Assembly: GCA_012518935.1 (NCBI GenBank)
Contig: JAAYRE010000119.1
Span: forward strand, 1 to 49,842
Direction: 5' to 3'
Length of the DNA stretch: 49,842 bases
Source of the DNA: Clostridiales bacterium
GTDB lineage: Bacteria > Bacillota > Clostridia > Lachnospirales > Lachnospiraceae
Shown here: piece by piece, positions 1 to 49,842 of the stretch
How the letters are laid out: every line of letters starts with the position of its first letter
Position numbering within the stretch: position 1 is the first letter of the stretch
Position numbers and translations under genes: made by a program
Notes under the pieces: generated by a model
What the model was told of the DNA's origin: nothing
The model's input: only the letters and a program-made list of their open reading frames with translations
The model's database searches: none

Positions 1-160
1 ACTAGTTAACAGATTCTCTCCATCCATGACCATCCCTCCCATATCATATAGCTTTATCAAAATCATCTTTTGTTATAGGTAAATTTTAACCCTTATTAAT
101 CTCTAGGTCAAGAATTAAGTCTCCTTCCATGGTTTAGTAGTATTACTATTTATTTAAAAT

Positions 161-189
161 TTGACTATTATCTTCCTCTATGATATTAT
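161..189 (+). promoter_or_regulatory. Sigma-A-type promoter for the riboswitch/antiporter transcript
   Basis: TTGACT (161-166), 17-nt spacer, TATTAT (184-189); predicted start lies at the 5' edge of the riboswitch. Confidence 0.6.
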
Positions 190-192
190 AAG

Positions 193-308
193 TAAGCATT
201 TCCGAATATCTACAAGGTAGTGGGGGATCCAATCTTCTGGGGTGAATCCTAATCTTTAGGAGGGGCAACTTGGTAGCCCTAACCCGTCAGCTAATCCCAT
301 AGGAAAAA
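193..308 (+). ncRNA. ydaO/yuaA-type cyclic-di-AMP riboswitch
   Basis: Conserved blocks TTCCGAAT, GGTAGTGGGGGATCCAAT, TGGGGTGAATC, AGGGGCAACTTGGTAGCCCTAACCCGTCAGCTAATCCCATAGG resemble the known ydaO motif; located upstream of a cation antiporter. Confidence 0.85.
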
Positions 309-309
309 A

Positions 310-358
310 CCAAGCGAATGGCAAAGCTCTATACGAGTTTGTTTATCCGCTTTTTTTA
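310..358 (+). terminator. Putative riboswitch expression platform (intrinsic terminator)
   Basis: AAGCGAAT...AAGCTC-tatac-GAGTTT...ATCCGCTT followed by TTTTTTT. Confidence 0.5.
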
Positions 359-434
359 GTACTCAAATATATTGAAAAGGAACAAAAGCGTAAACAACAT
401 CATAGGGCAATAATATGATGTGGAGGTAAGAAAA

Positions 435-1673
435 GTGAATTTATTATTAAAAATCAGTATTGTATTATTTGTTGGTGCAATCGGAGGTAAGGTGGCAAGA
501 ATCTTTAAGCTACCAAATGTATCAGGATATCTGGTTGCCGGTCTATTCTTAGGGCCTTCATTTTTTAAGTTTGTCAGTGGCCAGGATATTGAAACATTTT
601 CAGTAATCAATGAGCTAGCCTTAGCCTTGATTGCATTCAGTATCGGAAGTGAATTTGTACTAAAAGATATGCGTAAATTAGGAAAATCCATTATTATTAT
701 CACTTTAGCTGAAGTGGTTGGAGCCGTCTTTATTGTATTCTCAGTTATGTACTATATATTTAACCAACCCTTTGCATTTAGCATAGTAATTGCATCTATG
801 TCTGCTGCTACAGCACCGGCTGCAACTTTGCTAGTTATAAAACAGTATAAGGCCCATGGCCCCCTTACAAAAACCATATTACCGGTTGTTGCTCTTGATG
901 ATGTATTCGGTATTATAGTTTTTGGAATTGCTATGTCTCTGGCTACTCTCACAACCGGACAAGAAGCTTTTTCTTTATACAACATGATAGCTAATCCCTT
1001 AATCGAAATTGGCGGATCTATTCTTCTTGGATCTGTAATGGGAATACTCCTTGTGTTTTTATCAAAAAAATCTAGCGGAAGTGACGAGCTTCAAGTAATT
1101 ACCCTGGTTGCAATAGGTGTAAGTACAGGCTTATCAAATCTATTGGGATTATCCCCTTTGTTAACCTGTATTATGATGGGAACTGTTCTGGTTAATATGA
1201 AGAAAAACTCCAAAAGAGTCTTTGATTCAATCAATGGCTTTGTATCTCCTGTATATGTTTTATTCTTTACCTTGGCTGGAGCCAGTTTGGACTTAAGTAT
1301 TTTACTAAGTGTGGGCCTATTAGGCGTTGCTTATGTAATAGCTAGAGCTGCAGGAAAAATGGCTGGAGCATGGGCAGGAGCAAAAGCAGTTAAGGCAGAC
1401 CCCTTGGTTACCAAAAATCTTGGGTATGCATTATTTCCACAGGGTGGTATATCAATTGGTCTTCTTGTAATTGTAAGGAGCCAGCTACCAGCCTTTGCTA
1501 CCGAAATAAGTACAATAATCATGTTTAGTGTGTTAATATACGAAGTTACAGGTCCCATATTTGCAAAACTGGCAATTTCAAGGGCAGGAGAAATAAATGG
1601 ACTTAATAAAATAGAAGGCAAGAGTAAGAAATCGAAAAAAAATATGGTTAAAAAATCACAATTAGATGGTTAA
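435..1673 (+). CDS. Cation:proton antiporter (CPA2/KefB-like)
   Basis: Multi-TM protein with SGYLVAGLFLGP and SPLLTCIMMG type motifs; GTG start at 435 preceded by GGAGG. Confidence 0.85.
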   Translation: MNLLLKISIVLFVGAIGGKVARIFKLPNVSGYLVAGLFLGPSFFKFVSGQDIETFSVINELALALIAFSIGSEFVLKDMRKLGKSIIIITLAEVVGAVFIVFSVMYYIFNQPFAFSIVIASMSAATAPAATLLVIKQYKAHGPLTKTILPVVALDDVFGIIVFGIAMSLATLTTGQEAFSLYNMIANPLIEIGGSILLGSVMGILLVFLSKKSSGSDELQVITLVAIGVSTGLSNLLGLSPLLTCIMMGTVLVNMKKNSKRVFDSINGFVSPVYVLFFTLAGASLDLSILLSVGLLGVAYVIARAAGKMAGAWAGAKAVKADPLVTKNLGYALFPQGGISIGLLVIVRSQLPAFATEISTIIMFSVLIYEVTGPIFAKLAISRAGEINGLNKIEGKSKKSKKNMVKKSQLDG

Positions 1674-1704
1674 CTATGATATATTCATAGTAGGAGGTGC
1701 AATT

Positions 1705-2052
1705 ATGTATGCTTTGTTCATTGTGTTAAATGAAGTTGATTATTTAGAGGACATCCTCTCAGGTTTTTTAGAAAATGAAGTCAGTGGTGCTACTATACTA
1801 GATAGCCAGGGTATGGGAAGTGCGATAGCAAACAGCAATAATTCAGATATCCCTTTTTTCAGCTCCTTAAGAATGCTTATTGGAGATTCTCATCCCTATA
1901 GTAAAACCATATTTACTGTATTAAAAGATGAATCAATGGTTGATAAGGCTGTAGGAGTAGTCCAGGAAGTAATGGGAGATATAGAAGGTAATGGCTTGGG
2001 CTTTATGTTTTCAGTTCCTATTGCTAATGTATATCCCATTCAGAAAGATTAA
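1705..2052 (+). CDS. Small P-II-like regulatory protein
   Basis: MYALFIVLNEVDYLEDILSGFLENEVSGATILDSQGMG resembles P-II/CutA-like folds; start at 1705 chosen from RBS AGGAGG. Confidence 0.6.
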   Translation: MYALFIVLNEVDYLEDILSGFLENEVSGATILDSQGMGSAIANSNNSDIPFFSSLRMLIGDSHPYSKTIFTVLKDESMVDKAVGVVQEVMGDIEGNGLGFMFSVPIANVYPIQKD

Positions 2053-2100
2053 GTTGCAAAACCAGAGGTACCACGCCATAGAATCACTCTTATGTCAAAT

Positions 2101-2175
2101 AAGGGGCTGTTTCCTAAGGATATTGGGAGAAATTCAATCTCCTCCTAATATCTCATAGGAAACAGCCCCTTGTTT
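2101..2175. terminator. Bidirectional terminator hairpin between convergent genes
   Basis: AAGGGGCTGTTTCCT ... AGGAAACAGCCCCTT. Confidence 0.75.
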
Positions 2176-2255
2176 AATTATAAAACTTATTTTTCAAAAT
2201 TAAAATGATAGTTTGCATAAACTTTATTAATATGAGCTTACCCTTATTCTTTATC

Positions 2256-4160
2256 CTATATCTTTAAAGCACGGAAGGAATTAAGTATGGCAATTATAGT
2301 TACTCCCACATCTCCAAAGATAGCTACCCAAAGGTTTGTAATTCCTAGAGCACTTAAGATAAGTATTAGAATCTTCACTCCAATTGCAAATGTAATATTT
2401 TGATTGGCAATGCCTATGATTTTCTTTGATATCCTAATGGCAACAGGAATCTTTGAAGGTTCATCAGTCATAATGACTACATCTGCTGCCTCTATGGCTG
2501 CATCTGAGCCTAAACCTCCCATGGCAATTCCCACATCTGCCCTAGCAAGAACAGGGGCATCATTTATTCCATCACCGACATAGGCAAGACTAGCTTTATC
2601 GGATGTCAGAGATAGTATTTCTTCTAACTTTTCCACCTTATCCCCTGGCAACAACTCAGTATACACCTTGTCAAGCCCAAGTCTATCTGCCACCTTTTTA
2701 CCAACAGCTTCATTATCACCGGTTAACATTACAGTTTGTTTTATGCCTGATTCCTTTAGACTCCCTATTGCCTGTGCAGAATCTTCCTTAACCTCATCTG
2801 CTATCAAGATATATCCTGCATACTTATCATCAATGGCAACATGAACAACAGTACCAATCAGTTCTTCATCTATATAATCTATACCCCTTAACATCATCAG
2901 TTTAGCATTACCTGCTGTAACTTTCTTTCCATCAACAAATGCTTCAACACCATGACCGGCAATTTCTTCAACATTTGTGACTTTACCTCGGTCAATTTCC
3001 TTCCCATAGGCTTTCTGTATAGATTGTGATATGGGATGACTAGAGTAGCTTTCTGCATAGGCGGTCACTTCTAAGAGCTGCTCCTTGAATTCATTCACAA
3101 GCTCATTAAACACTTCTTTGTCATTTTCTTTCTTTGCCCGATTTATTAAACCTCTTGGATTAACTTCTTGAACTTCAAATACACCCTTAGTAAGGGTTCC
3201 AGTCTTATCAAACACCATAATTTCTGTATTAGCTAAGGTCTCAAAATAATTACTTCCCTTAACCAGAATACCTTTTCTTGAAGCTCCCCCTATTCCACTG
3301 AAAAAAGTTAAGGGAATAGATATAACCAATGCACAAGGACATGAAACCACCAGGAATGATAGGGCACGATAAGTCCAGTCACTAAAGCTTGCACTGTCAA
3401 TGAGTAAGGGTGGAAGAACCGCCAGTAAAACTGCAAATATAACCACTATTGGTGTATAATATCTTGCAAACCTGGTGATAAACTGCTCCGACTGAGACTT
3501 CTTATTGCTTGCATTCTCTGTAAGCTCTAGTATCTTACTAACAGTTGACTCCTGGTATTCTTTCGTTACCTGGGCTGTAATAAGACCATTTACATTAATA
3601 CATCCACTTAAAATCTCCTGATTCTGGCCAATTTCACGGGGCACAGATTCACCAGTTAAAGCAGAGGTATCCACCATGGAAGCTCCTTCTATAACTATGG
3701 CATCAAGGGGTATACGTTCTCCAGGCTTAATTACTATGAAATCTCCAACATTAACTTCATCCGGATCCATCTTAATTATCTTAGACTCTCTTTTTACATT
3801 GGCATAATCTGGTCTAATATCCATAAGATCAGTTATGGATCTTCTTGACCTATCCACTGCAAAGCTTTGAAACAATTCCCCAATTTGATATAAGAGCATA
3901 ACAGCAACACCTTCTGCATATTCACTGATGAACATGGCTCCAATGGTTGCAATTGCCATTAAGAAATTCTCATCAAAGACTTTACCCCTAATTATGTTTT
4001 TTATGGCTCTTAGGATAACATCGCCACCTACCATAAGATAGCTTAACAAATAGATTATGACATTTATCTTCCCAGGACGGAAATCTATTAATACTGCTGC
4101 CAATAATAATACAATTGCAACAATTATTCTTATAAGACGTTTCTTCATATTATCGTTCAT
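2256..4160 (-). CDS. Heavy-metal-translocating P-type ATPase (Cd/Zn/Co type)
   Basis: SCPCALVIS CPx motif, DKTGTLT, GDGINDAP; ~634 aa, no N-terminal HMA domain. Confidence 0.93.
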   Translation of the reverse strand: MNDNMKKRLIRIIVAIVLLLAAVLIDFRPGKINVIIYLLSYLMVGGDVILRAIKNIIRGKVFDENFLMAIATIGAMFISEYAEGVAVMLLYQIGELFQSFAVDRSRRSITDLMDIRPDYANVKRESKIIKMDPDEVNVGDFIVIKPGERIPLDAIVIEGASMVDTSALTGESVPREIGQNQEILSGCINVNGLITAQVTKEYQESTVSKILELTENASNKKSQSEQFITRFARYYTPIVVIFAVLLAVLPPLLIDSASFSDWTYRALSFLVVSCPCALVISIPLTFFSGIGGASRKGILVKGSNYFETLANTEIMVFDKTGTLTKGVFEVQEVNPRGLINRAKKENDKEVFNELVNEFKEQLLEVTAYAESYSSHPISQSIQKAYGKEIDRGKVTNVEEIAGHGVEAFVDGKKVTAGNAKLMMLRGIDYIDEELIGTVVHVAIDDKYAGYILIADEVKEDSAQAIGSLKESGIKQTVMLTGDNEAVGKKVADRLGLDKVYTELLPGDKVEKLEEILSLTSDKASLAYVGDGINDAPVLARADVGIAMGGLGSDAAIEAADVVIMTDEPSKIPVAIRISKKIIGIANQNITFAIGVKILILILSALGITNLWVAIFGDVGVTIIAILNSFRALKI

Positions 4161-4173
4161 ATAATCACACCCT

Positions 4174-4395
4174 CTAGGCCCTCTTCAATCTCGTATCAGG
4201 CTCTATTCTTTTCACAATTCTTTCTGCTTCCTTTATAACTTGAGTCATCTTATCATCTTCCCCATATATAATCAGCCTTTGTGTCATAAAATTAACTGTG
4301 ACTTCCTTAACCCCATCTAATTTATTAATAGCTGCTTCCATTTTAGCAGCACAATTAGCACAACCAAGACCTTCCAAAATAAATTTTTTCTTCAT
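4174..4395 (-). CDS. Stand-alone heavy-metal-associated (HMA) domain protein
   Basis: GLGCANCAAKMEAAINKLDGV; adjacent to the P-type ATPase. Confidence 0.88.
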   Translation of the reverse strand: MKKKFILEGLGCANCAAKMEAAINKLDGVKEVTVNFMTQRLIIYGEDDKMTQVIKEAERIVKRIEPDTRLKRA

Positions 4396-4516
4396 TATGT
4401 TTTCCTCCCTTTTAATTAAGATATGATATTATAAGTAACATGTTTTTGTTATTATAGTTATCTTAGATATTATGCATTAACTTTATATAATTTTATATAA
4501 TTCGTTCTCTATATAT

Positions 4517-4538
4517 TGAACGCTTGTTCAAGCGTTCA
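4517..4538. promoter_or_regulatory. Palindromic operator candidate for the HMA/ATPase genes
   Basis: Perfect inverted repeat TGAACGCTTG-TT-CAAGCGTTCA. Confidence 0.6.
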
Positions 4539-4580
4539 TATGTAAGGTAAAAAAATAGCTCTTTTAAACCCATCTAACAA

Positions 4581-4949
4581 TTAACCCTCTTTTATGTGGG
4601 CCATACCCTGATCACAAATCAACCTTACATGATCATCATCTAATGAATAGTATATTACCTTACCTTCTCTTCGGTTCTTAACAAGTTTCGCTTGTTTTAA
4701 AACCCTTAATTGATGGGATATAGCTGATTGAGTCATGTTTAGTAAGGATGCAATATCGCATACACACATTTCAGATTCATCTAAGGCCCATAGTATACGT
4801 ATTCGTGTGGAATCACCAAACACCTTAAATAACTCTGCCAGATCGTAAAGAGTTTCCTCCTTAGGCATCTTCTCTCTAACTTTATTTACAACTTCCTCAT
4901 GAATAACTTCACAATCACATCTGTCTGAAAAGACACGTTTATTAGACAT
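4581..4949 (-). CDS. ArsR/SmtB-family metal-sensing repressor, CadC-like
   Basis: MCVCDIASLLNMTQSAISHQLRVLKQAKLV; N-terminal CDC cysteine pair as in CadC. Confidence 0.92.
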   Translation of the reverse strand: MSNKRVFSDRCDCEVIHEEVVNKVREKMPKEETLYDLAELFKVFGDSTRIRILWALDESEMCVCDIASLLNMTQSAISHQLRVLKQAKLVKNRREGKVIYYSLDDDHVRLICDQGMAHIKEG

Positions 4950-5092
4950 GTTACACCCTCATTTCTGTGAATTTATATTGCAATATTACTAAAGTTCTTT
5001 TGTTGTTATATGGTTGACTTAACATATGAACCTCTCATCACTAAAGTTACAAGTCATTCAACTAGCTTGGTAAATTATCAAATCCTACAACA

Positions 5093-5114
5093 CATATGAA
5101 TTATTGTTCATATG
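5093..5114. promoter_or_regulatory. SmtB/CadC-type operator 1
   Basis: CATATGAA-TTATTG-TTCATATG, just downstream of the -10 box. Confidence 0.6.
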
Positions 5115-5125
5115 TTCTTGTGTTT

Positions 5126-5154
5126 ATTATATTCATATTATATATAATTGTCAA
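5126..5154 (-). promoter_or_regulatory. Consensus sigma-A promoter for the ArsR-family gene
   Basis: Minus strand TTGACA-N17-TATAAT (exact consensus). Confidence 0.75.
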
Positions 5155-5159
5155 CAGAT

Positions 5160-5180
5160 ATATGAATAATTGTTCAAGTG
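5160..5180. promoter_or_regulatory. SmtB/CadC-type operator 2
   Basis: ATATGAATAATTGTTCAAGTG, closely similar to operator 1, immediately upstream of -35. Confidence 0.5.
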
Positions 5181-5207
5181 TTTTTTATTCTATATAAGGT
5201 TCTTTAC

Positions 5208-5933
5208 TTATACCCATTTTTCCAGCTCTTTCTTTCTATTCTTCCAATCTGGCATAAGACTTGCTACAAAGTCATAAAACTTCTTGGAATGGTTAGGATG
5301 AATAAAATGTGCAAACTCATGAAGCACAACATACTCTATACAAGTTCTTGGTACCTCTATTAACCTACTGTTTAATGTAATAATTCCTTTCTTATATTGG
5401 CATGAACCCCATCTTGTCTTCATTTTTCTTGTTTTGATAATAGGGTATTTGACATTATACTCTTTGAACATCTGATGTACTTCTTTACATATCTGATCAA
5501 ATATATCTATCTGTAGCCCCTTAAGCCATTTATTAATTAAGACTTCCTTATGTCTTACATTCTCTTCATCCTTCACAGTAAGATATATAAATGTGCCATC
5601 GGATTTAACCGATTCCTGATCTCCCTGTAACACCTGCAAACATAGGCTATTTCCTAAGACATTAATACTTTCACCACTTATATATTCTCTGGGTCTGCTT
5701 GGTTCATTTTCTTGTCTTTCCTCGTACTTGTCCAAAGCTCGTATAATGAATTCCTGCTTTTCTATTATAAAATTATCAATGATTTTAATAGGTACTGTCT
5801 TGTTAGCAGATACATTTATTTTCCCATCAGGCTTAATACGAAGATTAACATTCTTTACTGGCTTTCTTGTGAGCTCATATTCCAGCACTCTTTGATCACA
5901 TTGCACCTGCCTTGTTTCTGAAACATACTTCAT
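5208..5933 (-). CDS. M48-family / YgjP-like zinc metallopeptidase
   Basis: YVVLHEFAHFIHPNHSKKFYDFVASLMPDWKNRKKEL. Confidence 0.88.
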   Translation of the reverse strand: MKYVSETRQVQCDQRVLEYELTRKPVKNVNLRIKPDGKINVSANKTVPIKIIDNFIIEKQEFIIRALDKYEERQENEPSRPREYISGESINVLGNSLCLQVLQGDQESVKSDGTFIYLTVKDEENVRHKEVLINKWLKGLQIDIFDQICKEVHQMFKEYNVKYPIIKTRKMKTRWGSCQYKKGIITLNSRLIEVPRTCIEYVVLHEFAHFIHPNHSKKFYDFVASLMPDWKNRKKELEKWV

Positions 5934-5997
5934 TAGCTCCCTCCAATCTAAAACAGACCAAAACTAATATATTATAATCAGTTAAGGTCTGTTGTTC

Positions 5998-6594
5998 TTA
6001 CAGCTCCACTCTACCCTCCAGAGCTCGAAGTAATGTCACTTCATCAATATATTCTAAGTCTCCGCCCACGGGAATGCCACTGGCGATTCGGCTTACCTTA
6101 ATTCCTGCCGGTTTAATCAGCTTGCTTATATACATGGCAGTTGCTTCTCCCTCAAGACTAGAGTTGGTTGCAATAATAACCTCCTCTACTTCCTGCTGAA
6201 GCCGTGTCATAAGCTCCTTTAACTTAATGTCTCCAGGGCCAATGCCAAGCATAGGTGAGATTGCACCATGAAGAACATGGTATACCCCTTCGTATTTACC
6301 TGTCTTTTCATATGCAGCAAGGTCTCTAGAGTTCTCTACAACCATTATCTGCTTTTTATTCCTTCTTGAAGAAGAACAGATAGGGCAAAGCTCATTATCA
6401 GTTAGGGTAAGGCAGTCCTTACAGTACTGAACGTTCTTTTTTGCATTTATAATGGCATCTGATAAACCAGTCACCTGATCTATTGGCATATTTATGATAT
6501 GAAAAGCAAGCCTCTGGGCTGTCTTTGTACCGATACCCGGAAGCCTTGATAGCTCTTCTATTAACTTGCTTATCTGACTGCTATAATAATCCAT
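5998..6594 (-). CDS. recR: Recombination mediator RecR
   Basis: [17 protein letters not shown]4 zinc finger region, [25 protein letters not shown]. Confidence 0.96.
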
Positions 6595-6947
6595 TAGAAA
6601 GGGAATCCTCCAATTCCACTCAATCCCCCAGTAATCTGTCCCATTACTTCTGAGGTTTCATCTTCCATTGCTCGTAATGCTTCATTGGTAGCTGCAACAA
6701 TAAGATCCTCTAACATCTCCACATCATCAGGATCAACAACCTCTTGAGCAATCTTTACAGACTCAACTTCCTTCTTGCCGTTAACAGTTACAGTTACAGC
6801 TCCACCACCAGCACTGGCTTCCCACGTTTTATCTTCTAATTCCTTGGTTTTCTCCTCCATTTGTTTCTGCATACGTTGTGCCTGTTTCATTAAATTATTC
6901 ATATTTCCGGGAAGTCCGCCGCCCGGAAAACCACCTCTTCTTGCCAT
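6594..6947 (-). CDS. YbaB/EbfC-family nucleoid-associated protein
   Basis: [38 protein letters not shown]; between dnaX and recR; start at 6947 with RBS GGAG. Confidence 0.95.
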
Positions 6948-7042
6948 ATTGATAAGCTCCTTTCTGAATTTCCTGTTAATAATATAATATGATACTAATG
7001 TCAAAAACCATTATCTTTATTAAAAATACAAATCTTAAGCTG

Positions 7043-8614
7043 TTATTCATATTGAATAGGTGCCTTAATTAACTTGGTTAAGTCCACCACATTTTTAATG
7101 TTTTCTTTTTCTTTATCAAGGTAACGGGCACTAATTTGTGCCTGCTTATTTATCATTTTGGCGATAGTATCAAGAATGACCTTCTTATTTTTGTCACCAT
7201 CCACCAATTCTTTATCGATTATATTCGTTACCACGATTTCTAATCCCTTATTCTCATCTATGGTAAGAGTAGCACCGCCTAGTACCGAGCCAAGGGCTGG
7301 TGCTTTTTTTGATATTTGTGCTACGATGCTTTTCCAATTGCCAGCCACTTGCTTCAAATCGTCCGGCAAGGCTTCAGGTAATATCTCTTGCCTTTTTATA
7401 GGTTCCTTAGCAAACTCTGACTGAATGGTCTTTTTGTTTACCTGTGTTACTGTAATGCCTTCTTCGATTTTATCCTCAAGTATTTTAATGCGGTTAATCA
7501 GGGCATCATAATCTTGTTCCATCTGTGGCTTACATAGTTTGATTAATGCAATTTCAAGAAGAACTCTCTTTCTTGATGCATAGCGAATCTGATTAGATAA
7601 TTCCGAAAACACCCTAATATATCTCATCAGTGTGCCTTCATCTACTTTATGTGATTCCTGCTTAAGTAATTCTAAATTCTCTGTTGACATGTCTAGAATA
7701 ATATCAGTTACATCCTCTGTCGTCTTAACTAAAAGAAGATTTCGTAGATACCATATAAAATCTATAACAAACTGCGAAAGTTCTCGTCCATTACTTTCCA
7801 CTTCATCAAGTATCCTTATACATGCAGACACATCCTGATGCTCTATGGCCTGTAACAGTCTTAGAAAGACACTGGTATCCACAGCTCCTAGTACATTAAG
7901 AACATTGTCATATGTGACCTTCTCTCCCAGGTAAAATGAAATACATTGATCTAGCAGACTTAGGGCATCCCTTAAAGAACCGTCTGCCACCCCTGCAATA
8001 TAACGTAAGGCTTTATCCTCTATCTCAATCTCTTCTTCTGCCATTAACTCACGGAGTCTATCTACAATTACATCTATACTAATTCTTCTAAAGTCATATC
8101 TTTGACACCTGGACAATATGGTAACAGGAATCTTATGAACCTCCGTTGTTGCCAATATAAATATAACATAGGACGGAGGCTCCTCAATTGTCTTTAAGAG
8201 GGCATTAAAGGCTCCAGCGGAAAGCATATGAACCTCGTCTATTATATAGACCTTGTATTTACCTTCTGTGGGCGAATATCTTACCTCTTCTACAATCTCT
8301 CTTACATTCTCTACGCCGTTATTGGAAGCTGCATCTATCTCAATCACATTCATAGATGTCCCAGCAATAATACCCTTACAGGTGCTACATTCATTGCAGG
8401 GATTACCCCCCTTGGGATCTTCACAGTTAACAGTCTTTGCAAATAGTTTTGCTACTGAAGTTTTACCTGTTCCTCTAGTACCGGTAAAAAGATAGGCATG
8501 ACCTATTCTATTAGACTTTATTTGATTTAACAGTGTTGTTACTATATGTTCCTGACCCTTAACGTCCTTAAAGTTGTCAGGTCTAAACTTTCTATAGAGA
8601 GCCAAATATGACAT
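7043..8614 (-). CDS. dnaX: DNA polymerase III subunits gamma/tau
   Basis: ALYRKFRPDNFKDVKGQEHI, GTRGTGKTSVAKLFAK, zinc-binding cysteines, LLKTIEEPP. Confidence 0.96.
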   Translation of the reverse strand: MSYLALYRKFRPDNFKDVKGQEHIVTTLLNQIKSNRIGHAYLFTGTRGTGKTSVAKLFAKTVNCEDPKGGNPCNECSTCKGIIAGTSMNVIEIDAASNNGVENVREIVEEVRYSPTEGKYKVYIIDEVHMLSAGAFNALLKTIEEPPSYVIFILATTEVHKIPVTILSRCQRYDFRRISIDVIVDRLRELMAEEEIEIEDKALRYIAGVADGSLRDALSLLDQCISFYLGEKVTYDNVLNVLGAVDTSVFLRLLQAIEHQDVSACIRILDEVESNGRELSQFVIDFIWYLRNLLLVKTTEDVTDIILDMSTENLELLKQESHKVDEGTLMRYIRVFSELSNQIRYASRKRVLLEIALIKLCKPQMEQDYDALINRIKILEDKIEEGITVTQVNKKTIQSEFAKEPIKRQEILPEALPDDLKQVAGNWKSIVAQISKKAPALGSVLGGATLTIDENKGLEIVVTNIIDKELVDGDKNKKVILDTIAKMINKQAQISARYLDKEKENIKNVVDLTKLIKAPIQYE

Positions 8615-8746
8615 GGACTGCTTCCTTTCTATCTTCCAGTACAACTCGTCTTATACCGTCTCATTATAACACTGAGATAATGTAAAATCAATTATAAGTA
8701 CTATACCAGGGAATGGGATAATTATTATATCTTTATCTAATACAAC

Positions 8747-9622
8747 CTACTCTTGGGCTAACTTTTTCTCAAAATGCTGATAGTCCTTGCTGTTTTTCCA
8801 TTCGCCTCCCCAAGTAAAGCCTCTACTTATAAATGCTTCATAACAAGGGTCACCTTTTTTTATATAGTATTCATTATCAAGGTTACGATCAGTATATTCT
8901 AGTCCACTTTCGGGTAACACTTCTGTCTTACCATTCCTGGTGCGAACATATGGGTTATATAAGGGATTAATATCAATAGCTAAACCGTCACTATGGACAG
9001 AGCGTTTATTAGTCCCCTCAATGTATCTATAGTTAAAGGCTGATGAATTATTATCCTCCATGGATTTAATATCGTCAGCGTCATATTCATCAATAAGAAG
9101 CATTTTCTCTATGGGATATGAGATTCTATATAATTCTTTAAATATATCTATAACATCAAGGGCAATGGCTTTATTAACTATCATTTCACCTATATGGGTT
9201 TTTCCATCAAAGCCCCTGTGAAGAACTCTAATATATCTTAAATCCCTAAGGGGAATGTCCGCCCCCTCCTTATAGGATTTCCCTTCAATACGCTTGACTA
9301 TCTCACTACTTAACTCCTAAGATACAAACATGGAATCTATCATCTCATTATCAAATTCCGAGACATCAATTATCCTACCAGCTGGGTATAAGTGTACTTC
9401 ATCATATTTATTAGATTTCATATTTTCCCCTTCCATGAACATATTGGTTGCTACATCATCTCTTGGAGTATCTATTTCATCTATATTCTTATCCTCGGTC
9501 TTGGTGAGTATATCTTTATTATCATCATTATTCTTTGTAAACATTTCTTCTCTTTTACCACAGGCTCCTATAAAAAAACAAAGGAGGAGAATCCCTAAAT
9601 GATATAAGCTTCTCCTTCTCAT
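8747..9622 (-). pseudogene. M15-family (VanY/DacA-like) peptidase lipoprotein, interrupted by in-frame TAG
   Basis: Lipobox FIGAC in the upstream ORF; ...DSMFVS-TAG-ELSSEIVKRIEGKSYKEGADIPLRDLRYIRVLHRGFDGKTHIGEMIVNK... reads on in the same frame into the downstream ORF with HSDGLAIDINPLYNP. Confidence 0.75.
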
Positions 9623-9623
9623 A

Positions 9624-9893
9624 TTAATCTTCCTCAATAACATGTATTTCAAGATAATCAAAATCAATGGGTTCCATAAAATTATCCTGAGCAAATCTTG
9701 TCTTGGCATTTCTTTTAAAACTTGTAACGGTTGAATCTAACCATATTGGCTTTGGCAAATCATATGTATAACATATGTCATCCATAGCTGCAAATATTTT
9801 CTGAGTTCTTCGAAGGTCAGGATTGTCATTGCACACAACCATATCCTTAACCATCCTACCATCCTTAAATATCTTTGCCCATAAACGAAACAT
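9624..9893 (-). CDS. Small hypothetical protein
   Basis: 89-aa ORF, MFRLWAKIFKDGRMVKDMVV; plausible RBS; no family named with certainty. Confidence 0.6.
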   Translation of the reverse strand: MFRLWAKIFKDGRMVKDMVVCNDNPDLRRTQKIFAAMDDICYTYDLPKPIWLDSTVTSFKRNAKTRFAQDNFMEPIDFDYLEIHVIEED

Positions 9894-10068
9894 AGCATTT
9901 CCTTTCTATATCCAAAATGTTCCTTAAAGAAGTTGCGAATTCCTTCTTCTAAGTATATAATTATAATCGCCATAATATAAGTAAGATTATAAATAATTTT
10001 ACCCTGTTCTATTATAGCGGAACTATATTAAAATTAAAAGTGGCAATATCAGATAAGAGGGCAATAAA

Positions 10069-10581
10069 ATGGATGGAAATGAGCGAAGAGAAAAATTAAT
10101 AGATATAATTAAAGCTTCCCACAAGCCCATATCAGGCAGTGAATTAGCAAACATCCTTGGAGTTAGTCGCCAGGTAATAGTACAAGATATCGCTTTGCTT
10201 AGAGCATCAGACATAGATATAATATCCACAACTAAGGGATATATGCTATATCAATCCAAGGAAGCAAAATATACTAGGGTTATACATGTAAAGCATTCTA
10301 CTGAAAATATTGAAGATGAATTATGTACTATTGTTGATAATGGTGGACGGGTCTTGGATGTACATGTAATTCATGAAATATATGGGCAGATTGTGACAGA
10401 GTTGATTATAAGAAACAGAAATGATGTTTATGATTTTGTAAAACAGGTTAAAGAGAAAAAGATTACTCCTTTGAAGGAGCTTACTGCAGGAACCCATCGT
10501 CATACTATTGAGGCTGATAGTGAGGACATACTTAATCAAGTAGAGGATGCTTTAAGAAAAAAGAATTATTTACTTGAATAA
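10069..10581 (+). CDS. HTH + 3H-domain transcriptional repressor (NiaR/YrxA-like)
   Basis: SGSELANILGVSRQVIVQDIALLRASDIDIISTTKGYML plus C-terminal 3H-type His residues (HVIHEIYG, GTHRHTI). Confidence 0.85.
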   Translation: MDGNERREKLIDIIKASHKPISGSELANILGVSRQVIVQDIALLRASDIDIISTTKGYMLYQSKEAKYTRVIHVKHSTENIEDELCTIVDNGGRVLDVHVIHEIYGQIVTELIIRNRNDVYDFVKQVKEKKITPLKELTAGTHRHTIEADSEDILNQVEDALRKKNYLLE

Positions 10582-10635
10582 TAATACTCTTAGTAAAAAC
10601 CTGTACCACCCTAGTGGGCCACAATTATGTCAATT

Positions 10636-10680
10636 AAAGAAAGGACATGTGCAGTTATAACAACATGTCCTTTCTTTTTT
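10636..10680. terminator. Intrinsic terminator
   Basis: AAAGAAAGGACATGT...ACATGTCCTTTCTTTTTT. Confidence 0.85.
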
Positions 10681-10701
10681 CATAATCATTCAATCATCCC
10701 T

Positions 10702-11577
10702 TTAACGTAACAAGAGCATAGGATTTACAGTCTTTTCATCCTCCATTACCATAAAATACAGATTACTTCCTTCAATTGAATAGAATCTTGTAGGCTTATT
10801 AATTTCTCCAATTATTTCACCTTCTGCAAGTCTATCACCAATCTTATGATTTACATTTGCCAGTTGACCATATAGAAGTGAATAACCATCTCCAATGTCT
10901 GTTGTAACAGTAAGACCTGTAATAGGGTCTTCGTAAATATCTGTAATAATTCCATCTGTTGCTGATTTTACTTCTGTTCCAATCTCCGCTGCTATAATAA
11001 TTGCCGGGTTAATTTTATACTGCATGAGTGTAGCATGGTATACCAAATGATCTACGTTATAATTCATAATGACATTGCCATCCACTGGCCAAAGTAGCCC
11101 TTCATCAACTTGAAAGCTTAACTTCGGTAGATTCTTTACTGTTGCACCGGATGTTTCCACTGCCTGTGGTTTATCTACCACATTATGATTTGCTTCAACA
11201 GGCTTAGGATCTAATATCTCAGCAAGGTCAATCCCATTCTCTTCCTCTTCCGTATATACATCAAATTCTAGAAGACTGTCATTGTCAGCAACTTCCTGAC
11301 CGCCTTCAGGCCCATTGGTATCAGGGCTTGTCTGAGAGTCTGCCTCTTCCAATGCATTATCAATTTCAGCTTGCAGGTCATCATCTTCATCAGCTATCAT
11401 GTTATTATCTGGTTCATTTAGATCTACAAAATCCTCTGTATCATCTACCTTATTAGAGGATAAATTAGAGCCAATAAGCGCTACTGCAGCTATAGCGATA
11501 ATACCGACAAATAATAACACATAATAACCCTTACCTTTAAAAAACTCAACAAAACCATTCTTTTTCACTATTATCAC
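10702..11577 (-). CDS. M23/LytM-domain SpoIIQ-like protein
   Basis: N-terminal TM, linker, degenerate LytM fold (LLWPVDGNVIMNYN...GDRLAEGEIIGEI). Confidence 0.72.
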   Translation of the reverse strand: MIIVKKNGFVEFFKGKGYYVLLFVGIIAIAAVALIGSNLSSNKVDDTEDFVDLNEPDNNMIADEDDDLQAEIDNALEEADSQTSPDTNGPEGGQEVADNDSLLEFDVYTEEEENGIDLAEILDPKPVEANHNVVDKPQAVETSGATVKNLPKLSFQVDEGLLWPVDGNVIMNYNVDHLVYHATLMQYKINPAIIIAAEIGTEVKSATDGIITDIYEDPITGLTVTTDIGDGYSLLYGQLANVNHKIGDRLAEGEIIGEINKPTRFYSIEGSNLYFMVMEDEKTVNPMLLLR

Positions 11578-11723
11578 CTCTAGACTATATTCTTCTCAGT
11601 TATTAATATATTTATACCTAAGTCAGCTACAGAGATTTATTTTTACCAACTAAATAAATGTCCCAACTTATTTAATTAATATTTCCATTAAAAGATTTTT
11701 TAATCCCATTCTTATACTTATTC

Positions 11724-11751
11724 TTGACTTTTTTTATTAAAGTTTTAAAAT
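11724..11751 (+). promoter_or_regulatory. Promoter of tRNA-Gly
   Basis: TTGACT-N16-TAAAAT ending ~10 nt before the tRNA. Confidence 0.6.
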
Positions 11752-11760
11752 AGTTAATAT

Positions 11761-11831
11761 GCGGATATAGTTTAATGGCAGAACACGAGCTTCCCAAGCT
11801 TGCGATGCGGGTTCGATTCCCGTTATCCGCT
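11761..11831 (+). tRNA. tRNA-Gly (anticodon CCC)
   Basis: Cloverleaf: GCGGATA/TATCCGC acceptor, CGAGC-TTCCCAA-GCTTG anticodon arm, GCGGG-TTCGATT-CCCGT T arm. Confidence 0.95.
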
Positions 11832-11879
11832 GTATAAGAAAGAGGCAGGTGTTTTATCACCTGCCTCTTTCTTATACAG
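11831..11879 (+). terminator. Terminator-like perfect hairpin after tRNA-Gly
   Basis: TGTATAAGAAAGAGGCAGGTG-TTTTAT-CACCTGCCTCTTTCTTATACA. Confidence 0.6.
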
Positions 11880-11907
11880 CGAGTTAACCATAAAAATTGA
11901 AAACTTT

Positions 11908-12171
11908 AAGAAAAAGGTGCGAGTCCAATGGCGAGCATTTTTTTCTTGTCGAGCCAAACCGCTTCTCAGGTTTGGCTTTGAGATTCCCCGTTATCCGCTT
12001 ACATGAAAACAGAGGTCTGTGGCACCGTTAGGTGACAAAGACCTCTGTTTTTATGTAAGTAATAATATAAGTGATTCGGGAAGAATAAGATGCGAGCCCT
12101 CTGGTGAGCATCTTCCATTCTTCCTAAGCCTTGCCATGGGTTTGGGCATGGCTTTTTCCCGATTATCCGCT
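11908..12171 (+). repeat. Two degenerate structured units each ending in a copy of the tRNA-Gly 3' end
   Basis: TTATCCGCT at 11823-11831, 11991-11999 and 12163-12171 (spacing 168 and 172); hairpins with loop GAGyCCnnTGGyGA at 11908-11947 and ~12079-12124. Confidence 0.6.
12000..12059. terminator. Long terminator-like hairpin
   Basis: TTACATGAAAACAGAGGTCT...AGACCTCTGTTTTTATGTAA. Confidence 0.65.
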
Positions 12172-12254
12172 GCAATATCTAAGTTTTGAAAGAAAAAATT
12201 ATCAAACTCAATCCATTCTCCTTCAAAGCGTGTTCTCCACCTGTCAAGTTTAAA

Positions 12255-13091
12255 TCAATCACCAATCCAAAAATAAAGCAAACCCTTCTGTCCATCTTCA
12301 AATTCTATAAATAACTGACTAGCAGAATAAATCTCTAGAATTTTAACTGTAATCGATTCAAAATCCTTCATAGATTCCCATTCCCAGGATATATATTCAT
12401 GATAGTTTTTAGGAGCCTCCTCTAAGGGCACAAAGAAACCCGAACCGCTTAATTCATAGGTTTCTCCAATATATTGACTCACATCATGGTCCCTAGATAC
12501 AAATTCATTATCCACTAGCTCCTGCCAGGATGTATAAAACAGCGGTTTAAAATTTACCCCCATACTAAACCATGATATATATTTACCCCTTCCGTCCATT
12601 ATGGCACCGCTATCAATTTCACCTAAAGCTATTAGTTCTTCACCGTTATATCTGAATAATTTATAATGCGGGTCACCGCTGGGACCATCATCAAAGCAGG
12701 CTAACTCCAAGTAATTATCATTACTGTCTAGGTCAATAATCTTTAATTCACCTGTGGGATTATCTGTATAAAACTCTAATGTTTTATCATTAACCTCAAT
12801 GTAAGAATTAACACTTAATGAAGTCTTTATTTTATCGTTAATTCCATCTCCATTTAAATCATATTCACCTGATACCTCATAGCCATTATTACTAGATACT
12901 GCAAATTCATAGTCCTTAAAATAATCCCTTAGCCAAGAAAAATCCTTAATATCAGGATCTGCCCCCTTATCATTATTAGATGGATCAACTTGTGTTTCCT
13001 CTACCTCAGTATTGCCTTCTGTCGGAACGCAACCCACAAAAAGAAACGATAACACTATACAAATTATCAATATTCCACGTTTCATCTTCAT
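12255..13091 (-). CDS. Hypothetical lipoprotein
   Basis: MKMKRGILIICIVLSFLFVGC lipobox; low-complexity acidic linker; no family recognised. Confidence 0.75.
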   Translation of the reverse strand: MKMKRGILIICIVLSFLFVGCVPTEGNTEVEETQVDPSNNDKGADPDIKDFSWLRDYFKDYEFAVSSNNGYEVSGEYDLNGDGINDKIKTSLSVNSYIEVNDKTLEFYTDNPTGELKIIDLDSNDNYLELACFDDGPSGDPHYKLFRYNGEELIALGEIDSGAIMDGRGKYISWFSMGVNFKPLFYTSWQELVDNEFVSRDHDVSQYIGETYELSGSGFFVPLEEAPKNYHEYISWEWESMKDFESITVKILEIYSASQLFIEFEDGQKGLLYFWIGD

Positions 13092-13339
13092 ACTCAGCTC
13101 CCTTTTTAATCTCTTACAAATCTTATATATATAAGCCATTAACTATTGTTACCCCTCTCACTTCATCTTACACTCCTCCACAAACTCATCATATGTCCCC
13201 ATGGACCGAAAGTCAATTTTATATTCCTTATATCTTATTGAATGTTTTATCATATATTGTATAATGACCTTATAAACTTGTTTAAGGCTTAACTTTGCTT
13301 TACTTCCCTATATAGTAAATAACACACCCTGGAGGACAC

Positions 13340-14557
13340 ATGGAAAAGACATCAAGAAAATTAACAATTAAGTATGCTTTGTTACAAAGTACATATTGGA
13401 TAAGTCAATGTACAATTTATAGTTTTGCAGCTATATATCTACAATATAGGAATTTTAACAATACCCAGATTGGCATTGTACTTTCTTTGTCTGCAATCTT
13501 ATCAATTATACTTCAGCCAGTAGTATCTGCCTTTGCTGATAAGTCAAAGAAAAAAACCGTTCGAAATATTATACTGATATTATTACTTATTGCATTTGCT
13601 TCTGCCATATTACTTAACATTAAGGCCAATTCCTTATTATTTATTGGCTGTGTATTTGCCATCATCACTGCAATACAATTTACCATAAATCCACTGCTTA
13701 ATTCATATGCTTTAGAATATATAAATAAAGGATATCCTTTTAACTATGGTTTGGCTAGGGGAACTGGTTCCATAGCTTTTGCTATTACTTCCTTTTTCCT
13801 TGGCCACGGTGTAAGTAGGTTTAGTGGAGCCATCATAGTACCCTTCTTTCTTATTAGTTATGTCTTTCTATTCCTATCGGCCTCTTTCTTTAGATTAAAA
13901 GATACTGACAAAGAGGCTGCAAACCTCTCAAAAAATCATAGGATTGAAGATATTTCTGATGAAAATGAAAATCCTCCCTCTACAATACTGGGCTTTTTCA
14001 TAAAGTACAAAAGATTTACCCTGATGCTTGTAGGCATCACTATGCTTTTTTATGCCCATAGCCTTATTAACACCTACCTAATCAACATAATGGAAAATGT
14101 CGGCGGAGACAGTTCAGATATGGGGCTCTCCTTAACTATAGCTGCCGCCTTGGAGCTTCCCACCATGGCTGCTTTTGCTTATATTATTAAAAAGTTAAGG
14201 TGCCATACCATAATTAAGACAGCCTCCTTTTTCTTCCTTATGAAATCACTGTTTATATGGCTGGCTCCTAATGTTAATATTGTACACTTATCCCAAGCTT
14301 TTCAGATGCTTTCCTTTGCACTCTTTACTCCAGCTTCTGTCTATTATGTTAATTCTATTATTAATAAAGAAGACAGAAACAAAGGTCAGGCAATGATGGG
14401 AGTGGCAACAATTGGTCTATCAGGAACCATTGCATATATTACAGGTGGGAATTTACTTGATACTAGAGATCCTTCCTATATGCTACTTATGGGATTCATT
14501 GTGTCCATTGTAGGCTTTATAATAGTATGCTTCTCTACGGAAAAGTCAAAGATATAG
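13340..14557 (+). CDS. MFS transporter
   Basis: ~12 TM segments, RGTGSIAFAITSFFLG, TQIGIVLSLSAILSIILQPVVSAFADKSKKK. Confidence 0.88.
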   Translation: MEKTSRKLTIKYALLQSTYWISQCTIYSFAAIYLQYRNFNNTQIGIVLSLSAILSIILQPVVSAFADKSKKKTVRNIILILLLIAFASAILLNIKANSLLFIGCVFAIITAIQFTINPLLNSYALEYINKGYPFNYGLARGTGSIAFAITSFFLGHGVSRFSGAIIVPFFLISYVFLFLSASFFRLKDTDKEAANLSKNHRIEDISDENENPPSTILGFFIKYKRFTLMLVGITMLFYAHSLINTYLINIMENVGGDSSDMGLSLTIAAALELPTMAAFAYIIKKLRCHTIIKTASFFFLMKSLFIWLAPNVNIVHLSQAFQMLSFALFTPASVYYVNSIINKEDRNKGQAMMGVATIGLSGTIAYITGGNLLDTRDPSYMLLMGFIVSIVGFIIVCFSTEKSKI

Positions 14558-14576
14558 ACTTATTCCTTATGATATG

Positions 14577-14609
14577 CCCCCACTTCTTATAGAAGTGGGG
14601 TATTTTTAT
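14577..14609 (+). terminator. Intrinsic terminator
   Basis: CCCCACTTC-TTATA-GAAGTGGGG-TATTTTTAT. Confidence 0.85.
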
Positions 14610-14715
14610 ATCCTTTATGTCCTTTGCTATAATTCACAAAATTCCTTTAGCCTATCCATACATAAACAACCTGTTCTTAAATATAATATAACAACACCTA
14701 TCTTTGGGAGTAAAT

Positions 14716-15675
14716 ATGAAAAAACTTATATATAAGCTGTTGGCAGTAAGTGTTATAGTGCTGATATTACCTTTTATTCTTACCCTTATATTATCTAGTA
14801 ATAAAAAGGCTTATAATTCCTTAGAAGCCATGAACTTTAATATATATTATGAGAAGAATGGTGCTAAAGAAAAGCTTGACTTTGACCAATATTTAATTGG
14901 GGTTGTGGCAGCCAATATGCCTGCTGGTTATCATCTAGAAGCCCTTAAGGCTCAAGCTGTTCTATCTAGAACATATGCCTTATATAATGTTGCTCTTCTC
15001 TCTGAGGAAAATTCTCACAAATCTGACTATACCACTTCTGAGCTGGGACTATCTTATATTGACCCTGAGGAAATGGAGCAATATTGGGGTTCAGATAATT
15101 ATATCATGTATTTTACCAAGCTTGAGAATTCAGTCTTTGCTACTAAGGAAGAAGTCTTAACCTATAAAGATGATTTAATATTACCCGTGTTTTTTGGTAC
15201 TGGAACAGGCTATACCAGAAATTCCAGGGAAGCTTGGGGAGTAGATATCCCCTACCTTGTCAGTGTATCTAGCAAACAGGATGTAACCTCAATCCATTAT
15301 CTGCGAATCACTGAATATGATGTACGTGTCCTGGTTGGATTACTAAGGCAAGTTTATCCCTCCATAGATATTAGTGAAAAAACATTCTTTCAAGATATTA
15401 TAATAAGTAATCGGGACAGTGTAGGCTATGTAACAGAAATAGACCTTGGCAACCTCACCGTCTCTGGGGAAGAGTTTGCCAAGGTCTTGGGACTAAATTC
15501 AAATCATTTTTATATTGAAGATTATGAAGGTAAAGCTAGGATCATATGCACCGGTGTTGGCCATGGAGTAGGTTTAAGCCAATATGGCTCCAATGCCATG
15601 GCAGAGGATGGATACACTTATGATAAGATATTAACTCATTATTATACTGGGGCAAAGATTATTAATCTTGACTAG
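14716..15675 (+). CDS. SpoIID/LytB-domain protein (stage II sporulation protein D-like)
   Basis: MPAGYHLEALKAQAVLSRTYAL ... GVGHGVGLSQYGSNAMAEDGYTYDKILTHYYTGA. Confidence 0.92.
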   Translation: MKKLIYKLLAVSVIVLILPFILTLILSSNKKAYNSLEAMNFNIYYEKNGAKEKLDFDQYLIGVVAANMPAGYHLEALKAQAVLSRTYALYNVALLSEENSHKSDYTTSELGLSYIDPEEMEQYWGSDNYIMYFTKLENSVFATKEEVLTYKDDLILPVFFGTGTGYTRNSREAWGVDIPYLVSVSSKQDVTSIHYLRITEYDVRVLVGLLRQVYPSIDISEKTFFQDIIISNRDSVGYVTEIDLGNLTVSGEEFAKVLGLNSNHFYIEDYEGKARIICTGVGHGVGLSQYGSNAMAEDGYTYDKILTHYYTGAKIINLD

Positions 15676-18079
15676 GGATATTATAACTTTTCCTCTTGAT
15701 TAAAAACTTAAACTCCTCCAGATGGAGCTGAATTACTTTGCTTTCATTTTTATGATGCTCCATAAGCCCCTTATAGAAAGTCATTACCTTTTCATAATCT
15801 GTTTTAGTAGTTTCTATCTCTCCATAACGATAGGACATAAATACCTTAATAACATCATTAAATGTAATATCATTATACATATATCTATCCTTAACTCTGT
15901 CGGACAACATTAGCAGGGTCTCTTCGTCTTTAATACGAAATCCTTCACCTTGTATTAGTATAAGAATTCTTATAAAAGTAATATACATCAATTTACTATA
16001 TGATGCCTTTTCCATTTCCTTCTTATAGGTACGTCTAAGGGTATGATAGTAGACAATAAGCACCAAAAGTAATAATAATATGGCCACTACTATAACAAAC
16101 ACCCATAACCATATATCATCTACTTTACTATCCCTTTCTTCTGTCTTTATAACAATATCTACAGGAGCCCCTACATCTTGTTCCTCTAGCATTCTCAAAT
16201 AATATTCTGTTGGATCGTAACTTTCATATACTTCTTTTGAAGGCCATGGACTATATCGCTGCTCATGCAATGAAGGTGTGGCCTCAAATGGAATCCAGCC
16301 CACTCCTTCAAAATAAGCTTCTGCCCATGCATGGGCATCAGAGTTTCTAATGAGGAAACCCTCATCAGACCTATCGTCATAATCAACTACATAACCCTCA
16401 ACATACCTAGTAGGAATACCTATGGACCTACCAAGTACTGCCATGGCAGTACCAAAGGATGTACAATATCCTTTTTTATTATCAAATAGAAAATAATCCA
16501 CAAAGTCAGACCCCTCTGGTGTATTACCTGGAGTATATGTATATGTATAATTAATAAGGTATTCTTCAATTGCTTTTAATTTATCATATTTGGTATTTTC
16601 ATTCTTGGTCAACTCATAGGCCAACTCTTTAACCCGTGTGGGCAAATTATCAGGAAGCTGTGTATATCTTTCATTTATTATTTTTGCCCTTTCTTTATAA
16701 ACCTCATATAAATCATTCCTATCTAATATATAATCTCCATTTTTTCTTATAAACAATTGTTTCTCAATGTTATTTATTGCATCGTAATCTATGCCATAAC
16801 TATCCTTATAGGAAAATATATCAGAGCTTCTTAGCAGTTCATGAAATACTTCATTCTGCAAATTCATATCATAGTATGATATGTTGTAAGATACATCTTC
16901 TCCCTTGGCTTCCTGAAAAACGATGCTGGCATACTCTGTATCAATCTGATGCTTTCTACCAACAAAATCTATCCCTACACTTTTAGATGGATAGAAAAAG
17001 GTTTTTGTCTTTATCTTATTGTATTTTATCCTTATATTCCTTGAATTTACTATACGGTTTTCACTAAAGGCTTGAGGATCTATTCTTGATAATCCATACA
17101 ATAACTCACCATAATCCATCTGGTATTCATCTTCATTAGCAATAGCATCTTCCTTGCTCTTCTCCCAACTATATCCGGTGTAGACATCACTTACGGAACC
17201 TGTCAGATATATTGGAGAAGGCTTTACTTGATCCCTAACAATAAGTGCTACCTTATGGTTGATACTTATATCTTCATTATCAAGACTTCCATCTCCCGAA
17301 TACCCACTTAATGATATTGAGAATATACCGTCTCCTCCACTTCTTAGGAACTCCCACTCTGTGGTAAGTTTATCAATGTAATCTCTTACGTTATTATATA
17401 AATTTTTTACCCCTGTCCATTGTATGGGTTCAGGTTTTGAAGGAAGGGCTGTGGCTATCACAGCCAATATCACACACACTGGTAGCAGATATAATATACT
17501 TTCCTTTTTATCCTCCTTGCCAGATTTTCTACTATACAACACACCAGAAAACTCAATCAACATGGTTATAATAAAGAATATGGATATCCCTACAACAATC
17601 TTTACTATGTTAATTTCTAATATGGAGCAAATAATTAATAAAGCCATAATAACTATTGCTAATATTAATCTTGTTACATATTTTCTAACAAAGAGATAAA
17701 AGAGAATGCTTGCAAGGATAGAAACCACTGCCATAACAGTGTATGCTGGTAATATTTCATAAAGTTCATCTGTACGGTCATATCTAATAACCCAATCAAT
17801 TATTCTATTTGCCCATGTAATAGGATTTGTTCTAGCTAGAACAAAGATTAGTCCTGTAACAGGTAGCATACTAAGCATAACAAGATAGGTAATGGTATTT
17901 TTCTTATTAATTTCAAATATATGAATTAGGATGGCATGAACAAGACAATAAAGGATACAAACTATAATATGTACCCTAAGATGAAAATACTCATTTATCC
18001 ACAATATTAATGCTAAGGTTAAAATCATCCCCAATATGGAATGATACAGTTGATAAGCTCTATTATTGTCTCTTAGCAT
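15662..18079 (-). CDS. Transglutaminase-domain membrane protein
   Basis: KKGYCTSFGTAMAVLGRSIGIPTRYVEGYV, AHAWAEAYFEGVGWIPFEATP; start at 18079 set by RBS GGAGGGAG. Confidence 0.9.
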   Translation of the reverse strand: MLRDNNRAYQLYHSILGMILTLALILWINEYFHLRVHIIVCILYCLVHAILIHIFEINKKNTITYLVMLSMLPVTGLIFVLARTNPITWANRIIDWVIRYDRTDELYEILPAYTVMAVVSILASILFYLFVRKYVTRLILAIVIMALLIICSILEINIVKIVVGISIFFIITMLIEFSGVLYSRKSGKEDKKESILYLLPVCVILAVIATALPSKPEPIQWTGVKNLYNNVRDYIDKLTTEWEFLRSGGDGIFSISLSGYSGDGSLDNEDISINHKVALIVRDQVKPSPIYLTGSVSDVYTGYSWEKSKEDAIANEDEYQMDYGELLYGLSRIDPQAFSENRIVNSRNIRIKYNKIKTKTFFYPSKSVGIDFVGRKHQIDTEYASIVFQEAKGEDVSYNISYYDMNLQNEVFHELLRSSDIFSYKDSYGIDYDAINNIEKQLFIRKNGDYILDRNDLYEVYKERAKIINERYTQLPDNLPTRVKELAYELTKNENTKYDKLKAIEEYLINYTYTYTPGNTPEGSDFVDYFLFDNKKGYCTSFGTAMAVLGRSIGIPTRYVEGYVVDYDDRSDEGFLIRNSDAHAWAEAYFEGVGWIPFEATPSLHEQRYSPWPSKEVYESYDPTEYYLRMLEEQDVGAPVDIVIKTEERDSKVDDIWLWVFVIVVAILLLLLVLIVYYHTLRRTYKKEMEKASYSKLMYITFIRILILIQGEGFRIKDEETLLMLSDRVKDRYMYNDITFNDVIKVFMSYRYGEIETTKTDYEKVMTFYKGLMEHHKNESKVIQLHLEEFKFLIKRKSYNIPSQD

Positions 18080-18110
18080 ATGCTCCCTCCTATATAAGGC
18101 CTTATGCATA

Positions 18111-19301
18111 TTAGGCATTCTTCGAAAGGATATCTTCAATTTCATCCTCCGATAGGATTTGATATATATCCACTCCTGCTTTTTTCATATCTTCCATCAG
18201 TTTCTTTGTGTTATCAGACACATCATCACTTACAAATAATATACATAGGCGATTGCCTCCTGATAAGACCCTAAGAGAAGCCATATAAAGCTCCTTGGTT
18301 AATTTATGGGTGGCAGTTACATAAAACATGCCATTATCTCCCCCTTGAAGCCTTCTTAGAATCAGTTCATCTACAGATATTTTTGTGTCAAAATGAAGGT
18401 TAATACATGCCTTATAAAATCCATCAAAATCATATTTCGAATTAATATGTATCTGCTTTATATCTTCCACCCCAAATATAATTTGAGAGGGAGTATTCTT
18501 AGACACATAATAATTAGCTATGGCAAGGATACTCTCCATAATCTTATCTTCTGATATAACAATGCTTAAGTCTTCCCCGTGGATTTTTTCTAAATCCATA
18601 AAAAGTACCACTTTAGCTTTGGGCTTTTGGTTATATTTTCTGCTAAGTAATTCATTCATCTTGGCAGATGCTTTCCAGTGAATTCGTTTTCTATTATCTC
18701 CCCTAAGGTATTTACGAATCTCAGTATCCAACTCCTCCTCAACAAAATTGCTAAATTGCATGGGATTTTTTGAATCTATCAGGGCTGGGGCTATTTCTAA
18801 TTGCTCCACGCTAACCACCCTTGGCAATACCTTAACCTTCAATTTACTCGATATGGGATAGGTAATGGAAAAAATATATAGGAAGTCTGTGACTTCAATA
18901 GAATCTACTCCAATTGAATACTCCCCCCTATAATTACACCTAATCTGAGTATCCATTTTCTCCTTATCATTTGGCAGAAGAGAATATTCAATGCTATCTT
19001 CAGTTTTCTTAATTGTTGATTTGTCGTATAGAAAATTTACCTTAACATTACGATATGCTATGTAATCTTCATTAGCTATTTCAAAAGAATAGTTATTCCA
19101 ATCACCCTTTACAACCATGTAACTGTCCATTGATTGGAATATCTTGAATCTAAAATATACATATAGAGTATATAGAAATGATATTATAGGAATAAATATT
19201 GCCAGATAAAAAAAAGCATAAGAAATATTGCCTCCATAATACGAGGCAAATATTCCGCTCCCTATGATAAAAAGTATGTAAATCAAACGGTTGGTTTTCA
19301 T
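18111..19301 (-). CDS. DUF58-domain protein
   Basis: TEIRKYLRGDNRKRIHWKASAKMNELLSRKY typical DUF58 core; follows MoxR gene. Confidence 0.9.
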   Translation of the reverse strand: MKTNRLIYILFIIGSGIFASYYGGNISYAFFYLAIFIPIISFLYTLYVYFRFKIFQSMDSYMVVKGDWNNYSFEIANEDYIAYRNVKVNFLYDKSTIKKTEDSIEYSLLPNDKEKMDTQIRCNYRGEYSIGVDSIEVTDFLYIFSITYPISSKLKVKVLPRVVSVEQLEIAPALIDSKNPMQFSNFVEEELDTEIRKYLRGDNRKRIHWKASAKMNELLSRKYNQKPKAKVVLFMDLEKIHGEDLSIVISEDKIMESILAIANYYVSKNTPSQIIFGVEDIKQIHINSKYDFDGFYKACINLHFDTKISVDELILRRLQGGDNGMFYVTATHKLTKELYMASLRVLSGGNRLCILFVSDDVSDNTKKLMEDMKKAGVDIYQILSEDEIEDILSKNA

Positions 19302-19385
19302 TATATCAAACCTTATCTATGAATTTATTGCAAGGTTATTAAATTCCATATATGAAAGCATAATACAATCCATAACTACTTGTTA

Positions 19386-20327
19386 TTATTTAAAAATTGG
19401 AACGGGAATTTTTACTATGATGTCCTTTAAAATTCGATCAACCTTGCTTTGCCCCAGTCTAGCTTCAGGCGATAAGATAATTCGATGGGCAAGCACTGGT
19501 ACAACAAGCCCAATAATATCATCAGGAATACAGTACTTCCTTCCCTCCACATAGGCCCTTGCCTGGGCTGCACGGATAAGGGCTAAGGTGGCCCTAGGAC
19601 TTGCTCCAAGGGTAATGTTATTATCCTTTCGGGTTTGTTGAACAAGCTTTGTAATATAGTTAATCAAATCTTGGTGTACTTTAACCTCTTCAACTTCCTC
19701 TTGCATAATCATAACATCCTCTTTACTTACCACAGCCTCTAACTGGCTATTATATTGCTTATTTATAAATCTATCTGCCATCACCTGCTCATCAGAGATT
19801 TCAGGATATCCGATGGATATCTTCATCATAAAACGATCCAGTTGAGCCTCAGGTAAGTTATATGTACCGAGGTAATCTACGGGATTTTGAGTTGCTATAA
19901 CCATGAAAGGCTTGGATAAGGGATATGTAACCCCATCTACTGTAACTTGTTTTTCTTCCATGGCTTCAAGTAAGCTTGCTTGGGTCTTGGGAGAAGTTCG
20001 GTTGATTTCGTCTGCCAGGATAATATTATTCATAATAGCACCCTTAGAATATTCAAACTTCCCTGTCTGCATATTATAAATAGACAATCCTGTAACATCA
20101 CCTGGAAGGGTATCAGGAGTAAACTGGATCCTTGTAAAGCCACAGTCTATGGTCTGAGCTAGGGCTTTAGCCAAGGTGGTTTTTCCAACCCCTGGAACAT
20201 CCTCTAGTAGCAAATGCCCTCCAGCCAGTAGAGTAATTAATGTATGCTTGATGGCTTCCCTCTTGCCAACTATTAGCTTTTCAATATTTTGTATCATTAT
20301 ATCTATCTTCTCTTGATAATCCATCAT
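19386..20327 (-). CDS. MoxR-family AAA+ ATPase
   Basis: LEDVPGVGKTTLAKALA, DEINRTSPKTQASLLEAMEE, ATQNPVDYLGTYNLPEAQLDRFMMK. Confidence 0.95.
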   Translation of the reverse strand: MMDYQEKIDIMIQNIEKLIVGKREAIKHTLITLLAGGHLLLEDVPGVGKTTLAKALAQTIDCGFTRIQFTPDTLPGDVTGLSIYNMQTGKFEYSKGAIMNNIILADEINRTSPKTQASLLEAMEEKQVTVDGVTYPLSKPFMVIATQNPVDYLGTYNLPEAQLDRFMMKISIGYPEISDEQVMADRFINKQYNSQLEAVVSKEDVMIMQEEVEEVKVHQDLINYITKLVQQTRKDNNITLGASPRATLALIRAAQARAYVEGRKYCIPDDIIGLVVPVLAHRIILSPEARLGQSKVDRILKDIIVKIPVPIFK

Positions 20328-20397
20328 ATCCCTTCCTTCCATACAGAGTCACCCCTGTATTTTTTAATTAAACTGTCCTAATAATCTATACCTTTAT

Positions 20398-21099
20398 TTA
20401 GTCTATCTGTTTAATCAATTCTGTTAACAGCTTAACCGTATTATCAATGGCGAGTTCCTCAAATTCAGAATAAACCATCTCTGCACTTTGATCTGCTTTA
20501 TCTGAGATAGCACGAATAATAAGAAATGGAATGTTATTAAGATATGCAGCCTGTGCAATAGCCGCCCCTTCCATCTCAGTACAATAACCATCAAATGTAT
20601 TAACAAGCCACTCTTTTTTCTTAGTATCTGAAATGAATTGATCTCCACTTAACACTCTTCCGGTGTGAACTCCCAGGGAAGGTAGAACTTCACTGCACAC
20701 CTTTTTTGCCAGATTAACCAGTTTAATGTCTGCTGTAAAGATGGACTTATCCATTCTCGGAATAACTCCCATCTCATAACCAAAACCCCTAGCGTCCATA
20801 TCATGCTGAAGGGCTTCTGTAGAAAGGACTATATCTGCAATATCAATCTCATTTCTTAGGGATCCTGCAACTCCTGTGTTTATTACAATTTCAATATCAT
20901 ATCTATCTATAAGAATCTGAGTGCAAAGGGCTGCATTTACTTTTCCTATACCACTTCGGACAACAACTAAAGGTACCTTTTCAAAATATCCTTCATAAAA
21001 ATCCATAGAGGCAATACTTTTAATCTGTACATTCTGCATAAGCTCCTTAAGTCTCTTTACTTCTTCATCCATTGCACCTATAATCCCTATTTTTCTCAT
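20398..21099 (-). CDS. mtnN: 5'-methylthioadenosine/S-adenosylhomocysteine nucleosidase
   Basis: IGIIGAMDEEVKRL, EMEGAAIAQAAYLNNIPFLIIRAISDKAD. Confidence 0.94.
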   Translation of the reverse strand: MRKIGIIGAMDEEVKRLKELMQNVQIKSIASMDFYEGYFEKVPLVVVRSGIGKVNAALCTQILIDRYDIEIVINTGVAGSLRNEIDIADIVLSTEALQHDMDARGFGYEMGVIPRMDKSIFTADIKLVNLAKKVCSEVLPSLGVHTGRVLSGDQFISDTKKKEWLVNTFDGYCTEMEGAAIAQAAYLNNIPFLIIRAISDKADQSAEMVYSEFEELAIDNTVKLLTELIKQID

Positions 21100-21424
21100 C
21101 AGAATTCTACCTCCAGAATCACTATTTTAACTTATACTATATTCTAATGGCCAAATAGTTAAAATGCAATGTTTTATCCTATATCAAAGATGCTTCAGGG
21201 TCTGAAGTACTATATCGAGGAATATTATACCATCTAATTTTGCACAAAACAAACCTCTGTTTGTTAATATGCAATTTTATTATACTTTTACTATACTTTT
21301 TTATGGTATGACTCTTATAAATATCATTTGCAAAAACTTAATTTGTAAGATAAAATGTATACGATTAACAATAACCATATATCAAACAAACATATTTATA
21401 CATAAAGAGAAAGGAAGTAATTCC

Positions 21425-21676
21425 ATGATATATAAGACATCAGGGGTCTGCAGTACAGAAATTGATATTGAGATAGAAGATGAAAGCGGAATAATAAGAT
21501 CCGTTAAATTCAAGAATGGCTGTGCAGGAAATGCCAGCGGGCTTTCTAGGCTCTTAGTAGGAATGAAGGTGGATGATGTGATTAAAAGACTTGAAGGAAC
21601 CACCTGTGGTAAAAAATCTACCTCATGTCCTGACCAGCTGGCAAAAGCCTTAAAGAATTGGAGGACTAATAAATGA
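21425..21676 (+). CDS. TSCPD-domain (TIGR03905-type) protein
   Basis: [38 protein letters not shown]...[19 protein letters not shown]. Confidence 0.9.
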
Positions 21677-22737
21677 AACGTATCGTTTTAACTGGCGGTG
21701 GTACTGCTGGACATGTAACTCCATGCATTGCTCTACTACCGGCACTTACGAAAGAAAACTATGACATACATTATATTGGGTCTTACCAGGGAATTGAACG
21801 TAAGCTAATTGAAGAATATAATATTCCATACCATGGGATATCTTCAGGTAAATTAAGAAGATACTTTGACATAAAGAATTTTACCGATCCCTTCAAGGTG
21901 ATTAAGGGTTACTTTGAGGCTCGTAAAATAATTAAAAAACTAAAGCCTAATATCCTATTTTCAAAAGGAGGTTTCGTAACCGTTCCTGTTGTTCTTGCTG
22001 CAAAAAAACATGGTGTTCCCATAATCATTCATGAGTCTGATATGACACCGGGCTTGGCTAATAAGATTGCTATTCCTGCCGCCAAGAAGGTTTGTGCCAA
22101 CTTTCCTGAAACCATGAAACATCTTCCAACAGAAAAAGCCCTACTTACTGGAACACCTATCCGTAGGGAATTATTTAGTGGTAATAAAATCAAGGGTTTA
22201 GAATTTTGCAAATTTACAGCAAATAAGCCTGTAATTATGATAATTGGTGGCAGTAGTGGCTCCAAAATAATCAATGATCTAATAAGGGGAATGTTACCTA
22301 CTTTACTTAGAGATTATCAAATTATTCACCTTTGTGGTAAAGGTAATATTGACGAAAAGCTTAAGGATTTAGAAGGATATACCCAATATGAATATATTAA
22401 AGATGAGCTAAGTGATTTATTTGCCGCATCCAACTTGGTTATATCAAGAGCTGGTGCCAATGCTATCTGCGAAATACTTGCTCTTAGAATACCCAACATC
22501 TTAATTCCCCTTAGCCAAAAAGCCAGTAGAGGAGATCAAATACTTAATGCTGAATCCTTTGAATCTCAAGGATATTCTTATATGCTTAAGGAAGAGGATT
22601 TAACTGTCAGTAGCCTACTTGAAGCCATTGAATCAGTTATGAAAAACAGACAAAAATATATTGAAACCATGAATAAAAGCCAGTTGAACAACTCTATCGA
22701 CACAATTATGAATCTAATAAAAGAAATTGAATTATAA
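21673..22737 (+). CDS. murG: UDP-GlcNAc--undecaprenyl-PP-MurNAc-pentapeptide GlcNAc transferase
   Basis: [59 protein letters not shown]. Confidence 0.95.
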
Positions 22738-22752
22738 AATTAATCACATTAA

Positions 22753-22856
22753 TATAAGGCCCTATCCTGAAATCAAATTTAATACTAACATAGCAAATAT
22801 TTTATAGACTTTGCTCATGTTAGATTCTTATATTGATATTTAGGTAAGGGCCTATA
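22753..22856. terminator. Long imperfect inverted repeat between convergent genes
   Basis: ATAAGGCCCTATCCTGAAATCAAATTTAATACTAACATAGCAAA pairs with TTTGCTCATGTTAGATTCTTATATTGATATTTAGGTAAGGGCCTAT. Confidence 0.5.
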
Positions 22857-22871
22857 GCTATATTACTATTG

Positions 22872-23282
22872 TTATAAATATCTTGATATTCTCTGTGCTA
22901 TTTCCATGGCTTCGCCTTCTTGATATTCTCCAGTAGTCCATCTTATATTTACCTTATCATCCTTGTATCTTGGTATTAAGTGAAAATGGATATGAAAAAC
23001 ACTCTGTCCCGCAGCTTTACCATTGTTTTGAAGCAAATTAATACCATCACAGTTAAGCTCTTTCCTCATGGCTAAAGCAATCTTTTTTGCGATAATAAGT
23101 AGCCTCATTGCCACATCATCCTTTAATTCATATAGGTTCTCAAAATGCTCTTTAGTAAGTATAATAGTATGTCCCTTAGATGCAGGGGATATATCCATTA
23201 TAGCCTTAAAATCATTATCCTCATAAAGTACCGTCGATGGAATATCTCCGGATATTATTTTACAAAAAACACAATTTTCCAT
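22872..23282 (-). CDS. HIT-family protein
   Basis: CVFCKIISGDIPSTVLYEDN ... GQSVFHIHFHLIPRY. Confidence 0.95.
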   Translation of the reverse strand: MENCVFCKIISGDIPSTVLYEDNDFKAIMDISPASKGHTIILTKEHFENLYELKDDVAMRLLIIAKKIALAMRKELNCDGINLLQNNGKAAGQSVFHIHFHLIPRYKDDKVNIRWTTGEYQEGEAMEIAQRISRYL

Positions 23283-23414
23283 TTGCTTATACCTCCTATA
23301 AATAATAATAATATGTTATTCTTGAATTATTTACCATAATCTGATAACATACTCTTGATGTTGTAAATATTTACTAATAACGGGCTTGAATCTATGCCCG
23401 AGAAAGGAAGATGT

Positions 23415-24161
23415 ATGATAAAAGATATAAATGTTGAAAAACCTCTAGTCATGCCAGCCTCAAGTAAGGAAGAAGATAAAGCTGTTCAATATTTTATGAA
23501 AGAAAGTAAAAGAATAACCTCCCTGTTCATTCATGAACTAAGAAATCCTTTGTCACTTATAAAGGGAACTCTTCAGTATATAGAAATGAAGCACCCAGAA
23601 GCCAAGGAATTCAAGTATTGGAGTCAGCTCTTTGAATTAATTCAAGACATGGAAAACATAATGTCTGACGCCTCATTACTTAACTCCTGTACCACACCAA
23701 ACAAGAAACCGGCTAATCTTTCATCCATAATACATAATATAGTAAAAAGTTACATGCCCCAAGCAAACAACCAGCAAAAACAGTTAACCATTAAGGAAGA
23801 CCCCCAATGTAAGCCTATCTTATCTTCCTATAACTGTGATTCTGCCAAGATTAAGCAAGTAATCTCCAATCTACTAAAGAATGCCTTAGAAGCAACCTCA
23901 CTAGGTGATTCTATAGGAGTTATAATAAACCAATATTCAATAGACTTAGTGCCTATGATAGCTATACAAATAACTAATAATGGCAAGCCAATTCCTGAGG
24001 ATGAGATAGATAGCTTGTTTCTTCCTTTTGTTACTTACAAAAAAGATGGTACAGGAATAGGACTGCCCTTTTCAAAACACGTCATAGAAAGCCACGGTGG
24101 AACCATTCAAGTCTCTTCAACCGAGGAAGTCACCTGCTTTACTATCCTTCTTCCCATCTAA
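23415..24161 (+). CDS. Soluble sensor histidine kinase (HisKA + HATPase)
   Basis: FIHELRNPLSLIKGTLQ H-box, NLLKNALEAT N-box, GTGIGLPFSKHVIESHGG. Confidence 0.9.
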   Translation: MIKDINVEKPLVMPASSKEEDKAVQYFMKESKRITSLFIHELRNPLSLIKGTLQYIEMKHPEAKEFKYWSQLFELIQDMENIMSDASLLNSCTTPNKKPANLSSIIHNIVKSYMPQANNQQKQLTIKEDPQCKPILSSYNCDSAKIKQVISNLLKNALEATSLGDSIGVIINQYSIDLVPMIAIQITNNGKPIPEDEIDSLFLPFVTYKKDGTGIGLPFSKHVIESHGGTIQVSSTEEVTCFTILLPI

Positions 24162-24166
24162 CCTGA

Positions 24167-25162
24167 TTATAATATATTAAACTGAAAAACCTGATCAAAG
24201 GTACGAAGTGTTTTAAAGTTCCCCTTAGCTGTCAATTCACCAGACATAAATGCCCCCTGAAAGGTTATACGACCTAGAATCAATTTGTTCATAACAGCCC
24301 TGGTGGTTTTGGCAATTACATCCGCATCTGCTTTTTCACCATAATAGCATTTTAGATGACTATTATTGATTTCAACCACAAGGGTTTTCTTTATGTCTGA
24401 AAGGTTAATGGAATAGGATGCTGAAAACCCATCAATTGGACTAAAATTATCCTTAAGGTTTCGAATAAATTCCTGACCAGCTTCACTATCACCATCCAGC
24501 ATATCCTTATAAATCTGTGCCAGCTCCTCTATATCCTCTTTTTGTTTTTTTACATAAGCATCATCTGATACATACATGGAAAGCTGTTCACTTTCCTGAG
24601 GTGTTAGTATAATAGAACTACTTTTTAAAAGATTCTTTCTAAGTACAATATTACTTGCAGGAAGCATCTTTCTCTTTTGATTTATTACTCTATAAAAAGA
24701 CTCTGTCTTTTTTTCAATTATTTTTAAATAATCTGGATTTGTCTCAAATTCCACATGATTTTCAACATAGGTAGATAGTCCCCCATAGGGAATTCCTCCA
24801 AGCATCTCCCAGGCTCGTATAAGAGCCAGTTCCGCTTCTCTTTCTCCATAAGTGCTGGCAGTTACTATGGGTAACATATAAAGCTTTTCGATTTTTTCCT
24901 TGTCCCCATATAACCAACAGGCATCCAAAAATTGCATCATATAGCCACCTATACCCATCCATTCAACAGTAGTAGCTAATATAATTCCATCTACCTCTTT
25001 TAAAGTCTTAGGAAGCATGGCTATGGAGTTCTTTTCTTCATATAAGTTATATCTAGTAACCTTTACTCTTAACTCTTCTAAAATTTCTGTAAATTTACTG
25101 ATTACATATAAGGTTGGATCTTCAATTAATCCCCTGCCGCCATAATAGATATTGATTTTCAT
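24167..25162 (-). CDS. Flavodoxin-like/NAD(P)H-dependent reductase with C-terminal SCP2-like domain
   Basis: N-terminal flavodoxin-like region; C-terminal AKTTRAVMNKLILGRITFQGAFMSGELTAKGNFKTLRTFDQVFQ. Confidence 0.65.
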   Translation of the reverse strand: MKINIYYGGRGLIEDPTLYVISKFTEILEELRVKVTRYNLYEEKNSIAMLPKTLKEVDGIILATTVEWMGIGGYMMQFLDACWLYGDKEKIEKLYMLPIVTASTYGEREAELALIRAWEMLGGIPYGGLSTYVENHVEFETNPDYLKIIEKKTESFYRVINQKRKMLPASNIVLRKNLLKSSSIILTPQESEQLSMYVSDDAYVKKQKEDIEELAQIYKDMLDGDSEAGQEFIRNLKDNFSPIDGFSASYSINLSDIKKTLVVEINNSHLKCYYGEKADADVIAKTTRAVMNKLILGRITFQGAFMSGELTAKGNFKTLRTFDQVFQFNIL

Positions 25163-25183
25163 AAATCAACACTCCTCCTGTCC

Positions 25184-26251
25184 TCATTGGTATACTTGAC
25201 TAACCCCATTATTCTTATGTTTTTTTGGTCTTCTATACAAAATTATAGCCAGGACAATCCCTCCAAGTAAACCTCCGATATGGGCGGCATTGTCAATATT
25301 GGCATTAGCAATTCCTCCGTAGAGACTAAATATAATAAACAAAATCACTTGCCTACTGCTGATATCCTCTAACCGTCCTTTATTAATTAGCAGTATATAT
25401 CCCATGGCTCCTACAACACCAAAGATGGCTCCTGAAGCTCCTATAGACAATATATTTCTATGTTTTATCATATTATAGCCCATAGAAGCAAGACCCGCAA
25501 TAATTCCTGACCCAAAATAAATCAACAAATACTTTACCTTACCTGCTGCTCTTTCCACATTATCCCCTACAAAGAACAGTACAAGCATGTTATTTATTAA
25601 ATGCTCAAAGTCCGAATGAAGGAACATAGAGGTCAATATTCTGTAATATTCACCTTCTCCCTTTATTAAATGCCAGGACAAGGCTCCCCTCTGCAAGGCC
25701 TGCCCATCTGCTCCAAGTATTTTGGTATGATGTGCAAACAAATGTATGAGAATATTAAGTACAATTATTATAGAATTAAAAAGTGTAACCCATTGTACCT
25801 TGTTCTTATTACTGTCTATATCATCCAGCCCAGTCTTATAAGCTTCATTATGAATAATATTTTCTAATGATGAGATGGCATAGGAAAAATAAGGTGATTG
25901 ATTTTCATAAACAAGCAGCCTTCTATTGCATATATCAATAATAAAGTGGTCATCCTGCTCTAGAACAAATTTCCTTGCCCTCTCTGGAACCGCAGTAATT
26001 ATTAATCCTAATAAATGAATATTAGTAAAACCACTTTTTATAAATTGATTCTTTACATTATTAATTATTAGCTTATATTCATCAGATGTTATCTCTGTAC
26101 CGGATATGGAACGAAGTATAAGGACTATATCCGTTCCCATAGAATATGTTCGGTAAAACATTTCCATATTTCTTGTTTGAATATTTAGCCTATGATACTC
26201 CATGTCTAATAACAACTGAATAATTCCGTCTTCTATCTTCATCATCTTCAT
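25184..26251 (-). CDS. Rhomboid-family intramembrane serine protease
   Basis: SMFLHSDFEHLINNMLVL, IGASGAIFGVVGAMGYIL, NIDNAAHIGGLLGGI. Confidence 0.93.
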   Translation of the reverse strand: MKMMKIEDGIIQLLLDMEYHRLNIQTRNMEMFYRTYSMGTDIVLILRSISGTEITSDEYKLIINNVKNQFIKSGFTNIHLLGLIITAVPERARKFVLEQDDHFIIDICNRRLLVYENQSPYFSYAISSLENIIHNEAYKTGLDDIDSNKNKVQWVTLFNSIIIVLNILIHLFAHHTKILGADGQALQRGALSWHLIKGEGEYYRILTSMFLHSDFEHLINNMLVLFFVGDNVERAAGKVKYLLIYFGSGIIAGLASMGYNMIKHRNILSIGASGAIFGVVGAMGYILLINKGRLEDISSRQVILFIIFSLYGGIANANIDNAAHIGGLLGGIVLAIILYRRPKKHKNNGVSQVYQ

Positions 26252-26259
26252 ATCCTATT

Positions 26260-27771
<1,512 letters not shown>

Positions 27772-27836
27772 TTATGGTTACTCTTGCTATTATTGTAACA
27801 CTCTTGTAATGGTATTTACAATAAGACAATTTATAT

Positions 27837-29279
27837 TTAAGCAGTTTTGAATTTATACTTAATTCCTGCAATGGCTACTACATCCCCTTGATTAATTTCG
27901 TATCTTTGATAGCAGGGCAAGGGGGTATCATTAAGATAAGTTCCGTTAGTTGAGTTTAAATCGGTTATATAATATTTTTCCCCCTCTTTTGTTATCTTTG
28001 CATGATATCTACTGACCACGTCCTTGTCTAGATAATAATCCACATTATCCTTTTGCTTTCCGATAACATAGGGGAATTCACAGATCCAAATAGGCTCATA
28101 TACTTCTTCACTTTCCGGCTTAAGGCAACACTCGCCCCTATGTCCATCCTTAATATCACCATTTAGTAAAACCGTTTTGGCCATATTTTCATCAGATTGA
28201 TCCGGATTATTCTTGTTTATGGCAGGCGTATTTTCCTTATTAGTTGATTGATTTGTTGATATATCCTGTTTTACAAAATCTATACTTTTACTATACTCTT
28301 CTTTTCTCGGGTCAACATATCTTTCTCTACTAACAATTCTGGTTAACCTCATATTCCTTGCCCAGATTTTTTTCATTATATAGCCTAGGCTACAAAATAA
28401 TATTAAAACCAAGGCAAACATCTTACTATAATCTACTCTATTTCCTAGGGAAGTATATATAATCCTTGTGAAGAAGCTTAGATAAAGGATAAATATAGCA
28501 AGCAAAGCAGATATCCCCGTGTAGATATATGCTTTTATCGGATAATAATACTCTTCTGTTTCATCCGAAATCTTCTCCATCATAAGGGGAACCTCATTCA
28601 TTAACTTAAGCCTTTTATTATCAATCTCATAATCATCTAATTTACTATCCCCTACGGCTATTACCTTTCTTGCTTCCAATTCCCTAGGTTCTTCTTGCTT
28701 GTCCTTTCTTGCTTCTATTTTCCTAGGTCCTTCTTGCTTGTCCTTTTTTACTGCATTACAAAAATCATTAAAAGAGGCCCCCTCTTTTCTGCATACTGAA
28801 TATAAATTATAGACATATAGCACCGCTTCTTTGTCTTTATATTCAAGCTTGTTCATAATATATTCTATAAGCTTTATCATATTATCCATTAACTCCCTAT
28901 TATAACCAGGAAGATAACATATATATGCTTGTTTTGTAGATAGCTCAATATATATGTGCTCAGGATCTATTACTAAGTCATTGGGATTTAAAAGATATTC
29001 ATATGAATCAGTGATAATCTCTAACAGATCATTAAATAACTTTTTAATTCTTTCGTAACTTATCGTAGATTTAGCATATATAATATCTAATGCTTGTTTT
29101 GATGTAATCTCATAATAATAAATAGTTTGTCCATCTATAATCCTATTTTCCGGCTTAATTATACCTCCAATGGAATTAGCCTCTAGCATCCTGACACAAT
29201 AAGCTTCATCGGCTTTTTCATCTTTTTTTGAAACGACAAGATAATTATGACGAATATCTTTTATATAACTAACTTCCAC
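27837..29279 (-). CDS. FHA-domain protein with N-terminal DUF6382-like region
   Basis: C-terminal VIGKQKDNVDYYLDKDVVSRYHAKITKEGEKYYITDLNSTNGTYLND; central TM segments. Confidence 0.85.
   Translation of the reverse strand: MEVSYIKDIRHNYLVVSKKDEKADEAYCVRMLEANSIGGIIKPENRIIDGQTIYYYEITSKQALDIIYAKSTISYERIKKLFNDLLEIITDSYEYLLNPNDLVIDPEHIYIELSTKQAYICYLPGYNRELMDNMIKLIEYIMNKLEYKDKEAVLYVYNLYSVCRKEGASFNDFCNAVKKDKQEGPRKIEARKDKQEEPRELEARKVIAVGDSKLDDYEIDNKRLKLMNEVPLMMEKISDETEEYYYPIKAYIYTGISALLAIFILYLSFFTRIIYTSLGNRVDYSKMFALVLILFCSLGYIMKKIWARNMRLTRIVSRERYVDPRKEEYSKSIDFVKQDISTNQSTNKENTPAINKNNPDQSDENMAKTVLLNGDIKDGHRGECCLKPESEEVYEPIWICEFPYVIGKQKDNVDYYLDKDVVSRYHAKITKEGEKYYITDLNSTNGTYLNDTPLPCYQRYEINQGDVVAIAGIKYKFKTA
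28669..28746. repeat. 39-bp in-frame tandem duplication
   Basis: CTTGCTTCCAATTCCCTAGGTTCTTCTTGCTTGTCCTTT / CTTGCTTCTATTTTCCTAGGTCCTTCTTGCTTGTCCTTT. Confidence 0.9.
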
Positions 29280-29378
29280 TGTATTTTCCTCTCTTTTTCA
29301 TATCCTATTTTATTAACCAGAGCTTTTCACACCTTACTTTACACTATTGTTTCTTTACTTCTTTATTTTGAACTATTA

Positions 29379-29975
29379 TTAAGGAATTAGGGCTTTGATT
29401 TTTTCTTCTAATTCCTTTATTCCTTTAATTTTTGACCCAGTATCTAAGATAACTTCTGAGATACGAATATAATCAGCAGGATTATGAACTTGCCCCCTGA
29501 CCTGAATAAATAAGCCTCTATTTAAGGCAGATATATGGGACAAGCCCTTTATGGGAATTTTAAGCTTACCCTTTACTGTTATAGTTATTTTGAATCTACT
29601 GCCTTTTACTTCAACCTCTGTAATATTGGTAGCAAACAGCCCTTCTGTCAGTTTTTTCGTAAGATACTCCTCTATATCCTTCTCTTTTATATCAGATATT
29701 CCAAGAATTTGATAAAATACACCTTGCCTTTTAATTTCATCATAGTATAGTTTACCAGTCTCAATATCTGATTCATGCTTAACATTAAGAATTGCCTTAT
29801 GTAAGATACGATCTGCAACAGAATAGATCCTATTATAGTCATGAAGGTATATAGTTATATAGATAATGGATACTATGACGAATATGACTATGGGCATAAT
29901 AAATACCGCTTCTATGGTAAAGCTGGCACCAACTTTCTTCTTCATACTTTTCCCTAACTCCAAATTGGAATACAC
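29379..29975 (-). CDS. TadE-like pilus assembly/pseudopilin protein
   Basis: KKKVGASFTIEAVFIMPIVIFVIVSIIYITIYLHD. Confidence 0.75.
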   Translation of the reverse strand: MYSNLELGKSMKKKVGASFTIEAVFIMPIVIFVIVSIIYITIYLHDYNRIYSVADRILHKAILNVKHESDIETGKLYYDEIKRQGVFYQILGISDIKEKDIEEYLTKKLTEGLFATNITEVEVKGSRFKITITVKGKLKIPIKGLSHISALNRGLFIQVRGQVHNPADYIRISEVILDTGSKIKGIKELEEKIKALIP

Positions 29976-30388
29976 TTAATCAAATAAGACAAAAACAGAA
30001 ATGGTAGAAAGGGAATACTTTTCTTCTTATCTGCCAGTTTAAACACTAATAGTCCTATGGAAAATAATGCGGCCAGTAATAGTGCTAAGGCAAAAAGCTC
30101 CATATTAGTCCAAAATCCAAACCCAATACCGGTTACACATATTACCAACCCATCTCCTATACCAATCTTTCCTCCGGTTACCTTACTAATAATCAGCAGT
30201 CCCGTCCCTAAGGATAGACTCATTATCCTAGAAAGAATGGATATATCAGGACTAAGTAATACACATATACTTATAATTATCCCAGAGAGTAACACTATCC
30301 ATACTTTAATCTTCTTATTTACCAAATCTTGAATAGCTACAATTATGAGAAAAATGCCTATTAGTACTCTTATAATATCTTCTACCAC
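29954..30388 (-). CDS. A24-type prepilin peptidase (TadV/CpaA-like)
   Basis: IFLIIVAIQDLVNKKI and GGKIGIGDGLVICVTG matching the two Asp motifs. Confidence 0.85.
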   Translation of the reverse strand: MVEDIIRVLIGIFLIIVAIQDLVNKKIKVWIVLLSGIIISICVLLSPDISILSRIMSLSLGTGLLIISKVTGGKIGIGDGLVICVTGIGFGFWTNMELFALALLLAALFSIGLLVFKLADKKKSIPFLPFLFLSYLIKCIPIWS

Positions 30389-30435
30389 AAATATACCCCC
30401 TTCTTATCAGGTTTTTATCTTATCTATATAAAGGT

Positions 30436-31311
30436 TTATTTTCCACATCTTTTACATGAGGTCCTTGATCCCACCTTGTCCAGAGACACCTCTTTTACTG
30501 TTCTTTTTATTCCCGAGCAATCCCTGTTGCTATGATACCTATCACCATATGACGTTATATAATAGGAACTTGCCCCCAGATCATCTGCACAACAGGATTC
30601 ACAGGGATAATACTTTCCTCCATTCTTATTTCTCTGCCATGTGGGTTTTTCATCTATGGTTTCTATAGAAAGTTTTATATGGGAACAGGTCTTGCTAAGG
30701 TGATAGACTGTGCCTGTCTCAGTTATGTAAACACTTGTCTTATCTTCCCCATCATCTTCCTCTGTAACCTTATATAGGGCAGGCAACTGATGTCCTGTCC
30801 ATCCGCGAAGATTAACCCGCTGAATCATATCGAAATGCTTAAGACCAAAAAAATTAATAGGAATCCTAATACGGTACCGAATAATAATATCAATCCTATC
30901 ACCTTGCATTACCTGGGAACCATCAAACCTTATCCCTTCAAGTCCTCCAACAATACAGGAATTGTCTATTATGTTTATGTCTAATTTATTTGCCACAGAA
31001 TATTTTATTATTAGGCTATTAATGGTGGACTTAGCTAATTCCGACAAAGCCTCCTTAATATTTTCTTCTAATAGTGAACTATCAAACTCTTCTATATCTG
31101 TTACATCCCTAAAATCAGAGAATATATAGGCTGCTCTAGACATACTAAGTCCTGCTTCGGTAATAGCCTCCTGCAAGACTTCCTGTACCAGGAATATCTG
31201 TATAAAACATATAAACATCATATAGAAAAACAAAAATATTGGTAATACCAGAGATGCCTCGATAGTTAAGGAGGCCGGTATGGTTTTTTCTTCTTTCACA
31301 TTAATCCCCAA
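30436..31311 (-). CDS. TadE-like protein with C-terminal duplicated Cys/His module
   Basis: TIPASLTIEASLVLPIFLFFYMMF plus two repeats VYITETGTVYHLSKTC...CESC and YYITSYGDRYHSNRDC...CKRC. Confidence 0.7.
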   Translation of the reverse strand: MGINVKEEKTIPASLTIEASLVLPIFLFFYMMFICFIQIFLVQEVLQEAITEAGLSMSRAAYIFSDFRDVTDIEEFDSSLLEENIKEALSELAKSTINSLIIKYSVANKLDINIIDNSCIVGGLEGIRFDGSQVMQGDRIDIIIRYRIRIPINFFGLKHFDMIQRVNLRGWTGHQLPALYKVTEEDDGEDKTSVYITETGTVYHLSKTCSHIKLSIETIDEKPTWQRNKNGGKYYPCESCCADDLGASSYYITSYGDRYHSNRDCSGIKRTVKEVSLDKVGSRTSCKRCGK

Positions 31312-31333
31312 TCTTTACATAATCATCATTTTA

Positions 31334-31511
31334 CGATTTATTGATGGCCTGAGATGCCCGTTCTTCTATCTACATATGATTTTTATAGCAAACGATTTCT
31401 TGGAGAGAGATTGTTTTTTGATATGTTTTATGATTTGATTTGATAAATAGAATTGTTAATTGAAATGAAAAAATAGAAGAGCGGACATCCCAGACCACCA
31501 AAGTTAAATCG
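31334..31511 (-). ncRNA. Predicted structured RNA element in tad operon intergenic space
   Basis: 27-nt arms 31343-31369 / 31473-31499 plus outer CGATTTA/TAAATCG helix; arm differences mostly become G-U on minus strand. Confidence 0.4.
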
Positions 31512-31523
31512 GTGTACATGTCT

Positions 31524-34052
31524 TTAGTAGCTATATTCTGCCTTAAGGATTAAGGGCTCATTTATGTTACCTGTAATGTGTTTTTGAACAAATGAAAAGG
31601 TTGTGAACAAAGGTTTTATACTAAACTTGGCTTCTACCTCGTAAGCGAAGAGACAATTTTCAAAGCTAAACTTACTTCCATAGCGAAGGTTAATATTCTC
31701 CTGAGCCAAATCCATCATGCGATAGGTTAAATCCTTTTCATTGGTTAGATATAAGAATAAGGTTAAAAAGTCATTATATGAAAAACCACCTTCATCCTTG
31801 TAGGAGCTTGCTTCCTTTTTTATCATTTCTCTACTTACTAACAAAATATCTAGGTAATTAAGATCTACTTTCTTTTTTAGAATGGGCAATTCCTTCCCCA
31901 TAAGTAGGGCACAGGCATCCACCAGCGCCGAAACAAATGCCAACAAGACCATTAATATACACTGGGTAATTGATACTAATATGGGAAGCCCTGTAAAACC
32001 TACCAGGACAGATGCTATGGACTTTGCTTCCTTAACCAACTCCTTATCAGTCAGTATAGTTGTAAAATTTAATAGGGTTCTTATTAAAATGATTCTTATT
32101 ATAATTGCCTCAAGGTTATCTTTATCAGTCATCTTACCAAACAAAAGATACTCCCTCTCATATGCTAGGGCTGAGGGTTTATAAGCCTTTGTACTTTCCC
32201 CTGAGCTTGGATATTTATAAAAGTGCTGGCTAATATATTCTTGTATTAGTATGTTTTCTGCAATTTCCTCTAAGGCATCTCCTATTAGGGAACCAATACT
32301 AGCATCACCAAAGCTGCCAAACAACCCTGTCATACCTGAGTCTTTACTTCCTATCTTCATGTTACTAAGAAGAGATGAAAAGGAAAAACCTTGTTCCCCC
32401 TCTAACAAACTGTATATGGTAGACGGAAGATTATCAGGAATTATCTCCTTATTAGATATACTATCCAGATCAATAACCAGACTTAGGATTCCCTCTTCAA
32501 CCAAATTCTTAATACCGTCTATAAAATCCGGGGATTCTTCATTATTTACTACCAAAGTGCTGTAATCAATATTAAGACCTGAAATCTCATAAGACCTAAG
32601 CTTTGTATCTGCACTAATATAACTGTCTTTTGCACTGACAAAATTCATATCTTTTACTAGTTTATCTCCCTCATCAAGATTCTTAATACAGCTTTCTAAC
32701 ACTTCAATATCATAATTCAAGATTTCTTTCATTCGAAGAAAGTCATATCCGGCCTTATTGTCTAATTGATACTGTTTTAACTCTTTAAGATTATCTTCTA
32801 GACTTTCAATAAGCTCCTCATTTAATCCTTCTTTTGCGTTATCAAGGTTTTCTTCATAAGAGATTATCATTGGTTCAGCCTTTTTAGCAGTCTTAATAAT
32901 ATCTTCAAGCTCTGATATAGCCTTATGGGATTGATTTTTGCATTCTGTAGCCAGTGAACGGATTATATCAGACTGAGACCCTATTACATCTATATAATTG
33001 TCTATTTCCTTATTATGAGTTTTGATATCTTTATTAACCTCATCTTTCTCATCCTTAAGGTTAGAGATATCTTTCTTAAGATTCTTAATCTCTTTTTTTA
33101 GAGCCTTTTTACCCTCTTTATCTTTGTTATCCAAATTGGACAGGATCTCCTCTAGCTGCTTTAAAGACTCATTAGCCTCATCTATCTCTTTATCAATCAT
33201 CTGCAAACTATTAACTAGTTGGTCAATTATTACTTCAATCTCAGCTATCTTTATAAAGGCATCTTCTATTACTGAAAAATAAGTTGAAGGATCAACATAT
33301 TGATTTTTTAATGCTTGAAATACCAGATCATTATTAATACCTGTGCTTTCCTTAGTCGGAGTATCATATATTATCCTTTTAACAAAATCTTCATTGGTCT
33401 TAATACTTCCATCCTTATTTCGCTTTATTCCTTTTTTTCCTGTAGAAATACCGTCTATATGTTTCATAAGTGCAAGTATTCCTTCATCAATAGCAACTAG
33501 CTCTTCCTCAAGTTTTAACTTTTCATTATAAAGATAACTAATCTTTTGGGGTTGCTCTAGGAGGGATACTTTATTCAAAAGAAACTCTGCCACATTTCCA
33601 AGTTCTTTATATTTCATATATTCAGTTATTTGATGTATAAACAACTCTCCTTGGTAATCCATAAAAGTTGTTTTACCCAATATATCTACTGAATCAAGAG
33701 TAATCCCATATAAGTCTAGTTGCTTGTTAGCCTTGCCTAAACCCTGCTTGGGCATGAAGGTATAAGACATATAATCTTCCATTTTTGATATTATTTCTAA
33801 CTCCTTATATGTATCCTCACCATAGGAGGAGTCAAGCCCTAGCAGATGATATTCCTCCATAAGAGGTCCATAGAACTCAGCAAGTATAGAATCCATGGAA
33901 GTTGTAAGTGCCCTTTCTGCAAATACTCTGGCTGTAGTCTGTCTTGCCCCCTCAATTATGGTCATTACCAAGGATAAGATCAAAAGTAGTACCAGACTCA
34001 GATATATTGTAATAGATGCCTGATAATACTGGTTGCTTACTCTCTTATCCAT
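31524..34052 (-). CDS. Large TM + coiled-coil protein in tad locus (DUF5702-like)
   Basis: N-terminal ASITIYLSLVLLLILSLVMTIIEGARQTTARVFAERAL resembling TadG/TadE-like N-termini; long coiled coil. Confidence 0.65.
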   Translation of the reverse strand: MDKRVSNQYYQASITIYLSLVLLLILSLVMTIIEGARQTTARVFAERALTTSMDSILAEFYGPLMEEYHLLGLDSSYGEDTYKELEIISKMEDYMSYTFMPKQGLGKANKQLDLYGITLDSVDILGKTTFMDYQGELFIHQITEYMKYKELGNVAEFLLNKVSLLEQPQKISYLYNEKLKLEEELVAIDEGILALMKHIDGISTGKKGIKRNKDGSIKTNEDFVKRIIYDTPTKESTGINNDLVFQALKNQYVDPSTYFSVIEDAFIKIAEIEVIIDQLVNSLQMIDKEIDEANESLKQLEEILSNLDNKDKEGKKALKKEIKNLKKDISNLKDEKDEVNKDIKTHNKEIDNYIDVIGSQSDIIRSLATECKNQSHKAISELEDIIKTAKKAEPMIISYEENLDNAKEGLNEELIESLEDNLKELKQYQLDNKAGYDFLRMKEILNYDIEVLESCIKNLDEGDKLVKDMNFVSAKDSYISADTKLRSYEISGLNIDYSTLVVNNEESPDFIDGIKNLVEEGILSLVIDLDSISNKEIIPDNLPSTIYSLLEGEQGFSFSSLLSNMKIGSKDSGMTGLFGSFGDASIGSLIGDALEEIAENILIQEYISQHFYKYPSSGESTKAYKPSALAYEREYLLFGKMTDKDNLEAIIIRIILIRTLLNFTTILTDKELVKEAKSIASVLVGFTGLPILVSITQCILMVLLAFVSALVDACALLMGKELPILKKKVDLNYLDILLVSREMIKKEASSYKDEGGFSYNDFLTLFLYLTNEKDLTYRMMDLAQENINLRYGSKFSFENCLFAYEVEAKFSIKPLFTTFSFVQKHITGNINEPLILKAEYSY

Positions 34053-34225
34053 TAAAATGTACTAATTGCATTAGTTATCTTAGTAAATATACTGTTTACA
34101 ATAGATGTTAATTGATTTCTAAATATTATGACCAAGCCTACTAAAACAACTAAAATTAATATGATTTCAACAACTCCAATTCCATCTGTTTCTAACATAA
34201 AAATATCTTTAATCTTTTTCTTCAT
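34052..34225 (-). CDS. Flp1-like pilin subunit (57 aa; absent from ORF track)
   Basis: MKKKIKDIFMLETDGIGVVEIILILVVLVGLVIIFRNQLTSIVNSIFTKITNAISTF; TAA overlaps next ATG. Confidence 0.88.
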   Translation of the reverse strand: MKKKIKDIFMLETDGIGVVEIILILVVLVGLVIIFRNQLTSIVNSIFTKITNAISTF

Positions 34226-34285
34226 CACATCTATACTGCCCTAGAAGCAGTTTCTCCCTTCATAATTAATAAACATTCAATAATG

Positions 34286-35782
34286 CTAAATACTAAATGA
34301 TATAAAGGCTGGTATCATAATAATTATAAGTACAATAATGAGCATCATTAGCATTGGCCCAAGAAGCTTTGTTGAAGCCTCCTCTCCAAGTCTTTTTGCT
34401 GTTTCTTTTCTCTCATGAAAGGCTTCCCTTGCCTCCCTCTGGAGTAAATCTACCATGCCCTTATTTCCCTTCTTTAAATTCTGTACAAGCATTGAGCCAA
34501 ACTTCATAAAGGGCAATAAGCCTACTCTCATTCCAAATTGCTCATATGCTTTTGCTTCAGGAATTCCCAACTTAAACTCATTAACAGTCAGTAGCATTTC
34601 CTCATATGCGTATCTTATCTCACCTCCTTTATTATCTGCCGTATGCTTGTAATCCTCAGAAATCTTTATCCAGGCTTGTTTTATAGTCATTCCCGCATTC
34701 ACTAATAGGTTAAATTTATTAATAATTTCTGGATAATCAAGAAGCATTTGATTGTTTCTTAGTTTTATCTTATCTTCTAATTCTTTATCCTTATAAAACC
34801 ACACAAGGGCCGAAGCAAATAACCCCAGTACAAACAGTGAGATAGAGGACGTTGACTCCTGTCTTTCCCATGTGATTAAGTACTTACCTAGACGCTGAGG
34901 AAGATTCCAATTCTTATCTGTTTCTTTAGTTTGTGATGCCTTATCAAGGGTACTCACAAGATCTTTATATAGCTTTTCATCTTTTTCAAAAGTCATGGGC
35001 AATATTGTAATTGGTATGGTGTGCTCTACTTTTTTATCTTGATATTTGAGTATTGCTGTAACTAATGTCTCCACTTTCTCATCACCCATATCCTTATTAT
35101 TTATTTCTCCATCACTGGTAATAAGAAGATAATCCTTGGGTATCCATTCCACCATAATACTGGTTTTGGGAATCTGACTTATAAAGTTCAGTTTCCTATT
35201 AACATGATTTGCATCCTCATTATCCCCTAGCATTTCCCTTTCCAGATAAGGAATAGCTTCCTTTAATACCTCCTTCCATTCTGACTCTGTATATCTTCTC
35301 TCCCTATTTTGTACTATAATTACATCTTCATAGAAATCTTCCTTATCCCTTTCATGCTCCATTCGAAACCTTAATGCCAGGGTCTCATCACCTTGACCAT
35401 CTTCAGGTCTAATAAGCCTGGTATCAAATTTAATAGAATGGGAGCTTCTTTCTATAATTTGGCTTATTAATGAGAAGTTTGAAGATATTAAGATACAAAG
35501 AATAATAATAGATATCTTTTGATACCAGTAAAGTTTTACCTGGATTTCTTGACTATCAGTAAGATGAATGGCTCGTATTTTTTCACTAATATCTGTCCTA
35601 CTTATTAGTTTTTTATCTAATCCTGTCCTAATAAATAGTTGCCTTGTAATAGGATATAGAAAATAAAGACTATATTTCTTTTTATCAATAGCAGTTAACC
35701 CTTCCTTATGATTTTTTCTACTATCTATAAAAAGAATTAGAAATAGAATATTAATAGCAATATTTACATATAACATAATCAT
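34286..35782 (-). CDS. TadC-like type II secretion F-domain protein
   Basis: C-terminal LLDYPEIINKFNLLVNAGMTIKQAWIKI...LLQREAREAFHERKETAKRLGEEASTKLLGPMLMML. Confidence 0.82.
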   Translation of the reverse strand: MIMLYVNIAINILFLILFIDSRKNHKEGLTAIDKKKYSLYFLYPITRQLFIRTGLDKKLISRTDISEKIRAIHLTDSQEIQVKLYWYQKISIIILCILISSNFSLISQIIERSSHSIKFDTRLIRPEDGQGDETLALRFRMEHERDKEDFYEDVIIVQNRERRYTESEWKEVLKEAIPYLEREMLGDNEDANHVNRKLNFISQIPKTSIMVEWIPKDYLLITSDGEINNKDMGDEKVETLVTAILKYQDKKVEHTIPITILPMTFEKDEKLYKDLVSTLDKASQTKETDKNWNLPQRLGKYLITWERQESTSSISLFVLGLFASALVWFYKDKELEDKIKLRNNQMLLDYPEIINKFNLLVNAGMTIKQAWIKISEDYKHTADNKGGEIRYAYEEMLLTVNEFKLGIPEAKAYEQFGMRVGLLPFMKFGSMLVQNLKKGNKGMVDLLQREAREAFHERKETAKRLGEEASTKLLGPMLMMLIIVLIIIMIPAFISFSI

Positions 35783-35787
35783 CTTCC

Positions 35788-36531
35788 TTATACTTTTATG
35801 TCAGTAATTTTATCGATTATATGAAAGGTAATAAGATAAATAACCAAAAGAATTGTCATTAGAAAGGATCCAAAAATGTTATTATATAAGGGATCCAAGA
35901 ATCCTGGAGATGAAATAGATAAGTAGATTAATATACCTAAGGGTACCATCTTCATTATTGAGGCCTCATACTTCTTGGCAGAAATCATACTGATAATCTC
36001 CCTTTTTACCTCGATCTTTTCACTGATTAGGTTGCTGCTTGTTCTAATAATATGAATTAAATCTCCTCCTGTTCTTTTAGCAGTAGAAAAAACCTCTGAA
36101 AAATTAATAATATCCTCCACCTTACTACGATCTCCAAAATCACTTAGAGCCTTTTCTACTGGTATGTTCATCTGAATTCGGTTAACAAGATATGTGAATT
36201 CCTCAATAATCATAGCTCCTTTTGGATACATACGCTTTAAGTCTTTTATAGCTTCAACAAATCCATGCTCTGCACTATATCCTGCACCTAAGGCGGCTGA
36301 TAGGCTATTAATTCCATCACGAAATTCAATGTTTAGTTGCCGTTTTCTTTTTATAACTAAGTCCCCTCTTTGCTTTTTTAAATGTAGAATTATCAAAGGA
36401 CTTAAGAGTATAATTCCCAGAATGTTTTTGTAGAACAATATCCCCAATATAACCACTGCTAGGATACCTTCAAAGATATACCTTATATACTCCTTTATTG
36501 TAAAGTTATATACATCATAATCTTTATTCAT
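35788..36531 (-). CDS. TadB-like type II secretion F-domain protein
   Basis: FRDGINSLSAALGAGYSAEHGFVEAIKDL...FSTAKRTGGDLIHIIRTSSNLISEKIEVKREI. Confidence 0.85.
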   Translation of the reverse strand: MNKDYDVYNFTIKEYIRYIFEGILAVVILGILFYKNILGIILLSPLIILHLKKQRGDLVIKRKRQLNIEFRDGINSLSAALGAGYSAEHGFVEAIKDLKRMYPKGAMIIEEFTYLVNRIQMNIPVEKALSDFGDRSKVEDIINFSEVFSTAKRTGGDLIHIIRTSSNLISEKIEVKREIISMISAKKYEASIMKMVPLGILIYLSISSPGFLDPLYNNIFGSFLMTILLVIYLITFHIIDKITDIKV

Positions 36532-36557
36532 TAATCACGCTCCTTATTTGGATACCC

Positions 36558-37784
36558 CTATAACTTTATTCCTGCACGGCTTAGCTTATCTGTAAACTTA
36601 AGATTTCCTACCTTATTAAGACTTCCTATGATCTTCCCATTTTCTTCTCCTAATTCAATAAATTTATAAAGGGGGTTTAAATAAATCTCACCGTCTTTTA
36701 AGTCTAGGACCTCAGTTATTTCTAGCACTCGCCTTGACTTATCCCTTAGTCTTCCTAGATGAACCACAAGATCTAAGGCAGAAGCTATCTGTCTTCGTAC
36801 AGCCATTAAGGGAATGTCTGCTCCTAAAAGCACCAAAGATTCCAGACGGCTTAACATGTCTGAAGGGGAATTAGCATGTCCTGTTGAAAGAGAACCATCA
36901 TGTCCTGTATTAAGAGCTTGAAGCATGTCTATAGCAGCTTCATCCCTTACCTCTCCCACAATAATTCTATCGGGCCGCATCCTAAGAGAAGTCTTGATTA
37001 AATCTCTAATGGCTATCTGATTATCTCCTTCTGTATTACCATTTCTCACCTCCATTCGTACTAAGTTAGGTATATTGCGAATCTGCAATTCTGCGGAATC
37101 TTCAATTGTTATTATCCGCTCATTATGTGGAATATAATTTGATAACACATTTAGAAATGTTGTTTTACCTGATCCAGTTCCACCACTAATAAATATATTG
37201 TATTTAGAAACAACTAACTTTTCTAAGAAACCTGCTGCCTCGGTGGTTATTGATTCATATTCTATAAGCTGATCTATGGTAATAGGGTTCTCTGGAAATC
37301 TCCTTATGGTTATTACTGGTCCATTTAAAGCAATTGGGGGAAGAACTATATTCACCCTAGACCCATCAGACAAACTAGAATCTACTATTGGGCTAGATGC
37401 ATTTACTATTCGATTAGCCTGAGAAACCATTTGCTGAACCACATCCTCTAACTTTTCATCGGATTCAAAACATTTATCATATCGTGAAATAACACCTTTT
37501 TGCTCAATGAATATATCCTTTGCTCCATTAACCATAATCTCTGTAATAGTAGGATCCTCTATTAGTTCCTGTAGGACATCCAGCTTTCGAATTGAATTAA
37601 ATATATCCTTTCGAAGTCTTCTTTTTTCATTCAAACTGATATAATTTTCTCTGCTTTTTACAACCAATATCTCATCTATGGTCTCAAGTAGCTCTTCATC
37701 TGTAATCTCTGAGGTTAAGTCTATGCTGTCTAGAACCTCCTGTTGAAGCTTTTTCTTTAGCCAACTCATAAGAAATTCTTTCAA
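36558..37784 (-). CDS. TadA/CpaF-family secretion ATPase
   Basis: FISGGTGSGKTTFLNVLS, RMRPDRIIVGEVRDEAAIDMLQALNTGHDGSLSTGHANS. Confidence 0.95.
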   Translation of the reverse strand: MKEFLMSWLKKKLQQEVLDSIDLTSEITDEELLETIDEILVVKSRENYISLNEKRRLRKDIFNSIRKLDVLQELIEDPTITEIMVNGAKDIFIEQKGVISRYDKCFESDEKLEDVVQQMVSQANRIVNASSPIVDSSLSDGSRVNIVLPPIALNGPVITIRRFPENPITIDQLIEYESITTEAAGFLEKLVVSKYNIFISGGTGSGKTTFLNVLSNYIPHNERIITIEDSAELQIRNIPNLVRMEVRNGNTEGDNQIAIRDLIKTSLRMRPDRIIVGEVRDEAAIDMLQALNTGHDGSLSTGHANSPSDMLSRLESLVLLGADIPLMAVRRQIASALDLVVHLGRLRDKSRRVLEITEVLDLKDGEIYLNPLYKFIELGEENGKIIGSLNKVGNLKFTDKLSRAGIKL

Positions 37785-37801
37785 CCCCCTTATGTGAATT
37801 A

Positions 37802-38776
37802 TTAAATAACTTGCTCTGCAAGTTCTATAACCATCTTAGGTAATAGTTCTTTTGTCTCTACAACTGAATTTGACCTAGGAAGCTTTATTAGGCGATACTT
37901 TAAATTATTAACCGAACATCCTAGAAGCTCCATCTGCCTTTCCCATTCCTCTCTGACAAGCCCTTCGTGGTTATCGCCATAGCTAATAATACAAATCTCA
38001 TCACTGTGCCTTAGAATCTCCATAGAAGCTTCTGTATATATACCAAGGTAGAAAATTACTATCTCATACTCTTTATGCTCTTTGAGGCAATCAATAATTC
38101 TTCTGCTATCTTCTTTATTTACTGATAATATGTCAAACCCATGGGTAAGTCCGGATAAATATGATAGCCTTTCAGAATAATTTAAATAGGACTTCATTTT
38201 ATCTATAGGGTCTGTCTTACTTTCTTTTAGGTAATACAAGAACTCCGATAAAGATTGTCCACAATCTTCTTGTCTTGTCATATGGGCTGTAGGTAGCAAT
38301 TCCAAGGGAATAAAAAGAACCTTTCTTATAGAGGATATATACTTTGCCAGAGACCAGGAAAATTCATACTTTTCATCCCCTGTAATTGGGGCAAAGACAG
38401 TCATTATAAGTACATTCCCATCTGATATCTGCCCTCTACTATCTTCTAACTTAGTATATAAAGATAAAACATCTGATATGATTTTACTTGCTGGCTGATA
38501 CTTATAGACGAACCTATTATTATCCTTAGGAAGTCTCTTATCTATACTTAACAAAAAAATGTGTTTAATATTATTGCTATACTCTTCCCAAGCTAAGTCC
38601 TCTCCTCCATACAATAGAATTTCTATTGGTTGGTATTCTAAAAAATCAATTAAATTATCCTTAGTTGTAAATAGTAAAATCTCAAACCCTTCCCAGGCTG
38701 ATTTTTTAAAATACTCCATTAGCCTGGTAGCATACAAAACATCAATGTCATAAATGGCCAACAGCTTGTCCAACAA
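37802..38776 (-). CDS. TadZ/CpaE-like protein with degenerate P-loop
   Basis: First gene of tad operon; VLIMTVFAPITGDEKYEFSWSLAKYIS at the expected P-loop site; proposed TTG start at 38776 after AGGGGGT. Confidence 0.6.
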   Translation of the reverse strand: MLDKLLAIYDIDVLYATRLMEYFKKSAWEGFEILLFTTKDNLIDFLEYQPIEILLYGGEDLAWEEYSNNIKHIFLLSIDKRLPKDNNRFVYKYQPASKIISDVLSLYTKLEDSRGQISDGNVLIMTVFAPITGDEKYEFSWSLAKYISSIRKVLFIPLELLPTAHMTRQEDCGQSLSEFLYYLKESKTDPIDKMKSYLNYSERLSYLSGLTHGFDILSVNKEDSRRIIDCLKEHKEYEIVIFYLGIYTEASMEILRHSDEICIISYGDNHEGLVREEWERQMELLGCSVNNLKYRLIKLPRSNSVVETKELLPKMVIELAEQVI

Positions 38777-38815
38777 TACACCCCCTATCCCTTCTTTTGT
38801 TGAGGATAGGATAAC

Positions 38816-38843
38816 CATATAACATTTTAGAGTTATTTGTCAA
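38816..38843 (-). promoter_or_regulatory. Candidate promoter of tad operon
   Basis: Minus strand TTGACA-N16-TATATG. Confidence 0.4.
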
Positions 38844-38925
38844 TATATTCCTTTGGGTGTCGATTATTTTTGTAAAGACTTAATAAGTTTTGCATGTTAA
38901 GTTAAGCTTTATGCACAATGGTTTT

Positions 38926-39196
38926 CTAAATAGAATAATAATAGGCCAGTCCATAGAGCATTATAAAACCGGGAAGCCCTAATAGGCCATTAGATAAAAT
39001 AGTGATCCCATTAAGACCAACATTAATATTATATCCACCTAGGCCTAAGACAAAATCTAGTAAGCAGATTCCTGCTGTTCCCACACATGCACGAAGCAGA
39101 AAGTTTACTATTCTTTCAGGCTTATGTTTAATTATACTGATAGCAATAAATATAATGCATATGACTATTATTATAGATAAGATAATGTTCTCCATA
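38926..39196 (-). CDS. BofA-family (pro-sigma-K processing inhibitor-like) membrane protein
   Basis: LLRACVGTAGICLLDFVLGLGGYNINVGLNGITILSNGLLGLPGFIMLYGL. Confidence 0.85.
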
Positions 39197-39352
39197 TCAT
39201 GCACCACCACTGCTTTCCCATCATAACTTATAATAGGCCATATGTTATTAATACAACCTATAATATTTATATACGAAATTAACCATATTATTCTAATAAA
39301 AAGAATAAATGGTTAATTTCTTGACTATACTATTAACATAATCCTAGGGAAA

Positions 39353-39592
39353 GTGATGGTGTATATGAAACTGTTATCAAGAAGAAAACGTCCTACAGAG
39401 GATCTTCTTATAAAAGAGATAAATAAGACAAAGCTTGCCTTGGAAGCTGCATATTCTCAGTTCGAATACGTGGTTGACCCGGATTTAATTGATAGCTGCA
39501 TCTATGAGCTTAATGCAATACAAAAAAGATACAAATATTTACTAAAGCAGGCTAAAGCTTCCGATATAAGCTTTATTGAAACAAAATCCTAA
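39353..39592 (+). CDS. YaaL-family (DUF2508) protein
   Basis: LIKEINKTKLALEAAYSQFEYVVDPDLIDSCIYELNAIQKRYKYLLKQAK. Confidence 0.85.
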   Translation: MMVYMKLLSRRKRPTEDLLIKEINKTKLALEAAYSQFEYVVDPDLIDSCIYELNAIQKRYKYLLKQAKASDISFIETKS

Positions 39593-39600
39593 GTATTTTT

Positions 39601-39662
39601 TATATAATAGGACACTTTCTCCTATTATATAAGAAAGGGGCTATCCCATAGCCCCTTTATCA
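39601..39662 (+). terminator. Two consecutive hairpins (terminator region)
   Basis: TATATAATAGG...CCTATTATATA then AAAGGGGCTA-TCCCA-TAGCCCCTTT. Confidence 0.7.
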
Positions 39663-39751
39663 TTTGTACTATATAGATCCTTTTTATCTACATATAGCCT
39701 CTGTACTTTAATTATTTATCATAGGTATATCTCTTTTCTTTAGTATGGCTT

Positions 39752-40231
39752 TTATGCAATAAATCCTCGGCTTTTATTACTGGGATCTATGTACGTTTCA
39801 TTTAGAGTCCCTTTGCCGTAGGTTAAGCCCGCATAAAGTTGCTGAGTATTACGCATAACAGGGCCACTTCTGTCTAATTTACTAACTTCCTTAAATCCTG
39901 TCAATAGTTTGTTTAGAATGGATTTTGCATTACTAAGAGTAAGAGGATCTCTCTTTACTATAGCTGTAATAATATGCTTGTTGGTATATAGGTAAAGGCT
40001 TAGTAAATCGTATGATATTTTATATTTATAATCTAAGGATGCCATTAGTTCGCTAACATACCTTTGTGCACTTTTAAGATCCTTATCAAAAGTTTTTAAA
40101 TCACCTTCTGAATAAGCCATTTTAGCATTATCAATCTTAGCTATGGCCATCTCATAAAGGATTACAATTAACTCGCTTCTTGAAGCTTGAGTTATTCTTG
40201 CAGTAAAGGATTGAATAGCTTCATTATTCAT
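39752..40231 (-). CDS. FliS-like flagellar protein
   Basis: ITQASRSELIVILYEMAIAKIDNAKMAYSEGDLKTFDKDLKSAQRYVSELMASLD; directly downstream of flagellin. Confidence 0.75.
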   Translation of the reverse strand: MNNEAIQSFTARITQASRSELIVILYEMAIAKIDNAKMAYSEGDLKTFDKDLKSAQRYVSELMASLDYKYKISYDLLSLYLYTNKHIITAIVKRDPLTLSNAKSILNKLLTGFKEVSKLDRSGPVMRNTQQLYAGLTYGKGTLNETYIDPSNKSRGFIA

Positions 40232-40246
40232 ATTCTTCTCCCTTTC

Positions 40247-40266
40247 TGCGCAAAAATTTTTGCGCA
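40247..40266. repeat. Perfect 20-bp palindrome between flagellin and fliS-like genes
   Basis: TGCGCAAAAATTTTTGCGCA. Confidence 0.9.
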
Positions 40267-40284
40267 TATCATCAAATCTTTAGA

Positions 40285-41898
40285 TTATTGCTGTAATAAG
40301 GTTAAGATGGTCTGTGGTCTTGCATTTGCCTGCGCAAGCATAGATGTTCCTGCTTGTGCAAGTACGTTTTTCTGAGTATACTCAGCCATCTCCTCTGCCA
40401 TATCCACATCTTCAATACGAGATAGGGATTCTGTCATGTTTTCTGATGTTACATCAAGATTAGATATGGAATGCTCCAAACGATTCTGATAAGCACCAAG
40501 TTTAGATCTGATGGCGGATACTTCATTAATTGCAATATCAAGTAAGCCAATTGCTTGTTGTGCTCCGTCTGCTGTTCCTATATTTATCTTATCAATACCA
40601 AGAGTTTCAGGTGTAACCTTAGGTATTCTAATAGACATAATCTGTCCTTCATTGGCACCAATCTGAAGATCCATAGGGCCAGCATCAAGTACTGATACTA
40701 CTATGGGCTCTTCTGCCCCTGCTGCAACTATTGCTCCACCAACAGGATCTGCATTAGATGCACCGATCTTTGTATCCCTAAATCTAGTTGAAACTGTACC
40801 AGGATCTACTTCAAATACCATTTTAAAATTATTACGATCAGAGACTGTAACTTTGTTTCCACTGATTGATACGGTGGCTGTATTTTCAAAGAGTGATTCA
40901 GGCTTAGACTTAGTAAGGTCAACCTCGGCCTTGGCATCTGTTCCAATAGCTTTTGCACCGGATACTGTAAGTCCTAACAAATCACATAATCCGGGCTTAT
41001 CACAGTGTATATCTATCTTCTGACCAGATCCGTAATCTCTGGAAACAAATACTAATAAATCTCTCTCTTCCATTTGCTTACTGGTATATCCGCCAATCTC
41101 TGGATTCCCACTTAAAGAAGGCTGACCATCCGGATTGGTAGCTGAATCATATAAATCATCTTTTATAGCAAAAATATTAATATTTACATTATCACAGGCA
41201 TCTCTTAGCTTCTGGAACACCTCATCCACAGTGTCTCCTACATTAACACGAACGGTCTCACCGTTTATGTTAATTGAGCCGGCTTCATCTTCAGTAATTT
41301 TTCTTGAAGCTGTTGTATGATTAACCTCAGGTGAGATTTCTCCCATTGATACCGCATTTCCTACAATTACTGCCTGTCTGGCATCCTGGGTTATTTTAAT
41401 TGCATAATCTCCGACTTCTACGGTATCTGATAATGAAATCAAGCTTACACTGTTGTTACTGGAAAATGATTTTCTATCTATATTACCATCTAATAAGGTC
41501 ATGGTATTAAACTCTGTGGTTTCTGATATACGAGTTATTTCTTCACTAAGCTGGTCTATTTCTGCCTGAATAGCAACTCTGTCCTGAGTGGTATAAATAC
41601 CGTTGGCAGACTGTACAGACAGCTCTCTCATTCTTTGTAGCATGGATTCTACTTCAATTAAAGCCCCTTCAGCAGTCTGAATTACAGATATACCATCAGA
41701 AGCATTTCTTGAAGCTTGTTCCAAGCCTGAGATTTGGGTCCTCATTTTTTCGGAAATTGCTAACCCCGCAGAATCATCTGCTGCACTGTTGATACGAAAG
41801 CCTGATGATAGTCTCTCTAAGCTAGCATCCAGTAGTTTGTTGGTTTTTGCCAGTTGATTATTTGCTTTCAGTGCTGAAATATTATGATTGATTCTCAT
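40285..41898 (-). CDS. Flagellin with large central variable domain
   Basis: MRINHNISALKANNQLAKTNKLLDASLERLSSGFRINSAADDSAGLAISEKMR and C-terminal NVLAQAGTSMLAQANARPQTILTLLQQ. Confidence 0.95.
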   Translation of the reverse strand: MRINHNISALKANNQLAKTNKLLDASLERLSSGFRINSAADDSAGLAISEKMRTQISGLEQASRNASDGISVIQTAEGALIEVESMLQRMRELSVQSANGIYTTQDRVAIQAEIDQLSEEITRISETTEFNTMTLLDGNIDRKSFSSNNSVSLISLSDTVEVGDYAIKITQDARQAVIVGNAVSMGEISPEVNHTTASRKITEDEAGSININGETVRVNVGDTVDEVFQKLRDACDNVNINIFAIKDDLYDSATNPDGQPSLSGNPEIGGYTSKQMEERDLLVFVSRDYGSGQKIDIHCDKPGLCDLLGLTVSGAKAIGTDAKAEVDLTKSKPESLFENTATVSISGNKVTVSDRNNFKMVFEVDPGTVSTRFRDTKIGASNADPVGGAIVAAGAEEPIVVSVLDAGPMDLQIGANEGQIMSIRIPKVTPETLGIDKINIGTADGAQQAIGLLDIAINEVSAIRSKLGAYQNRLEHSISNLDVTSENMTESLSRIEDVDMAEEMAEYTQKNVLAQAGTSMLAQANARPQTILTLLQQ

Positions 41899-41916
41899 AT
41901 TTGTTCCCTTCCCTTT

Positions 41917-44900
41917 CTATTGGCCTACCAAAGCAGCTTCTTTTTCTTCCTCTGCTAACCTTATCATGCTAATCATGGCCTTTGCCACTCGATATAAAAT
42001 ACGATCAGCCAATCTATCTGTTTCACCCTGAGCTTCCTCGGGGTTTTTATAGGTATAGACACCGTCCCATGATTGCTTCATATAAAAGTTTAGCTGCTTT
42101 ATTGTTATGTGTTCATCATGTAATCCTTCCTTTAGAGACCCCTCCTGTGCCTTAAGCATCTTTAGTCCTTCCATATGATCACAAGAGAAATATCCACTTA
42201 ACTTCTTATCCTTTAAAGATGCTTCTGCCTTAATACTTCCTAGCTTGTCCGACTCATAGGATACGGTTACCTTTCCGCCACTGGTTTTTTGGCAAATTAT
42301 TGTTAAGTTAATATTTGTTATTCTGCCAGATGATTCAATAGGTATTTGGTAAAACCTTCGCCTTGCTAGGTGTTTCATGAACTTCATCTGATTGCCCATA
42401 CTCTTTAACTGAGCCAGCTGTGTCCCATCCACATTATCAGCACTAGATTCCATATCAATAACAGCTTTTAATTGTCTATCTAGTTTTTCATAGGCCTTAT
42501 TCATTGTATCCTCGTCGATTAATGTATCGGTAAGATCAAAGTTTTTCTTAAGTCTATTTTTAAGATTTTCATCTTTTTCATTTTGAGCAATACCAAACAG
42601 CTTTCTAAATACTTTACAGCTATTATTTAGTATCTGTCCTGCCATCATTAGATTGGTTGTGGTACAGGGCATCTTATAATCATTTAGGAAGCGAATAGCC
42701 TGATCACTATTATTATATATTTCACGAATCTCTTGCAGTCTTTCTGAATAATATGCCTGATTTATTCCTGGCTGATCATCAGTATTCTTAGCTTGTTCCA
42801 ATAACTGATCAATAGTCATATTACCAAGAGTATCCCATGGATCAGCTGTGATTTGTGACTTTTCAGCTATGCTATGATGAAGCTGATATAATCTTTCAGG
42901 AGTAAGATTATTTAATAACTGCTTTATTATATTATTATGTATCTCTTCCTGATTTGATTGCTCAGGCATGTAAGGATCTTCCTTGGCCATATAAGATGGC
43001 TCCTGGTTATTAGAATCCGAATTAAATCCGGCTTCAATTTGATTTATGATAGTTTCTTTGTCAAATCTAATCTCCTCCACCAGGCCATACTTATCATCCA
43101 GCTTATAATCCATTCCACCCTTTTTTATTGTTCGTATAGCTGTTAGCAGATGGTTTAGTGTCACCTCTGTATCTGATTTAACAAGTGCTCCAATAGGGGC
43201 TCCGTCAGATTTATCTATTTGGTATAAGAGTCTATATATACCTATATAGGCCTTTCTTTCAGCTTCTGATATGCCATCCTCTTTTTCTAATTTGTATAAA
43301 TATGTACTGTACTTTTCAAGGGAGGGATTATCTAGCTCCTCCTTTAGTCTTTCAATCTGGCTATTTAACTGATCAATAGGGATATCCATTGGATTAATGC
43401 CTTCTTTAATAAGCTGAACCGTTATCTTTGGATGTAAGTTTTCAAGCAGATAATTAACACTTAAATCATAGGCCTTAACCTTATCAATGGACTCTTTACT
43501 TATATCCATCTGATTGTAGCCTAAGATTCTAATGGCCCGCCTGTTATATTCTGTGTCAGGAATGTCCATCTCTTCCATCAGAGTGCCCATATTATTAAAG
43601 GCTTTCTTAATACTGTCGCCAAATTCTTTTCTTGGTTGTGTATAAAAGGTTTCATAGGCCTCTTTTGCCTTATCAAGTTCAATAATAATATTATTTCCAT
43701 TATCAAGTAGGCTTGTAATTGTTTGAAGCCTTCTATCCTCAAGAGTTGCTCCTATTATATTAATAGGCATGGTTTTTAATTGCTCAACACTTTGACTAGT
43801 AGCCTTTAATATATTAATCCTTGCTTCATCAGGAGCAATTCCTTCTTGTTGAAGTAAGTCCTTATAATATTTTTCCTCTTCTATTCTTAGCTGATCTACG
43901 ACTTTTTCTAAGTTCTTTGTGTCTACGTCAATTCCTCTTTTAGCAAATCTTCTAGCTGCTTCACTGGTCATTCTTAAGCGAACCTCTTCCAGCAGTCTTT
44001 TTGCGGTAATAGATTTAAGTAGCTGGTCCTTAGTAATATCCGTTTTCAACAGATCCGCTTGACCAGGTAAAAAACCTTCCTTCATTCCCTTAAGAATTTT
44101 ATTAAGTATAAGGTCCTTGTCATAGCTTGTTCTTAGCTCTTCAAGACCTATTATGTAATTGATATTCTCCTTTGTAACTGGTAGATTATTCTCAATTAAC
44201 CATCTGGCTTTTTCTAGATATTCAGTGTTTGTCGGGACATCCATCTGACTTAAAATCTCACAAATCTGAGGTTCTAGCTCCTTCCATTGTTCTTGAGATA
44301 ATTCATTGATACAAGTCGTGTTTTGGCTACTATACCTTGCCTTGTATATATTATCTATTGAAGGAGATTTGTTGTTTTGTAGCAGATATAATATCTCCTT
44401 CATGTCCATAGATGGTATGCCTTCACTTAGACTCAATGCATTAAGAATTCTTTTAAGGGATTCCTTCGTAACCGGTAAATTTACTGTCTCCATTCTTGCT
44501 TTAATCTCATCCTCAGATATTGAAGACTCACTTCTTTTCTCTGGAGTTTTTGAAACTAGCTCATTATAATCTCCATATTCTTTGATTAAATCCACTGCAA
44601 TAGCAAGAGATTCCACAGTTAGATCCTCAATTTTTAAACCGGATTCTGATAGTCTTGCATAATCCTTTTCTGTCATTCTATTTAGGATATTATCAATACA
44701 GCTTTTTAACTCTTTAAAATATTCATCTTTTTTTCGTCTGCTTTCATAGCTTTCCTTTTTGGATAGCATAAATACCCCATCAGTATTAGGTCGAAGCAGG
44801 GCAGTTAAAGGGCTAGAATCTCCATAATTAGATATGCTTTCATCCTTTTGACTATTATTTTCATCTATTGTTACATTGTTACTTTGTTCCATGGCAGCCC

Positions 44901-44970
44901 ACACTGATTGGGATTGACCAAGTACTTCAAGAAGAAAATCTATTCCTTTATCTATAATAAGACTGTTCAT
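41917..44970 (-). CDS. Large (1017 aa) helical repeat protein upstream of flagellin (DUF6240-like)
   Basis: Adjacent to flagellin on same strand; recurrent (N)LPVTKE/DIPxDxxx motifs. Confidence 0.55.
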   Translation of the reverse strand: MNSLIIDKGIDFLLEVLGQSQSVWAAMEQSNNVTIDENNSQKDESISNYGDSSPLTALLRPNTDGVFMLSKKESYESRRKKDEYFKELKSCIDNILNRMTEKDYARLSESGLKIEDLTVESLAIAVDLIKEYGDYNELVSKTPEKRSESSISEDEIKARMETVNLPVTKESLKRILNALSLSEGIPSMDMKEILYLLQNNKSPSIDNIYKARYSSQNTTCINELSQEQWKELEPQICEILSQMDVPTNTEYLEKARWLIENNLPVTKENINYIIGLEELRTSYDKDLILNKILKGMKEGFLPGQADLLKTDITKDQLLKSITAKRLLEEVRLRMTSEAARRFAKRGIDVDTKNLEKVVDQLRIEEEKYYKDLLQQEGIAPDEARINILKATSQSVEQLKTMPINIIGATLEDRRLQTITSLLDNGNNIIIELDKAKEAYETFYTQPRKEFGDSIKKAFNNMGTLMEEMDIPDTEYNRRAIRILGYNQMDISKESIDKVKAYDLSVNYLLENLHPKITVQLIKEGINPMDIPIDQLNSQIERLKEELDNPSLEKYSTYLYKLEKEDGISEAERKAYIGIYRLLYQIDKSDGAPIGALVKSDTEVTLNHLLTAIRTIKKGGMDYKLDDKYGLVEEIRFDKETIINQIEAGFNSDSNNQEPSYMAKEDPYMPEQSNQEEIHNNIIKQLLNNLTPERLYQLHHSIAEKSQITADPWDTLGNMTIDQLLEQAKNTDDQPGINQAYYSERLQEIREIYNNSDQAIRFLNDYKMPCTTTNLMMAGQILNNSCKVFRKLFGIAQNEKDENLKNRLKKNFDLTDTLIDEDTMNKAYEKLDRQLKAVIDMESSADNVDGTQLAQLKSMGNQMKFMKHLARRRFYQIPIESSGRITNINLTIICQKTSGGKVTVSYESDKLGSIKAEASLKDKKLSGYFSCDHMEGLKMLKAQEGSLKEGLHDEHITIKQLNFYMKQSWDGVYTYKNPEEAQGETDRLADRILYRVAKAMISMIRLAEEEKEAALVGQ

Positions 44971-45198
44971 ATATATTCATATCCTTCCAAATAAAGAAAA
45001 ATTTTAATGTTATTTTAATTACATTATTTTCAAGAACTGCTATAATGATTATTGTATATAGTTTATATTTCGGATAGAGAGAAATAAAACTTAACTATTT
45101 TTTAATCCTGAGTGGTTAAAACAGTTATTTTACTTCTTATGTCTCCTTGCTGTGAATAAACTTAAATTATTAAGATTCCTTATTATGGAGGTTGTAAT

Positions 45199-46965
45199 TT
45201 GAAAAAAAGAGTTAAGATATTACTTACATTATGTATATTTGCCTTCTTCATTATCGCAAGTAGTGGGTGTAATAAATCCACATCTATAGAAGAACAAAGC
45301 AAATTTAACGATTTTATTTATGACGTTTTTGTTGAGGAGGCAACGTCTGATACCTTGTCTCTCAACTATATCCTTGCCCATCCTGAAAATTATGGTATAG
45401 AAAATACCGAAATAACACTAGGTGAATATAGTTTAGGGCAGATGAAAGAAGACCTTAAGTCCCTTGAAAACTATCTTAAGGAACTGAAAAGCTTTAATTA
45501 TAATATGTTAACTGAAAATCAACAACTCACCTACGACATTATGAAATATTCTTTTGAGCAAGACTTGAGATTAGCCGATTATTTGTATTATCTTGAAATC
45601 CTAGGCCCTACCACTGGTTTACAAGCCCAGCTGCCAATTCTTCTGGCAGAATATAATTTTTACGATAAAGATGATATAGAAACATATTTGAAGTTACTTC
45701 CCCATGTCTATGATTATTTTGAAGATATTGTAGAATTTGAAAAAGAAAAATCCCAAGAGGGGCTATTTATGTCCGATGCAGTGGCAGATAGAATTATAGA
45801 GCAATGTAATACCTTTATTGAAAAACCTGAAGAAAACTTTTTGATAGAATATTTTAACGATAAAATAGATCTTTATGATGGTCTTACTGAACAAGAAAGA
45901 GAAAATTATAAAAAAGATAACAGGGAAAAGATATTAGATTATGTTATTCCCTCATATGAACTTCTAATTGACTCACTTGAGGAACTTAAGGGCACCGGAA
46001 CAAGTGATTCTGGCCTATATCTTTACCCTAAAGGCAGGGAATATTATGAGTGTATAACTAAGATTAAAACAGGCTCTGGAAAAAACATGACAGAAATAAT
46101 AGATATGCTTGAATCAGCTTTTGGAGATAGCTTTATTGAAATTACTAAGTTAACTCTCAATAATCCTTTAATAATTGAAGAAGTTGGAGAATTTTCTGCC
46201 TTTCCCTTAACTGATCCTGATGAAATATTGGAGAACCTAAGGACAGAAATACTTGAGACTTTTCCTGAACCCGCAAAAGTTAACTGTGACATAAAATACG
46301 TCCATGAATCTTTATCGGAATACTTAAGTCCTGCCTTTTATTTAATACCAGCCTTAGATAATTATAATGACAACAATATCTATATTAATGGAAAGGATGT
46401 AGAGACCCTATCCTATATATACACAACAGTAGCCCATGAGGGATACCCTGGACATTTATATCAAATTACATATTTTAAAAACCAAGAGCCTGACCTAATC
46501 AGAAATCTTCTGAATTTTGATGGTTATGATGAAGGATGGGCTACTTATGTGGAATTATACTCCTATCATCTTTCAGGAATAGATTCTGAACTGGCAGCTT
46601 TACTGGAATATAACAACGAAATTATGCTTATCATATATGCAAGAACAGATATTGGAATCCATTATGAAGGCTGGACTAAAGAAAAGGCCATATCTTATTT
46701 GAACCAACTTTTTTATGACCAAGCAGTTTCTGAAGAAATATACGAAACTCTCTTAGAGGAACCAGCTATTTATCTTCCTTATGCGGTCGGTTATTTAGAA
46801 ATCAAAAATCTGAGAAATAAAGCAGAAAGTGTCCTAGGAGAAACTTTTGATTTAAAGGAATTTCATCAGTTTATCCTAGATATTGGGCCTGCACCTTTTG
46901 AAATTATTGAAGATCGCATGGATACATGGCTTAAGCATAAATCCAAAGATTATGTAAATAAATAA
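45199..46965 (+). CDS. DUF885-family lipoprotein (predicted metallopeptidase)
   Basis: Lipobox ASSGC; VAHEGYPGHLYQITYF; DGYDEGWATYVELY. Confidence 0.92.
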   Translation: MKKRVKILLTLCIFAFFIIASSGCNKSTSIEEQSKFNDFIYDVFVEEATSDTLSLNYILAHPENYGIENTEITLGEYSLGQMKEDLKSLENYLKELKSFNYNMLTENQQLTYDIMKYSFEQDLRLADYLYYLEILGPTTGLQAQLPILLAEYNFYDKDDIETYLKLLPHVYDYFEDIVEFEKEKSQEGLFMSDAVADRIIEQCNTFIEKPEENFLIEYFNDKIDLYDGLTEQERENYKKDNREKILDYVIPSYELLIDSLEELKGTGTSDSGLYLYPKGREYYECITKIKTGSGKNMTEIIDMLESAFGDSFIEITKLTLNNPLIIEEVGEFSAFPLTDPDEILENLRTEILETFPEPAKVNCDIKYVHESLSEYLSPAFYLIPALDNYNDNNIYINGKDVETLSYIYTTVAHEGYPGHLYQITYFKNQEPDLIRNLLNFDGYDEGWATYVELYSYHLSGIDSELAALLEYNNEIMLIIYARTDIGIHYEGWTKEKAISYLNQLFYDQAVSEEIYETLLEEPAIYLPYAVGYLEIKNLRNKAESVLGETFDLKEFHQFILDIGPAPFEIIEDRMDTWLKHKSKDYVNK

Positions 46966-46998
46966 CTTTTTGTTTTGATATTTTAGGAAAATAGTTAG

Positions 46999-47027
46999 TT
47001 GACATTTACAACTATGCATTTTATACT
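46999..47027 (+). promoter_or_regulatory. Promoter of pckA
   Basis: TTGACA-N17-TATACT. Confidence 0.65.
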
Positions 47028-47137
47028 TATAGTGGAAAAAATTTATTTATATTTTTTTATGTTTTTTATATATCGACGTTCTGTTTATTTTACAAATAGA
47101 TAATAAATAGACCAAAATGAATTTAGGAGGAAACTAT

Positions 47138-48808
47138 ATGTCAACAAAAGCGTATTATAAGCACGATGAAATTGGCACAAACAAACCAGGTTTTGCAAGA
47201 ACCCGTTCTATTATTGAGGCGGCTTTCTATGGTAACAATGTTATCAAGATAAACACTTTAAAAGAAGCATATGAGCTTGCAAAGAATTCTCCTGGAACAA
47301 TTGTTACAGATATGCCTGTATACCGTGGTGAAGAATTCGGTCTAGAACCAGATGCCAAAGTATTATTATTTAATGATGGTTCCATTACAGGTCGTTATGC
47401 TGCTGCTAGAAGAATAGCAGGAGAACCTAATGTAAATTGTGATAAATTAGACAAACTGGTTATGGATGCTGTATATGATTCTCGTTGGAAAAACCTTTAT
47501 CATGCAGAGGTATTTATCGGACTTGACCCTGACTTTATGGTAAAAGCTCATCTTTTAATTCCTGAGGGTGAAGAAAACATTTTATATTCATGGATGTTAA
47601 ACTTCCAATACATGTCCGATGAATATGTAAAGATGTACAAAAAGTCCACTCCAATTGGTAATGAACCTGATATATATATCTTCTCAGATCCACAGTGGAC
47701 AGGAACTACACAGACAGATATCAGCGATCCTAAATGCTTGTCTTACTTTAATACTTCAACCAACTGTGCAGCTATCTTGGGAATGAGATATTTCGGCGAA
47801 CACAAGAAAGGTACTCTTACCATTGCGTGGGCAATTGCTAATCGTAACGGTTATGCATCCTGTCATGGCGGTCAAAAGAGATATAAACTTTCTAATGGTA
47901 ATACCTATGTTGCATCAGTATTCGGTCTTTCAGGTTCAGGCAAATCCACTATTACCCATGCAAAACATGACGGTAAATATGATGTTACTGTGCTTCATGA
48001 TGATGCCTTTATTATTAATACAGATACTGGATCATCAATAGCCTTAGAGCCCACATATTTTGATAAGACTCAGGATTATCCTACATCAAGCCCAGATAAC
48101 AAATACTTGTTAACTGCACAAAACTGCTCTGCAACCCTTGATGATCAAGGAAAGGTGGTTTTAGTAACAGAAGATATCCGTAACGGTAATGGTCGTGCCA
48201 TTAAATCAAAATTATGGTCTCCTAACCGAGTTGATAAGATTAATGAACCAGTTAATGCAATCTTTTGGATAATGAAAGACCCTACCATTCCACCAATTAT
48301 TAAACTAAAGGGTTCATCCCTAGCTTCTGTTATGGGTGCAACACTGGCAACAAAGAGAACAACTGCAGAGCGTCTTGCTCCAGGAGTAGATCCTAATGCA
48401 TTGGTAGTTGAGCCTTATGCAAATCCCTTTAGAACTTATCCTCTAGCAAACGACTATGAGAAGTTTAAGAAGCTTGTTGAAGAAAGAAATGTTGATTGCT
48501 ACATTATCAACACAGGAGACTTTATGGGTAAGAAGGTAAAACCTTCAGATACATTGGGAATACTTGAGGCTATTGTAGAAGGCAAGGCTGACTTTAAACA
48601 GTGGGGTCCTTTTGAAGACATTGAGATTTTTGAATGGGAAGGCTTTGATGCTAACTTAAATGATTCAGAATATAAGAATGCATTTAAGGCTAGAATGATG
48701 GATCGGGTGAAATTTGTTGAATCCCGTAAAGAATTCAAGGATGGATATGACAAACTTCCTGATGATGCTTTAGAGGCACTTAATAATGTTGTTTCAAAAT
48801 TAGGCTAA
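47138..48808 (+). CDS. pckA: Phosphoenolpyruvate carboxykinase (ATP)
   Basis: FGLSGSGKSTITHA P-loop, HDDAFIINTDTGSSIALEPTYFDKTQ, TKRTTAERL; RBS AGGAGG before ATG 47138. Confidence 0.88.
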   Translation: MSTKAYYKHDEIGTNKPGFARTRSIIEAAFYGNNVIKINTLKEAYELAKNSPGTIVTDMPVYRGEEFGLEPDAKVLLFNDGSITGRYAAARRIAGEPNVNCDKLDKLVMDAVYDSRWKNLYHAEVFIGLDPDFMVKAHLLIPEGEENILYSWMLNFQYMSDEYVKMYKKSTPIGNEPDIYIFSDPQWTGTTQTDISDPKCLSYFNTSTNCAAILGMRYFGEHKKGTLTIAWAIANRNGYASCHGGQKRYKLSNGNTYVASVFGLSGSGKSTITHAKHDGKYDVTVLHDDAFIINTDTGSSIALEPTYFDKTQDYPTSSPDNKYLLTAQNCSATLDDQGKVVLVTEDIRNGNGRAIKSKLWSPNRVDKINEPVNAIFWIMKDPTIPPIIKLKGSSLASVMGATLATKRTTAERLAPGVDPNALVVEPYANPFRTYPLANDYEKFKKLVEERNVDCYIINTGDFMGKKVKPSDTLGILEAIVEGKADFKQWGPFEDIEIFEWEGFDANLNDSEYKNAFKARMMDRVKFVESRKEFKDGYDKLPDDALEALNNVVSKLG

Positions 48809-48859
48809 TCTTTAATGCTTAATATAATGATAGTTAGAATCTTTATTCTATAGTAACTT

Positions 48860-48905
48860 AAAAGGGAGCTGGAAGTTTTATTTATAAAACTTCCAACTCC
48901 CTTTA
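48860..48905. terminator. Bidirectional intrinsic terminator
   Basis: AAAGGGAGCTGGAAGTTTTA...TAAAACTTCCAACTCCCTTT. Confidence 0.85.
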
Positions 48906-48925
48906 TATTGTTAACTCACATCTTC

Positions 48926-49842
48926 TTAACTTATCTCAGCACCTGATGGCATAGGTCTTTCTGGAACTAATAAGGATAGTTTTCCGTCAGCATCCTCTGC
49001 ACATAAGAGCATTCCCTCTGATACAAGTCCTGCTAAAGTTGCAGGCTTTAAGTTGGTTATAACCATAACCTTCTTTCCAACCATCTCAGAAGGGGTATAA
49101 TCCGCCTTAATTCCAGATACTATCTGCCTAACCTGTGAACCAATCCTTACCTGAGAGCATAATAGCTTTCTAGACTTTTTGACCTCTTCACAGGCAATTA
49201 TTTCACCTATCTGAAACTGCAATTTTGCAAAATCATCATATGTTATTTCCGGCTTTGCTTCTATATCTATGATGTCTGATTTATTAAGTTCCTCTGTTTT
49301 TGCAATATCTTCCCCAGCTTGGCCTTCAGCTTTATCATCCTCTAAGATATTTGAAGCTTCCACCTCTTTAAGAACTTCCTTTAGATCCAATCTTGCAAAT
49401 AAAATTTCTGGCTTGTCAGTAACCTTGTTTCCAGATGGATATAAACCAAATTCCTTGATGTCTTCAATAGCACGTTCCTTAGCAGATAGCTGAGCAAAGA
49501 TTCTATCAGCAGTTTCTGGCATAAATGGTTTAAGTAGACTAGCTCCTATGCAGATACTTTCTACTAGGTTATATAAGACCGTTTCAAGACGAGCATTCTT
49601 ATCCTCATCCTTAGCCAGTACCCAAGGCATGGTTTCATCAATATACTTATTGCAACGCTTAAATAAGTTAAAGATATCTGTAATTGCATCTGCCACCTTA
49701 AGTTTATCCATCTTGGCAGCAACCTTATTCGGTGTTTCTAGAACTAGATTCTTTAATTCCTCATCAACAGGCTCTGCCTCTTGGCTGTTGTTGACAATAC
49801 CATTAAAATATTTATTTGACATGGATATGGTACGGTTAACTA
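48926..49842 (-). CDS. metG: Methionyl-tRNA synthetase, 3' part (truncated by window edge)
   Basis: VNRTISMSNKYFNG reads off the window end; C-terminal tRNA-binding domain FAKLQFQIGEIIACEEVKKSRKLLCSQVRIGSQVRQIVSGI. Confidence 0.94.
   Translation of the reverse strand, partial: VNRTISMSNKYFNGIVNNSQEAEPVDEELKNLVLETPNKVAAKMDKLKVADAITDIFNLFKRCNKYIDETMPWVLAKDEDKNARLETVLYNLVESICIGASLLKPFMPETADRIFAQLSAKERAIEDIKEFGLYPSGNKVTDKPEILFARLDLKEVLKEVEASNILEDDKAEGQAGEDIAKTEELNKSDIIDIEAKPEITYDDFAKLQFQIGEIIACEEVKKSRKLLCSQVRIGSQVRQIVSGIKADYTPSEMVGKKVMVITNLKPATLAGLVSEGMLLCAEDADGKLSLLVPERPMPSGAEIS

Follow-up and report, generated by a model that had tools for sequence, protein, structure and literature searches.

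Organization of the tRNA-Gly(CCC) locus

The locus lies within a window of 49,842 nucleotides, the whole stretch of clostridial DNA that was analysed. Its conserved left flank is a gene for a SpoIIQ-like M23 peptidase (10702-11577, minus strand; Pfam PF01551), which also adjoins tRNA-Gly(CCC) in relatives, a homologue being found at the tRNA in 15 loci. The tRNA-Gly(CCC) gene follows on the plus strand (11761-11831; ARAGORN and Rfam), with a 3' end that we take as a putative attachment (att) core, and directly 3' of it stands T1, a palindromic terminator-like hairpin without assigned strand (11828-11881; 24-nt arms, 100% complementary) that shares the last 4 nt of the tRNA. Two structured modules come next, both with their hairpins and core copies on the plus strand. 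Unit 2, a type B module (11880-11983; covariance model (CM) match of 44.2 bits at 11904-11992), has a degraded inverted copy of the tRNA tail at its left end, then hairpin 1 with a GA/GA internal loop (11908-11947; folding and arm pairing) and hairpin 2, AGCCAAACC/GGTTTGGCT (11952-11977; arm pairing). It is followed by a first displaced core copy, TTCCCCGTTATCCGCT (11984-11999), which repeats the tRNA tail, and by T2, a second palindromic terminator-like hairpin without assigned strand (11998-12059; 29-nt arms, 90%). Unit 3, a type A module (12072-12155), is supported by covariation and by a score of 106.9 bits with the CM R1, whose training set includes unit 3 itself. It consists of a closing arm, CGGGAA (12077-12082), hairpin 1 with a GA/GA internal loop (12080-12124; folding and covariation), and hairpin 2 (12133-12152) followed by a terminator-like TTTTT; the second core copy, TTCCCGATTATCCGCT, a type-A variant of the tail, lies behind it (12156-12171). 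A variable interval without recombinase gene (12172-14703, no strand assigned) then carries a putative lipoprotein gene (12255-13139, minus strand) and an MFS transporter gene (13340-14557, plus strand), and ends at the conserved right flank, SpoIID (14704-15675, plus strand; PF08486). Elsewhere in the window, Rfam identified a c-di-AMP riboswitch (ydaO/yuaA leader; 190-321, 85.8 bits).

An earlier, sequence-only reading of this locus had noted that TTATCCGCT, the end of the tRNA, recurs downstream, and we confirmed it at 11823-11831, 11991-11999, and 12163-12171. The repeat is longer than first noted, 16 nt (ATTCCCGTTATCCGCT, TTCCCCGTTATCCGCT, and TTCCCGATTATCCGCT), at steps of 168 and 172 nt. 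A search for CCCGTTATCCGCT with at most 2 mismatches returned 3 sites in the window vs 0.29 expected, so that recurrence by chance is not expected. The hairpins proposed for both units were borne out, folding better than shuffled sequence (z of -2.9 to -4.3), and the long terminator-like hairpins proposed after the first two tails correspond to the palindromes T1 and T2. The 14-nt loop described for hairpin 1 needed revision: it is not open, having a 3-bp inner stem inside, and the tandem G.A pairing suspected at its flanks stood, with GA on both sides forming a tandem G.A internal loop. More specifically, inner stem and GA/GA loop sit within a much longer outer stem. The extra tails had also been thought to lack a matching 5' acceptor strand, which is true only in part: in unit 3, CGGGAA pairs with TTCCCG, and in unit 2 the arm is degraded in the window (AGCGAGTTAAC). 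In a relative (L051), a module of the unit-2 type starts with an intact GCGGATAAC that is exactly complementary to the tail GTTATCCGC. The two units are not copies of one unit: one is of type B and the other of type A.

By ARAGORN and Rfam, units 2 and 3 are not tRNAs, the sole call being at 11761-11831. Only the tRNA was matched at the locus at Rfam gathering thresholds; up to an E-value of 10, the RtT family (RF00391) was not matched, and only the tRNA and the c-di-AMP riboswitch were credible in the window. Weak Rfam matches to miRNA families were rejected as reflecting the palindrome. No sigma-70-like promoter was found directly upstream of the window units.

A covarying family of structured units

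Type A units follow the plan CGGGAAGAATAAAA - hairpin 1 - CTTTTATTCTTCC - hairpin 2 - TTTTTCCCGATTATCCGC and keep their own tail variant, CCCGATTATCC, across species. Type B units follow the plan AACCATAAAAATTG.AAACTGCAAGAAAAA - hairpin 1 - hairpin 2 - CCCGTTATCCG, often with an additional hairpin between hairpin 2 and the final CCCGTTATCCG.

The covariation first seen between the two window units was kept when more sequences were added. An alignment of 20 units made from sequence only was scored at 18 base pairs of the two hairpins. Of these pairs, 11 had changed on both sides (double compensatory changes), paired cells reached 88.4% vs 77.1% in shuffles, and the covariation score was 0.360 vs 0.168 in shuffles; when partners were slid by 1-3 columns, pairing fell to 31-57%. 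Hairpin 2 is the most variable, with double changes in 9 of its 10 pairs, and the 3-bp inner stem of hairpin 1, with GA on both sides, shows them in 2 of 3. The closing stem, which pairs the inverted core with the core, is conserved with zero compensatory changes, as expected if another constraint fixes the core. In the stems, G.U outnumbers A.C (31 vs 8 in an RNA-model-fitted alignment of related sequences, a count that is indicative only), suggesting that the tRNA-sense strand is probably the one that folds.

The distribution of the units was followed in relatives, which are mostly fragmented metagenome-assembled genomes (MAGs) with several contigs ending at the tRNA. With the 411-bp locus as query against 40 relatives, the tRNA and units were found in many congeners, so that further genomic copies do exist. 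The CM R1, built from seven type-A units, gave a match at E up to 1, a rough value, in 21 of 34 congeneric genomes, many of them weak. Strong matches adjoin tRNA-Gly(CCC) or sit on short contigs whose end sequences are the same, the exceptions being G044 (3.5 kb from the tRNA) and contig G010:C112. Units in G003 and G006 stand away from the tRNA, behind cargo, in G043 two or three units stand in tandem at ~113 bp spacing, and L045 and L046 are decayed units.

Among 299 sampled genomes of the family, searched with stricter filters, an R1 match at E 0.01 occurred only in the window's own genome, and the other genera sampled within the family gave no strong match. Among 392 genomes of the order, the only additional credible unit match was in G027, beside its own tRNA-Gly. 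A match in G374 proved by eye to be an ordinary GC-rich terminator, and one in a Verrucomicrobia MAG (L130) a chance match missing the hairpin context. Units were absent from the phage records and viral contigs searched. In summary, the units are a real, covarying, and locus-specific family, almost confined to this genus.

As a separate observation, genome G004 carries about 12 dispersed intergenic repeats (L093-L104; for example C28:155657-155749) with a similar two-hairpin plan and a GA...GA inner stem, without the tRNA tail. Several of them directly abut the stop codon of an opposite-strand gene. These repeats are REP-like, and possibly cousins of the units.

An insertion hotspot with displaced cores and terminators

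We measured the distance from the tRNA to spoIID on single contigs of eight congeneric genomes. It ranges from 2.9 to 66.6 kb between conserved flanks: 2.9 kb in the window, 7.7 kb in G007, 8.3 kb in G019, 9.3 kb in G023, 24.1 kb in G003, 29.0 kb in G013, 49.9 kb in G006, and 66.6 kb in G004. Relatives hold blocks of 6-12 kb of foreign genes at the position of the window units; sugar-uptake and glycosidase genes are among the contents in G004 and G047, and other, unrelated genes in G003 and G006. The tRNA-to-spoIID interval is thus an insertion hotspot. No PF00589 tyrosine recombinase was found in seven of these intervals (all except that of G019) and no PF00239 serine recombinase in all eight, and integrases do occur elsewhere in these genomes, outside the intervals. 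At G013:C2:40830-43276 we observed three adjacent tyrosine recombinase genes in the same orientation. A ~350-aa candidate for an integrase acting in trans, common to nine genomes, was set aside as not specific; being 74-86% identical between species, it is probably a chromosomal Xer-type core recombinase.

Two sets of terminators record successive states of the site. In G043, the intact tRNA is immediately followed by a terminator with 56/62 identity to window T2. In the window itself, T2 comes after a core copy that lies behind T1 and unit B (the 168-bp unit), and in G003 the T2 terminator (59/63) comes after a core copy that 11.7 kb of cargo separates from the tRNA. The presence of T2 in these three site states indicates that the tails are displaced att cores. 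In the second set, the tRNA of G002 is followed by a different terminator, GCATCAG/CTGATGC, with neither unit nor core copy, and in G004 (40/54) and G047 (45/51) the distal end of the cargo has a perfect copy of the 20-bp core with a related terminator behind it. A tRNA-tail repeat at the far border and an unoccupied site in a relative are therefore both present (G002 empty, G004 and G047 occupied), and in both sets a new terminator stands at the tRNA of each occupied site, the older one having been pushed away. This pattern, as read from sequence comparison, matches what would be predicted for site-specific integration at a tRNA 3' end.

The core found at the borders of cargo is exactly the plain 20-bp tail of the tRNA and not its type-A variant. 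At cargo far ends in several genomes we also observed a conserved right end module, TGGCGACCATGTCCTTGnCATCTGnCAAGCAT...CATGTaTTCG, just before the core copy (L041, L051, L052, L088, L120, L121, and L039), which was not detected in the plasmids or viral contigs searched. The exact 20-bp core, TTCGATTCCCGTTATCCGCT, is present in five viral contigs without a tRNA gene. Four of these contigs have an integrase-like gene no more than ~200 nt from the core (three Pfam-confirmed), and in several a terminator-like hairpin directly follows the core. The viral contigs L150-L153 show repeated GCAACACG or GTGACACGA motifs around the core, possible arm sites.

Units as putative end modules of integrating elements

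It seems fairly likely that the units are structured modules at the ends of integrase-less elements that use a tRNA-Gly att site, and that they probably work as folded RNA insulators. Since foreign-gene blocks occupy the same spot in relatives, the modules look like structured scars or end-pieces of these insertions and not like broken tRNAs. The att scars proposed by the sequence-only reading are supported for the tails by the displaced cores, the replaced terminators, the hotspot, and the phage attP-like 20-bp core. The 3' end of tRNA-Gly(CCC) would serve as attachment core of site-specifically integrating elements, each bringing a new tRNA 3' end and its own terminator T and shifting the old tail and old terminator downstream, and the extra tails of the window would be such displaced cores. 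The element end beside the tRNA would be made of T, the inverted core, hairpin 1 with its GA/GA loop, hairpin 2, and a core copy. As T1, unit B, and core occupy the position of the 11.7-kb cargo of G003, they may be a cargo-less remnant or a minimal insertion. Integration may be carried out by a recombinase acting in trans. The units would be transcribed, with folding of the tRNA-sense strand, and their most likely job would be insulation, hairpins and terminators blocking read-through from the strong tRNA promoter. The inverted arm could in addition sequester the extra tail, which would then not compete with the tRNA's own acceptor stem. Several observations count against this overall reading, namely a GA/GA motif conserved beyond the needs of a pure terminator or insulator, cargo intervals without integrase or serine recombinase, the absence of units from the phages and viral contigs searched, a closing stem conserved without compensatory change, and the lack of a detectable sigma-70-like promoter directly upstream of the window units. 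The fragmented state of most relatives and the RNA-model-fitted alignment behind the wobble count also weigh on it.

Other readings draw on the same evidence. The tRNA-tail-associated small RNA proposed by the sequence-only reading may apply to the hairpins, a real, covarying, and locus-specific family. The units may be rtT-type small RNAs that are made with or beside the tRNA transcript, that tRNA processing sets free, and that act in trans or on tRNA metabolism, the tails being part of the RNA. The E. coli tyrT/rttR locus has the same anatomy (178-bp repeats, tRNA-Tyr tail, and inverted arm GGGGAAGGAT), RtT is reported in PMC4986893 (citing Bosl and Kersten 1991) as an RNA released from the tyrT transcript, and covariation with a wobble bias to the tRNA-sense strand would suit an RNA. 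However, terminator-like palindromes stand between tRNA and units, no sigma-70-like promoter was found upstream of the window units, the Rfam RtT model stays unmatched even at E 10, and the units of G003 and G006 lie behind cargo, and we consider this reading doubtful. Simple decay of the tRNA 3' end and its terminator, or their tandem duplication, without mobility and with fortuitous hairpins, is a highly improbable origin of the locus: recurring tails and terminators and the decayed units L045 and L046 would be accounted for, but covariation and the occupied and unoccupied sites contradict it, as do the hotspot, the cargo blocks found at this very site, and modules that are conserved across species and keep a tail variant of their own. 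The related suggestion of a decayed tRNA-terminator duplication in the sequence-only reading was likewise not supported, as there is no shared tRNA body in the units and compensatory changes mark their evolution.

The order of inverted core, hairpins, and core, the metabolic-gene cargo without recombinase, and the tandem arrays at ~113 bp would also suit single-strand recombination sites resembling attC, in which core and inverted core form a duplex att site and the cargo consists of cassettes captured at tRNA-Gly by a trans-acting integrase. We judge this unlikely, given that cargo borders use the plain 20-bp tail and not the type-A variant, that no integron integrase was identified in the intervals, that the closing stem does not covary, and that the core is by inspection unlike the attC GTTRRRY box. 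A proposal of integron-like capture at tRNA-Gly, in which a trans recombinase moves integrase-less metabolic blocks into and out of the tRNA tail and the units are folded sites replacing attC, appears to us quite improbable; if true, E. coli rtT would be a leftover of such a module.

Comparison with known systems

Integration at tRNA 3' ends is known biology. ICEPni2 integrates in tRNA-Gly(CCC), with two tail copies ~6 kb apart, and the portion of PMC7466150 that describes it mentions no structured units; tRNA-Gly-targeting ICEs and phages share with our locus 3'-end integration and a tail copy of 18-20 bp at the opposite border, and the viral contigs L150-L153 share the same core adjoining an integrase-like gene. 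Unlike these elements, the cargo blocks here are without integrase, and no structured units were found in the viral contigs. Tycheposons are tRNA-flanked cargo islands with metabolic genes (PMC10872708); those described carry their own tyrosine recombinase, whereas none was found in the intervals here. Integron attC cassettes are similar as gene blocks edged by imperfect palindromic sites and as arrays, but here the insertion point is a tRNA tail, no attC core boxes are seen by eye, and no IntI was identified in the intervals.

The closest anatomical analogue of the units is E. coli rtT/rttR, a comparison of plan. At the E. coli tyrT locus (L149), the tail recurs after tyrV at 178-nt steps, and ahead of its hairpins each rtT repeat carries GGGGAAGGAT, in which 10 nt of the tRNA tail stand inverted; both systems are thus post-tRNA repeats of ~170-180 bp with inverted tail, hairpins, and tail copy. 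Likeness to dispersed repeats is another common point, between rtT sequences and BIME repeats (PMC2965389) on the one side and between the units here and the dispersed repeats of G004 on the other. The differences are the tRNA (tRNA-Tyr vs tRNA-Gly), the phylum, the lack of a sequence or covariance-model match, and the fact that our locus is an insertion hotspot with cargo. To our knowledge, the E. coli rtT repeats have no clear origin.

Rfam does not contain the covarying family of structured modules found at such a site in this genus, and the connection of this family with the anatomy of rtT is, as far as checked, new. An independent, clostridial case with the same plan at a tRNA hotspot suggests that rtT-like repeats may be structured by-products or end modules of tRNA-site integration, an origin that now becomes testable, and it points to a hotspot for the entry of metabolic cargo, lacking its own recombinase, into a tRNA gene.
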